From Alphaproteobacteria bacterium (GTDB lineage: Bacteria; Pseudomonadota; Alphaproteobacteria; UBA9219): DNA of 42,770 nt. The DNA is taken from positions 1 through 42,770 of the forward strand of contig JAQUYN010000009.1 of assembly GCA_028691835.1 (NCBI GenBank), given 5' to 3'. Shown in pieces: positions 1 to 42,770 of this stretch; within the stretch, counting starts at the first letter, position 1, and each line of letters begins with the position of its first letter. The notes beneath the pieces are model-generated. The model made no database searches. It was not told the DNA's origin and worked only from the letters and a program-made list of their open reading frames with translations. The translations under genes and the position numbers were made by a program.

Positions 1-145
1 CTGCGCCTCGCACGCCTCTTGCCGGACGGCACCCCTTGCTTTTTAAGGAGAGGACTGTCCGGCGAGAGGCTATCTCCTCGCAACCGCTCATGACCCAGCG
101 CGTCGGTTCATCGGGCGGTTGGTATCATTCGAGGGTTAGTATAAG
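1..145 (+). repeat. Dispersed repeat family R1, copy A (cut by window edge)
   Basis: This copy shares long stretches with 8456-8580, 14207-14391 and 26026-26156, including the GCTCTGCGCCTC core, a GCCGGAC...GTCCGGC inverted repeat (about 21-27 and 57-63) and the CTCGCAACCGCTCATGAC block. Its right side carries two end-like motifs, GGTTGGTAT (117-125) and GGTTAGTATAA (134-144). No coding capacity is conserved among the copies, so the forward reading frame across it is taken as chance. The left part lies outside the window. Confidence 0.8.
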
Positions 146-255
146 CTTTCCCCCGTCTCGTGCAGCGGGGCCGAAGAGAAAGTTTCCGAGCAGAAGGCGG
201 GCGTTTTTACAATCCTTTTGTCGGGTTTTTGTTCTGCCGTTGAACCTCTCTGGGA

Positions 256-795
256 TCAGTTTTTTTGACAGTACAAAAGGGCGATATAGGGCGGCATGTT
301 GTTGTGGGGTTGATCTCCACCAGCATTCAATGTTGGGGAAGAAAAGTGATACCACTCAGGTGAGTTGGAATTGCCGCTGGCCATAACAGGGACACTTCCT
401 TTCCCATTTTCATTGTATTCTTGCCAGTCGGTTCCGTGGGCATGTGCAGGAATTTCTGTCACCGAGAGCGTATGGTTTTCCTCCCCGCCTGTTTCCCCCA
501 GACTTCTGAGTGTTAATCCAGCCCCAGCGCCCGCGCCAATGACTGTGCGTCCGGCAAGGCCGGGCAGGGGTGACCATCCTGCGGGGCAGGCGGCGAGATT
601 AAACATCATAACCGCCCCGGCGGGAATCGTGTTTGCCGTGCAGGCTACGCTTGTCCCCGTCCAAGTTAAGGCTTGCCCCGTGGGGCAGGCCGCGCTCGGT
701 GGCAAGTTGCCATTTTCTGGGGGAAAGAGTTGTCCCGCTTGAACGGGTGGAACGATGAAAATAACAAAGAGTATTAAAATCAATAGATTTTTCAT
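256..795 (-). CDS. Secreted phage tail-collar-like protein
   Basis: A 179-residue protein with a clear signal peptide (MKNLLILILFVIFIVPPVQA, cleavage expected after VQA). The mature part has a collar-domain pattern: an N-terminal segment ending in IPAGAVMMF, then GWSPLPGLAGRTVIGAG, GETGGEENHTLSVTEIPAHAH, and a closing segment GGDQPHNNMPPYIALLYC. In phage tail fibres and microcystin-dependent-protein relatives, this HTLxxxEMPxHxH ... NNMPPYxxxxY pattern marks the tail collar fold. Here it is fused to a secretion signal and no phage structural genes are nearby, so it is more likely an exported surface or envelope protein that borrowed the fold than part of a prophage. It stands alone, divergent from lon. 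Its ligand is unknown. Confidence 0.72.
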   Translation of the reverse strand: MKNLLILILFVIFIVPPVQAGQLFPPENGNLPPSAACPTGQALTWTGTSVACTANTIPAGAVMMFNLAACPAGWSPLPGLAGRTVIGAGAGAGLTLRSLGETGGEENHTLSVTEIPAHAHGTDWQEYNENGKGSVPVMASGNSNSPEWYHFSSPTLNAGGDQPHNNMPPYIALLYCQKN

Positions 796-892
796 GGGGC
801 GTTCTTTCTTGTGTCCATGATAGATTAGTTATTGAGTAACTGTTAATAAACAATAAAATAGGTCTTGCATCAAACATTCAGCAAAAAGACTC

Positions 893-922
893 CTTGAAAT
901 ACTTTTTTTAGGCACCACTTAT
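893..922 (+). promoter_or_regulatory. Candidate heat-shock (sigma-32) promoter of lon
   Basis: CTTGAA at 893-898 is followed after 16 bases by CCACTTAT at 915-922. This resembles the RpoH pattern CTTGAA - about 13-17 - CCCCATNT. It lies about 105 bases before the lon start, and lon is a classic heat-shock gene. The -10 half is imperfect. Confidence 0.4.
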
Positions 923-1028
923 CAATTATGTCGTTTGCTTGTTTTTTGCTGTTTTTGGTCAAAAGATCAGGCATGATGGATTGGTGATTTGGGGCGATTC
1001 AGTGTTCCCCTGAAAGGAAAGTTTTTGC

Positions 1029-3452
1029 ATGGTTGTTGAGTCTCCTGCTGGCGCGTTGTATCCCGTACTCCCGCTTCGTGACATTGTCGTTTTTCCGCAT
1101 ATGATCGTGCCCTTGTTCGTTGGGCGTGAGAAGTCTGTGCGTGCGCTTGAAGACGTGATGCAGGAGGATAAGCAGATCCTTTTGCTGACACAGAAAGACG
1201 CGGCTCAGGACGATCCCCAGAAAGGCGACCTTTATCTCCAAGGGACCATCGGTACGGTCTTGCAGCTTCTTAAGCTTCCCGATGGCACGGTTAAGGTTCT
1301 TGTCGAAGGTGGCGCGCGCGCACGCGTCGTCCGCTTTACTGACACTCCCGACTTCTTCCAAGCTTTTGCTGAACCTATTGAAGAGTTCACAGGCGATAAG
1401 GCTGAGCTGGATGCTCTGTCACGTGGCGTTGTCACGCAGTTTGAGCAGTATATCAAGCTGAACAAAAAGATCCCGCCAGAGGTGATGGTCACCGTCAATC
1501 AGATCGACGAGCCCGCGCGCCTTGCTGATACCATATCTTCGCACCTTGCGCTGAAGATTGCCGAGAAACAGGCCTTGCTAGAAATTCCATCCGTGAATGA
1601 TCGCTTGGAGCGTATCTTTGGCCATATGGAAGGCGAAATTGGCGTCCTTCAAGTTGAAAAACGTATTCGTACCCGCGTTAAAAAGCAGATGGAAAAAACG
1701 CAGCGCGAATATTATTTGAATGAGCAGATGAAGGCCATTCAAAAGGAACTTGGCGAAGGCGAAGACGGCAAGGATGAGATTTCCGAACTTGAGTCCAAGA
1801 TCAAAGAGACAAAGCTGACGAAGGAGGCCAGCGAGAAATGCTTGGCCGAGTTGAAGAAGTTGCGCACCATGAGCCCCATGTCGGCGGAGGCTACAGTTGT
1901 ACGCAATTATCTTGATTGGATGTTGGCCATTCCTTGGCAAAAGCGCACGAAGACGCGCCGTAATATCAAAGAAGCGCAGAAGATCTTGGATGTTGATCAT
2001 TACAGCCTTGAGAAAGTCAAAGAACGCATTCTTGAATATCTTGCTGTTCAACAGCGCCAAGGCAAACTAAAGGGGCCGATCCTTTGCCTCGTTGGGCCTC
2101 CTGGTGTTGGTAAAACGTCGCTTGGCAAATCGATTGCCCGTGCAACAGGGCGTAATTTTGTCCGTATGTCATTGGGCGGTGTTCGCGATGAATCTGAAAT
2201 TCGAGGCCATCGCCGCACGTATATTGGTTCTATGCCCGGCAAAGTTGTGCAAGGCATGAAAAAGGCAAAGTCCTCTAATCCGCTTTTCTTGTTGGATGAG
2301 GTGGATAAGCTAGGTTCAGATTGGCGCGGCGACCCGTCTTCGGCTTTGCTGGAGGTTTTGGATCCTGAGCAGAACAACACGTTCAACGATCACTATCTTG
2401 AAGTCGATTATGATTTGTCGGATGTGATGTTCGTTTGCACGGCCAATACGCTTAAGATGCCACAACCGCTTTTGGATCGTATGGAAATCATTCGTCTTGC
2501 CGGTTATACGGAAGATGAAAAGATCGAGATTGCGCAGCGCCATCTCGTTGCCAAGACGATGAAGGAACATGGGTTGAAGAAATCGGAGTTTTCGATTTCC
2601 GAGGACGCACTGCGTGACATCATCCGTTATTATACGCGTGAAGCTGGCGTACGTAATCTGGAACGTGAAATTGCGAAGCTCTCGCGCAAAGCGATCAAGG
2701 AAATCTTGGTCAAGACGGGCACGAAGAGCATTCACATTACACGCCGGAATCTTGAAAAGTATCTTGGTGTCAAAAAGTTCCGTTATGGCGAAGTTGAGGC
2801 CGAGGATCTGATCGGTGTGACAACGGGTCTTGCTTGGACGGAAGTTGGCGGTGAGCTGCTATCGATTGAAGCCGTCGCGCTTCCCGGCAAGGGCAAGATT
2901 ACGATCACGGGTAAACTGGGCGATGTGATGCGTGAATCTGTACAGGCTGCGGAAAGTTATGTGAAGGCGCGTGCTGCGCAGTTTGGCATTCAACGCAATG
3001 TACTCGAAAAACGAGACATCCACGTTCACGTTCCTGAAGGTGCAACGCCCAAGGACGGACCTAGTGCTGGTGTGGCGATGGTAACCTCTATCGTCTCTGT
3101 TTTGACGGGCGTTCCGATCCATAAGGATGTTTGTATGACGGGCGAGATCACGTTGCGTGGGCGCGTTCTTCCTATTGGCGGGCTGAAGGAAAAACTTCTT
3201 GCCGCTTTGCGCGGTGGTTTGACGACAGTGTGTTTGCCCAAAGAAAATGAAAAGGATTTGGCCGAAATCCCAGACAACGTGAAGAAGGGGATGAAAATCA
3301 TTTTCATCAACAATGTTGACGAGGTTCTAAGCGTTGCTTTGACCAAGCCGTTGATCCCTGTCATTTGGGAAGACGATCTTGCCATTGACACTGTTGGTAA
3401 AACAGCAAAGGCGAGTGAAGGCCAAGCGAGCGGAGAGAATATCTGCCACTAA
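1029..3452 (+). CDS. lon: ATP-dependent protease Lon
   Basis: 807 residues, full length for LonA. The protein has the N-terminal substrate-binding LAN domain ([15 protein letters not shown] near residue 12), a coiled central helical region, an AAA+ module with Walker A GPPGVGKT at 356-363 and Walker B LLDEVDK with D423/E424, and a C-terminal S16 protease domain. The catalytic dyad is Ser679 ([11 protein letters not shown]) and Lys722 (GGLKEKLL), the same numbering as the E. coli enzyme. Lon forms a cytosolic hexamer that unfolds and degrades misfolded and short-lived regulatory proteins. The start is fixed by AAAGGAAAG about 8 bases upstream of ATG 1029. A heat-shock-like promoter lies upstream, and hupB follows, a lon-hupB order common in proteobacteria. 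Confidence 0.98.
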
Positions 3453-3649
3453 AGCGGTATTCGAAGTGGTTGACGTAGCGTTGACGGCATGCAGCTGCTC
3501 TGTTTGTTTGCCGAGCAGATTCGCGCGAACCGTTGGTGTATAAAGGTGCCAACCTCAGCGCAAGCTGCTTTAGGGGCGTTGTGTTATGGTCGTTTTTTGC
3601 ATGATGGTTAAAAATGGCAGAAAAGCTTGTTTCGTGACGTGTATCAGCA

Positions 3650-3679
3650 TTGACTCATCAAAGCATCAATGCCTAGAAT
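3650..3679 (+). promoter_or_regulatory. Candidate sigma-70 promoter of hupB
   Basis: TTGACT (3650-3655), an 18-base spacer and TAGAAT (3674-3679) give a good housekeeping promoter about 80 bases before the hupB start. The rest of the 310-base lon-hupB gap shows no other gene or clear terminator. Confidence 0.5.
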
Positions 3680-3762
3680 CCAACCTATAGGGTCGCTGGA
3701 TTCGTGTTATGATTTTGGGTCCGGTTTCCATCAGCATACGTAAACCAACAGGGAGTTCTCTC

Positions 3763-4062
3763 GTGAATAAGAATGAATTTATCGCGGCAGTTGCAGATAG
3801 TAAATCTTTGACGAAGCTTGATCTGTCCAAGTCGGCTGTTTCGACGATCATTGACGCCGTACTTGATACGATTGAAGGCGCATTGAAAAAGGGTGATGAA
3901 GTTCGCCTTGTTGGTTTTGGTAATTTCTACGTTGCAAAGCGTGCGGCGTCTGAAGGTCGTAACCCCCGCACGGGTGAAGCGATCAGTATTAAGGCTTCTA
4001 AGCTCCCCAAGTTTCGCGCTGGCAAGCAGTTGAAGGAAACGGTTAACGGCGTGAAGAAGTAA
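3763..4062 (+). CDS. hupB: DNA-binding protein HU
   Basis: 99 residues. HU is a small dimeric nucleoid protein that bends DNA without sequence specificity. The sequence starts MNKNEFIAAVAD (from a GTG codon) and has the HU core VGFGNFYVAKRAASEGRNPRTGE, the beta-arm DNA-binding signature, followed by KLPKFRAGKQLKE. The frame extends upstream to ATG 3709, but the GTG at 3763 is preferred. It gives the standard HU N-terminus and has GGGAG (3751-3755) seven bases upstream, whereas the 18 extra residues resemble nothing in the family. It is separated from lon by its own likely promoter and followed by a strong terminator. Family assignment is certain; whether it is the alpha or beta type cannot be decided here. 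Confidence 0.96.
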   Translation: MNKNEFIAAVADSKSLTKLDLSKSAVSTIIDAVLDTIEGALKKGDEVRLVGFGNFYVAKRAASEGRNPRTGEAISIKASKLPKFRAGKQLKETVNGVKK

Positions 4063-4106
4063 GCTTTAGCGCGCTGTCGGGAGACTTCTTGCGTAAAAAG
4101 TTTAAA

Positions 4107-4143
4107 GCGGGGCGAGGATTTTTATCCTTAGCCCTGTTTTTTT
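4107..4143 (+). terminator. Rho-independent terminator after hupB
   Basis: The stem GGGGCGAGGAT / ATCCTTAGCCCT around a short T-rich loop is followed by a run of seven T residues. It lies 45 bases past the hupB stop codon. Confidence 0.85.
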
Positions 4144-4205
4144 GTCTTTATGGGTAAATAATCGCTGTATTTTCCGGCAAAGTTTGCTAACAAGGTCCTC
4201 GGTAA

Positions 4206-4280
4206 GGGCAGTTAGCTCAGCGGTAGAGCATCTCGTTTACACCGAGAGGGTCGGGGGTTCGAAACCCTCACTGCCTACCA
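4206..4280 (+). tRNA. tRNA-Val (anticodon TAC)
   Basis: A complete cloverleaf of 75 bases. The acceptor arms are GGGCAGT / ACTGCCT, the D arm is GCTC...GAGC, and the anticodon stem TCTCG/CGAGA encloses the loop TTTACAC (anticodon TAC, read as UAC). The T arm is GGGGGTTCGAAACCC, and the CCA tail is encoded. Its last 18 bases recur exactly 200 bases downstream (see the 4463-4480 repeat), marking it as a used integration site. Confidence 0.96.
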
Positions 4281-4317
4281 AAACAAAAGGGTCAGCTTTG
4301 CTGGCCCTTTTGTTTTG
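4281..4317 (+). terminator. Terminator after tRNA-Val
   Basis: A long hairpin directly after the CCA end. AACAAAAGGGTCAGC pairs with GCTGGCCCTTTTGTT around a TTTG loop, ending in a T-rich tract. Confidence 0.8.
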
Positions 4318-4462
4318 GTTATGTGAAGGGTGTTTTTAACTCCCGACAAGTTGGGGTTCGACAACGAGCCGTTCCGTGACATTTGTGCGGACGCGTACGC
4401 GCAAATGACAAAGGAAAAAGAACGGCGAAGTTGCCACGAGGGGCGCTTGCGCCCCGAAGTGC

Positions 4463-4480
4463 AACCCTCACTGCCTACCA
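4463..4480 (+). repeat. Duplicated tRNA-Val 3' end (att-like scar)
   Basis: AACCCTCACTGCCTACCA is identical to the last 18 bases of tRNA-Val (4263-4280). The two copies start exactly 200 bases apart. The upstream part of this second copy is not a tRNA: no D or anticodon arm can be folded. The DNA between the copies includes an imperfect palindrome centred near 4391-4396 (CATTTGTGCG / CGCGCAAATG). A duplicated tRNA 3' end is the usual mark of site-specific integration by a tyrosine recombinase, and a remnant of such an integrase lies about 0.8 kb downstream. Confidence 0.7.
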
Positions 4481-4488
4481 ACTACATC

Positions 4489-4519
4489 AAAGGCTTGGGC
4501 TCATCCCCAAGCCTTTTGT
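4489..4519 (+). terminator. Second terminator after the tRNA-Val scar
   Basis: AAGGCTTGGG / CCCAAGCCTT around CTCATC, followed by TTGTG. It sits just past the duplicated tRNA end, mirroring the arrangement after the real tRNA. Confidence 0.7.
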
Positions 4520-4644
4520 GTTATGAGTTGGGCAGTTTTCTGTTTTTTTTTCTTGTCTCATAACTGAAACGGTGGGCTGTTGCTTTGTTGGGCATGAATT
4601 GTGTGTTATCAATTTAACCACTGATTCATGTGCTGAGGTGTCCC

Positions 4645-5232
4645 GTGGGTATATTCATTGCTATCGTTCTTCTAGTGATTGGGCTTGGCATTGTTGCTGT
4701 TATAATTGATGGGAAAGAGAAAAAACGAAAAATTCAAGCTCTTAACGATATACCAGATTTTGAACCGTCGATATTTTTTGTCGGAGCTTCATCTATTGAA
4801 AGTACGTGCCCACACATAGCAATCGCGATAGACCCTAAACGCGAGAAGTTTGCAACTACAAAAAACGGAGAAGTTGCCAAGGTCTATCCTTTTTCTAGTG
4901 TATTATCCGTGGAAATCGTAAAGAACGGAGAATCATTACAGAAAACAAATAGAGGAAGTCAGGCGGCTGGTGCCGTCGTGGGAGCGGTTTTGCTTGGGCC
5001 AATCGGCCTTCTTCTAGGTGGTGTGACTGGGAGTAAGCGGAGTGTTGAAAAAGTTAAGAAATTATCTTTGAGTATATTTACGAAAAATCTCGAAAATCCA
5101 TTAATTGAAATTTGTTTTCTTGATTCTAAAAATGGTCATTCCCCAGATAGCTCGATCGTTAAAGGTGCTGTTGAGGATTTGAACAACTGGTATGGACGCT
5201 TTCAAGCTGTTGTGAGTGCTGGGGCACATTGA
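4645..5232 (+). CDS. Hypothetical membrane protein with glycine-zipper hairpin
   Basis: 195 residues, function not recognised. An N-terminal membrane segment (IFIAIVLLVIGLGIVAVII) is followed by a basic stretch (KEKKRK). A soluble domain with PFSSVLSVEIVKNGE comes next, then a glycine-rich hydrophobic hairpin (AAGAVVGAVLLGPIGLLLGG) ending in basic residues, and a C-terminal domain. The pattern 'VEIV..GE..KT.RG' plus a glycine zipper is seen in hypothetical proteins of accessory regions; that link is from memory. The frame opens at GTG 4630, but GTG 4645 is preferred because GAGG at 4635-4638 is six bases upstream. It is more AT-rich than its neighbours and lies between a tRNA scar and an integrase remnant, so it is probably cargo of a vanished mobile element. 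Confidence 0.6.
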   Translation: MGIFIAIVLLVIGLGIVAVIIDGKEKKRKIQALNDIPDFEPSIFFVGASSIESTCPHIAIAIDPKREKFATTKNGEVAKVYPFSSVLSVEIVKNGESLQKTNRGSQAAGAVVGAVLLGPIGLLLGGVTGSKRSVEKVKKLSLSIFTKNLENPLIEICFLDSKNGHSPDSSIVKGAVEDLNNWYGRFQAVVSAGAH

Positions 5233-5276
5233 CAATGCGTATAACAAAGTAATCCCTATTTGTAGGGCGAGAGCAG

Positions 5277-5459
5277 TCAGAAACGAGCAAGTTGAGATTG
5301 CTCCAATTTTTTCATAGCGGCCTTGGCTCGTTCCTTCTGCTTTGCCCAAGCCACATAGTGCGAGACCATGCGATCTGTTTTGTGTCCGGTGATGGCTTTG
5401 ATTTGTTCGCTTGTGCAGCCAGCCTCGGCAAGGTTGCCTGTGGCGGTTTTGCGTAAGGT
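5277..5459 (-). pseudogene. Tyrosine recombinase (integrase) C-terminal remnant
   Basis: Read on the minus strand, 5459-5277 encodes about 60 residues typical of the end of a phage-type integrase. These are TLRKTATGNLAEAGCTSEQI, then KAITGHKT (box II 'GH'), then HYVAWAKQ near the catalytic-tyrosine region, and a basic helical tail ending in a TGA stop. The upstream catalytic Arg/Lys region and the N-terminal domains are missing; the frame meets a stop just before this point and the sequence upstream is unrelated. It is therefore a truncated, non-functional remnant. Together with the duplicated tRNA-Val end it records an excised or decayed integrative element. Confidence 0.75.
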
Positions 5460-5807
5460 TTGCTCCCGCTATGGTTGGGGCATCGCCCCCCCCAATGCCG
5501 GAAAAGATATATTGAAGCTCTTGCATAAGCTGAGTGAAGCATGAAATCAAACTCAACCTTTTGTCCGGACGAGCATCGCGCCCGTAGGCGCCCCGAAGAG
5601 AAAGTTTCCCCGGACACATGGAGAGTTTTGCTATCACCTTGATTTTAGGTTATGCAAGAGGTGTATTGTATAAAATTTTCCTCTTCAGGTTTTGCGCTTT
5701 TTATTTTAATAGCTTTTTATAGAATAAAGAGAGCCTTGCAATGATCTCATAGGGTGTTTAGAGTTTACCTATACCTCCTTTTTATATGTCCAACTATAGA
5801 GAATTGC
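5460..5807. other. Gene-poor stretch before the Gly-rich protein
   Basis: No convincing gene. The stretch contains a run of eight C (5486-5493) and the 17-base string CCGAAGAGAAAGTTTCC at 5593-5609, which also occurs at 171-187 beside repeat copy A. An AT-rich section follows (5650-5750) that probably holds the promoter of the next gene. It looks like debris of the element that left the integrase remnant. Confidence 0.45.
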
Positions 5808-8453
5808 ATGAAATACCTTCAATTGTCTTCTTCAGTTATAGCTCTCTCCTTTGGTCTTCTGTTGGCCCCGTCAACAGCGTCTCTTGCTGCGACAACTGTT
5901 TCCGGGGCTGCTGGCGATGCGGGAATAAGCACAGCTACGAATGGCGGTGACGGTCAGGATGCAAACATCACTGAACTCCCGTTGTCTGGATCCCCCTATA
6001 CGGCCATTGGTGGCGCGGGTGGTGATGCTTATACGGATGAAGAGACGTTATTCGGGTCGGGTGGAAATGGCGGCGCGGCAAGTGCTCAGGATCATTTCAC
6101 TCATGAGGGGAGTGAGACGGTTCTTTCTGTTACAACAATTGGTGGAAACGGGGGACAAGCTTTTGGCATCAATGAAATTGGCGGCGCGGGTGGTGTTGCG
6201 ACGACTTTCTTTGATGTGACGCAGACAAATTTATTGCCGCTTAGTTTATCGGGATACCAAATTGGTGGTGATGGCGGCGATGGATTTTTGGGCGCTGCTG
6301 GGGGCAATGGCGCAAGTTCTATGATGCTGAATGCTGTGATGGGAACTGCAACAGCGGATGAGGATCTATATCAGGAAGCCACAGGTGGTCACGGTGGTTC
6401 AAGCGCTGGCGGCCTTGCCGGATCTGGTGGTGATGCGCGTTCGATACTGACCTTGGATAATAAGACAGCGTCGAGTTTGATTGTAAGTTCAATCGCGAAC
6501 GCCGGTTCAGGTGGGGACGCAATGGACGCTGCCGCCGTTGCGGGTTCAGCGGGGGACGCTGTATCAAGCATAAGTATAACGGATACAGTTGCCTCGTCGG
6601 TTCGTGCGTTGGTTCGTGCTGTCGGCGGGGATGGTGGTGATGATGAGTTTTTAGGCGAGGATGAATTTTTTGTCGGCGCCACAAAAGGTGGGGATGCTCA
6701 TGCCGAGCTGATGATTCAAACATTTGGAACATCGGCAGGACGTACTTCTCTATATGAGCCTTATCCGTTTAACGTTGTGTCGGCGTTTGGTGGAGGTGCT
6801 GGGACCTCATCTGATGGTTTTGGTGCCGCGATGGATGGTGGCGCAGCGACAGCTCTTTATACAGGCAGCGCTTATGGACTTTCTGCGGCAAGGGTTACAG
6901 CTGAAGGCGGTGCTGGTGGTGATCATTTAGGGTTTGGAGATGGCGGTACAGGGGGCTTTGCCGAAGCGCATGGCGATTTGACACTTTATGATCCCACCCC
7001 GCAGGACTCATTTTTTGTACAAAACGAGTTGATCGTTCAGGCCTTCGGTGGTTCAGGTGGCGATGCTTATGCCGAAGGGGCAAAAGCAGGAAACGGCGGC
7101 GAATCCCTCGCAACAGCTGTTATTTCTGCCGTGGGCAGCGTCACGGATCATCACATTTCAGCTTCTGTGTATCAGGCAGGGGGAAGTGGCGGTAATGGCT
7201 ATTATGGTGCAGATGGCGGCGATGGCGCTGATTCTGTTCTTGATAACGCTGTAAGCGGAACGACCTCTGGCGTTTTGACTCTTGTGCAAACAGCTCAGGG
7301 TGGCGCTGCTGGCGCAAGTGAGGGCGGCACGGCGGGCGTCGCGGGTAATGCTTTGGTGACATTATCTGTTGCCGATATGTATGCAAGTGAGCTGAACGTT
7401 TACGGCGAAGCCATCGGCGGGTTGGGTGGTGACGCAGACTTGGGCGTGGCCACGGTGGGTGGTCAGGCATTGAGCGACGTGAGCGTTATATCTACACGCC
7501 TTGGTGCGACGGTTCGGGTTAGCAGTAATGCCCCGGCCGGATATGGCGGCATGAGTTATTCGTCTGATTCAGATGATGATGAGTCGTATTTCTTTGAAAG
7601 AAGTGGGACATCACATGCTTCGGCCTCTGCGACGGGCGCTGGATTTCAAAACGTCATAGAGGCTTATGCCGTGGCATCAGGTGATACAGGGCAATCCGAG
7701 GCAAGCAGTACCGTAACGGACTTGAATGCCAACAAGCTGATTACAAAAGCTTCTGGGGGGCTTGCGGATTCGACTCTGTCAGCAAGCACGCTCGCGGTTG
7801 CTGGGCTTTCGTCTTATCAATCCGCAGCCCTGTCGAATATGGGGCATGTCAGCTCAATTGGTAACTTGACGGTTTCGGCGCAAACTCCTTCCAAACTTTC
7901 TCAGTTGGGGACGGCTTCAGCAGACTTTACGGTTGTTGGCGATGGCGGAATGGGGGCCGCAAATAATGAGGAGAGTGCCCAGTTTGAACCTGTGACTTAT
8001 TCGATGTCGGCGGATTATTCGTTTGCTGATTTGGGAATGGGGAATGATCTTCTTTTTGGGCTAACAGACTCAACGCTCTACGGCACAGGGTTCCAGTCTT
8101 TGTCGTTTTCATTGACTCAGGACAACAGTCTTCTTTACAGCAATACGTTTGCTTCAATGGATGATTGGAACGCTTTCTTTGAAAGCCCGCTCAGTCTTGG
8201 CAGTGTCGATGGGGCAACGCGAGTTCAGGTGGCAATGTCCGAAGTGTTGTTGGGCATAGATAATGGCTATTTAGTTGATTTTGCCTTTGTTACGGCTCCA
8301 TCCGGTACGATTACTGGGGCCGTTACCAGTGTATCCAATGTCCCATTACCTGCCGCCGCGCCTTTGTTTGTGATTGCTTTAGGTGGATTAGGCTTTTGGG
8401 GACGTTGTCGTAATAAGCGGGAGATGCCTTATACCAATCCGTCTATGAACTGA
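5808..8453 (+). CDS. Large glycine-rich surface protein with VPLPA-CTERM tail
   Basis: 881 residues from ATG 5808, chosen because it gives a proper signal peptide (MKYLQLSSSVIALSFGLLLA...TASLAA). The 18 residues before it in the open frame do not look like part of a secretion signal. Roughly residues 25-600 are built from about 20 GGxGG(D/N)A-type glycine clusters separated by 20-45 residue segments rich in Ser, Ala, Thr and Val. A more ordinary beta-rich domain follows (about 700-840). The C-terminus is a sorting tail: VPLPAAAPLF, a hydrophobic glycine-rich helix, then RCRNKR. This matches the VPLPA variant of PEP-CTERM, which is cut and anchored by an exosortase. The protein is therefore likely exported and displayed or released as matrix or adhesin. 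No exosortase gene is in this window. Asp and Asn within the clusters may bind calcium, but that is inference. Confidence 0.8.
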   Translation: MKYLQLSSSVIALSFGLLLAPSTASLAATTVSGAAGDAGISTATNGGDGQDANITELPLSGSPYTAIGGAGGDAYTDEETLFGSGGNGGAASAQDHFTHEGSETVLSVTTIGGNGGQAFGINEIGGAGGVATTFFDVTQTNLLPLSLSGYQIGGDGGDGFLGAAGGNGASSMMLNAVMGTATADEDLYQEATGGHGGSSAGGLAGSGGDARSILTLDNKTASSLIVSSIANAGSGGDAMDAAAVAGSAGDAVSSISITDTVASSVRALVRAVGGDGGDDEFLGEDEFFVGATKGGDAHAELMIQTFGTSAGRTSLYEPYPFNVVSAFGGGAGTSSDGFGAAMDGGAATALYTGSAYGLSAARVTAEGGAGGDHLGFGDGGTGGFAEAHGDLTLYDPTPQDSFFVQNELIVQAFGGSGGDAYAEGAKAGNGGESLATAVISAVGSVTDHHISASVYQAGGSGGNGYYGADGGDGADSVLDNAVSGTTSGVLTLVQTAQGGAAGASEGGTAGVAGNALVTLSVADMYASELNVYGEAIGGLGGDADLGVATVGGQALSDVSVISTRLGATVRVSSNAPAGYGGMSYSSDSDDDESYFFERSGTSHASASATGAGFQNVIEAYAVASGDTGQSEASSTVTDLNANKLITKASGGLADSTLSASTLAVAGLSSYQSAALSNMGHVSSIGNLTVSAQTPSKLSQLGTASADFTVVGDGGMGAANNEESAQFEPVTYSMSADYSFADLGMGNDLLFGLTDSTLYGTGFQSLSFSLTQDNSLLYSNTFASMDDWNAFFESPLSLGSVDGATRVQVAMSEVLLGIDNGYLVDFAFVTAPSGTITGAVTSVSNVPLPAAAPLFVIALGGLGFWGRCRNKREMPYTNPSMN

Positions 8454-8455
8454 CG

Positions 8456-8580
8456 TATTGAGAGCGCTGTACGCATTCACTCGCTCTGCGCCTCACCTGC
8501 CGCTTGCCGAGCGGAAAGGTCTGTTCTTCTTGGCTTCTTCGGCCCGGCGAGCGTCCGGCTCCTCGCAACCGCTCATAACC
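8456..8580 (+). repeat. Dispersed repeat family R1, copy B (degenerate)
   Basis: Starts three bases after the stop codon of the Gly-rich gene. It contains CACTCGCTCTGCGCCTCAC and CTCCTCGCAACCGCTCATAAC, shared with copies A and D. The central hairpin region has diverged and neither TTATACCA end is preserved. The remaining bases to 8688 show no gene. Confidence 0.65.
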
Positions 8581-8688
8581 TGATTGGAATTCTCGCGGAG
8601 TCTGGGTATATTACTAAGAAATTGTAAGGGCAAGGGGGTGTGGCTGTGCGCGGACAAGTTATGGAAACGCGTGTCGCCCGAAACGGCA

Positions 8689-9627
8689 TCAAGCTTTTCC
8701 GCTTCCCAAAACAGGCGCGGGTGCAGGGGCATGGTTGATGGTTCGTGTCGTCTTTGGGCGGTGAGGTGTTTTTTCGCTCTGCACCATATGCTGAAGGCAG
8801 GCCACAATTGTGATATCAAACTTCTCAGCGCCTTGGCCTAACATCTTTGCAATAGCTTTGCTGGGCGTGTAGGCCTTGCGTTTCGTGTCACAGATTTCTT
8901 TCGTTGCACCCATAACTGTTGTCTTCGGGGTAGGCGTGACGTTCCCACGATAAACGCGATCACTGATCAGGGCATCATATACATCAGCGACCGTAAGAAT
9001 ACGACTGAGTATGGAGAGGTCTTTTTCGACGATGCGATGTGGGTATCCCTTCCCATCGCAATGCTCGTGATGGGTCAGAACAAGGTCGGCAACTTCTTCA
9101 ATCATGCGCCGATCATCGGGCAGCATGACAAGAGGGTGCTCCGGATTTTCTTTATTGTAGGCAGAAATCAAAAGGTTGAAGTCCGCAATCTCCATATCGC
9201 CTGTGATTTTGCTGCTTAACTGTGCATGTGTCTGCACAATTTTGTATTCTTCGGCTGTGAACTTGCCGGGTTTAAAAATGATTTCTGGCTTCATTTCAAA
9301 CTTGCCAACATCGTGATACATCGCGGCGCAGTAAAGGATGGAGCGCTGTAGCGGCGAGAGTTCAGGGTAATATGTCGTCGCAAGCGCAAGCGCTGTCTTG
9401 GCTGTGTCTTCTTGATGTTGGAGCGTATCCGCGATGTTGGTTGTGTGTGCTTCCCATTTCACATTATTGCGGATGTTTTCTGATGCGTCAGAGAAGCGGG
9501 GGAGGCGGCCAAAATAATGAGTGATGAGTTGTAATCGAAGGGCATCATCAGGAACAACAACACCTTGCCTGTGCTCGTAGGTTGCGAGCTGGCCCTGATC
9601 CATCATCTCTGGCACAGGCATATTCAT
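8689..9627 (-). CDS. HD-GYP domain protein (likely c-di-GMP phosphodiesterase)
   Basis: 312 residues. The HD-GYP signature is complete: YHDVGKFE with His105-Asp106, then HHEHCDGKGYP at 186-196 (the HHExxDGxGYP motif), followed by ADVYDALISDRVYR. HD-GYP enzymes hydrolyse cyclic di-GMP using a two- or three-metal centre. There is no receiver or membrane domain; about 100 N-terminal residues before the HD are helical and of unknown role. The C-terminal tail is Pro/Ala-rich and probably disordered. The start at ATG 9627 has GAGG eight bases upstream. Together with the EAL protein at 18656-20368, this makes two likely c-di-GMP-degrading enzymes in the window. Confidence 0.9.
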   Translation of the reverse strand: MNMPVPEMMDQGQLATYEHRQGVVVPDDALRLQLITHYFGRLPRFSDASENIRNNVKWEAHTTNIADTLQHQEDTAKTALALATTYYPELSPLQRSILYCAAMYHDVGKFEMKPEIIFKPGKFTAEEYKIVQTHAQLSSKITGDMEIADFNLLISAYNKENPEHPLVMLPDDRRMIEEVADLVLTHHEHCDGKGYPHRIVEKDLSILSRILTVADVYDALISDRVYRGNVTPTPKTTVMGATKEICDTKRKAYTPSKAIAKMLGQGAEKFDITIVACLQHMVQSEKTPHRPKTTRTINHAPAPAPVLGSGKA

Positions 9628-9780
9628 TCAAATAACCTCAAAAAATGACGTACCGCTATTCATTCGGCTATTATCAGAATAGTTTACTATGGATAATAAA
9701 CGATTAACAAGAACATCATTACTTTCAATGTGTTAAAGACCGTATCTGGGGTGAAAACTTAACCAATATACGCGGTTCAA

Positions 9781-9794
9781 CCCAATATATTGGG
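9781..9794. promoter_or_regulatory. Perfect 14-base palindrome upstream of dapA
   Basis: CCCAATATATTGGG is a perfect palindrome that overlaps the start of the GGGGGAAAAG purine run preceding a small ORF. It could be an operator for a dimeric regulator; no protein can be named. Confidence 0.3.
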
Positions 9795-9806
9795 GGAAAA
9801 GATCTA

Positions 9807-9890
9807 ATGAGATCAAGAGAATGTGGTCGTGATCAATCTTGCGTTGGGGCAACCAGTCGCCTACGATCTTTAAGAATTGAACGGCAGTAA
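9807..9890 (+). CDS. Possible small ORF / leader peptide upstream of dapA
   Basis: A 27-codon frame (ATG 9807 to TAA 9890) preceded by GGGGGAAAAG about 7-10 bases upstream and ending 23 bases before the dapA start. The peptide MRSRECGRDQSC... is Arg- and Ser-rich with two Cys. It has no Lys codons, so it is not an obvious lysine attenuator. It may be a real microprotein, a translation-coupled leader, or chance. Confidence 0.3.
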   Translation: MRSRECGRDQSCVGATSRLRSLRIERQ

Positions 9891-9913
9891 AAATTCTTGA
9901 AAGGAGTTCGCCC

Positions 9914-10813
9914 ATGACAACGCCATCCTTCTTTGGCTCGATAACGGCCCTGATAACGCCCTTTAAAAATGGCGAAATTGATGAAAAGGCCTTTCAGGAT
10001 TTTGTGCAATGGCAGCTGAATGAAGGCACGAATGGCTTCGTTCCTTGCGGGACGACGGGCGAAGCGCCAACATTATCGGATGAAGAATATGCATTGTTGA
10101 CGCGGCTTTGTATTGAAGTGGTAAAGGGTAAGGCTCCCGTCATGGCTGGGTGTGGCTCGAACTCAACGAAGCATGCGATCCACCTGACGGTTCAAGCGCA
10201 GAATGTTGGGGCCGATGCTGCGCTTCATGTTTGTCCTTATTACAACAAGCCTTCACAGGAAGGTCTTTACCAGCATTTTAAGGCCATTCATGACGGCTGT
10301 GATTTGCCGATCTTCATCTATAACATTCCGGGCCGCAGCATCGTGAATATGACCGTTGATACCATGGCGCGCTTGGCCGAGCTTCCTCGGATCATTGGCT
10401 TGAAGGATGCAACGGGCGATTTACAACGCCCCCTTAAGGTGCGCCAAATGTGCGGCAGGGATTTTATCCAGCTTTCAGGAAATGACGATACGGCCTTGGC
10501 CTTTTTGGCACAGGGTGGCGCGGGGTGTATTTCCGTTGTTTCGAATATCGCACCGTCTTTATGTGCTAAGATGCAAGCCGCATGGCGTAACGGCGATATT
10601 GCCGCGGCGCAGAACATTAATGAAACATTGATGCCGTTGATTGAAGTTCTTTTTGTGGAAACATCACCTTCACCGGTGAAATACGCTGCATCACTTTTGA
10701 ACAAGTGCCGCAACGAACTTCGTTTGCCTATGGTTCCCGTCAGCAAGGCCAATGAAAAGCAAATCAAAGACGCGATGGTCAATTCAATTTTGGATATGGT
10801 CGATGCGGCCTAA
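9914..10813 (+). CDS. dapA: 4-hydroxy-tetrahydrodipicolinate synthase
   Basis: 299 residues, standard length. DapA condenses pyruvate with aspartate semialdehyde, the first committed step of the diaminopimelate/lysine pathway that feeds peptidoglycan. The TIM-barrel aldolase hallmarks are present: GTTGEAPTLSDEE near residue 45, the PYYNKPSQEGLY segment, IYNIPGRS, and the Schiff-base lysine in IGLKDATGD (Lys164). The start is fixed by AAAGGAG just upstream of ATG 9914. The stop overlaps the stop of the convergent glycosyltransferase gene. A small ORF and a palindrome lie upstream. Confidence 0.96.
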   Translation: MTTPSFFGSITALITPFKNGEIDEKAFQDFVQWQLNEGTNGFVPCGTTGEAPTLSDEEYALLTRLCIEVVKGKAPVMAGCGSNSTKHAIHLTVQAQNVGADAALHVCPYYNKPSQEGLYQHFKAIHDGCDLPIFIYNIPGRSIVNMTVDTMARLAELPRIIGLKDATGDLQRPLKVRQMCGRDFIQLSGNDDTALAFLAQGGAGCISVVSNIAPSLCAKMQAAWRNGDIAAAQNINETLMPLIEVLFVETSPSPVKYAASLLNKCRNELRLPMVPVSKANEKQIKDAMVNSILDMVDAA

Positions 10814-11739
10814 CGTTGTGTCACGGGTATGTTGAGATAGCGCATCCGTTTCATTTCGTTACGTCCGCGTGTGACCGTGTCGAGGATTAGGCCGCACGCA
10901 AAGCTTAGGAAACCGACCGTCATGAGGCTCATTGACAAAATGGCGGTTGGCAGACGTGGCACGAGGCCCGTTTCAAAATATTCGTACAAGACTGGCAGCA
11001 TCAAAGTGATAGAGCCGAGCGCCAGAACGGCTGCTATGAGCGAGAAGAACGGCATGGGCTTTTCTTCTTTGATGAGGACGAGGATCATCCACAAAATGCG
11101 GAACCCATCTTTGAACGTGCTCAGTTTGCTCAGTGAGCCAACGGGGCGATCTTTGTAAGGGGTTTCAACTTCTGCTGTGGGCATGCGCAAATGAAGGGCA
11201 TGAACGGTCAGCTCTGTTTCCGTTTCAAAGCCCGAGGCCAAAGCCGGGAAGCTTTTGACATAGCGTCGGGAGAAGACGCGATAGCCGGACAGCATGTCTT
11301 TAAAGCGATTACCAAAGATCAGCGAGACCATGGAGGTCAGCATCCAATTGCCAAAACGGTGTCCTGCGCGATAGGCCTCTTCGATTTGTGTAATGCGTGC
11401 GCCGTTGACCATATCAAGCTGGTTTTCCAGCAAGGTTTTGATCATGGTTGGCGCTGATGCCGCATCATAGGTCGCATCCCCGTCAACAAGGACGTAGATG
11501 TCGGATTCAATGTCTGCAAACATGCGACGCACGACGTTTCCTTTGCCTTGCAAAGGTTCAAGGCGGACGATGGCCCCGGACTCGCGGGCGACTTCTATTG
11601 TGCGATCTTTGGAATTATTGTCATAAACATAAATCAAGGCATCTGGCAGAGCGCGCCGAAAATCGTTGATGACTTGTGTGATCGCCGTTTCTTCGTTGTA
11701 GCAGGGAATTAAAACGGCTGTTCTCAGACCTTCACTCAT
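10810..11739 (-). CDS. GT2 family glycosyltransferase (DPM1/GtrB-like)
   Basis: 309 residues from ATG 11739. The N-terminal GT-A domain shows VLIPCYNEE, VYDNNSKDRT and the metal-binding VDGDATYD (a DxD-type site), then GYRVFSRRYVK and a C-terminal half with two or three membrane helices. This is the layout of polyprenyl-phosphate glycosyltransferases, which load a sugar onto undecaprenyl phosphate at the inner membrane. The start is chosen because ATG 11739 overlaps the stop of the upstream gene as ATGA, implying translational coupling. The longer frame to 11775 would run 40 bases into that gene. Its partner upstream is a multi-spanning GT-C-like protein that would use the lipid-linked sugar. 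Acceptor and sugar are unknown. Confidence 0.88.
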   Translation of the reverse strand: MSEGLRTAVLIPCYNEETAITQVINDFRRALPDALIYVYDNNSKDRTIEVARESGAIVRLEPLQGKGNVVRRMFADIESDIYVLVDGDATYDAASAPTMIKTLLENQLDMVNGARITQIEEAYRAGHRFGNWMLTSMVSLIFGNRFKDMLSGYRVFSRRYVKSFPALASGFETETELTVHALHLRMPTAEVETPYKDRPVGSLSKLSTFKDGFRILWMILVLIKEEKPMPFFSLIAAVLALGSITLMLPVLYEYFETGLVPRLPTAILSMSLMTVGFLSFACGLILDTVTRGRNEMKRMRYLNIPVTQR

Positions 11740-13397
11740 GGTGACCCCGATGTTGTTACGTGGCGAATATCGCATAGCTCAAGCCTTGAATCATACAAAT
11801 GATCTTCAACAGCTTGGCAGGTTTGTGGTACGACTTTAAGGTTGAAATATGTTAGAGCGGTGACTGCATGATCCATTTGGAAGTTCGGGATTAAAAGTTT
11901 GAAGCTTCCCTTGTGGCGCGTTACCCGGTCTTTAATGACTTGATTTATGCCTTTGGGCTCGTCTGGGCTTGAGAAATTACTTTGGATCCGAACAAAAGCA
12001 ATGTGTGGCGGGAAGGATGCCAGCACATGCGAATAGGGTTCAAACCCGGCCATCAGGATCATAAGGCTCTCACTGTCAGGCAAAGGGGGAGCCGTGACTT
12101 GGACGGCTTGATCAAGCCATGTTTGCCTGCGTCCCCAATTACCCGGCACGATGGTTGCCGCGATGATCAGCAGAAGAACGCTTGTCAGAATGGCCCGCGC
12201 CGAGGGACGTAGTGGCAGAAGGCTCATCACAATGACGATCAAGAGGGGCGCCAACATTTCCAACGGAATGATGTAGCGGTAGATAGAAAAGAGAAAGAGC
12301 CACACGATATAAGAGAGGACGCACGTCCACAGCAAATAACGGGAGGCATAAAATGAGGTCAATTTGTCCGGGGCGTTTTTGTTGCGACCAAAAAGGAGCC
12401 GGAGCATCACACATAAGGGCAGAAGAAAATAAAGAATTGGAATCCTGAGATCTCGCCACGGAATCTCTCCCACGCGCCAGGGTACAGCGGTGAAGATGAT
12501 TGGAAAGAATAGTCGATCACTCCATGAAGAGGGGATGAATTGGACATCGCGCATACTGCTTTGTAAGGTCAGCGGTGAATGGAAGACGTTGTTGAAATAA
12601 GGAAACAAGGGCGAGCCAAAACGGGCCTGAAGATGCCATGCCCACGGCCCCAGCGTAAGCATTAGTCCCAAAAGGACGCCCAGCCCAAAGCCAAAAGCTA
12701 TCCAGACTCGGCGCTTAAGCGGGCCCGTGACGAGCAAGAGGGCCCCACAAAGGGCAACGCAAAAGATGACGAAAGGCAGCTTGAACCCCATCATAAGGCC
12801 AGCAGGGAAACCACACAGAGCGGCCATGCCAAGGGATCGTTTCCATGAAGGTGTATCCATCATGCGTGAGAAGAAGCGGAGGGTTAGAAGCGTCGAACTG
12901 AAGAGGCCGAGACTTGTTATGTTGTCATAAAAGGTTGTACCAATTTGTGCGATTCCGCCGCCACCGAGCATGCCAAGCGCTGCAAGAAGAGTGCAGACCC
13001 ACACTTTTTGTCTTGGGTTGGGGATGATCAGCGTGGCATGGCACAGCATAAAAATCAGAATAAAGTTGATACCCTGAACACTTCCCAACAATAACGTCGC
13101 GACCTTGGCAGAAACATGAGTTGCTAAAAGGAAATAGGGAACATCAAGTGCTGGGTTATAGAAATAGGGGATCTGTGAGGGCAGAAGATCAAGGTCATAC
13201 CGTCCATTGAGAAGCGCATAGGCATTGTACCAATGATAGTTGCGTAAATCCCAATTTGTATCTTGGCCAAGGTAAAGGGCAAGAAGTCCGAAAAGAAACG
13301 GAGCAAGGGCGAGAATGCAAAAAGCGAGTTTTCCAGCTTTGCTGGGAATAGCTGGAAGCGGTGGAAGTGGTCGTGTGTGAAGGTGCGGGAAGGACAC
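11736..13397 (-). CDS. Multi-spanning GT-C-type membrane glycosyltransferase (putative)
   Basis: 553 residues with about ten hydrophobic segments and a large C-terminal soluble part. The first periplasmic loop carries TNWDLRNYHWYNAYALLNGR, and its acidic residue followed by aromatics resembles loop 1 of GT-C enzymes that use polyprenyl-phosphate sugars. The GTG start at 13397 has GGAG nine bases upstream. The stop overlaps the ATG of the GT2 gene by four bases. The pairing suggests one enzyme makes a lipid-linked sugar and the other transfers it outside the inner membrane, perhaps onto LPS, a glycan or protein. The family is inferred from architecture only; another polytopic envelope protein remains possible. 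Confidence 0.65.
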   Translation of the reverse strand: MSFPHLHTRPLPPLPAIPSKAGKLAFCILALAPFLFGLLALYLGQDTNWDLRNYHWYNAYALLNGRYDLDLLPSQIPYFYNPALDVPYFLLATHVSAKVATLLLGSVQGINFILIFMLCHATLIIPNPRQKVWVCTLLAALGMLGGGGIAQIGTTFYDNITSLGLFSSTLLTLRFFSRMMDTPSWKRSLGMAALCGFPAGLMMGFKLPFVIFCVALCGALLLVTGPLKRRVWIAFGFGLGVLLGLMLTLGPWAWHLQARFGSPLFPYFNNVFHSPLTLQSSMRDVQFIPSSWSDRLFFPIIFTAVPWRVGEIPWRDLRIPILYFLLPLCVMLRLLFGRNKNAPDKLTSFYASRYLLWTCVLSYIVWLFLFSIYRYIIPLEMLAPLLIVIVMSLLPLRPSARAILTSVLLLIIAATIVPGNWGRRQTWLDQAVQVTAPPLPDSESLMILMAGFEPYSHVLASFPPHIAFVRIQSNFSSPDEPKGINQVIKDRVTRHKGSFKLLIPNFQMDHAVTALTYFNLKVVPQTCQAVEDHLYDSRLELCDIRHVTTSGSP

Positions 13398-13470
13398 GTC
13401 TGATGGCTCCGTCTGCTTAATAGTTTGCCGATGACCCTTGCCGTTTTGTTTCCCGTTTGCGATCTCGCGA

Positions 13471-14115
13471 CTATTGTATCTCTATCGGATAGGCAAGTCT
13501 TGAATCTGCTTTTGGTGTTTGCATCTCATTTCTGGGGCCGGAGAGGAGAAAGTTGGACATGTGCGCTTTGATTCCGTTTTCCAGCTCTTTGTTCAAATCG
13601 GTCATCAAGCCGCTGACCAAATGGTTATAGGCGTCTTGTTTTTCGAAGTCCTTGGGGTCTTCTGGCAGCGTGACAGAAAAGACGGCATGGGCCGTCGTAA
13701 TCCCGATGCTGCCATCTGTGGGGGACTGCGCTTCAAGAGAAACCTCGACCCGGCCTGCATACTTGGATCCTTGTTGGCGGGTAAACATACTTTCAAAATC
13801 AGATTCCATGTGCAAGGGCTGCTCGGTGACGTTGGCGTCTTTGATAATCAAAGTGGCGTGGCCAAGATTCCCCGCAGCTTTCAACCGGTCCCCCGCCCAG
13901 CGATAGATGGCGTCAGCGAGTTTGGGTTGAAATTTATGACCAATATAGGGGGCCCATTGCGGAACATTTTGTGAGCGGTTGATAATACGAAGGTCCGCTG
14001 TGTTCAGATAAATTTTCTCAAGATTGGAGTAGTCAAGCTTTATGGGTTCTGGGCGTGGTTCAGAAGAACAAGCGGCGAGAACAACAAGCAAAGCAAGCAA
14101 CAATCTGTTTTTCAT
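13471..14115 (-). CDS. Putative lipoprotein of unknown function
   Basis: 214 residues with a lipoprotein signal: MKNRLLLALLVVLAAC with lipobox LAAC and Cys16 as the lipidated residue. The mature domain has alternating hydrophobic strands (LGHATLIIKDANVTEQ, AGRVEVSLEAQ, TAHAVFSVTLPED) and a helical end with LVSGLMTDLNKELENGI. This layout is seen in small alphaproteobacterial lipoproteins of unknown role. GAGGG before ATG 14115 fixes the start. It lies upstream, on the same strand, of the GT pair, 73 bases from the GTG start, and may be transcribed with it. Confidence 0.75.
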   Translation of the reverse strand: MKNRLLLALLVVLAACSSEPRPEPIKLDYSNLEKIYLNTADLRIINRSQNVPQWAPYIGHKFQPKLADAIYRWAGDRLKAAGNLGHATLIIKDANVTEQPLHMESDFESMFTRQQGSKYAGRVEVSLEAQSPTDGSIGITTAHAVFSVTLPEDPKDFEKQDAYNHLVSGLMTDLNKELENGIKAHMSNFLLSGPRNEMQTPKADSRLAYPIEIQ

Positions 14116-14206
14116 GGCGTAGCCCTCGAATGGTTAGACAGTCATTCTAGAAGGCTGGAAACCAACTGTAAACAGGCGAATTCTTGAACCGACGAGGGAT
14201 GAAGGC

Positions 14207-14391
14207 TTATACCAACCGCCCGATGAACCAACCCGTTCGGGTTACGAGCGGTTGCGCGGAGATATTCTCTCGCCGGACAGTCCTCTCCTTTAAGAACAAT
14301 TGGTTCTGTCCGGCAAGAGGATCGTGAGGCGCAGAGCGAGTGATTGAGAGCGACCCTTTCAATGAGTCCGTTCATAGGCTCGCTGGTATTA
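14207..14391 (-). repeat. Dispersed repeat family R1, copy C (near full length)
   Basis: The most complete copy, 185 bases, inverted relative to A, B and D. Its ends are TTATACCAACC (14207) and, on the other strand, TAATACCAGCG (14391). Inside are a 14-base inverted repeat with one mismatch (14267-14280 with 14306-14319, core GCCGGACAG/CTGTCCGGC) and a small perfect hairpin AACCCGTTCGGGTT (14230-14243). The TAA of its right end is the stop codon of the flavodoxin-like gene. Confidence 0.85.
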
Positions 14392-14955
14392 GTCCTTCAT
14401 CCGGCTTGCCAGTTTGGCAACGCGCTCGCCTAAAGCGGCGGCGGTGCGGATATCCGAATCTGGTGGGGCCACGTCTGGACCTTGATCGCTGTTGGATTGA
14501 GCCATTGAGCCAATGTAGCTTCCGAGTCGGTTGAGATCGTCGGGAGAACTGGTGCTGGAATTATTCCCAGGAAGAAGGCCCAGCCCGATCCAGATCATAC
14601 CGTGCTGCATGGCAAACAAAGTCATTTCAATCAATGTGCAGAGCTTGTCACCGCTTTGTGAGGCTGAATTGGTAAAGCCCGCCGCGATTTTATCTTTCCA
14701 CGCTTGCTTAGCCCACAATCTGGATGTTGCATCCATGAATGTTTTAAAGGGAGCCGAGGCGCTGCCCATGTATGTCGGGGCGCCAAAAATGATGGCATCA
14801 GATGTGTTGAGCATCTCCCAGTTTGTCTCAGCCTCTTCAACCTTTAACAGGTGGATGATTGTGCCGGGGACTCGTGAAGCGCCTTCTTGAACAGCTTGTG
14901 CCAGCTTGGCGGTGTGCCCATAGCCTGAATGAAAAACGATAGTAATTTTTGACAT
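14389..14955 (-). CDS. Flavodoxin-fold NAD(P)H:quinone oxidoreductase-like protein (WrbA-like)
   Basis: 188 residues with a flavodoxin-like fold. The N-terminal strand and phosphate loop SGYGHTAKLA bind FMN, followed by AIIFGAPTYMGSASAPFKTFMD, the second FMN loop typical of WrbA/flavodoxin-like reductases, and AAGFTNSASQSGDK. Members reduce quinones by two electrons and protect against oxidative stress. Specificity beyond the family is not certain. The start is clear from GGAGG seven bases before ATG 14955. The TAA stop is supplied by the end of repeat copy C, so the native C-terminus may have been altered by insertion of that element. Confidence 0.85.
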   Translation of the reverse strand: MSKITIVFHSGYGHTAKLAQAVQEGASRVPGTIIHLLKVEEAETNWEMLNTSDAIIFGAPTYMGSASAPFKTFMDATSRLWAKQAWKDKIAAGFTNSASQSGDKLCTLIEMTLFAMQHGMIWIGLGLLPGNNSSTSSPDDLNRLGSYIGSMAQSNSDQGPDVAPPDSDIRTAAALGERVAKLASRMKD

Positions 14956-15056
14956 AGAAGACCTCCGTTAGAAGAAGGAAAGAGGAGCGAGAAAGACAGT
15001 CTACGCTTCTTGAGGTCTGAAACAAAGCGTTCTTGGATGATGTATGTCTTTGTGTT

Positions 15057-15578
15057 ATGAATCAGGTCATGAATCAACGCATTGCTGATCAACTTGAAAA
15101 AATTCTGGCCCTGACTGACTCCGATCATGAAGGGGAGGCTCTGGGCGCTTTGCGTATGGTTCGTCGCTTGCTTGAACGGGAAGGGATTAGTTTTGCCGCG
15201 TTGGCCCAAGTGGCGCGTCGCGGGGCTTCTGTGTTTTCACAGCCTTCGTTTTCAGGGGCTCAAGTTCAACTTGAGGCTAAAATTGATCAGTTGATGGATG
15301 AAATTGACGCTCATGTCGAACAGAACAGCAATCTTTCGAGTCAGATTGACACATGGCGTCGGCGTTCTTTTGAACTTGAGCAGATGCTCGCTATGAATCA
15401 GTCTGAAACCACGCGTTGGAAAGAAATAGCCCGCGAAACAGCTGAACGTTTGTGGGATCTGGGCCAAATTGCGCGGTCCGAGGCTTTCGTGTCTCCTTAT
15501 GAAGCGCCAGAAGATGAGAGTCTGTCTGATCTTACGGACGTGGCCGATGAAGAAGAGCCATTAAAGGCTGCAGGATAA
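15057..15578 (+). CDS. Coiled-coil protein with DUF2786-like N-terminus
   Basis: 173 residues, function unknown. The N-terminus QLEKILALTDSDHEGEALGA followed by LRMVRRLLEREGISFAALAQ resembles the helical segment found in many alphaproteobacterial and phage proteins related to DUF2786. A coiled coil rich in Glu, Gln and Arg follows (about 70-140), then an acidic tail. No catalytic motif is seen. The start is uncertain: TTG 15033, ATG 15057 and ATG 15069 are all possible and none has a strong ribosome binding site. Its stop is immediately followed by the ATG of the prepilin peptidase gene, so the two form an operon. Confidence 0.65.
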   Translation: MNQVMNQRIADQLEKILALTDSDHEGEALGALRMVRRLLEREGISFAALAQVARRGASVFSQPSFSGAQVQLEAKIDQLMDEIDAHVEQNSNLSSQIDTWRRRSFELEQMLAMNQSETTRWKEIARETAERLWDLGQIARSEAFVSPYEAPEDESLSDLTDVADEEEPLKAAG

Positions 15579-16127
15579 ATGATGATGGGCTTGCTAGATG
15601 TTGGTCTGTCGTCAAGTTTTGGTTATCCCCCCCCTCTTGTGTTTGTTCCCTTTCTTGTCCTCCTGTTTTTGGCCGCTGCCGCTTTCGTTGATGCGAGAAC
15701 GGGGAAAGTTCCCGATGCCCTGATCGGGAGTGGTTTGTTATTGTCCGTGGCCAGTCTTGCTTGGGGATCTGGGTGGTTTATTGGCGGTGAACGGTTGTTG
15801 TATGTTGTCGCATCGATTTATGCGCTGAAGCTTATCAACAATTTATATTATCGCTTATTCAATCATGACGCTTTTGGGTTTGGCGATGCAAAATGGACGG
15901 GGCTTGCCGTGGCGGGTTTTGGTCTCGCCCCCGTTTGTTGGGCTTGGATTGTTGGCGCGTGGTTGGCTTTGTTTTGGATGGGGCTGCGTTCACTGTGGCT
16001 CAAGGTTCATCAAACTTATGGCGGCCATTCTTATGTCCATTTTGTCCCGTTTTTATTTTCTGGCCTTTGCCTCGCGCTTTATAAAGATCCCCTCTTGCGA
16101 TTTGCAGCGTCGCTTGTGGCGCCATAA
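15579..16127 (+). CDS. A24 prepilin peptidase, CpaA-like
   Basis: 182 residues, short for the family and lacking the N-terminal methyltransferase domain, as in CpaA/TadV enzymes. It has about five membrane helices. The two catalytic aspartates are visible: Asp38 in FVDARTGKVPD and Asp103 in GFGDAKW (the GxGD motif). Such enzymes cut the leader peptide of type IVb (Flp/Tad) prepilins at the inner membrane. No pilin or other tad genes are in the window, so its substrates are elsewhere. It starts directly after the stop of the coiled-coil gene and is convergent with secF. Confidence 0.82.
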   Translation: MMMGLLDVGLSSSFGYPPPLVFVPFLVLLFLAAAAFVDARTGKVPDALIGSGLLLSVASLAWGSGWFIGGERLLYVVASIYALKLINNLYYRLFNHDAFGFGDAKWTGLAVAGFGLAPVCWAWIVGAWLALFWMGLRSLWLKVHQTYGGHSYVHFVPFLFSGLCLALYKDPLLRFAASLVAP

Positions 16128-16134
16128 AATGTGC

Positions 16135-17049
16135 TTATTTCTTTGGGTCGATCCGACGCAAAGGCGGCATGTATAAAAGGAAGGCTGCGGCGACATAGAT
16201 TGAAGAATAGGTTCCAACCAAAATACCCCACGTCAAGGCTAACGAGAAATTAATAAGCGTCGGCCCACCCATAAAGACAAGAGGCAGAAGCGCCAAAAGC
16301 GTTGTGCCAGCGGTCATCAAGGTTCGCGAAAGCGTTTGGTTGACAGAGTCGTTGATCACCGATTTCAGATTATTGGCTTTTTGCCTGCGCAGGGTTTCGC
16401 GAATACGGTCGAAAACGACAACTGTATCGTTGATTGAATATCCTGCCAAAGTCAGGAGGGCCGCGACCGCTGTGAGGTTAAAATCAAGCTGCAGGATAGA
16501 ATAGAGGCCGACTGTTACGAAGACATCGTGGATGGTTGCCGCAAAAGCCGCAACACCAAACTGCCATTCGAAACGTATGGCGACATAAAGGGCAATGGCA
16601 AAGACAGCAAAGACGGTGGCGAGGATGCCTGCAGTTAGGAGCTCTTTGCCGACGGTGGGGCCTACGACTTCCACACGGCGATAGTCATAACCTGCGCCCA
16701 ATTTTTCACGAACAGTTTGAACCGCGCGTTGTTGCGCTGTTTCGTCACCTTCTTGGCGTTGAATGCGAATGAGAATATCGTTCGGGCTTCCAAACTCTTG
16801 CAAGGAGACTTCACCAAGGTTGAGCTTTTCCAGCGTGGATCTCAGGTCTGAAATGTTGACGACTTGTGCGGATTTGGCTTCAATCAGGATACCGCCTTTG
16901 AAATCAATACCAAAGTTGAGGCCTTGAAAGAAAAGAGAGGCCACTGTGATGACGGATAAAACCAAAGTCATACCAAAACCCCACCAACGTTTGGCGACAA
17001 AGTCGATTTTTGTGTTGTGGGGGATCAGATGAATGGGGCGGAATAGCAT
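16135..17049 (-). CDS. secF: Protein translocase subunit SecF
   Basis: 304 residues with six membrane segments. The family marks are GIDFKGGILIE near residue 48, a large periplasmic domain (P1) after the first helix, GPTVGKELLTAG before the second helix, and GYSINDTVVVFDRIRE followed by NQTLSRTLMT in the cytosolic loop. SecF with SecD uses the proton gradient to drive late steps of Sec export. GAGG before ATG 17049 fixes the start. Usually secF follows yajC and secD; here no secD is upstream, and the next gene is divergent. Confidence 0.95.
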   Translation of the reverse strand: MLFRPIHLIPHNTKIDFVAKRWWGFGMTLVLSVITVASLFFQGLNFGIDFKGGILIEAKSAQVVNISDLRSTLEKLNLGEVSLQEFGSPNDILIRIQRQEGDETAQQRAVQTVREKLGAGYDYRRVEVVGPTVGKELLTAGILATVFAVFAIALYVAIRFEWQFGVAAFAATIHDVFVTVGLYSILQLDFNLTAVAALLTLAGYSINDTVVVFDRIRETLRRQKANNLKSVINDSVNQTLSRTLMTAGTTLLALLPLVFMGGPTLINFSLALTWGILVGTYSSIYVAAAFLLYMPPLRRIDPKK

Positions 17050-17177
17050 GACGAATCCTCGGGTTTCAATGAGGGTTCTTTACTAACGAAGTTGTGGGCT
17101 TCTGTCCAGCAACGTGTCTTAACGATTTTGTAAAAGGGACGAGCTATACTGGTGAACCCTTTGAAAGGAGGGTCTTT

Positions 17178-17720
17178 ATGGCTAAAAAGAGCGATCTTAC
17201 ACTTATTTCACCAACCTGCCGCCGTAAAATCGACCTGCTGGAGACTCACCGCCTGTGGCTCAAGCGCGCCGCCGAGATCGCCTTGGCCAGCCCAGAAAAG
17301 GGAGGCAGCCCCCATCCATCGGTTAAGGTCGGTGCTATCTTGGTCGATGCAAAAGGGCTGGAAATCGCTCATGCTGCTAACGGGTTTGCTCATGGGATCG
17401 ACCGCCGCCGCCCTGAGCGCTATGAAAACGGCGCTCGCTCGCTTTGGATTAATTGCGCCGAGCAAATGGTGATTGCCAAGGCGGCCCGTAATCAAGCCGA
17501 TTTGAAGGGGGCCAAACTTTATGTGACGTTGGAGCCTTGCGCGATTTGCGCGGGGTTGTTGGTCGAGTGCGGCATTTGCGAAGTGATCGTACCGCTCAGC
17601 TCGCGGCGGTCTTATGCCAAGCTGAAAGCTAAATGGAAGAAGAGTATTGAGATCGGTTCCTCCAAGTTGATGGAGGCTGGCGTGAAAGTTACCGTCGTTG
17701 ATGTGAGCAGCACGCGTTAG
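17178..17720 (+). CDS. Zinc-dependent cytidine/dCMP-type deaminase family protein
   Basis: 180 residues from ATG 17178, set by GGAGGG about six bases upstream; the frame is open further upstream but without a start signal. The deaminase core has Zn-binding Cys93-Ala94-Glu95 (NCAEQ) and Pro120-Cys121-x-x-Cys124 (EPCAICAG), with LYVTLEP before it. Most dCMP, tRNA and riboflavin deaminases have His-Ala-Glu; Cys-Ala-Glu is the arrangement of cytidine deaminases, although the rest (TLEPCxxC) looks like the dCMP/CMP-deaminase-like branch. Glu95 would be the proton shuttle. The substrate is unknown. The gene lies divergent from secF, and its stop overlaps the stop of the TPP-riboswitch gene. Confidence 0.75.
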   Translation: MAKKSDLTLISPTCRRKIDLLETHRLWLKRAAEIALASPEKGGSPHPSVKVGAILVDAKGLEIAHAANGFAHGIDRRRPERYENGARSLWINCAEQMVIAKAARNQADLKGAKLYVTLEPCAICAGLLVECGICEVIVPLSSRRSYAKLKAKWKKSIEIGSSKLMEAGVKVTVVDVSSTR

Positions 17721-18544
17721 GCAGCCAAGGCGGCGAGAGATTGCCGTTGCCAGTCGGAGAACCCTTCCTTTAAATGATCTCCATAGCCACGCATATGAGT
17801 CATGGTGGCGCGGTTTTTGTCGAGGTTCTCAAACACGGTTGTGATGGTTTGCTGGAATTGCCACAGCTGATTTTCACCCTTGGCAACGTAAACTTGATTT
17901 TTCTCTTTTGTCGATTCAGGAAGCTGCAGTCCCACCCCATTATCGTGAATGATATGATGCTTGGGAAGACGCGCAAGAATGTCAAAAAAGGTGCGCTCCG
18001 CGAGCGTTTCTTTTTGAGGTTTGTATAGGCGCTTGGTTGCCATTGTTAGGGCAATATGCTCAAGGTTATTCTCAAGGCACCATGTGTTCGCGTCCAACGC
18101 CGCCGCATTTTTATGGCAAGCTTGTTCACTCAATTCGCTTAAGTACAGAAAGTGGATCATGCGGGTGATTTCTTCTTGCAGCTTGATGTCAAGGATTTGC
18201 AAGTCATCCATATCGTTGTGAGCCGTATAGCGGCCTAACGTGACGATAGAAATGCGATAGCCGCCCGCCCGCATTTGGCCAATATTCTGATAAGAATATT
18301 TTAGGTCTGAGACGTTCATATCATAGATATAATAATTGTCGGCTTCTTGCAGGACATCAAATTCACGCACCGCCGCCCATTCGATTTGGCCAGCATCCAG
18401 TGTCGCTTCTTTTTCAGGAAACCAGACGTTTGTTGATGTGCCTTTGCCAACGCGCTGAAGGTGCGAAAAGCCAGCGATAATTCGCCGTCCCGTTGTGGGG
18501 GCGCTAAAGAAACGCCCCACAGTGTGTGAGAACTCGTGTGACAA
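17717..18544 (-). CDS. Unrecognised protein under TPP riboswitch control
   Basis: 275 residues from a TTG codon at 18544. The open frame extends to another TTG (18583), but that lies inside the riboswitch aptamer. TTG 18544 has the purine-rich AAGGGAG five bases upstream, which is also the 3' strand of the aptamer's P1 stem. I do not recognise the family. The protein looks soluble: no signal peptide or membrane helix, a mixed N-terminal half (WAAVREFDVL, YYIYDMNVSDLKYSY, GGYRISIVTLGRY) and a helical C-terminal half with conserved-looking His and Cys (ACHKNAAALDANTWCLE). It begins MSHEFSH, which formally contains HExxH but is too close to the terminus to claim a metallopeptidase. Thiamine-pathway enzymes I know (ThiC, ThiD, ThiE, ThiM, TenA, transporters) do not fit. 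By its riboswitch it should act in thiamine supply, salvage or transport. It is a single-gene transcript. Confidence 0.75.
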   Translation of the reverse strand: MSHEFSHTVGRFFSAPTTGRRIIAGFSHLQRVGKGTSTNVWFPEKEATLDAGQIEWAAVREFDVLQEADNYYIYDMNVSDLKYSYQNIGQMRAGGYRISIVTLGRYTAHNDMDDLQILDIKLQEEITRMIHFLYLSELSEQACHKNAAALDANTWCLENNLEHIALTMATKRLYKPQKETLAERTFFDILARLPKHHIIHDNGVGLQLPESTKEKNQVYVAKGENQLWQFQQTITTVFENLDKNRATMTHMRGYGDHLKEGFSDWQRQSLAALAA

Positions 18545-18550
18545 AACCTC

Positions 18551-18630
18551 TCCCTTCGCTGGCATGACCCAGATCAGGTTCAACGGGTATCATCTCAGCC
18601 TCACGATTCATGAGGCACCCCGGCGAAAGC
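18551..18630 (-). promoter_or_regulatory. TPP riboswitch (THI element)
   Basis: The minus strand reads GCTTTCGCCGGGGTGCC, a variable P3 hairpin (CTCATGAATCGTGAG), GGCTGAGATGATACCC, then GAACCTGATCTGGGTCATGC and CAGCGAAGGGA. These are the conserved blocks of the thiamine pyrophosphate aptamer (CTGAGA; ACC..TGAACCTGATCTGG.T.ATGCCAGCG.AGGGA). P1 is CTTTCGC with GCGAAGG. The aptamer's AAGGGA runs straight into the ribosome binding site of the downstream TTG start, so binding of TPP should hide that site and repress translation. No separate terminator is seen. Confidence 0.96.
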
Positions 18631-18659
18631 ATACTAAAACAGGGAAGGGGGGATGTCAA
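18631..18659 (-). promoter_or_regulatory. Sigma-70 promoter of the riboswitch transcript
   Basis: On the minus strand, TTGACA (18659-18654), a spacer of exactly 17 bases and TAGTAT (18636-18631). The expected transcription start falls at the very beginning of the aptamer's P1 stem. The -35 box overlaps the stop codon of the upstream EAL gene. Confidence 0.75.
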
Positions 18660-20368
18660 AGGGGGGCTGAGTCGCCCGAGTCTGTGGCGTGAATGCTGCG
18701 TTTTGTTTCATGGTCCAGCTTCACGCACTGAACCGATCCGTCAAGCCAAGGCTTGACGAAAGAGGGTCGTCCAAGGTGATAGCCCTGTAACATGTCCACA
18801 TTTTCTTGGCGAAGCCAGACGGCAGTTTCTTCATCTTCGATGCCTTCGGCAACGGATTGCAGCCTTAATCCGTGTGCCATTGCGATTAACATCCGCACAA
18901 GGTGTCGTTGTTCGGTGTTTGTCGTTAGGTTGATGAGAAGGTCGCGATCAATTTTCATGATCGAGAAATCTAGATCGCGCAAATGACGGATCGAGGTTGA
19001 TCCCGCCCCAAAGTCATCGAGAGAAAGTTGACATCCGACTTTGCGTAAAGCGGAAACGAGATTCTTCATTTTTTCAATATCAACGACAGCGGCTGTTTCC
19101 GTAATTTCAACGATAAGGCGTTTAGCAATCTCGGGACGTGACGCTAGTTTTTCGTGAAAATAGCCGGGCCAATCGGGAAGTCCGGCGGTAAGACCAGAAA
19201 TATTGATGGCCAGATTGAGGGTGTTGCTTTCCTCAAGATCAGCGATGGCAATATCAAGGACATGACGGTCAAATTCTGGGGCAAGCCCCATTTGCTCGAC
19301 GACAGGAATAAACTCCCCAGCAGGCATTGGCGACCCATCATCATTGAAGAGGCGCGAAAGGGCTTCATAGAAGACAACTTTGCTGGTATGGGCTTCAACA
19401 ACTGGTTGATAAGCAAGCTTTAACGTCTTGTTCTTAAGTGATTGTTTGACGCGTTCGCATATATCCAGAATGCCACGGTTACGTTCAGCGCGGCGTGCTG
19501 ATTCAATATAGGTAACGTGCTGTCCACGACCCGTTTGGTTCGCCTCGTTCAGGGCTTGTTCGGCATGGATCATCAGCTCGTAAGCGTCAGCCTGTGTATC
19601 GGCGAACGGCATACAGCCAACGCCAACGGATAAGTGGAGGCAGGTGGTTCCCGCCGAAATGGCGTGATCATGGAAGTTGGCCAGAATACGGGTCGTCAAA
19701 GACTCCATCTCGTGTGCCATGTTGGGTAAAAGAATGCCGAAAATGTCGCCGCTGACGCGTCCAACAAGTGAGCGCGTCGGGCATAAATCGTTTAGACGAT
19801 CAGCCACGGCGCAGATTAACTGGTCTGCGGCTTTTGTCCCCATGGCCTCATTCATGAAAGCAAGTTTATCGATGCCAACGACGAGATAGGCGCTCTGTTG
19901 ACGTTTTTGTTGTGACGTCTTTAAAAGCTTTTCGATAACAGACAGCATGCACGCGCGATTGGGGCGTCCCGTTAAAGGATCTCTATCGGGGCTGTTGTAT
20001 GGTGACGGGCCGAGATCCGTGACGGTCTCAATGAGCCTGATCAGGCCTTGCTGGCGAATGGCATGTCCGTTTTCAAAGTCTGTGGTGCCATGTTCATGAA
20101 CCCACAACAAGGAACCATCATCACACCGCAGCCGATATTCACGATCAAACGAGGTTTGCACGTCGCTGAAAATGAGATGGTGATCATTTGCCAAAATACA
20201 TTTTGAAAGTTCGAGCGCATTTGTCGGCGGGGCGGCACGTTCTTGTCCGAAAAGCTGTTGCCACGGACCAAACCAGACAAGACAATCATGCAATAAGTCC
20301 CATTGATATCCAATGTGACCCGATGCCGTGATAATGTCCGCCGATGAAAGAATGATTGGTCTATCCAT
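18656..20368 (-). CDS. PAS-GGDEF-EAL protein (likely c-di-GMP phosphodiesterase)
   Basis: 570 residues. A PAS-like sensor (about 10-118, with FDREYRLRCDDGSLLWVHEHG) precedes a GGDEF domain whose signature is degenerate, SGDIF at 206-210. It is therefore unlikely to make c-di-GMP, although it may bind GTP. The EAL domain keeps the catalytic pattern: YEALSRL (Glu335), NISG, EITETAAV, DDFGAGSTS, KIDRDL, AEGIEDEE and LQGYHLGRP. It should hydrolyse cyclic di-GMP, with the PAS and GGDEF parts as regulators. There are no membrane segments, so it is cytosolic. The start at ATG 20368 lacks a strong ribosome binding site. The stop lies inside the promoter of the following TPP riboswitch. Confidence 0.92.
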   Translation of the reverse strand: MDRPIILSSADIITASGHIGYQWDLLHDCLVWFGPWQQLFGQERAAPPTNALELSKCILANDHHLIFSDVQTSFDREYRLRCDDGSLLWVHEHGTTDFENGHAIRQQGLIRLIETVTDLGPSPYNSPDRDPLTGRPNRACMLSVIEKLLKTSQQKRQQSAYLVVGIDKLAFMNEAMGTKAADQLICAVADRLNDLCPTRSLVGRVSGDIFGILLPNMAHEMESLTTRILANFHDHAISAGTTCLHLSVGVGCMPFADTQADAYELMIHAEQALNEANQTGRGQHVTYIESARRAERNRGILDICERVKQSLKNKTLKLAYQPVVEAHTSKVVFYEALSRLFNDDGSPMPAGEFIPVVEQMGLAPEFDRHVLDIAIADLEESNTLNLAINISGLTAGLPDWPGYFHEKLASRPEIAKRLIVEITETAAVVDIEKMKNLVSALRKVGCQLSLDDFGAGSTSIRHLRDLDFSIMKIDRDLLINLTTNTEQRHLVRMLIAMAHGLRLQSVAEGIEDEETAVWLRQENVDMLQGYHLGRPSFVKPWLDGSVQCVKLDHETKRSIHATDSGDSAPL

Positions 20369-20636
20369 TATGCGCTGCTGACAATAAACGTGGTTGTGTA
20401 ATAATTACGTTCTTAACATACAGCTCCAACCTTAATATTCTATAAAATTTGAGTTTTTCAGCAGCCTGTCAGGGCTAAGCAAAGAAGATGGAAGGGTAAG
20501 GTTTTATTCACCACACTTTTTGTGCAGAAAGGAAGCGGTGGTTATTTCTTATGTACTTTCAAGGAGCTGCCCATTCTTTTAGCTGTGGCACGGGCCGAAG
20601 GCTCACACTTCCAGCTCTTTTTTCCGTATTGGCAGG

Positions 20637-21125
20637 TTAGGTAGAACTTGCCAAATGAAACGCCGTTTCAGCATTTTCACCCCAATAACGGACGCAAAGG
20701 CTGTATCCAATGTCGTTAAATCCGGCCGTTTTGAATGTTTGAAGACTCTTTTCATTCTTGTTGTGAATATGGCCATAGATTTCGACACCATCATGCTCGG
20801 TGGCCCAGTCTTTCAATAGATCATTGATTTCACGGAAATGGCCGCGTCCTCTGTGTGTCATCTTAATGTAAAAACCGCCACAATAAAAACGACGTTCCAT
20901 GCGCCAATAATTGTGAAGCGATTGAAGATGACAGGTGCCAAAGGTTTCTCCTTTTTCATCAATGAAAAGAAACCAAACAACATTTTCTTTGAGGGACTGG
21001 CTCACTGAATTCGTGAAAGCCTGCTTGTCAAAGGCCAGAGCTTGCAACTCGTCTTGCATGACTTCCAAAAAATCGACAATGGTTGTCACATCTTGCTGGG
21101 TCGCCTCGCGAATTGTCACTGTCAT
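20637..21125 (-). CDS. GNAT family N-acetyltransferase
   Basis: 162 residues with the GNAT fold. It has an N-terminal IREATQQDVTTIVDFLE, a central strand pair (WFLFIDEKGETFGTCHL), an acetyl-CoA loop of the Q/RxxGxG/A type (THRGRGHFREIN), and the C-terminal NEKSLQTFKTAGFNDIG. It transfers an acetyl group from acetyl-CoA to an amine; the substrate is unknown. The start at ATG 21125 has AAGGG about seven bases upstream. The gap of 268 bases to the EAL gene shows no gene that I can support. Confidence 0.85.
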   Translation of the reverse strand: MTVTIREATQQDVTTIVDFLEVMQDELQALAFDKQAFTNSVSQSLKENVVWFLFIDEKGETFGTCHLQSLHNYWRMERRFYCGGFYIKMTHRGRGHFREINDLLKDWATEHDGVEIYGHIHNKNEKSLQTFKTAGFNDIGYSLCVRYWGENAETAFHLASST

Positions 21126-21340
21126 GATTGAGCCCTTCTCAAAGCCGTTTTCTTGAAAGAGCCCAAATTACGAGATTGATTTTGATAAACCCTTAAGATC
21201 CTGCATACGGGGTCATTTTATAGGGGCAACTATTTGCTTATACCAACGAACCTATGAAATGATGGTGTGGACGGCTTCCCCCCGAACGGTATCGATGTAC
21301 CATAGAGGAAAGCTTCACTCTAGAAGAGGAGAAACCGTCC

Positions 21341-21409
21341 ATGAACATAATTAGCACGATAGGCCTTGATCTGGCCAAGAACATTTTTCAGGTTCACGGC
21401 ATCGATGAC
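21341..21409 (+). pseudogene. IS110-family transposase, N-terminal fragment
   Basis: ATG 21341 is preceded by AGAGGAG (21324-21330) and encodes MNIISTIGLDLAKNIFQVHG, the start of the DEDD (RuvC-like) domain of IS110-family transposases, including the first Asp in GLDLAK. Similarity stops after about 23 codons; the remaining 300 or so residues are missing. This is an inactive remnant. Confidence 0.8.
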
Positions 21410-21443
21410 TCGTTCATTTTTTACAAAGAGCGAGCCGACTCTA

Positions 21444-21549
21444 TTTCGTCATGCCGGCGCAACCCGCCCCGTATCCAGTTTGAAAACTCTTGTTTTTTCG
21501 CAAGCAGCCAACTTTAAATCTGGATACGGCTTGCGCCGACATGACGAAA
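21444..21549. repeat. Palindromic repeat R2, copy 1
   Basis: Left arm TTTCGTCATGCCGGCGCAA...GTATCCAG (21444-21478). Right arm CTGGATACGGCTTGCGCCG...ATGACGAAA (21520-21549). The arms pair over about 30 bases with one 5-base insertion and a 41-base loop. A related palindrome occurs at 40367-40438. The transcript would form a long hairpin. Confidence 0.8.
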
Positions 21550-21586
21550 TTTTCTTGCCGAAGATCACTTCATTGGGCCGTTGGTA

Positions 21587-21883
21587 TTATCCGTGCGTTA
21601 TTCCCTTTGGTCTCAGTATTTTGCTTTGACGCTTTAACAAGCCGAGATTGTTAAGGACTCTGACAGCCCCTAGATTGTTTTCATGTGGCGTGACTCCAGC
21701 CGGAGGATGATCTGTGATAAATTGGATGGGGCCTTTGTTGTAGAGGCCATGGTTCTTTTGAAGTGCCGCAATAAATTGTTCAACTGTCGTACAGGGCAAA
21801 TAGTCTGTATTGTACTTCTGTGCTTGTTTCTCGATATGGGCTTTGAGTTGATCTTCCGTGAGCCCGCTGAACAATCCCGCCAT
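21587..21883 (-). CDS. Hypothetical ORF, probable 3' half of a frameshifted gene
   Basis: 98 residues, unrecognised. It overlaps the ORF at 21780-22196 by 104 bases in the +1 frame. The start MAGLFSGLTEDQLKAHIEKQ has no ribosome binding site, and the sequence beyond (YLPCTTVEQFIAAL) reads like a normal globular protein. One extra base in an original longer gene would give exactly this picture. The TAA stop belongs to the end of repeat copy F, so the original C-terminus may also be lost. A genuine overlapping gene or programmed frameshift is less likely but open. Confidence 0.45.
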   Translation of the reverse strand: MAGLFSGLTEDQLKAHIEKQAQKYNTDYLPCTTVEQFIAALQKNHGLYNKGPIQFITDHPPAGVTPHENNLGAVRVLNNLGLLKRQSKILRPKGITHG

Positions 21884-22196
21884 CGGGCGTTGGAACGGAA
21901 ACGGTTGTAATATCAGCTGGGACTTGTGCTAAGGCAAACATATGGCTCGTAATTAAAGCAGAGCGGTCCACTTGATATTTTTGTCCGACAAGTGTGACGC
22001 GCATGGGGCAATTTTGATGTTGGTATCTGTTGGGCAAACCAAGCGCCTGAGCTAGGATGATTTGCTTTGTCGAAGATTTTGCAGCGGCCATTCGCGCAAC
22101 ATCGATTTGTATTTCAAGCGGGTATCCGTCCGTATCATAACCAGCTGATGGAATAACAGCGAGATCTGGCTGTGCCGTTGATTTGAAAACGTCCAT
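21780..22196 (-). CDS. Hypothetical protein downstream of tRNA-Thr (possibly frameshifted)
   Basis: 138 residues from ATG 22196, unrecognised. It starts MDVFKSTAQPDLAVIPSAGY and includes GYPLEIQIDVARMAAAK and CPMRVTLVGQKYQVDRSAL. The N-terminal 110 residues read like a real protein; the last 30 (QRAHGRSTQSPYRETSTE) become Arg/Ser/Thr-rich, as expected past a frameshift. The frame continued by the next ORF restores protein-like sequence. It lies 27 bases after the 3' end of tRNA-Thr on the same strand, a typical place for integrated genes. Confidence 0.5.
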   Translation of the reverse strand: MDVFKSTAQPDLAVIPSAGYDTDGYPLEIQIDVARMAAAKSSTKQIILAQALGLPNRYQHQNCPMRVTLVGQKYQVDRSALITSHMFALAQVPADITTVSVPTPDGGIVQRAHGRSTQSPYRETSTEVQYRLFALYDS

Positions 22197-22223
22197 GATA
22201 AAACCCCGAGATTCTGTGAAAAA

Positions 22224-22299
22224 TGGTGCCCCCACACGGATTCGAACCGCGGACCTACTGATTACAAATCAGTTGCTCTACCAGCTGAGCTACAGGGGC
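22224..22299 (-). tRNA. tRNA-Thr (anticodon TGT)
   Basis: A complete cloverleaf of 76 bases with encoded CCA. The minus strand reads GCCCCTGTAGCTCAGCTGG..., anticodon stem ACTGA/TCAGT around TTTGTAA (anticodon TGT, read as UGU), T arm CCGCGGTTCGAATCCG, acceptor 3' strand TGGGGGC, then ACCA. Confidence 0.96.
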
Positions 22300-22378
22300 T
22301 TACCAGAATCAAGAGGTGGATTTCATACATCACCTTTCGCCTCTTGTCATCAGTTTCTATTCGCTTTAAGCATTAACC

Positions 22379-22798
22379 ATGCGTATTTTATCTTTTCTCG
22401 GTTTAGCTCTGATTCTCTCGCTCTCTGGCTGTGGCGGCGGCGAGGGTGGGCAGATATCCACAACGCGCTATGTTTTGCCTGAGAAAGCAGGGGGGCGCAT
22501 GTGTGCGTTCCAGTGCCGTAATGCCTTTGATCATTGTTTTGATGCTTGTAATTTGTCTGAGCGCAGCTGCTATAACGACACGCAAGCCCAAGCCATTAAG
22601 GATTATGAGGCTTATGCTCGGGCCCAGTTTATAGCGCGTGCGCCAGTCGAGCTGCGGCCTCGTGATTTTGAGCGGATGGGGCAATGTCAGGCCAAATCTT
22701 GTCGTAAAGACTGCTCGCAAAAGTACGATAGTTGTTTTTTGTCTTGTGGCGGCGATGTTGTCGCCCCATCGCCTTGCTCGACCTTTTTGTGCCTTTAA
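22379..22798 (+). CDS. Cysteine-rich putative lipoprotein
   Basis: 139 residues. The signal peptide ends in lipobox LSGC (Cys18), followed by GGGEGG. The mature part contains two clusters of regularly spaced cysteines, CAFQCRNAFDHCFDAC with SERSCY, and CQAKSCRKDCSQKYDSCFLSC, plus a short PCSTFLC tail. The C-x3-C-x6-C-x3-C spacing suggests paired alpha-helices held by disulfides in the periplasm, or less likely metal binding. The function is unknown. It ends 12 bases before pyk and may share its transcript. Confidence 0.78.
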   Translation: MRILSFLGLALILSLSGCGGGEGGQISTTRYVLPEKAGGRMCAFQCRNAFDHCFDACNLSERSCYNDTQAQAIKDYEAYARAQFIARAPVELRPRDFERMGQCQAKSCRKDCSQKYDSCFLSCGGDVVAPSPCSTFLCL

Positions 22799-22810
22799 GG
22801 ATTAAAGCGT

Positions 22811-24247
22811 ATGTCCACTTTTCTTGAACATCGACTGCGACAGACCAAGATTGTGGCAACGCTTGGTCCCGCGAGTTCCAGCAAGGCCATGATCCGGTCT
22901 TTGTTTGAGGCTGGCGCTGATGTGTTTCGCCTGAATTTCAGCCACGGCACTGCCGATGAGCATCGGGCGCGCATGAAGTCTATCCGTGAGATTGAGCAAG
23001 AGCTTGGGCGGCCTATAGCTGTCCTCGCCGATCTTCAGGGGCCAAAGTTGCGTTTGGGTGTTTTTGAAAATGACGAGATTTCCCTTACGATAGGCCAGAC
23101 GTTTCGCCTTGAGCTGAATGGGACGTTAGGTGATGAAGCCCATGCGCCGCTTCCTCATCCAGAGATTTTTGCCGCGATCAAACGTGGCAGTGAGCTTCTC
23201 TTGGATGATGGAAAGGTTCGATTGCGTGTGGGGGAATGTGGACAGGACTTTGCGGTCACCATTGTTGAGGCTGGTCATAAATTATCGAGCCGCAAGGGTG
23301 TGAACGTGCCGCATGCGGTGCTGCCGTTATCGCCTTTAACTGTGAAAGATAGGATCGATCTTGAGATTGCTTTGGAGTTAGGCGCCGATTGGATTGCCCT
23401 TTCTTTCGTTCAACGACCTGAGGATATAATTGAAGCTCGCAATCTGGTAAGAGGCCGTGCTGCCGTTCTCGCCAAGCTGGAAAAACCATCAGCTATTAAA
23501 TTCCTGACGCCCATTATTGACCTTGCGGATGGTGTGATGGTGGCTCGTGGTGATCTTGGCGTTGAAATGCCCCCTGAAGATGTGCCGCGCACGCAAAAGC
23601 GGATTTTGCGCGAGGCGCGTCGTTTTGGTAAGCCCGTGATCGTCGCCACGCAAATGTTAGAATCGATGATTGGCAGTCCAACCCCGACGCGAGCCGAAGC
23701 TTCTGATGTTGCCGGTGCCGTTTATGACGGGGCTGATGCCGTGATGCTTTCGGCGGAAACGGCAAGCGGCGAATATCCGTACGAGTCCGTTGTTATTATG
23801 GATCGCATCATCCGCAGGACACAAGAAGACGCCCACGAGTTTGGTGGGTTGGTCAACGAGAAACCAAGCGTGCAACATACGCCCCCTGATGCGATCACAG
23901 TAGCTGCCTGCCAAATCGCCGACACGGTGGCAGCTTCTGCGATCATTACTTATACAACGTCAGGATCAACGACATTACGCGCTGCCCGCGAAAGGCCTAG
24001 CATGCCCATTATGGGACTTACGCCGGTTTTGGCTACAGCGAGGCGGTTGGCGTTGTCCTTTGGCGTGCATGCTGTGCATACCGAAGATGTGCAATCTTTT
24101 AAAGATATGGTTGACAAAGCCACGCGTCTTGCTGTGCGTGATCATATTGCCAGAGTTGGTGATCGCGTTGTGATTACGGCAGGCGTTCCTTTCGGCACGC
24201 CGGGGAGTACAAACATTTTGCGCATAGCGGAGATACCTGATTCATGA
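22811..24247 (+). CDS. pyk: Pyruvate kinase
   Basis: 478 residues, standard length. The enzyme converts phosphoenolpyruvate and ADP into pyruvate and ATP, the last step of glycolysis. The family marks are TKIVATLGPASSS at the N-terminus, RLNFSHGT, the B-domain between about 70 and 170, LEKPSAIKF with the active-site Lys-Glu signature, MVARGDLGVEMP, KPVIVATQMLESM and TRAEASDVAGAV. The C-terminal regulatory domain (YTTSGSTTLRAARERP) is present. AAGGATT upstream of ATG 22811 gives the start. Its stop overlaps the next start as ATGA, coupling it to the TPR gene. Confidence 0.97.
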   Translation: MSTFLEHRLRQTKIVATLGPASSSKAMIRSLFEAGADVFRLNFSHGTADEHRARMKSIREIEQELGRPIAVLADLQGPKLRLGVFENDEISLTIGQTFRLELNGTLGDEAHAPLPHPEIFAAIKRGSELLLDDGKVRLRVGECGQDFAVTIVEAGHKLSSRKGVNVPHAVLPLSPLTVKDRIDLEIALELGADWIALSFVQRPEDIIEARNLVRGRAAVLAKLEKPSAIKFLTPIIDLADGVMVARGDLGVEMPPEDVPRTQKRILREARRFGKPVIVATQMLESMIGSPTPTRAEASDVAGAVYDGADAVMLSAETASGEYPYESVVIMDRIIRRTQEDAHEFGGLVNEKPSVQHTPPDAITVAACQIADTVAASAIITYTTSGSTTLRAARERPSMPIMGLTPVLATARRLALSFGVHAVHTEDVQSFKDMVDKATRLAVRDHIARVGDRVVITAGVPFGTPGSTNILRIAEIPDS

Positions 24248-26028
24248 GTTTTTATCTTCTTCAAAAAGCCTTAGCGGCACATCAGAATGGCAATCTCACG
24301 CAAGCCGAGACAGGGTATCGTGAAATCCTTGCTGCGCAACCGGATCATATCGATGCGCTTTCTCTGTTGGGGACTCTTTTGTCGTCGCGGGGCGCGCATG
24401 ACGAGGCGTTGAGGCTCGTTTCCCGTGCCGTTGAACTGGATCCCCAAGCGGTGTTGTTATGGCTTAATCTTGGCAACGTGCATATGGCGCGTGAAGACTA
24501 TGATCAGGCCGCAGCTTGTTTTGCCGAGGCTGTTCGTCTTGAGCCCAATCAACCGGAGGCCCCATATGATTTGGGTAATGCCTTGCGTTCGTCAGGAAAG
24601 TGGGACGAGGCGGAGGCTGCTTATCACGAAGTGTTGCGACGTGCCCCGAACCACGTGTTGGCGCGGAATAATCTCGCCTTGGTTTATGAGCATCAGGAAA
24701 AATATTCTGAAGCTATCAGCGAACTTCAAAAAGCTTTAGAAGTTGAGCCGCACTTTGGCGAGGCGTGGTTGAATCTTTGTAAGATTGCTGAGTCGGCGGG
24801 AGATTATCCGCTTGGCTTGGATGCGGGGATGAAGTCTACCGCTCTGATGCCTCAAAATTCACGAGCATGGCTTGGGCTTGGCGTGATCCTTAATCGACTA
24901 GAGCGCGATGAGGAGGCGTTGCAAGCCTATCATACGGCGCTGAAGCTTAACCCTCAATGGCCGGAGGTTTGGGATAATTTGGGGCAGACCTATCAATTTT
25001 TGGGACGACTTGAGGAAGCGGAAAAAGCCTTTCTTGCTACGGTTGAGGCCGATGGGCAAGTCATCAAGGATGAGGCGGTCCGCCGTGTCAACGAACGTGA
25101 ATATGGCAATCGTCATTGGCATCTTGCGTTGCTCGAACTTCTTAAGGGGGATCTTGCTTCCGGTTTTGCGCGGTATCGCGCCCGGTTTCAAGATGTTGGT
25201 GGGCTTGTGCGTCCGGCCTATCCTGTGCCTGTGTGGCAAGGCGAGGATCTGACGGGTAAAACGATCCTTGTGATGGACGAACAGGGACAGGGCGATTGCA
25301 TGATGCTTTTGCGGTATCTGCCTTTGTTGAAAGCGCGGGGCGCGCGGGTTTGGCTGCTCGTTCATCCTGCATTGATTTCTCTGCTCACGGGATGGGCGTG
25401 CGTTGATAAGCTGATTCCCCGTGGTCAGAGCGTACGCGATTTTGATTTTTATGCCTCGATCTTTGACTTGCCTTATGGTTTTGGCACGACGCTGGAGACG
25501 ATTCCCGCGCAGATTCCTTATTTGCCGATCCCAGCTGTTTGTGAGGCGTTGAAACTTGATTTGCAGCCAAGCAAAAAACACATAGCCGTGGTGTGGGGTG
25601 GTGCGCCGAAACATAAGCAAGATTCCAAGCGCAGCATTCCTCTGGCGGTTTTATCGTCTTTGTTTGATGTTGCGGGCGTTCAGTTTTTCAGTCTGAACCG
25701 CGACAAGCGGGAAGGCGATGATGCGCTTTTAGCAACCTTGCCTGTTGTTGATCTTGCTCCGCGTCTGAATGATTTTTCTGATGCTGCTCAGTTTATGGCT
25801 CAAATGGATTTGGTCATTACGTGCGATACGGCAACGGCGCATATGGCTGGCGGTATGGGCAAAGATGTTTGGACGTTGCTTCCTTTCGCCCCGGACTGGC
25901 GTTGGTTGATGGATCGTGAGGATACGCCGTGGTATCCAACTATGCGTCTGTTCAGGCAGGCCTTGCGCGGGGACTGGGCTGAGGTGATAGGGCGCGTTCG
26001 TCGTGAATTGGAAAAAAAAGTGGGGTAA
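24244..26028 (+). CDS. TPR protein with a GT9-like C-terminal domain
   Basis: 594 residues. The first 280 or so are about eight tetratricopeptide repeats (LWLNLGNVHMAREDYDQAAA, then PYDLGNALRSSGKWDEAEAA and similar). The C-terminal 300 residues resemble the GT-B fold of ADP-heptosyltransferase/GT41-like proteins: ILVMDEQGQGDCMMLLRYLP, VWGGAPKHKQDSKRSIPL, and ITCDTATAHMAGGMGKDVW, the last typical of the nucleotide-sugar site. Such TPR fusions are common in alphaproteobacteria and are suspected to glycosylate proteins, including flagellin, but no acceptor is evident. The ATG overlaps the pyk stop by four bases. The stop codon TAA is formed by the end of repeat copy D. Confidence 0.82.
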   Translation: MSFYLLQKALAAHQNGNLTQAETGYREILAAQPDHIDALSLLGTLLSSRGAHDEALRLVSRAVELDPQAVLLWLNLGNVHMAREDYDQAAACFAEAVRLEPNQPEAPYDLGNALRSSGKWDEAEAAYHEVLRRAPNHVLARNNLALVYEHQEKYSEAISELQKALEVEPHFGEAWLNLCKIAESAGDYPLGLDAGMKSTALMPQNSRAWLGLGVILNRLERDEEALQAYHTALKLNPQWPEVWDNLGQTYQFLGRLEEAEKAFLATVEADGQVIKDEAVRRVNEREYGNRHWHLALLELLKGDLASGFARYRARFQDVGGLVRPAYPVPVWQGEDLTGKTILVMDEQGQGDCMMLLRYLPLLKARGARVWLLVHPALISLLTGWACVDKLIPRGQSVRDFDFYASIFDLPYGFGTTLETIPAQIPYLPIPAVCEALKLDLQPSKKHIAVVWGGAPKHKQDSKRSIPLAVLSSLFDVAGVQFFSLNRDKREGDDALLATLPVVDLAPRLNDFSDAAQFMAQMDLVITCDTATAHMAGGMGKDVWTLLPFAPDWRWLMDREDTPWYPTMRLFRQALRGDWAEVIGRVRRELEKKVG

Positions 26029-26156
26029 TACCAGCGGACCTATGAACGGACTCATTGAAAGGGCCGCTCTCAATCACTCGCTCTGCGCCTCACGATTCTC
26101 TTGCCGGACGGGCACTCGTGACTTGATTGGATGCTTTCATTCGAGGGTTGGTATAA
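26026..26156 (+). repeat. Dispersed repeat family R1, copy D
   Basis: Begins TAATACCAGCGGACCTATGAA (TAA is the stop codon of the TPR gene) and ends GAGGGTTGGTATAA. It shares CAATCACTCGCTCTGCGCC and TCTTGCCGGACGG with copies A-C but lacks their second half, so it is an internally deleted copy of 131 bases. Confidence 0.85.
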
Positions 26157-26176
26157 CTTACCTTGCTACCCAAACA

Positions 26177-26204
26177 AAAAGGGCGCCGTAAAATGCGCCC
26201 TTTT
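26177..26204 (-). terminator. Rho-independent terminator of rpmJ
   Basis: AAAAGGGCGC / GCGCCCTTTT around CGTAAAAT. On the minus strand the stem ends in CTTTTTG, giving a T run, 25 bases after the rpmJ stop. Confidence 0.8.
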
Positions 26205-26228
26205 GGATTTAGTGCCGTCAAACGAAAA

Positions 26229-26354
26229 TTAGCCCTGACGTGCCTTGTAACGTGGGTTCTTCTTGTTGATGACGTAAACACGGCCTTTGCGCTTGACGAC
26301 TTTGCAAGCTGCGTCGCGCTTCTTGAGGGCCTTAAGTGAGTTGCTAACTTTCAT
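26229..26354 (-). CDS. rpmJ: 50S ribosomal protein L36 (bL36)
   Basis: 41 residues, starting [20 protein letters not shown] and ending with [15 protein letters not shown]. This is the longer L36 form found in alphaproteobacteria and in many second-copy L36 genes. It lacks the full zinc-binding Cys set of the 37-residue form (only one Cys remains). It is a small basic protein of the large ribosomal subunit. The frame is open up to 26435, but ATG 26354 gives the exact family N-terminus. It is a single-gene unit followed by its own terminator. Confidence 0.95.
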
Positions 26355-26501
26355 GTCTTTGATCCTATCTCTTGTTTCCGGCCCGCAGAACCGATGAAAT
26401 GAGCCGCATAGGGACTCAGTCGGGACGCGGAACAATTCCTTTGTAAAGAGCGCGCAACGTAGGGGGTAGCTGGCCTTTTGTCAAGCTGTGCCGTCGTCAT
26501 T

Positions 26502-26823
26502 TTGTGTAAATGGGATCGTTAACTATAATACATGGCCAAATCATGGTTTTATCGTGGGAAGGGGGCCTTTTCTATGGTCTTTGTTAGCAGCTTCTTAACC
26601 CTGCGGCGGGATACTTTTTGTATCGAGAGCTGGAAGGTGATTCCAGCTGATCGCCACTCAGTGGGGACAGGCCATAACAATATTTAAGGCACCCATCGTT
26701 CAAAACATTCCTTTCAGGGGTGGCCCCTTTCGCACTCTCTATCACAATGGATCTTGGCCTGCTTTTGCGTGGCCAAAGGGTGTGGTTGTGCGGAGCATTC
26801 AAACAGGATCGAGGAGCTAGCTT
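26502..26823 (+). other. Gene-free stretch with promoter-like site and several hairpins
   Basis: The gap between rpmJ and the phoH-like gene holds no convincing ORF. It has a promoter-like TTGTGT - 16 - TATAAT (26502-26529) reading rightward, followed by four hairpins. These are GATAC/GTATC (26610-26624), AGCTGGAA/TTCCAGCT (26628-26648), GGGG/CCCC (26717-26727) and TTGGCC/GGCCAA (26754-26776). It may be a structured leader of the phoH-like gene or a separate small RNA. Confidence 0.35.
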
Positions 26824-27600
26824 ATGACCAAAAGGCGCGCACGTCATGAAGAGGCTGAGTTTCGTCACGAACGCACAGGGCGTGACCGCCGCAATAATAA
26901 TATTGAGCCTATGTTCAAGAAAGAGGGAGCTTCGTGGGACCCTCTGGAGCAACCGGGGTTCGGGCGGCGCGATCAACGCTATGTTCGCAAAATAAGGCCG
27001 CAGAATGCCAATCAGGCGGCTTTGATTGAGGCTATGGCCAAGGAAAACATGATCGTGGCCATTGGCCCTGCTGGCACAGGAAAGACCTATCTGGCCATCA
27101 GCGCCGCCGTGGAGGCTTTGGAAACTGGGCGCGTGGACCGTATCATCCTATCGCGTCCTGCTGTCGAATCGGGCGAGCATCTGGGCTTTTTACCTGGTGA
27201 CTTACAGGAAAAGATGGCCCCTTATTTGCGACCTCTGTACGACGCGCTTAATGATCGTCTGGGCGTCAAAAAGCTCAAGCAGTCCTTGGTCGATGGAATC
27301 ATTGAAATCGCGCCCATCGGCTTTATGCGTGGCCGTACGCTCAACAATGCGTTTGTTGTCATCGACGAGGCGCAAAACTGCACTTATGTGCAGCTTAAGA
27401 TGCTTTTGACGCGTCTGGGCTGGCATTCGACAATGGTTTTAACGGGCGATCCCGATCAAAGTGATTTGCTGGGCGGGTTGTCAGGTTTGGCCGATATTGC
27501 CCGTAAATTGTCTGTTGTCGATGGCGTTGCCGTGGTCGAGTTGACGGATCAAGACATCGTTCGCCATCCTTTGGTGGCGAGTATGCTCAGCGTCTTGTGA
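26824..27600 (+). CDS. phoH: PhoH-like ATPase
   Basis: 258 residues. The PhoH ATPase domain occupies most of the protein: IRPQNANQAALIEAM, Walker A AIGPAGTGKTYLA, SRPAVESGEHLGFLPGDLQ, PIGFMRGRTLNNAFVVIDEA with the Walker B DEAQN, and LTGDPDQSDL. PhoH proteins are cytosolic P-loop ATPases linked to phosphate starvation and RNA metabolism (often next to ybeY). Here the N-terminal 60 residues are charged and Arg-rich, unlike the domain in the ybeY-linked form, and no ybeY follows. GAGGAG six bases before ATG 26824 fixes the start. Exact function is unproven for the family. Confidence 0.88.
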   Translation: MTKRRARHEEAEFRHERTGRDRRNNNIEPMFKKEGASWDPLEQPGFGRRDQRYVRKIRPQNANQAALIEAMAKENMIVAIGPAGTGKTYLAISAAVEALETGRVDRIILSRPAVESGEHLGFLPGDLQEKMAPYLRPLYDALNDRLGVKKLKQSLVDGIIEIAPIGFMRGRTLNNAFVVIDEAQNCTYVQLKMLLTRLGWHSTMVLTGDPDQSDLLGGLSGLADIARKLSVVDGVAVVELTDQDIVRHPLVASMLSVL

Positions 27601-27625
27601 TGGGCCTCGGGATAGAGGGCCAGAG

Positions 27626-27668
27626 TAATCCAACCCTCGAATGAAAGTTCATAGGCTCGCTGGTATAA
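27626..27668 (-). repeat. Dispersed repeat family R1, minimal copy E (ends only)
   Basis: A 43-base element in which the two ends are joined directly. The minus strand reads TTATACCAGCGAGCCTATGA followed by ACTTTCATTCGAGGGTTGGA. The first part matches the ends of copies C and D, the second the right end of D. The interior is deleted. It lies just after the phoH-like gene. Confidence 0.75.
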
Positions 27669-27863
27669 TTTTCAAGTCGCCAACCTTGTCACGATCTGCT
27701 TCCGCAGGGTATGGTGTTGAGGGAGAAATCTTGCATTAGTCTGCGTCTTTTCCTGATCTCTAGGCCCTAGCTCTAAATCCCTCTTTTTGCCATCTTGACT
27801 CAGCCGCCAGAGACTCCTACTTTGCGCGCGGATTCGCCTAACTTGTTTAACGGGGCTCAAGCA

Positions 27864-28205
27864 ATGTTCAACGATTCGGATCGGGACAAGCTTAAGGCAC
27901 TTTCCTCGCGGATCGGGCGGGCGCAGGATGCGTCTGCGCCGAAGCCAAGGAATGGTCAAGGTGGGGCTGATCCGCTGGGACGTGGTGTTGTTGGGGCCGT
28001 AAGGTTAGGTTCTGATTTTGTGGCGTTGATTCTGGGGATGGCGTTTTTCGGTTGGTTGGCCGACCGTCAACTGGATACGGCTCCATGGATTATGTTAGTA
28101 ACGATCACGGTAGGGTTCGTCGGGGGATTTTGGATGTTGATTCGTGCGTTGGTATGTAAACCAGCTGACGAAGGTCAAGATCTTCAGGACGAAACAAAGG
28201 AATAG
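27864..28205 (+). CDS. atpI: ATP synthase protein I (AtpI)
   Basis: 113 residues from ATG 27864. Two membrane helices (GSDFVALILGMAFFGWLADR and PWIMLVTITVGFVGGFWML) with the AtpI/DUF with GWLxDRxxxTxPW motif between them. AtpI assists assembly of the c-ring or ion supply to it and precedes the Fo genes. The frame is open to TTG 27795, but the N-terminus MFNDSDRDKLKALSSRIGRA better fits alphaproteobacterial AtpI; the ribosome binding site is weak for both. It is 12 bases ahead of atpB, first gene of the Fo operon. Confidence 0.85.
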   Translation: MFNDSDRDKLKALSSRIGRAQDASAPKPRNGQGGADPLGRGVVGAVRLGSDFVALILGMAFFGWLADRQLDTAPWIMLVTITVGFVGGFWMLIRALVCKPADEGQDLQDETKE

Positions 28206-28217
28206 GGGAGACACAAG

Positions 28218-28970
28218 ATGGGTATGCATTCACCTATTGAACAGTTTGAAGTTCATGATATGTCGGGCACGCTTTTTGACTTGGGCGGGCATGCTATCAC
28301 CTTTTCGAATTTCGCGCTTGGCACGATTTTGACGATTATCTGTGGTTTCCTTTTGATGTATTTGCCAACACGTAAACGCTCCGTTGTTCCTGGGCGGTGG
28401 CAGGCTCTTGCTGAAATGCTTCACGGTGCGATTGAAAGTTCACTTATTGAAGCCGCTGGTCCCAAGGCCAAGCCGTTTTTGCCATACATCTTTTCGATTT
28501 TCATGTTTATCTTGATGGGTAATTTCTTGGGGCTTGTTCCTGGACTTTATACCGTTACAAGTCAGGTCGTCGCCAACCTCTGTCTTTCTTTGTCGGTCAT
28601 TGGCGTTGTGTTGATCGTGGGTTTTATGAAGCATGGCCTTCATTTCTTCCACATCTTCCTGCCTTCGGGGGTGCCTGGCTTTTTGGCCCCCATTATTTTT
28701 CCGATTGAGATGGTATCTTTCTTTATCCGTCCTTTCAGCCTTGCGCTTCGTCTTTTCGCCAACATGTTGGCGGGACATATTTTGCTTAAAGTATTTGCGG
28801 GGATGACAGCTGCCATCGCAACGGCAGGCTGGGTCGGCGCAATTGGCGTGTTGCCTTTGATCTTGAACGTGGCTATCGTCGGCTTCGAAGTCTTTGTTGC
28901 CCTTCTGCAAGCTTACATTTTCACGGTTCTGAGTTCGGTTTATCTGCGTGATGCGCTTGAAATGCACTAA
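28218..28970 (+). CDS. atpB: ATP synthase Fo subunit a
   Basis: 250 residues with about six membrane helices. The essential arginine lies in FSLALRLFANMLAGH, and the last helices contain FEVFVALLQAYIFTVLSSVYL, both family hallmarks. Subunit a forms the two proton half-channels against the c-ring. The N-terminus (SPIEQFEVHDM) is typical of alphaproteobacteria. GGGGAG before ATG 28218 marks the start. The genes for the F1 part are not here; in this group they form a separate operon. Confidence 0.97.
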   Translation: MGMHSPIEQFEVHDMSGTLFDLGGHAITFSNFALGTILTIICGFLLMYLPTRKRSVVPGRWQALAEMLHGAIESSLIEAAGPKAKPFLPYIFSIFMFILMGNFLGLVPGLYTVTSQVVANLCLSLSVIGVVLIVGFMKHGLHFFHIFLPSGVPGFLAPIIFPIEMVSFFIRPFSLALRLFANMLAGHILLKVFAGMTAAIATAGWVGAIGVLPLILNVAIVGFEVFVALLQAYIFTVLSSVYLRDALEMH

Positions 28971-29035
28971 GCATCATTCACGTTGGTAACTGAGAGTTTA
29001 ACCCCAAACCTAACGAGTAAAAAAAGGAGTTTCTA

Positions 29036-29266
29036 ATGGAAGATTCAGCTTTGAAGTTTATTGGCGTCGGTATCACGATGCTCGGTGGCGCAATCGGTGC
29101 CGGTTATGGTATTTCGAATGTGTTCCAAGCTTGGATGACAGCGATTGCTCGTAATCCTGCCGCTGATGGCAAGCTGCGCATGGTCGGTTTCATTGGCTTT
29201 GCCGGTACCGAACTCGTGCTTTTGATGAGCTTCGTTGTCGCGGCTTTGTTGATCTTTGCCGTATAA
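29036..29266 (+). CDS. atpE: ATP synthase Fo subunit c
   Basis: 76 residues, two membrane helices joined by the polar loop ARNPAADGKL. The proton-carrying carboxylate is Glu59 in FAGTELVLL, within the second helix. The glycine-rich first helix (GGAIGAGYGISNV) packs the c-ring. The residues around Glu59 do not show the Gln/Ser-Thr set of sodium-type c subunits, so proton coupling is expected. AAGGAG before ATG 29036 is a strong ribosome binding site, in keeping with the high copy number of c. Confidence 0.96.
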   Translation: MEDSALKFIGVGITMLGGAIGAGYGISNVFQAWMTAIARNPAADGKLRMVGFIGFAGTELVLLMSFVVAALLIFAV

Positions 29267-29375
29267 AGCAGTGTTGCGCGATACGGTTGGCGGCCTCTGC
29301 TGTCAGCCCTTCGCGCACGGCTGCTTGGATGTGAATATGACATCAAGCGAAACCTTTTTAAGAAAAGAACGGATC

Positions 29376-29942
29376 ATGATGAGAGTCGGCATTCAGTTCG
29401 CAGCATTGGCTGTACCCTTCGTTTATGCTTTACCCGCATGGGCTTCTGAATCCCATGAAGGGGGGGCGAAGACGTTGCCACAACTTGATGTCGCTCTCTA
29501 TCCGAATGTTTTGTTTTGGTTGATCGCTTCGTTTATCGTCTTTTTCTTTTTGATGAAAAAGATTGCCATGCCTGCGATGCAGGAAACGATTGCGAAACGA
29601 CGCGGCATTCTCAGTTCTGATCTCAGCGCTGCGCATCAAGCCAGTGAAGAGGCTCAGTCTGTCATTAAGGCTCATGAGGCTTCCCTTTTTGAAGCTCGTC
29701 GCAAGGCGCATGAGACCGTTGGCGGCATTGTTGCTCAAGCTGCGCAAGAAGCTGCCGCTGAGCAGGAAAGACAAGGCCAAGAGCTTCATCATCGGATGAT
29801 TGTGGCGCAAGAAAACCTTGCGACAGCGAAGCAATCTGCGATGAAAGAAACGCAACACTTTGTGAATGATCTTGTTCAAGAGATCGTTGCAAAGGTTATG
29901 CAATCTGGAATCGAACCCAAGACAAGCGGGGCACGGAAATAA
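29376..29942 (+). CDS. atpG: ATP synthase Fo subunit b' (AtpF')
   Basis: 188 residues from ATG 29376 (ATG 29379 is equally possible). The frame opens upstream inside atpE, but those residues are not conserved. It has a signal-peptide-like start (AALAVPFVYALPAWASE) and then the b-type anchor LDVALYPNVLFWLIASFIVFF. A long charged helix (about 75-180) forms the peripheral stalk. A second, diverged b subunit of this kind is typical of photosynthetic bacteria and alphaproteobacteria. The stop overlaps the start of atpF by one base (TAATG). Naming varies: atpG, atpF2 or atpX. Confidence 0.92.
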   Translation: MMRVGIQFAALAVPFVYALPAWASESHEGGAKTLPQLDVALYPNVLFWLIASFIVFFFLMKKIAMPAMQETIAKRRGILSSDLSAAHQASEEAQSVIKAHEASLFEARRKAHETVGGIVAQAAQEAAAEQERQGQELHHRMIVAQENLATAKQSAMKETQHFVNDLVQEIVAKVMQSGIEPKTSGARK

Positions 29943-30451
29943 TGCACGAAACGTCCATTCTCAACGATACCCTTTTTTGGTATTCCATTGCTGTCGTTGC
30001 TTTTGCGGTGCTTGCCGTCCTTAAGATACGCGGGCCTATCCTTGGCATGCTGGATGGAGAAATTGCCAAAGTTCGCAATGAACTTGACGAAGCCAAGAAG
30101 TTGCATGCCGAAGCGGAAGCCACGTTGGCCGAGTATAAACTTCGTCAGCAAGACGCGACGAAGGAAGCGGAGCTTATTGTTCAAGAAGCCAAAAAAGACG
30201 CGGCGCGTTTGCGCGTTCAAGCCGAAGCGGATTTGAAGGCAGCTCTTGAACGCCACGAACAGTTGTTCTTGGCGCGGGTTAAGCTTGCGCACGAAGAAGC
30301 TATTGATGAAGTTCGCGCTTTTGTAATCGATGAAATTTTGATCGAAGCCCGTGGCAAGTTGAATAAGATTTCCGGTCAGGCAGAAGCCACAGCGCTTGTT
30401 GATCGTATTATTGCAGATTTGCCAAAACTGTCTAAGTCGAAAGTCGCCTGA
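29942..30451 (+). CDS. atpF: ATP synthase Fo subunit b
   Basis: 169 residues: an N-terminal membrane anchor (FWYSIAVVAFAVLAVLKI), the family segment GPILGMLDGEIAKVRNELDE and a long amphipathic helix rich in Ala, Glu, Lys and Arg, which dimerises with b' as the stator linking Fo to F1. It is the last recognisable gene of the Fo operon. The ATG overlaps the stop of b' by one base. Confidence 0.95.
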   Translation: MHETSILNDTLFWYSIAVVAFAVLAVLKIRGPILGMLDGEIAKVRNELDEAKKLHAEAEATLAEYKLRQQDATKEAELIVQEAKKDAARLRVQAEADLKAALERHEQLFLARVKLAHEEAIDEVRAFVIDEILIEARGKLNKISGQAEATALVDRIIADLPKLSKSKVA

Positions 30452-30452
30452 C

Positions 30453-31079
30453 GTGATCAATGGGGATCTTCCTTACGATCCTGTTTTGAAACCTGACACC
30501 GCTTCGTCCTTGGTGCGGCACCTTGAGAGTACTTTGCCGGAAGGTGAGGATTTGACGGTTGGCCAGTTTTTGCCTCTTTTAGGGGTTCATGGGTTCGTTT
30601 TTTTTATCCTTGTTCTTGGCCTCCTTAACATCGCTATTTTTATGTTGCCGGGACTTTCAATTGTCTTTGGCATTCCCATGGTTATTTTGGCTGTCCAGAT
30701 GCTTTTGGGCCTTCAGGCCCCCATTTTTCCGGCTTATGTACGCAGGCATCCGATTCAAGGGTCTGTCTTGCGCAAAGGTCTTCAAATGGCAGCCTTTGCT
30801 CTTGAGAAAATTGAACCCGCCATCAAGCCACGTCTTTGTTATTTGACACATCCGCGCATTATACGTTTTCATTCTGTCGTGGCGTTATTGTTGGCCTTCA
30901 TGGTGGCGATTCCCATCCCCTTTATCAATATTCCGCCGACGATTGGTATTATCCTTTTATCTATTGGGTTGATGCAAAGGGACGGGGTCTTCATTATCGG
31001 TGCTTACGTTTTTGGGGGATGGAGCTTTTGGCTCTATGAATCCCTTGGCCGTGCGGCCCAAAATCTTGTGGGTGGATAA
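30453..31079 (+). CDS. ExoD-family membrane protein
   Basis: 208 residues from GTG 30453, two bases after the atpF stop; no good ribosome binding site is visible, so the start is uncertain. The sequence matches the ExoD (exopolysaccharide synthesis, ExoD) family: SSLVRHLESTLPEGEDLTVG, then a hydrophobic region with LPGLSIVFGIPMVILAVQ, RHPIQGSVLRKGL, and FINIPPTIGIILLSIGLMQRDG. It has four or five membrane segments. In Rhizobium the founding member affects exopolysaccharide and alkaline tolerance; the biochemical role is unknown. Being so close to atpF, it is probably read through from the ATP synthase operon. Confidence 0.82.
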   Translation: MINGDLPYDPVLKPDTASSLVRHLESTLPEGEDLTVGQFLPLLGVHGFVFFILVLGLLNIAIFMLPGLSIVFGIPMVILAVQMLLGLQAPIFPAYVRRHPIQGSVLRKGLQMAAFALEKIEPAIKPRLCYLTHPRIIRFHSVVALLLAFMVAIPIPFINIPPTIGIILLSIGLMQRDGVFIIGAYVFGGWSFWLYESLGRAAQNLVGG

Positions 31080-31106
31080 GTCTCCAAATCAAAAAAGACA
31101 AGTTAT

Positions 31107-31321
31107 ATAACCCGAGTTATGGGTTGATACCGGTGATAAACATAAAGGACTCGTCATCGCGAGGCCCCTTCTTCGGGGGCCGTGGCGATCCATCTCCTAC
31201 TATTTCAACATGGGCCTACGTTGAAAATGCGGGCGATGGATGGCCACGTCGGCCAATAGGCCTCCTCGCAATGACACCGTTCTTATTTTTATCAGTGTGT
31301 TATACCCATAACTCGGGTTAT
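31107..31321. repeat. Nested palindromic element with 18-base perfect inverted ends (R3)
   Basis: The ends ATAACCCGAGTTATGGGT (31107-31124) and ACCCATAACTCGGGTTAT (31304-31321) are exact reverse complements. Inside lies a second palindrome (31153-31275) with outer arms GTCATCGCGAGGCC / AGGCCTCCTCGCAATGAC, middle arms GGCGATCCATC / GATGGATGGCC and inner arms TTTCAAC / GTTGAAA. No protein is encoded. The inner sequence resembles the GTCATTGCGAGG-type repeats common in bacteria, inserted within or carried by an outer element. It occupies the 332-base gap before eipB. Confidence 0.85.
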
Positions 31322-31411
31322 GTACGGTTTGCCCTTTTTATTTGGCGTAAAAAAGGCGATAGTTTTTCGGTTCCGTATCTTTTCCCCCGTCCTTGTTTTA
31401 TGGGTTTTCTT

Positions 31412-32266
31412 ATGAGAGTCTTTCAATCCGTCTTTCTTCTTGGATGTTTGGGCCTTTTGTTTGGGCCGCGCGACCTTCTGGCTCAAGATTCTGCAGCGCT
31501 ATCTCTGGCTCCGCATCGGGCCATTTATACCGTCACACTTGCCAGCGCGAAGCAGGGCGTCGGTATTCATGATGTGTCTGGCCAGATGTTCTTTGATCTG
31601 ACGGACGCTTGTGACGGCTGGGCCGTGCAACAGCACATGCAGCTACGCTTTGCTTTTCCTGAAGGCGATATGTCAGAAGTTGCCAGCGACATTGTTACGT
31701 GGGAATCCAAGGACAGCAGCAAGTTCAATTTCAACGTTCGACGCGTTTCGAACGGCAAAGAAGATGAAAATTTTAAGGGACGGGCCACGCTTGGCGAACA
31801 GGGTGGTGAAGCGCAATATACCGTTCCCGCAGATAAACCTGTGATTGCCATTTCTTCCGGTACGCTTTTCCCCATGGCGCACACGTCCTTGATTATTGAA
31901 AAGGCAAAAGCGGGCGAGAAACTTTTTTCTAAGCGCGTTTTCGATGGATCGGATGCAGCGGGGGCGGCTATCGTCAGCGCCTTTATCGGTCCCGCATTAG
32001 AGACCAAGGCCGATGGAGATTTGGCGGAAGGTTTACGCAATAATCCTCTTTTGATCGGGCACAAGGCTTGGCCGACACGTCTGGCTTTTTATCCCGTCAC
32101 CGAGAAGAGAGCCGAGTCTGGTGAGCCCGATTATGAAATGGATATGGTTATGCAAGATAATGGGATCGCACGGATGATGACGATTGATTACGGTGACTTC
32201 TCGGTTGCGGGCGTCCTCGTCAAGGTTGAGCAAGGGGAGTCATTTCCTTGTTCAGGAACAAAATAA
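31412..32266 (+). CDS. eipB: EipB/DUF1849 family periplasmic protein
   Basis: 284 residues from ATG 31412 (ATG 31400 is an alternative). A signal peptide (VFQSVFLLGCLGLLFG...LLAQ) is followed by the DUF1849 signature LAPHRAIYTVTLASA, with DVSGQMFFDLTDACDGWAVQ and WESKDSSKFNFNVRR. It has a conserved Cys pair, one in DACDGW and one in the C-terminal FPCSG. In Brucella, EipB is a spiral beta protein needed for envelope integrity. The open frame extends back through repeat R3, which is not coding. The stop lies in a 20-base tandem duplication just before tsaB. Confidence 0.85.
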   Translation: MRVFQSVFLLGCLGLLFGPRDLLAQDSAALSLAPHRAIYTVTLASAKQGVGIHDVSGQMFFDLTDACDGWAVQQHMQLRFAFPEGDMSEVASDIVTWESKDSSKFNFNVRRVSNGKEDENFKGRATLGEQGGEAQYTVPADKPVIAISSGTLFPMAHTSLIIEKAKAGEKLFSKRVFDGSDAAGAAIVSAFIGPALETKADGDLAEGLRNNPLLIGHKAWPTRLAFYPVTEKRAESGEPDYEMDMVMQDNGIARMMTIDYGDFSVAGVLVKVEQGESFPCSGTK

Positions 32267-32288
32267 AAAGTTCAGGAACAAGATAAAA
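32249..32288 (+). repeat. 20-base tandem duplication between eipB and tsaB
   Basis: GTTCAGGAACAAAATAAAAA is followed directly by GTTCAGGAACAAGATAAAAA, one mismatch in 20. The first copy holds the eipB stop codon; the second abuts the tsaB ATG and provides its AGGAACAAG purine run. Confidence 0.85.
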
Positions 32289-32939
32289 ATGAAGATTCTT
32301 GCATTAGATTCCGCTGCGGATGGCTGCAATGTCTGCCTTTGGCAAGACGGGCACGTTCTTTCGTTGCGACAGGAGAAAATGGAGCGTGGACAGGACTCTC
32401 GTCTTGTCCCCTTGGTTCAAGATGTTATGGCCGAGGCCGATATCGGATATGACAAGCTTGACCGCATCGCTGTCACGCGTGGTCCCGGAAGTTTTACAGG
32501 GCTGCGTATTGGACTTGCGACGGCGCGTGGAATTGGTTTTGCGGCCCGTAAACCTGTGGTCGGGATTGATCGTTTTTCTATTTATCGATCTTTGTTTGCC
32601 TCGCGGCAAGGCGCTTTGCTGGTCGTTTTTGAATCACGGCGGCGTGAGCTTTACACATGTTTGTTCCCATCCTATGGCCAGCAACAGACGCCGGCATTAT
32701 TGACCCCCGATGAAATTGCCGCCCAGACACAAACGCATCATGACATTGTCGTTGTCGGTGACGCCATCAATACATTGCAAGGTGTTGTGGATCATCATGT
32801 GTTTGACTGGGTCACGGATCCAGACGTGGTGACCTGTGCGTACCTTGCCTCGCAAGTTGATACCAAGGATCCTGCCTATTTACCTCGTCCTTTGTACCTG
32901 CGTGCGCCTGACGTTACGATTAAAGGGTGCGATACATGA
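32289..32939 (+). CDS. tsaB: tRNA threonylcarbamoyladenosine biosynthesis protein TsaB
   Basis: 216 residues from ATG 32289, which gives the family N-terminus MKILALDSAADGCNVCLW; the frame is open upstream within eipB. The ASKHA-fold marks include VTRGPGSFTGLRIGLATARG near residue 65. TsaB is the inactive partner of TsaD and, with TsaE, makes the t6A37 modification on ANN-decoding tRNAs. The stop overlaps the rimI start as ATGA. The tsaB-rimI pair is a common arrangement. Confidence 0.95.
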   Translation: MKILALDSAADGCNVCLWQDGHVLSLRQEKMERGQDSRLVPLVQDVMAEADIGYDKLDRIAVTRGPGSFTGLRIGLATARGIGFAARKPVVGIDRFSIYRSLFASRQGALLVVFESRRRELYTCLFPSYGQQQTPALLTPDEIAAQTQTHHDIVVVGDAINTLQGVVDHHVFDWVTDPDVVTCAYLASQVDTKDPAYLPRPLYLRAPDVTIKGCDT

Positions 32940-33382
32940 CGATTGAAAAACGTCCTTTGTGTCGGGACGATGCTGCCGTGATAAGCGTTCTTCATGCTCG
33001 TTGTTTTGCGGATGAGGCGTGGAGCCAATCTCAAATTGAGGGGAGTCTGTTGTTGCCGACAACCCGTGGCGAGGGGCTGTGGGACGGGGGTGTTCTCGTT
33101 GGTTTTTATCTGGTTCAATGTGTTGGGGATGAGATAGAAATTTTGACCATTTGCGTGGATCCATCGCATCGAAGACAGGGCTTAGGCCGCGATTTGGTTC
33201 GTCATCTCATCGTGCAGCAACGGACGGGGTCTGTCTTTTTGGAGGTCGCCAAGGACAATCTTTCTGCGCTCGCCCTCTACGAATCTATGGGGTTTTGTCT
33301 CATTGGATGCCGTCCGGATTATTATCACCGTAAGGATAAGCTTGTGGACGCGCTAAATTATCGTTATTTGGTTAATGGTTAG
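32936..33382 (+). CDS. rimI: RimI-like ribosomal-protein alanine N-acetyltransferase
   Basis: 148 residues, GNAT fold. It has an N-terminal HARCFADEAWSQSQIEGSL, the strand IEILTICVDPSHRRQGLGRDLV with the acetyl-CoA loop RRQGLG, and the C-terminal SVFLEVAKDNLSALALYESM with GF, typical of RimI, which acetylates the N-terminus of S18. The tyrosine-rich end RPDYYHRKD is also RimI-like. The ATG overlaps the tsaB stop by four bases, indicating coupling. Related GNATs with other substrates cannot be excluded. Confidence 0.88.
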   Translation: MTIEKRPLCRDDAAVISVLHARCFADEAWSQSQIEGSLLLPTTRGEGLWDGGVLVGFYLVQCVGDEIEILTICVDPSHRRQGLGRDLVRHLIVQQRTGSVFLEVAKDNLSALALYESMGFCLIGCRPDYYHRKDKLVDALNYRYLVNG

Positions 33383-33474
33383 GCCTTTAGGCCTTTTCTC
33401 GCTTGTGCAATATTTGCACGTTGCTGCGTTGCGTGGTAACAGGTTCAAAGAACAAGATTAAGGGTAAGATCCTC

Positions 33475-34428
33475 ATGCAGGTGTTAGAATTCGAAAAGCC
33501 AGTTGCCGAGCTTGAAGCCAAGATTGAAGAGCTGCGCCATTTATCCAACGATGGGCAGGTTAATATTGCTGATGAGGTTGCTCGTCTTGAAAGCAAAGTG
33601 GAGCGCCAGCTTCGGGGCATCTATAATAAATTGAGCCCGGCTCAGAAGGTTCAAGTGGCGCGCCACCCTGCGCGGCCTCAGTGCTTGGATTATATCAACG
33701 CGTTTGTTGAAGATTTTACGCCGCTTGCAGGCGACCGCACGTTTGCCGAAGATCAAGCTATTATTGGTGGCTTGGGACGCATATCGGGACAGGCGTGTAT
33801 GATTATAGGTCAAGAGCGTGGCCATGACACCGAAGGGCGGTTGCGTCATAACTTCGGTATGGCCAAGCCTGAAGGTTATCGCAAGGCGCAACGCTTGATG
33901 CATTTGGCCGAGCACTTTTCGTTGCCGATTGTCACATTGATCGACACATCTGGCGCTTTTCCCGGCATTGAGGCTGAGGCTCGCGGTCAAGCTGAAGCGA
34001 TTGCGCGTTCCATCGAAGTTTGTCTTTCTGTACAAGTGCCGTTGATTTCGGTTGTGATCGGCGAGGGTGGCTCAGGTGGCGCCATTGCGCTTGCTGCTGG
34101 CGACAAAGTTTTGATGCTTGAGCATTCCATTTACTCCGTGATTTCACCCGAAGGCTGTGCCTCGATTTTGTGGCGTAGCCGTGATCAAGCAGGGGAAGCC
34201 GCTGCTGCTCTTCGCCTGACGGCACAGGATTTGTTAGAGCTTGGCGTTATTGATGCGATTATTCCCGAGCCTTTGGGTGGGGCCCACCGTCAACGTGAAG
34301 AGGTTTTTGTCGGTGTCGAAAAGGCAATCACGTCAAGTTTTGCCGAATTGATTCATCTTGATGGCGGTGTGATTCTTGAGCGTCGCCATAAGAAATTCCT
34401 TGAGATGGGAAAAAAAGGTCTGAAATAG
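33475..34428 (+). CDS. accA: Acetyl-CoA carboxylase carboxyltransferase subunit alpha
   Basis: 317 residues from ATG 33475, matching the family start (MQVLEFEKPVAELEAKIEEL); the open frame begins earlier without a start signal. Typical blocks are YINAFVEDFTPLAGDRTFAED, NFGMAKPEGYRKAQRLM, LIDTSGAFPGIEAEARGQAE and IGEGGSGGAIALAAGD. AccA with AccD moves the carboxyl group from biotin to acetyl-CoA, giving malonyl-CoA for fatty acids. It is monocistronic here and convergent with the LOG gene (9 bases between stops). Confidence 0.97.
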   Translation: MQVLEFEKPVAELEAKIEELRHLSNDGQVNIADEVARLESKVERQLRGIYNKLSPAQKVQVARHPARPQCLDYINAFVEDFTPLAGDRTFAEDQAIIGGLGRISGQACMIIGQERGHDTEGRLRHNFGMAKPEGYRKAQRLMHLAEHFSLPIVTLIDTSGAFPGIEAEARGQAEAIARSIEVCLSVQVPLISVVIGEGGSGGAIALAAGDKVLMLEHSIYSVISPEGCASILWRSRDQAGEAAAALRLTAQDLLELGVIDAIIPEPLGGAHRQREEVFVGVEKAITSSFAELIHLDGGVILERRHKKFLEMGKKGLK

Positions 34429-34437
34429 GCGCTTCGG

Positions 34438-35019
34438 TTATTTCCACTTATCTTCGGGGCTGAAGGATTCTGTTGAGATTGTTTTGATCGCGTCAATCAT
34501 TTCTTCAGGCGTGGTGACAACTGTGAAGATGCGACGGTTATTTTGCGGCGCGAAATTGGTCGTGATGACATGATCGATAAGTTCCAGCATGGGGTCCCAG
34601 AATCCACTTGCGTTATAAATCAAGATGGGTTTTGTGTGCAGGCCGATTTGTTTCCACGTTAGAATTTCGAAAAGTTCTTCAATCGTCCCAAAACCGCCGG
34701 GAAGGGCGACAAAGGCGTCAGATCGTTCTGCCATTAAGCTTTTGCGAATGTGCATGCTATCCACGACAACAAGCTCGGTTAGTCCCGTATGTTGAATCTC
34801 GTGTGAGCGTATGTGTTCCGGGATAATGCCAATCACTTCGCCGCCAGCAGCAAGCGCCGCATCGGCGGTAATGCCCATAAGGCCGATTGAGCCACCGCCG
34901 AAAATCATCCTTAAGTTATGGCGCGCCAAAGCCGTTCCAACATTGTGAGCTATTTGCTTGTATGCGGGGGCAACATGAACAGAAGAGCCGCAATAAATAC
35001 ATACAGATTCAATCGTCAA
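34438..35019 (-). CDS. LOG-family protein (TIGR00730, nucleoside-5'-monophosphate phosphoribohydrolase)
   Basis: 193 residues. A Rossmann-like fold begins VCIYCGSSVHVAPAY and contains the LOG signature RKSLMAERSDAFVALPGGFG with TIEE (PGGxGTxxE), preceded by GGGSIGLMG. Members cleave the N-glycosidic bond of adenosine-type nucleoside monophosphates; in plants they activate cytokinins, while bacterial roles are mostly unclear. The active-site Arg and Glu are present. The start is ATG 35019, with a weak AGGATAAG upstream. Neighbours give no functional hint. Confidence 0.9.
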   Translation of the reverse strand: MTIESVCIYCGSSVHVAPAYKQIAHNVGTALARHNLRMIFGGGSIGLMGITADAALAAGGEVIGIIPEHIRSHEIQHTGLTELVVVDSMHIRKSLMAERSDAFVALPGGFGTIEELFEILTWKQIGLHTKPILIYNASGFWDPMLELIDHVITTNFAPQNNRRIFTVVTTPEEMIDAIKTISTESFSPEDKWK

Positions 35020-35087
35020 GGTCTTATCCTAACATTTAGGTTCTGAAAAATGGAAGTGGGCAAGAGCATAGGCACGTCAGCATCATA

Positions 35088-35525
35088 TTACAAATATTCT
35101 GCAATAAGTCGGATAAAGGGCCTCGATTCTTGGATGAACTGGATGACTGGTTCGAAAATATAGTTTGGCGTTGGCGGTATGGATATTTCATAAATACCCG
35201 TGACAACGATTTTCATGTCTGCGCTGACCCCCACTTTGACATGTGGCAAGATGTGAGAACCTTCCAGAATTTGAATGAGAGCCCGACGCTTTTCTTGTGA
35301 AGTGATGGAAAAGGGAAGGTATCCCAGCGTCGCCCACAGAATTAATTTGTCAACGCCGCTCTCATTGTGATTGATGGCATTCATGGGGATGCCGTCAACT
35401 TCAAAACTGAAATTGCTGATCTTGGGAACTTTAATTTGTTTGATAAAAGAATCTGTACCATCAAAAAAGGACAGAACCGTACTGCTGGGATGCGGATTGT
35501 TACTTGCCATGGCTAAACTTGTCAT
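35088..35525 (-). CDS. Hypothetical protein
   Basis: 145 residues, not recognised. The N-terminal part is polar and flexible (ASNNPHPSSTVLSFFDGTD), followed by FEVDGIPMNAINHNESGVDK, a hydrophobic LILWATLGYLPFSI, and a final part with MKIVVTGIYEISI and a helix FEPVIQFIQESRPFI. It has no signal peptide or catalytic motif. An alternative start is Met6 (35510). The codon pattern and length support a real gene, but transcription is isolated between the LOG gene and the divergent psd. Confidence 0.55.
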   Translation of the reverse strand: MTSLAMASNNPHPSSTVLSFFDGTDSFIKQIKVPKISNFSFEVDGIPMNAINHNESGVDKLILWATLGYLPFSITSQEKRRALIQILEGSHILPHVKVGVSADMKIVVTGIYEISIPPTPNYIFEPVIQFIQESRPFIRLIAEYL

Positions 35526-35645
35526 TGCGGTGAACCCTAGGGAACGGCCATTGATAGATTGAGACAGCGCATTTTACACTTTGATCTTTAACAGGACTTT
35601 AATATCATCGTCGAAAGCCATCTTGATTGAAAAAACAAAGAGATA

Positions 35646-36434
35646 ATGGCTTTTGTGAAACAGAGCTTTTCAAACGCGCCTGTTTTCGCTAGCGTAGGCT
35701 TGTCTTTGAGCAACAACCGAAAGCTTCCGATGAACATGTCCGGCCTTTTGTCCTTTATCCATCCCGCAGGGCTTCCTTTTATTGCGGCTGCCGTTGTCCT
35801 TACCGTTGCTCTTGCTCTTTTTGGGGGCGTGCCGTTTCTTCTGGCGCTGATTATCCTCAGTTGGGTTGTGTACTTTTTCCGTGATCCCAAGCGGATTACG
35901 CCTGTCCGCCCCGGCCTCGTCGTCGCTCCGGCAGATGGTCGTGTTATTCTGATCGCGGATGTTGTCCCCGATAAAGACCTTGGTCTTGGCGAAGACCCGC
36001 GCACACGGATTAGCATTTTTTTGAATGTCTTTGACGTGCATGTGAATCGCTCGCCCGTGGATGGTGAAGTGGTTCACACGCATTATCGTCCGGGTAAATT
36101 CGTCAACGCTTCTCTTGATAAGGCTAGTGTGGACAATGAGCGTAATGCGCTCGCGCTTGTGATGAACGGCGACCATCCCTATGCAGGACAGAAAATTGGC
36201 GTCGTGCAAATTGCCGGTCTGATTGCGCGTCGTATTTTGTGTACGGCCAAGCCCCAAGATAAATTGAAAGCAGGTGAACGTTTTGGCATGATCCGCTTTG
36301 GAAGCCGCACCGACATTTATCTGCCCCAAGGCATGAAGCCTCTTGTTTGTATCGGCCAGCGCATGATTGGCGGAGAAACCATACTAGCCGATTGCACCAG
36401 TCAAGAACCCGCTCGTGTGGGTGAGGCGCGATAA
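35646..36434 (+). CDS. psd: Phosphatidylserine decarboxylase proenzyme
   Basis: 262 residues if ATG 35646 is used; ATG 35730 (Met29) would match the usual length of this short Psd type better, and neither has a strong ribosome binding site. Two membrane segments (FIAAAVVLTVALALFGG and LLALIILSWVVYFF) anchor it. VVAPADGRVILIADV, FLNVFDVHVNRSP and HYRPGKFVNASLDKA are family blocks. The self-cleavage site is Gly-Ser in IRFGSRTDIYLP (Ser220 from this start), which becomes the pyruvoyl group. It makes phosphatidylethanolamine from phosphatidylserine and sits 16 bases ahead of pssA, which makes its substrate. Confidence 0.94.
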   Translation: MAFVKQSFSNAPVFASVGLSLSNNRKLPMNMSGLLSFIHPAGLPFIAAAVVLTVALALFGGVPFLLALIILSWVVYFFRDPKRITPVRPGLVVAPADGRVILIADVVPDKDLGLGEDPRTRISIFLNVFDVHVNRSPVDGEVVHTHYRPGKFVNASLDKASVDNERNALALVMNGDHPYAGQKIGVVQIAGLIARRILCTAKPQDKLKAGERFGMIRFGSRTDIYLPQGMKPLVCIGQRMIGGETILADCTSQEPARVGEAR

Positions 36435-36450
36435 AAGAAGGTGTCTCTTT

Positions 36451-37239
36451 ATGTCTCCCATAAAAGGAAAAACGACCGTGCGTGAATATCCATTGACTCG
36501 GCTGTTGCCGAACATGTTGACCATTATGTCGCTTTTTGGCGGACTGACGGCTATTCGTTTTGCCATGCAAGAGAGGTGGGAGGCGGCTGCACTCGCCATC
36601 GTGATTGCCAGCGTGTTTGACGTGTTGGACGGACGCGTGGCGCGCATGCTGGGAACGACCAGTAAGTTTGGGGCTGAACTGGATTCGCTTGCCGATCTGA
36701 CAAGCTTTGGCGTTGCGCCCGGTCTTGTCTTGTATTTATGGAACATGAAAACGGGCGATGGCTTTGCCTGGTGTGCCGTTTTGGTTTTTGCGGCCTGTTC
36801 GGCCCTTCGTTTGGCTCGTTTTAATACGATGCTTGAAGATCAAAATGCGCCGAAATGGACAAAAGGTTATTTCACTGGCGTTCCTGCTCCTGCGGGGGCT
36901 GGGCTTGCGTTGTTGCCACTCTTCCTGTTCCTTGAGTTCGGCGAGTCTGTGCGGGCTGCGCCTGTCTTTCTCGCCGTTTGGATGATTATCTGTGGTGGCT
37001 TGATGGTAAGCCGTATTCCAACTTTGGCGATGAAGGGACGGCGTGTTTCGCCAATTTTCGTTGCGCCGATTATGGCTACGGTTTGTTTGTTGGTCGCTGG
37101 CGTTTTCACAAATACGTGGCTGACACTGTCCATTTTGGCTGCGGGTTACGTGTTGCATATTCCTTATGGTTGGATCAGTTTCCACCGTCGGGCCATCAAA
37201 GAAAAAGAAGGAAAAGCCGCCCATGTCCAAAACGGTTGA
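36451..37239 (+). CDS. pssA: CDP-diacylglycerol-serine O-phosphatidyltransferase
   Basis: 262 residues from ATG 36451 (AGAAGG nine bases upstream); the frame is open into psd without a start signal. The CDP-alcohol phosphatidyltransferase motif is intact: Asp57, Asp60-Gly61, Ala64-Arg65, Gly74, Asp78 and Asp82 (DVLDGRVARML ... GAELDSLAD). There are about eight membrane segments. The enzyme joins CDP-diacylglycerol and serine to give phosphatidylserine, which Psd then decarboxylates. Its end overlaps the kdsA start by 17 bases. Confidence 0.96.
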   Translation: MSPIKGKTTVREYPLTRLLPNMLTIMSLFGGLTAIRFAMQERWEAAALAIVIASVFDVLDGRVARMLGTTSKFGAELDSLADLTSFGVAPGLVLYLWNMKTGDGFAWCAVLVFAACSALRLARFNTMLEDQNAPKWTKGYFTGVPAPAGAGLALLPLFLFLEFGESVRAAPVFLAVWMIICGGLMVSRIPTLAMKGRRVSPIFVAPIMATVCLLVAGVFTNTWLTLSILAAGYVLHIPYGWISFHRRAIKEKEGKAAHVQNG

Positions 37240-38083
37240 GATTACAGCGCCGAAGGGCGGCAAGGTTATTTTCGGCAATGATCAAAAGCTGACAATTATT
37301 GCAGGCCCCTGTCAGATGGAATCGCGGCAACAAGCGCTTGAAATGAGCGCGGCGATTGCAGAGCTTGGGCGCAAATACAATGTTGGCATGGTCTATAAAA
37401 CGTCGTTTGACAAGGCCAACCGCAGCTCGATCAAAACGCAACGTGGTATTGGGCTGAAAGAGGCTTTGCCGATTTTGGCGGAGGTGCGTGAAACCTCCGG
37501 CCTTCCTGTTTTGACCGACGTTCATGAAACAAACCAATGCGCCATTGTGGCCGAGGTTGTGGATGTCCTCCAGATTCCCGCCTTTTTGTGTCGGCAAACG
37601 GATTTGCTTTTGGCTGCGGGCCAAACGGGCAAGGTGATCAATGTTAAGAAGGGGCAGTTTCTTGCGCCGTGGGATATGAAAAACGTGGCTGAAAAAATTG
37701 CCAGTACGGGCAATGAAAACATCTTGCTGTGTGATCGTGGAACAAGCTTTGGTTATAATACGCTTGTTTCGGACATGCGCGGCCTGCCTATCATGGCTGA
37801 GACTGGGTATCCCGTGATTTTTGATGCGACGCATTCGGTCCAGCAACCGGGTGGCAAGGGCGAGTGCAGCGGCGGCGAACGTCGCTTTGTTTCCACCTTG
37901 GCGCGTGCCGCAGTGGCCGTGGGTGTTGCCGGGATTTTCATTGAAACGCACCCTGACCCCGACCATGCGCCTTCGGATGGACCGAATATGATTGCCTTTG
38001 CCGATTTTCCCGAATTGATCGAAACGCTTTTGGCTTTTGATGCGCTGAGCAAGTCTAAGATGTGCGGGTGTTGTTGTTCTTAA
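37223..38083 (+). CDS. kdsA: 3-deoxy-D-manno-octulosonate 8-phosphate synthase
   Basis: 286 residues from ATG 37223, where AAGGAAAAG provides the ribosome binding site inside the end of pssA. The marks are IIAGPCQMESRQQALEMS, VYKTSFDKANRSSIKTQRG, VLTDVHETNQ, FLCRQTDLLLAAGQTG, NVKKGQFLAPWDM, LCDRGTSFGYNTLVSDMR and IETHPDPDHAPSDGPN. It condenses phosphoenolpyruvate with arabinose 5-phosphate to make Kdo-8-P for LPS. The motif CDRGTSFGY and the Cys in AGPCQ suggest the metal-dependent class. It ends in CGCCCS. Its sugar substrate is made by KdsD, encoded 1.2 kb away on the opposite strand. Confidence 0.97.
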   Translation: MSKTVEITAPKGGKVIFGNDQKLTIIAGPCQMESRQQALEMSAAIAELGRKYNVGMVYKTSFDKANRSSIKTQRGIGLKEALPILAEVRETSGLPVLTDVHETNQCAIVAEVVDVLQIPAFLCRQTDLLLAAGQTGKVINVKKGQFLAPWDMKNVAEKIASTGNENILLCDRGTSFGYNTLVSDMRGLPIMAETGYPVIFDATHSVQQPGGKGECSGGERRFVSTLARAAVAVGVAGIFIETHPDPDHAPSDGPNMIAFADFPELIETLLAFDALSKSKMCGCCCS

Positions 38084-38098
38084 GCGATAAGGACCTTC

Positions 38099-39274
38099 AT
38101 GTCCGATACAACGCAGGCTATGTCGCTCCCATCCAAAGACCTCTCCTTGGAGGCCGTGCGGGGCCTTGCGTCGATCACAGTTTTTATCTGGCACTTCTTT
38201 CTCGCGTTTGACCCGAACTTTCTTTTCGATCCCGACCGAGGCGTTGTCGGCATGCCGTACTTTGCTTTTTTTCATGGTACGGCTGCGGTTGATCTTTTTT
38301 TCGTGCTTTCAGGGTTTGTTCTGACTCGTCGTTTTTTTGAAACAGGGGATCGTGATCTTCTCATCACGGGGGCGATGAAGCGATGGTTTCGTTTGATCCC
38401 TGTGGTCCTCATCAGTGTTTTGTCGTCATGGACCTGTTTTCATTTTGGCCTTTATGCCTATGAGCAAGCCGCGCAGATGTCCCAATCCTCATGGCTTCAG
38501 CTTTGCGGCGGCGCGCATTATCCGCCCGTTGACCCCAGTTTTTTGAGTGCATTCTGGCAAGGATTTTTTGATGCGATTATCCGAGGCGAAGCCAACTTTA
38601 ATTCCAACCTTTGGACTCTGCATATTGAGTTTTGGGGGAGCCTCCTTGCGTTTGCGTTCGCATGGGGTGTGCGTCAACTGCATGGGGAGGCCCCCTTTGT
38701 ATGGTTGCTTGTTCTTATCGTGGGGGGCGTTGTTTCTTTTATTGATTTGCATTATCTCGCGTTTATTCTCGGGCCGCTGCTCGCTGCTTACGGTTCTCGC
38801 CTAAGGCCTGTTGGCGTCAAAGGTGGCTTGCCGCTTTTAATCGCAGGCCTTATCTTCCTTGGGTATCGGGCGCCGATTGGTTTTTATGAAGTTATGCAAC
38901 CGTTGGCGGCTATTCCTCGCGACACGCTGTATGTTTTGTTCTCGCTGGCCGGGAGCGCCTTGGTGATCTTGTCGTGTATCACATGGCCTGCGTTGAATGA
39001 GTCTATGCAGTCGCGCCTGTCACGTTTTCTTGGGCAGATTTCGTTCCCGCTCTACGCGCTTCACATCGTCACGATTTGTTCCTTGGGTTCAGCGGTTTTT
39101 GTTTTTATGGGTTCCAGTGATCTGTTTTATGCCAAGCTTTTCACGGCCATGATCCTTGTGCCGACGACTGTTGCGTTGGCTTATCTGTTGTCTTTGGTTG
39201 ATCAAGCGTGGGTGCGGCGGCTCAATCGATTTGTTGCACAGCGTTATGGACGACTACGCAAGGCCTGCGCGTAA
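38099..39274 (+). CDS. Acyltransferase 3 family membrane protein (OafA-like)
   Basis: 391 residues with about ten membrane helices. The family N-terminus is clear: LSLEAVRGLASITVFIWHFF with the catalytic His in the first helix, followed by AAVDLFFVLSGFVLTRRF and MKRWFRLIPVVLIS. Such proteins O-acetylate surface sugars (LPS O-antigen, peptidoglycan, exopolysaccharide). It begins 15 bases after kdsA and probably shares its transcript, which suggests an LPS-related acceptor; that is inference. Its 3' end overlaps the 3' end of the convergent kdsD by 21 bases. Confidence 0.9.
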   Translation: MSDTTQAMSLPSKDLSLEAVRGLASITVFIWHFFLAFDPNFLFDPDRGVVGMPYFAFFHGTAAVDLFFVLSGFVLTRRFFETGDRDLLITGAMKRWFRLIPVVLISVLSSWTCFHFGLYAYEQAAQMSQSSWLQLCGGAHYPPVDPSFLSAFWQGFFDAIIRGEANFNSNLWTLHIEFWGSLLAFAFAWGVRQLHGEAPFVWLLVLIVGGVVSFIDLHYLAFILGPLLAAYGSRLRPVGVKGGLPLLIAGLIFLGYRAPIGFYEVMQPLAAIPRDTLYVLFSLAGSALVILSCITWPALNESMQSRLSRFLGQISFPLYALHIVTICSLGSAVFVFMGSSDLFYAKLFTAMILVPTTVALAYLLSLVDQAWVRRLNRFVAQRYGRLRKACA

Positions 39275-40240
39275 CAAATCGTGAATGTGCAGGATGCCAA
39301 CGGGGCGGCCCGGAGGTTCGACGACGAAAACTTGCGTGCGATTTGTCTCGTTCAAGATTTTCATGGCTTCAGCGGCGAGAAGATGTGGCGACATCACCAT
39401 CGGATTGCGTGTCATAACGGTTTCGGCGGTTTTCTCGATCAGGCCATTTCCCATGTGACGACGTAAATCGCCATCCGTGATGATGCCTTGAAGCGTGCCT
39501 TCGTTATTCACGATGCCGGCGCAGCCAAAGCGTTTTTCTGTCATAACAACGAGAACATGCGCCATGTTGTCCGAGAGCTTAGCCAATGGTATTTCATCGC
39601 CGGAATGCATGAGGTTTGCAAGACGGAGGAGAGCTTTGCCCAATTTGCCACCGGGATGGAAATTACCAAAATCTTCAGCAGAGAAACCTTTGTACTCAAG
39701 CGCCGCAACGGCTAACGCATCGCCCAGAGCTAACGTCATTGTGGTGGAGGTCGTGGGGGCAAGCCCAAGCGCGCCAACTTCTGGTTCGTTGGGAAGAAGA
39801 AGCAAGGTATCCGCCGCCGTGGCTAGTGCGCTTTCTTCGCGGCTTGTGATGCCAATTAGGGGAATAGAAAAGCGCTTGGTGTAGGCGATAAGGTCGCTTA
39901 GCTCTGTCGTCTCGCCCGAGTTTGAAATCGCGATCACAACATCGTCGGTCAAGATCATACCCAGATCGCCGTGGCTCGCTTCGCCGGGATGAACGAAATA
40001 AGCTGGCGTGCCAGTTGATGCCATGGTTGCCGCAATCTTGCGCGCCACATGACCACTTTTGCCCATGCCACTGATGATAACACGGCCCTTGCAGGCAAGG
40101 ATTGTGCATACAGCTTGAATAAACGTTCCGTTGAGTTGCTCTGCCTGTAAAGCCAGAGCCTTACTTTCTGCGCGCAAGACTTTCATGCCGCTGTTCAATA
40201 TTACGGAACCGTCGTTGGCGGGGTTGTGCCTGGTGTTCAT
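39254..40240 (-). CDS. kdsD: Arabinose-5-phosphate isomerase (KdsD/KpsF)
   Basis: 328 residues: an N-terminal SIS sugar-isomerase domain (VIISGMGKSGHVARKIAATM, then STGTPAYFVHPGEASHGDLG and AISNSGETTEL) and two CBS domains (about 205-328). It turns ribulose 5-phosphate into arabinose 5-phosphate, the precursor used by KdsA. The C-terminal LHIHDLLRAGLA is typical of the family. AAAGGAC before ATG 40240 gives the start. It is convergent with the kdsA-acyltransferase transcript, so both Kdo-8-P steps are within 3 kb but on opposite strands. Confidence 0.96.
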   Translation of the reverse strand: MNTRHNPANDGSVILNSGMKVLRAESKALALQAEQLNGTFIQAVCTILACKGRVIISGMGKSGHVARKIAATMASTGTPAYFVHPGEASHGDLGMILTDDVVIAISNSGETTELSDLIAYTKRFSIPLIGITSREESALATAADTLLLLPNEPEVGALGLAPTTSTTMTLALGDALAVAALEYKGFSAEDFGNFHPGGKLGKALLRLANLMHSGDEIPLAKLSDNMAHVLVVMTEKRFGCAGIVNNEGTLQGIITDGDLRRHMGNGLIEKTAETVMTRNPMVMSPHLLAAEAMKILNETNRTQVFVVEPPGRPVGILHIHDLLRAGLA

Positions 40241-40366
40241 CAGAATTGTCCTTTTTTGCTTCGTCTATTCATAGAGCGAAGGTCCCAAGGACACAAGGCT
40301 TTGGGTGAGGGCTAGCCGTTTGCTGAAAACGCATGGAGCAACGAGCTATTTCAAAAGAGCCAAATT

Positions 40367-40438
40367 CCGGCGCAAGGGATCCAGAATCTTTTACAATTCA
40401 GTTAGTTATAGAGTTATCTGGATTCCGGCTTGTGCCGG
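40367..40438. repeat. Palindromic repeat R2, copy 2
   Basis: CCGGCGCAAGGGATCCAG (40367-40384) faces CTGGATTCCGGCTTGTGCCGG (40418-40438) around a 33-base AT-rich loop. Arms and core (CCGGCGCAA, ATCCAG, CTGGAT, CGGCTTG) match copy 1 at 21444-21549. It lies in the 248-base gap between the partner-switching module and kdsD, where no gene is seen. Confidence 0.7.
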
Positions 40439-40488
40439 GATGTTGGGGATGTATCGTTGAGTCACTTTTTGAGTTTTTCAGCGAACGG

Positions 40489-40965
40489 CTAGTCTTCAGC
40501 TATTTTGCGAACCCAAAGCTGCAACCTACTGGAATCGTTACTTATTGTTATTCTTTTAACGAGTTTGAGTAAAATGGGAAAACCCAACCCACCCGGAAGC
40601 TCGGTTGTGCATTCGCGTATTTTACCGCTGCGTGCCATGCCAAGAACAAGTCCTACACGCGTTTGCATCGGTGGAATCTGGAAAAAGGATAACAGCAGCA
40701 GGCCACCGCGTTCACGTGCGTGAAAGCCGAGCGCCTCGGCTTGGCCGTGTAAAACCGAGTTCGCAATGCATTCCGCAAGGATCAGGAACAGGTCTGATTC
40801 TTCGACATATCCTTTTGGAAATGAGGAGAGCACACGATCAATTGTTACAGGGTCCCACAGAGCATGCCGATCAAACAGGGCTCCATAAAGAAGTTTCGAG
40901 TGTCCCATGGCCGTTTTAAAAGCATGGGACTGATGGGCTGGGAGAAGACCAAATGTTTTGACCAT
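40489..40965 (-). CDS. HATPase-type serine kinase / anti-sigma factor (RsbW-like)
   Basis: 158 residues. The GHKL ATPase N-box is visible in LFLILAECIANSVLHGQAEA (Glu-x3-Asn-x3-His) and the G2-like segment in LPGGLGFPILLKLVKRITIS. A canonical G1 (DxGxG) is poorly preserved between them. RsbW-type kinases bind a sigma factor or another partner and phosphorylate a STAS protein. It starts eight bases after the STAS gene, completing a phosphatase-STAS-kinase set. The partner it controls is not in the window. The ribosome binding site is weak. Confidence 0.8.
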   Translation of the reverse strand: MVKTFGLLPAHQSHAFKTAMGHSKLLYGALFDRHALWDPVTIDRVLSSFPKGYVEESDLFLILAECIANSVLHGQAEALGFHARERGGLLLLSFFQIPPMQTRVGLVLGMARSGKIRECTTELPGGLGFPILLKLVKRITISNDSSRLQLWVRKIAED

Positions 40966-40973
40966 AAAAAAAC

Positions 40974-41291
40974 CTATGCTCGGATTTCTGCAATCCTGTT
41001 CAGTTCAACAATGTCAAAAAGCTTACAGATATCCTTGTTTGGTTTTTCGATAACAAACTGCGCTTTCTTTTCTTTGACGCGCCGAAGAATGCGGATCAAA
41101 ACGCCAAGCCAATGGCTGTCCATGCGCAGCACATCGGCAAAGTTCATGCGAACTGTTGTGACCTCGCCATTATCGACGAGCGTTGTAATCTGATACACAA
41201 GTTGCTCCCCCTCTTTGTGCTGGTGAAAGGTCAGCACGCCTGAGATGTAAATTGCCAAATCGTTTCCTTCGCGTCGGAACTTAAAGGCCAT
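40974..41291 (-). CDS. STAS-domain anti-sigma factor antagonist (RsbV-like)
   Basis: 105 residues with the STAS pattern: EGNDLAIYISGVLTFHQHKE, a strand TVRMNFADVLRMDSHWLGVL, then KAQFVIEKPNKDICKLFDIV. The phospho-acceptor is expected at the Ser of MDSHWLG, the position of the DSSG serine in RsbV/SpoIIAA. Unphosphorylated STAS protein captures the kinase and frees its partner. AAAGGAG eight bases before ATG 41291 fixes the start. The gene overlaps the end of the upstream phosphatase gene by 11 bases. Confidence 0.85.
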   Translation of the reverse strand: MAFKFRREGNDLAIYISGVLTFHQHKEGEQLVYQITTLVDNGEVTTVRMNFADVLRMDSHWLGVLIRILRRVKEKKAQFVIEKPNKDICKLFDIVELNRIAEIRA

Positions 41292-42435
41292 GGGGAGATC
41301 TCCTTTGAAGTGTAATCAATGTTAAGTCATCAATAATGGTGCCGTCTGGGGCCAAACTTTCAGCTAAGTTGGGACTGCGTAGATTGGCTTTAGCAAGGAT
41401 CTGGGCGGGTTCTTCAGAAATACTCTCCGACCATCCATCGCTGTAAAGGACGAGCGTGTCGCCTTCGCCAAGCATGGTTGTTGCCGTTGTCAATGACACG
41501 ACGCCCGATCCAAGTGGCAGCCCGCGTGTCTTAAGTTCGGTGACAAATCCGTTGTTGATAAGGATGGGGTAAGGAATCCCCGACCCAGCATAGTTGACTT
41601 GGCCTGTTACTTTATTGAAGGTTATCGCAACGGCTCCCGCAAAAAGTTGACCGAATGAGATTTTGGCCATCGCTTCATCAAGCTTGTTTAAAAACATGCC
41701 GGGATCGCGAAGCTCAGAGTGATATTCCTGAACAAGGCAGTCAACGCGCAAGGCGTTGATCGCTCCGGCAAGCCCATGCGCGCTGGCATCAACGAGGACG
41801 AGGCTGAGATGGTCGTCATCAAGCGCACGTAAGGACCATAAGTCACCGCCGATCTCATCATGAGGACGGTAGAGGGATGACAGGCGAAGGCCAAAGTCCG
41901 TTGCCAACGCCTCTGTCGATTCTGGTGTTGGCAGAATTGCGTCTAAAAAAGAGTGCGTGATTTCGATGTGCGCTTGAATCCTGTTGCGGAAATCGAAGAG
42001 AACACGTGCTGAAATCGCACTGCGTAAATGGGCGGTGATGCGGGCGCGTAATTCAGATAAGTGGAACGGGCGACTGACCACGTCTGTTGCGCCCAAATTA
42101 AAACAATGGACGCGGTCGTCTTCGCTTTGCAGTCCTGTTTGAACGAGAATTGACAGACTGTCGAAATTCGGATTGGCGCGTAGATGCCGCATCAGCTCGA
42201 ACCCGTCCATGCGTGGCATGCGAATATCAAGAAGGATTAAGTCAGGTTGAAACCTTGTGATGAGTTCAAGGGCAACAATGCCATCCTCGGCTTCGTCGAT
42301 GATCCCAATTCCAATTTTTTCGCACACATTGCGCAGCAAGACCCGGTTCGTCGGATCATCATCGACGATGACGATGTGGGCTCGACTGAATTCCGATTTC
42401 ATATCATCTTGGAAAGATGACCCGTTGATTAGCAC
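41281..42435 (-). CDS. Response regulator with PP2C (SpoIIE/RsbU) phosphatase domain
   Basis: 384 residues from GTG 42435, with GAGG eight bases upstream. The N-terminal receiver domain has IVIVDDDPTN, phospho-acceptor Asp70 in LILLDIRMPRMDG, and the switch Thr in VQTGL; the usual Lys appears replaced, VVSRPF in place of VxKPF. A helical linker joins a PP2C-type phosphatase (from about 190) with EIGGDLWSLRAL, LSLVLVDASAHGLAGA, and TLVLYSDGWSES, which holds metal-binding Asp residues. Phosphorylation of the receiver would switch on dephosphorylation of the neighbouring STAS protein. The sensor kinase is not in the window. Confidence 0.9.
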   Translation of the reverse strand: MLINGSSFQDDMKSEFSRAHIVIVDDDPTNRVLLRNVCEKIGIGIIDEAEDGIVALELITRFQPDLILLDIRMPRMDGFELMRHLRANPNFDSLSILVQTGLQSEDDRVHCFNLGATDVVSRPFHLSELRARITAHLRSAISARVLFDFRNRIQAHIEITHSFLDAILPTPESTEALATDFGLRLSSLYRPHDEIGGDLWSLRALDDDHLSLVLVDASAHGLAGAINALRVDCLVQEYHSELRDPGMFLNKLDEAMAKISFGQLFAGAVAITFNKVTGQVNYAGSGIPYPILINNGFVTELKTRGLPLGSGVVSLTTATTMLGEGDTLVLYSDGWSESISEEPAQILAKANLRSPNLAESLAPDGTIIDDLTLITLQRRSPHGL

Positions 42436-42691
42436 AATGAATACCTCTTTGTGTGGCTGAGAACGTTATTCTACACTTAGAGGCATTAATATTTTCTTTG
42501 CTTTAATTAGTTCTTAACTGACTGCATATCGGCCTATATCATTTTGCAAAAAAAGACGAACGAATACTTGCGCGTGTCATTTTGGTAAAGAATAGGTGAA
42601 AAAAAGGGGTTTTGTTTTTATAAAGCTCACGCTCTAGCAGATCGCCAAAGAATTTGGGCCGCAGACGATGTCTGTCTTTTCCAAGGCACAA
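42436..42691. other. Gene-free region upstream of the REC-PP2C gene
   Basis: AT-rich from 42470 to 42560, likely holding the promoter of the leftward partner-switching operon. No ORF, tRNA or clear repeat is seen. Confidence 0.4.
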
Positions 42692-42739
42692 AAAAGCATC
42701 CGGCTCTTTGCGCTATGCAGGAAGGAACCGGATGCTTTT
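42692..42739 (-). terminator. Terminator of a leftward gene beyond the window
   Basis: AAAAGCATCCGG (42692-42703) pairs with CCGGATGCTTTT (42728-42739) with further partial pairing inside the 24-base loop. The minus strand ends in six T residues, so it most likely ends a gene entering from the right edge. It could also act for rightward transcription. Confidence 0.7.
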
Positions 42740-42770
42740 GAAAAGCGATAAACTTAGACTTTTTTAGAAG

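Follow-up and report, generated by a model that had tools for sequence, protein, structure and literature searches.

What is a gene of no recognised family doing behind a TPP riboswitch? Riboswitches are reliable labels of pathway membership, and the question arises for a gene on the minus strand of a 42,770-nucleotide stretch of alphaproteobacterial DNA (contig JAQUYN010000009.1; the whole stretch is called the window below). An earlier examination of the letters of this DNA, hereafter the sequence-only reading, had described a promoter, a THI-box aptamer and a gene, and had assigned the gene product to thiamine metabolism in a broad sense. We followed up this description by covariance, profile and structure searches and by comparison with related genomes.

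A TPP riboswitch preceding a single gene

The features of the locus are collected in Table 1. A genome-wide search returned one TPP riboswitch for the genome to which the window belongs, namely, the one in the table. It covers positions 1–105 of the Rfam model RF00059 and scores 70.6 bits (E = 4.8e-12), against a gathering score of 54.3 bits, confirming the complete aptamer that had been proposed. Judged by sequence, the riboswitch is of the canonical TPP type. When 16 homologous leaders were analyzed with RNAalifold, P2, P3 and two 3′ helices were recovered; five base pairs had both sides altered in at least one sequence, and such paired changes were found in P2, P3 and P5.

Table 1. Features of the riboswitch locus and its flanking genes (positions in the window)
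Feature	Position	Strand	Basis
Sigma-70-type promoter, TTGACA-N17-TAGTAT	18631..18659	(−)	10/12 matches to consensus
TPP riboswitch aptamer (THI element, RF00059)	18534..18632	(−)	Rfam covariance match, all model positions
True aptamer, inside the RF00059 match	~18550..18624	(−)	
SD-like AAGGGAGAGG	18547..18556 (to within a base or two)	(−)	sequence; in aptamer 3′ end
Orphan soluble protein, 275 aa, TTG start	17717..18544 (stop codon included)	(−)	275-codon ORF
Upstream gene, PAS-GGDEF-EAL	18656..20368	(−)	
Downstream ORF, deaminase family	17178..17720	(+)	dCMP_cyt_deam_1, E 3.5e-19

The 5′ end of the aptamer adjoins the promoter, which agrees with the consensus as the sequence-only reading had stated, and a TTGACA-like box occurs at a similar site upstream of most homologous aptamers. 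At the other end, AAGGGAGAGG overlaps both the strand of the last aptamer helix and the 3′ strand of P1. In the Rfam and RNAalifold structures, the last helix contains pairs between a CCU and the AAGG of this SD-like stretch, and the bases after the AAGG form the 3′ side of P1; the placement of the SD within the aptamer is similar in the homologues. In the alignment of the 16 leaders, the start codon sits a few bases 3′ of a conserved GCGAAGGGAG, and the TTG of the window aligns with the ATG of most other leaders, which makes a start at 18544 credible. The suggestion of a TTG codon whose ribosome-binding site merges into the last aptamer strand was thus sustained.

This layout is the one expected for a TPP-dependent hiding of the SD sequence, and TPP binding is predicted. 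Transcription would begin at the aptamer edge; with TPP bound, the closing helices would sequester the AAGGGAG ribosome-binding site and the TTG-started ORF would stay untranslated, while scarcity of TPP would allow the orphan protein to be made. The switch would accordingly be of the OFF kind.

The upstream gene ends inside the −35 box of the riboswitch gene, and the ORF on the other side is convergent with the orphan gene, its end overlapping the orphan stop region. Because this next gene is convergent, the natural reading of the flanks is a transcript with one gene, as had been supposed. The overlap of the PAS-GGDEF-EAL stop codon with the promoter was noted in passing, as was the same neighbor in genome G018. 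In 7 of 23 loci, spanning different genera, a relative of the deaminase is encoded next to the orphan gene or close by; this proximity may have some meaning or none. The neighbors of the homologues were otherwise variable (recX, for instance, lies directly 5′ of the gene in G017 and G029), and no thi genes were found among them.

Joint occurrence of protein and aptamer

The order was sampled with 33 genomes: 24 from the family of the window, 4 from a sister family and 5 from a third family. All are metagenome-assembled genomes (MAGs), several of them estimated to be 99–100% complete. Among the named records in the window's family are MAGs that carry the names Micavibrio, Rhodospirillaceae and Alphaproteobacteria; none of the papers searched mentions both the TPP riboswitch and Micavibrio. 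Searching the contigs with the window protein as single query gave no matches, and searching with the family alignment gave 22 loci.

Homologues, 36–53% identical to the window protein, occurred in 22 of the 24 genomes of its family. These were exactly the 22 genomes with a TPP riboswitch, one each, and the aptamer was directly 5′ of the orphan gene in every case (counting G016, whose aptamer at 53.2 bits is slightly below the 54.3 cut-off). The two remaining genomes had neither protein nor riboswitch. The question raised by the sequence-only reading, whether homologues might lack the riboswitch, was therefore answered largely in the opposite sense, the exceptions being a paralogue in the same family (G017:C43) and, in the sister family, the copy of G029 and both copies of G031. 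This paralogue, a second copy of the orphan protein and devoid of riboswitch, was seen adjoining a tRNA gene, both at G017:C43 (L024) and at G000:C107:1-312 (L125); at the latter, from the genome of the window, a contig holds the 3′ end of the paralogue alone, near a recombinase-like ORF.

The sister-family homologues are divergent, and the copy of G027 has its 5′ end cut by the contig start. Genome G025 of this family, however, keeps the aptamer together with the protein and has secF and prepilin-peptidase homologues as neighbors in common with the window locus, so the pairing is probably older than the split between the two families. In the third family the protein was absent from all five genomes. 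No match was found outside the order in samples of 385 Alphaproteobacteria and of 398 genomes of the phylum; plasmids yielded no homologue, and phages, queried with two homologues, none of the protein core.

The aptamer-less homologues in the sister family and the one aptamer-less paralogue mean that the protein need not be under TPP control. They would also suit a function that is not specific to thiamine (in central metabolism, for example) and for which TPP is no more than a tuning signal, reflecting how much nutrient or prey is available, and so would the neighboring GGDEF-EAL, secF and recX genes, none of which has a link to thiamine. We nevertheless regard this explanation as rather improbable: aptamer and gene were kept together in 22 of 22 genomes over deep divergence, the protein is complementary to thiC between families (see below), and most TPP riboswitches that we read in other Alphaproteobacteria precede thiC, thiS-thiG, thiD, thiE or ABC, MFS or TonB transport genes. 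The genes at these comparison loci were identified from their translations, without family search, and at one of them (L040) the gene after the riboswitch was not clearly assigned. In the account given by PMC12632268, the genes with TPP riboswitches are those of biosynthesis and transport.

Thiamine metabolism in the order

ThiC was found in none of the 28 genomes of the window's family and the sister family, versus all five of the third family, where the TPP riboswitch sits 5′ of thiC. The same contrast (0/28 versus 5/5) applied to ThiE above the cut-off, and ThiL scored above its cut-off in the third family only. Among the sub-threshold ThiL matches in the window's family, the four best proved on checking to be HypE, encoded beside HypD; the remaining ones were judged PurM/PurL-like by length alone. 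Thiamine pyrophosphokinase (TPK_catalytic, PF04263) was not found in any of the 33 genomes, nor was ThiB, the single transporter model tested; the usual route is ThiBPQ-ThiK-ThiL (PMC12632268). All 33 genomes nonetheless encode TPP-dependent transketolase/dehydrogenase domains.

Both protein-bearing families thus appear, from gene content, to be vitamin B1 auxotrophs that use TPP. This assessment is based on ThiC, ThiE, ThiL, thiamine pyrophosphokinase and ThiB, and gene absence is less certain in MAGs than in finished genomes. One member of the window's family, G012 (98% complete), is without the protein and the riboswitch and is also without ThiC; the orphan protein may, for this reason, not be indispensable.

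The position of the aptamer on thiC in one family of the order brings to mind that the orphan gene could have captured, by chance, an aptamer left behind nearby when a thiC operon was lost. This we consider very improbable. The thiC neighborhoods of the third family and the neighborhood of the orphan gene have no gene in common. Moreover, as the proteins diverged to about 40% identity, the aptamer was preserved: it shows paired changes, and the position of the start codon has hardly moved.

The orphan protein and its likely role

The protein family ranges from about 240 to 430 aa. Neither the window protein nor its homologues gave a consistent or credible family match in Pfam, NCBIfam or PADLOC, and the PDB sequences contained no credible relative. 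In Foldseek searches with two AlphaFold models, no match had an E value below 0.4; the models are weak, and their mean pLDDT values (72.8 and 67.7) are too low for claiming a new fold. Comparison with the ThiL and ThiE profiles was equally negative, in keeping with the earlier statement that the protein fits no known thiamine family. In particular, there was no NCBIfam match to ThiL (TIGR01379), and hhalign against the ThiL of the third family gave a probability of 0.1%; no Pfam match to thiamine pyrophosphokinase (PF04263) or to ThiE/TenI (TMP-TENI, PF02581) was obtained, the hhalign probability for the latter again being 0.1%.

Several weak matches were discarded. Those of the window protein to EAL and L11 methyltransferase models (E 0.015–0.07) were under the cut-offs and inconsistent among homologues, as were other Pfam and NCBIfam matches, each to a single homologue. 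A FolD-like stretch in the PDB (E 0.0003, 54 positions, one chain) was a short local match without fold support. The match to PHROG 8234 (E 4e-10) falls outside the core, in an inserted segment specific to the homologues of G015 and G002 (L016 and L017). The insert in L016 has a further match, to sequence that is annotated as a Brevundimonas phage head-tail connector.

The maximum 19-residue hydropathy of the window protein is 0.54, which implies no transmembrane segment and bears out the description of a soluble product; over 23 homologues the maximum was 0.42–1.19, and the profile of a transmembrane transporter was not seen. R28, W67, R71, N81, R108, D124 and D130 (numbering of the G003 homologue) are among the residues that hardly vary over 28 homologues. 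All of these except W67 would suit a phosphate and metal site.

Regulation and distribution together suggest the thiamine link. The orphan gene is the sole TPP-riboswitch gene in a lineage that is devoid of ThiC, ThiE, ThiL (at the cut-off), thiamine pyrophosphokinase and ThiB and yet encodes TPP-dependent enzymes. We therefore think it reasonably likely that this one gene is under translational control by a standard TPP riboswitch and that its soluble product takes part in the salvage of vitamin B1, where it would handle or convert thiamine or thiamine phosphates taken up from outside. Against this count the missing fold match, the lack of thi-gene neighbors, the aptamer-less copies and the case of G012. 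Of the roles offered by the sequence-only reading (synthesis, salvage, uptake or regulation), salvage is thus favored, and biosynthesis is unlikely since ThiC and ThiE are gone from both protein-bearing families. A more specific proposal, a new and unrelated enzyme for the missing final step or steps to TPP (phosphorylation of thiamine or thiamine monophosphate), seems to us possible but doubtful.

A protein that is soluble and outside any recognised catalytic family could also be a non-catalytic handler of TPP or thiamine (in binding, storage, delivery or regulation) or a soluble partner in uptake, made when TPP is low, in an order where the one transporter model tested found no known thiamine transporter. 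No export signal is evident in the protein, however, and the transcript has no transporter gene, and we hold this explanation to be unlikely, though worth keeping in mind. Should the preferred salvage role apply to an enzyme, the protein would fill a gap in B1 metabolism and could serve as a marker by which B1 auxotrophs are recognised among Micavibrio-like bacteria.

As for known systems, the orphan protein is akin to ThiL and thiamine pyrophosphokinase solely by inference, both being missing where it occurs, whereas comparisons by sequence, profile and fold showed no resemblance to them. The orphan gene resembles the riboswitch-controlled uptake genes of auxotrophs (ThiBPQ, TonB, MFS) in being the single riboswitch gene of a lineage without thiamine biosynthesis genes, but, unlike them, encodes a soluble protein free of membrane segments. 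The locus is also like the translational TPP riboswitches of RF00059 that overlap the SD sequence: all model positions and the conserved core are present, the SD lies in the 3′ end, and the promoter is directly 5′. The locus differs from known RF00059 loci in what its riboswitch controls, which is neither a thi gene nor a recognised transporter but a gene outside the known families. What is new here is therefore not the riboswitch, which is canonical, but the controlled gene, representing an unnamed family of soluble proteins in apparent B1 auxotrophs.
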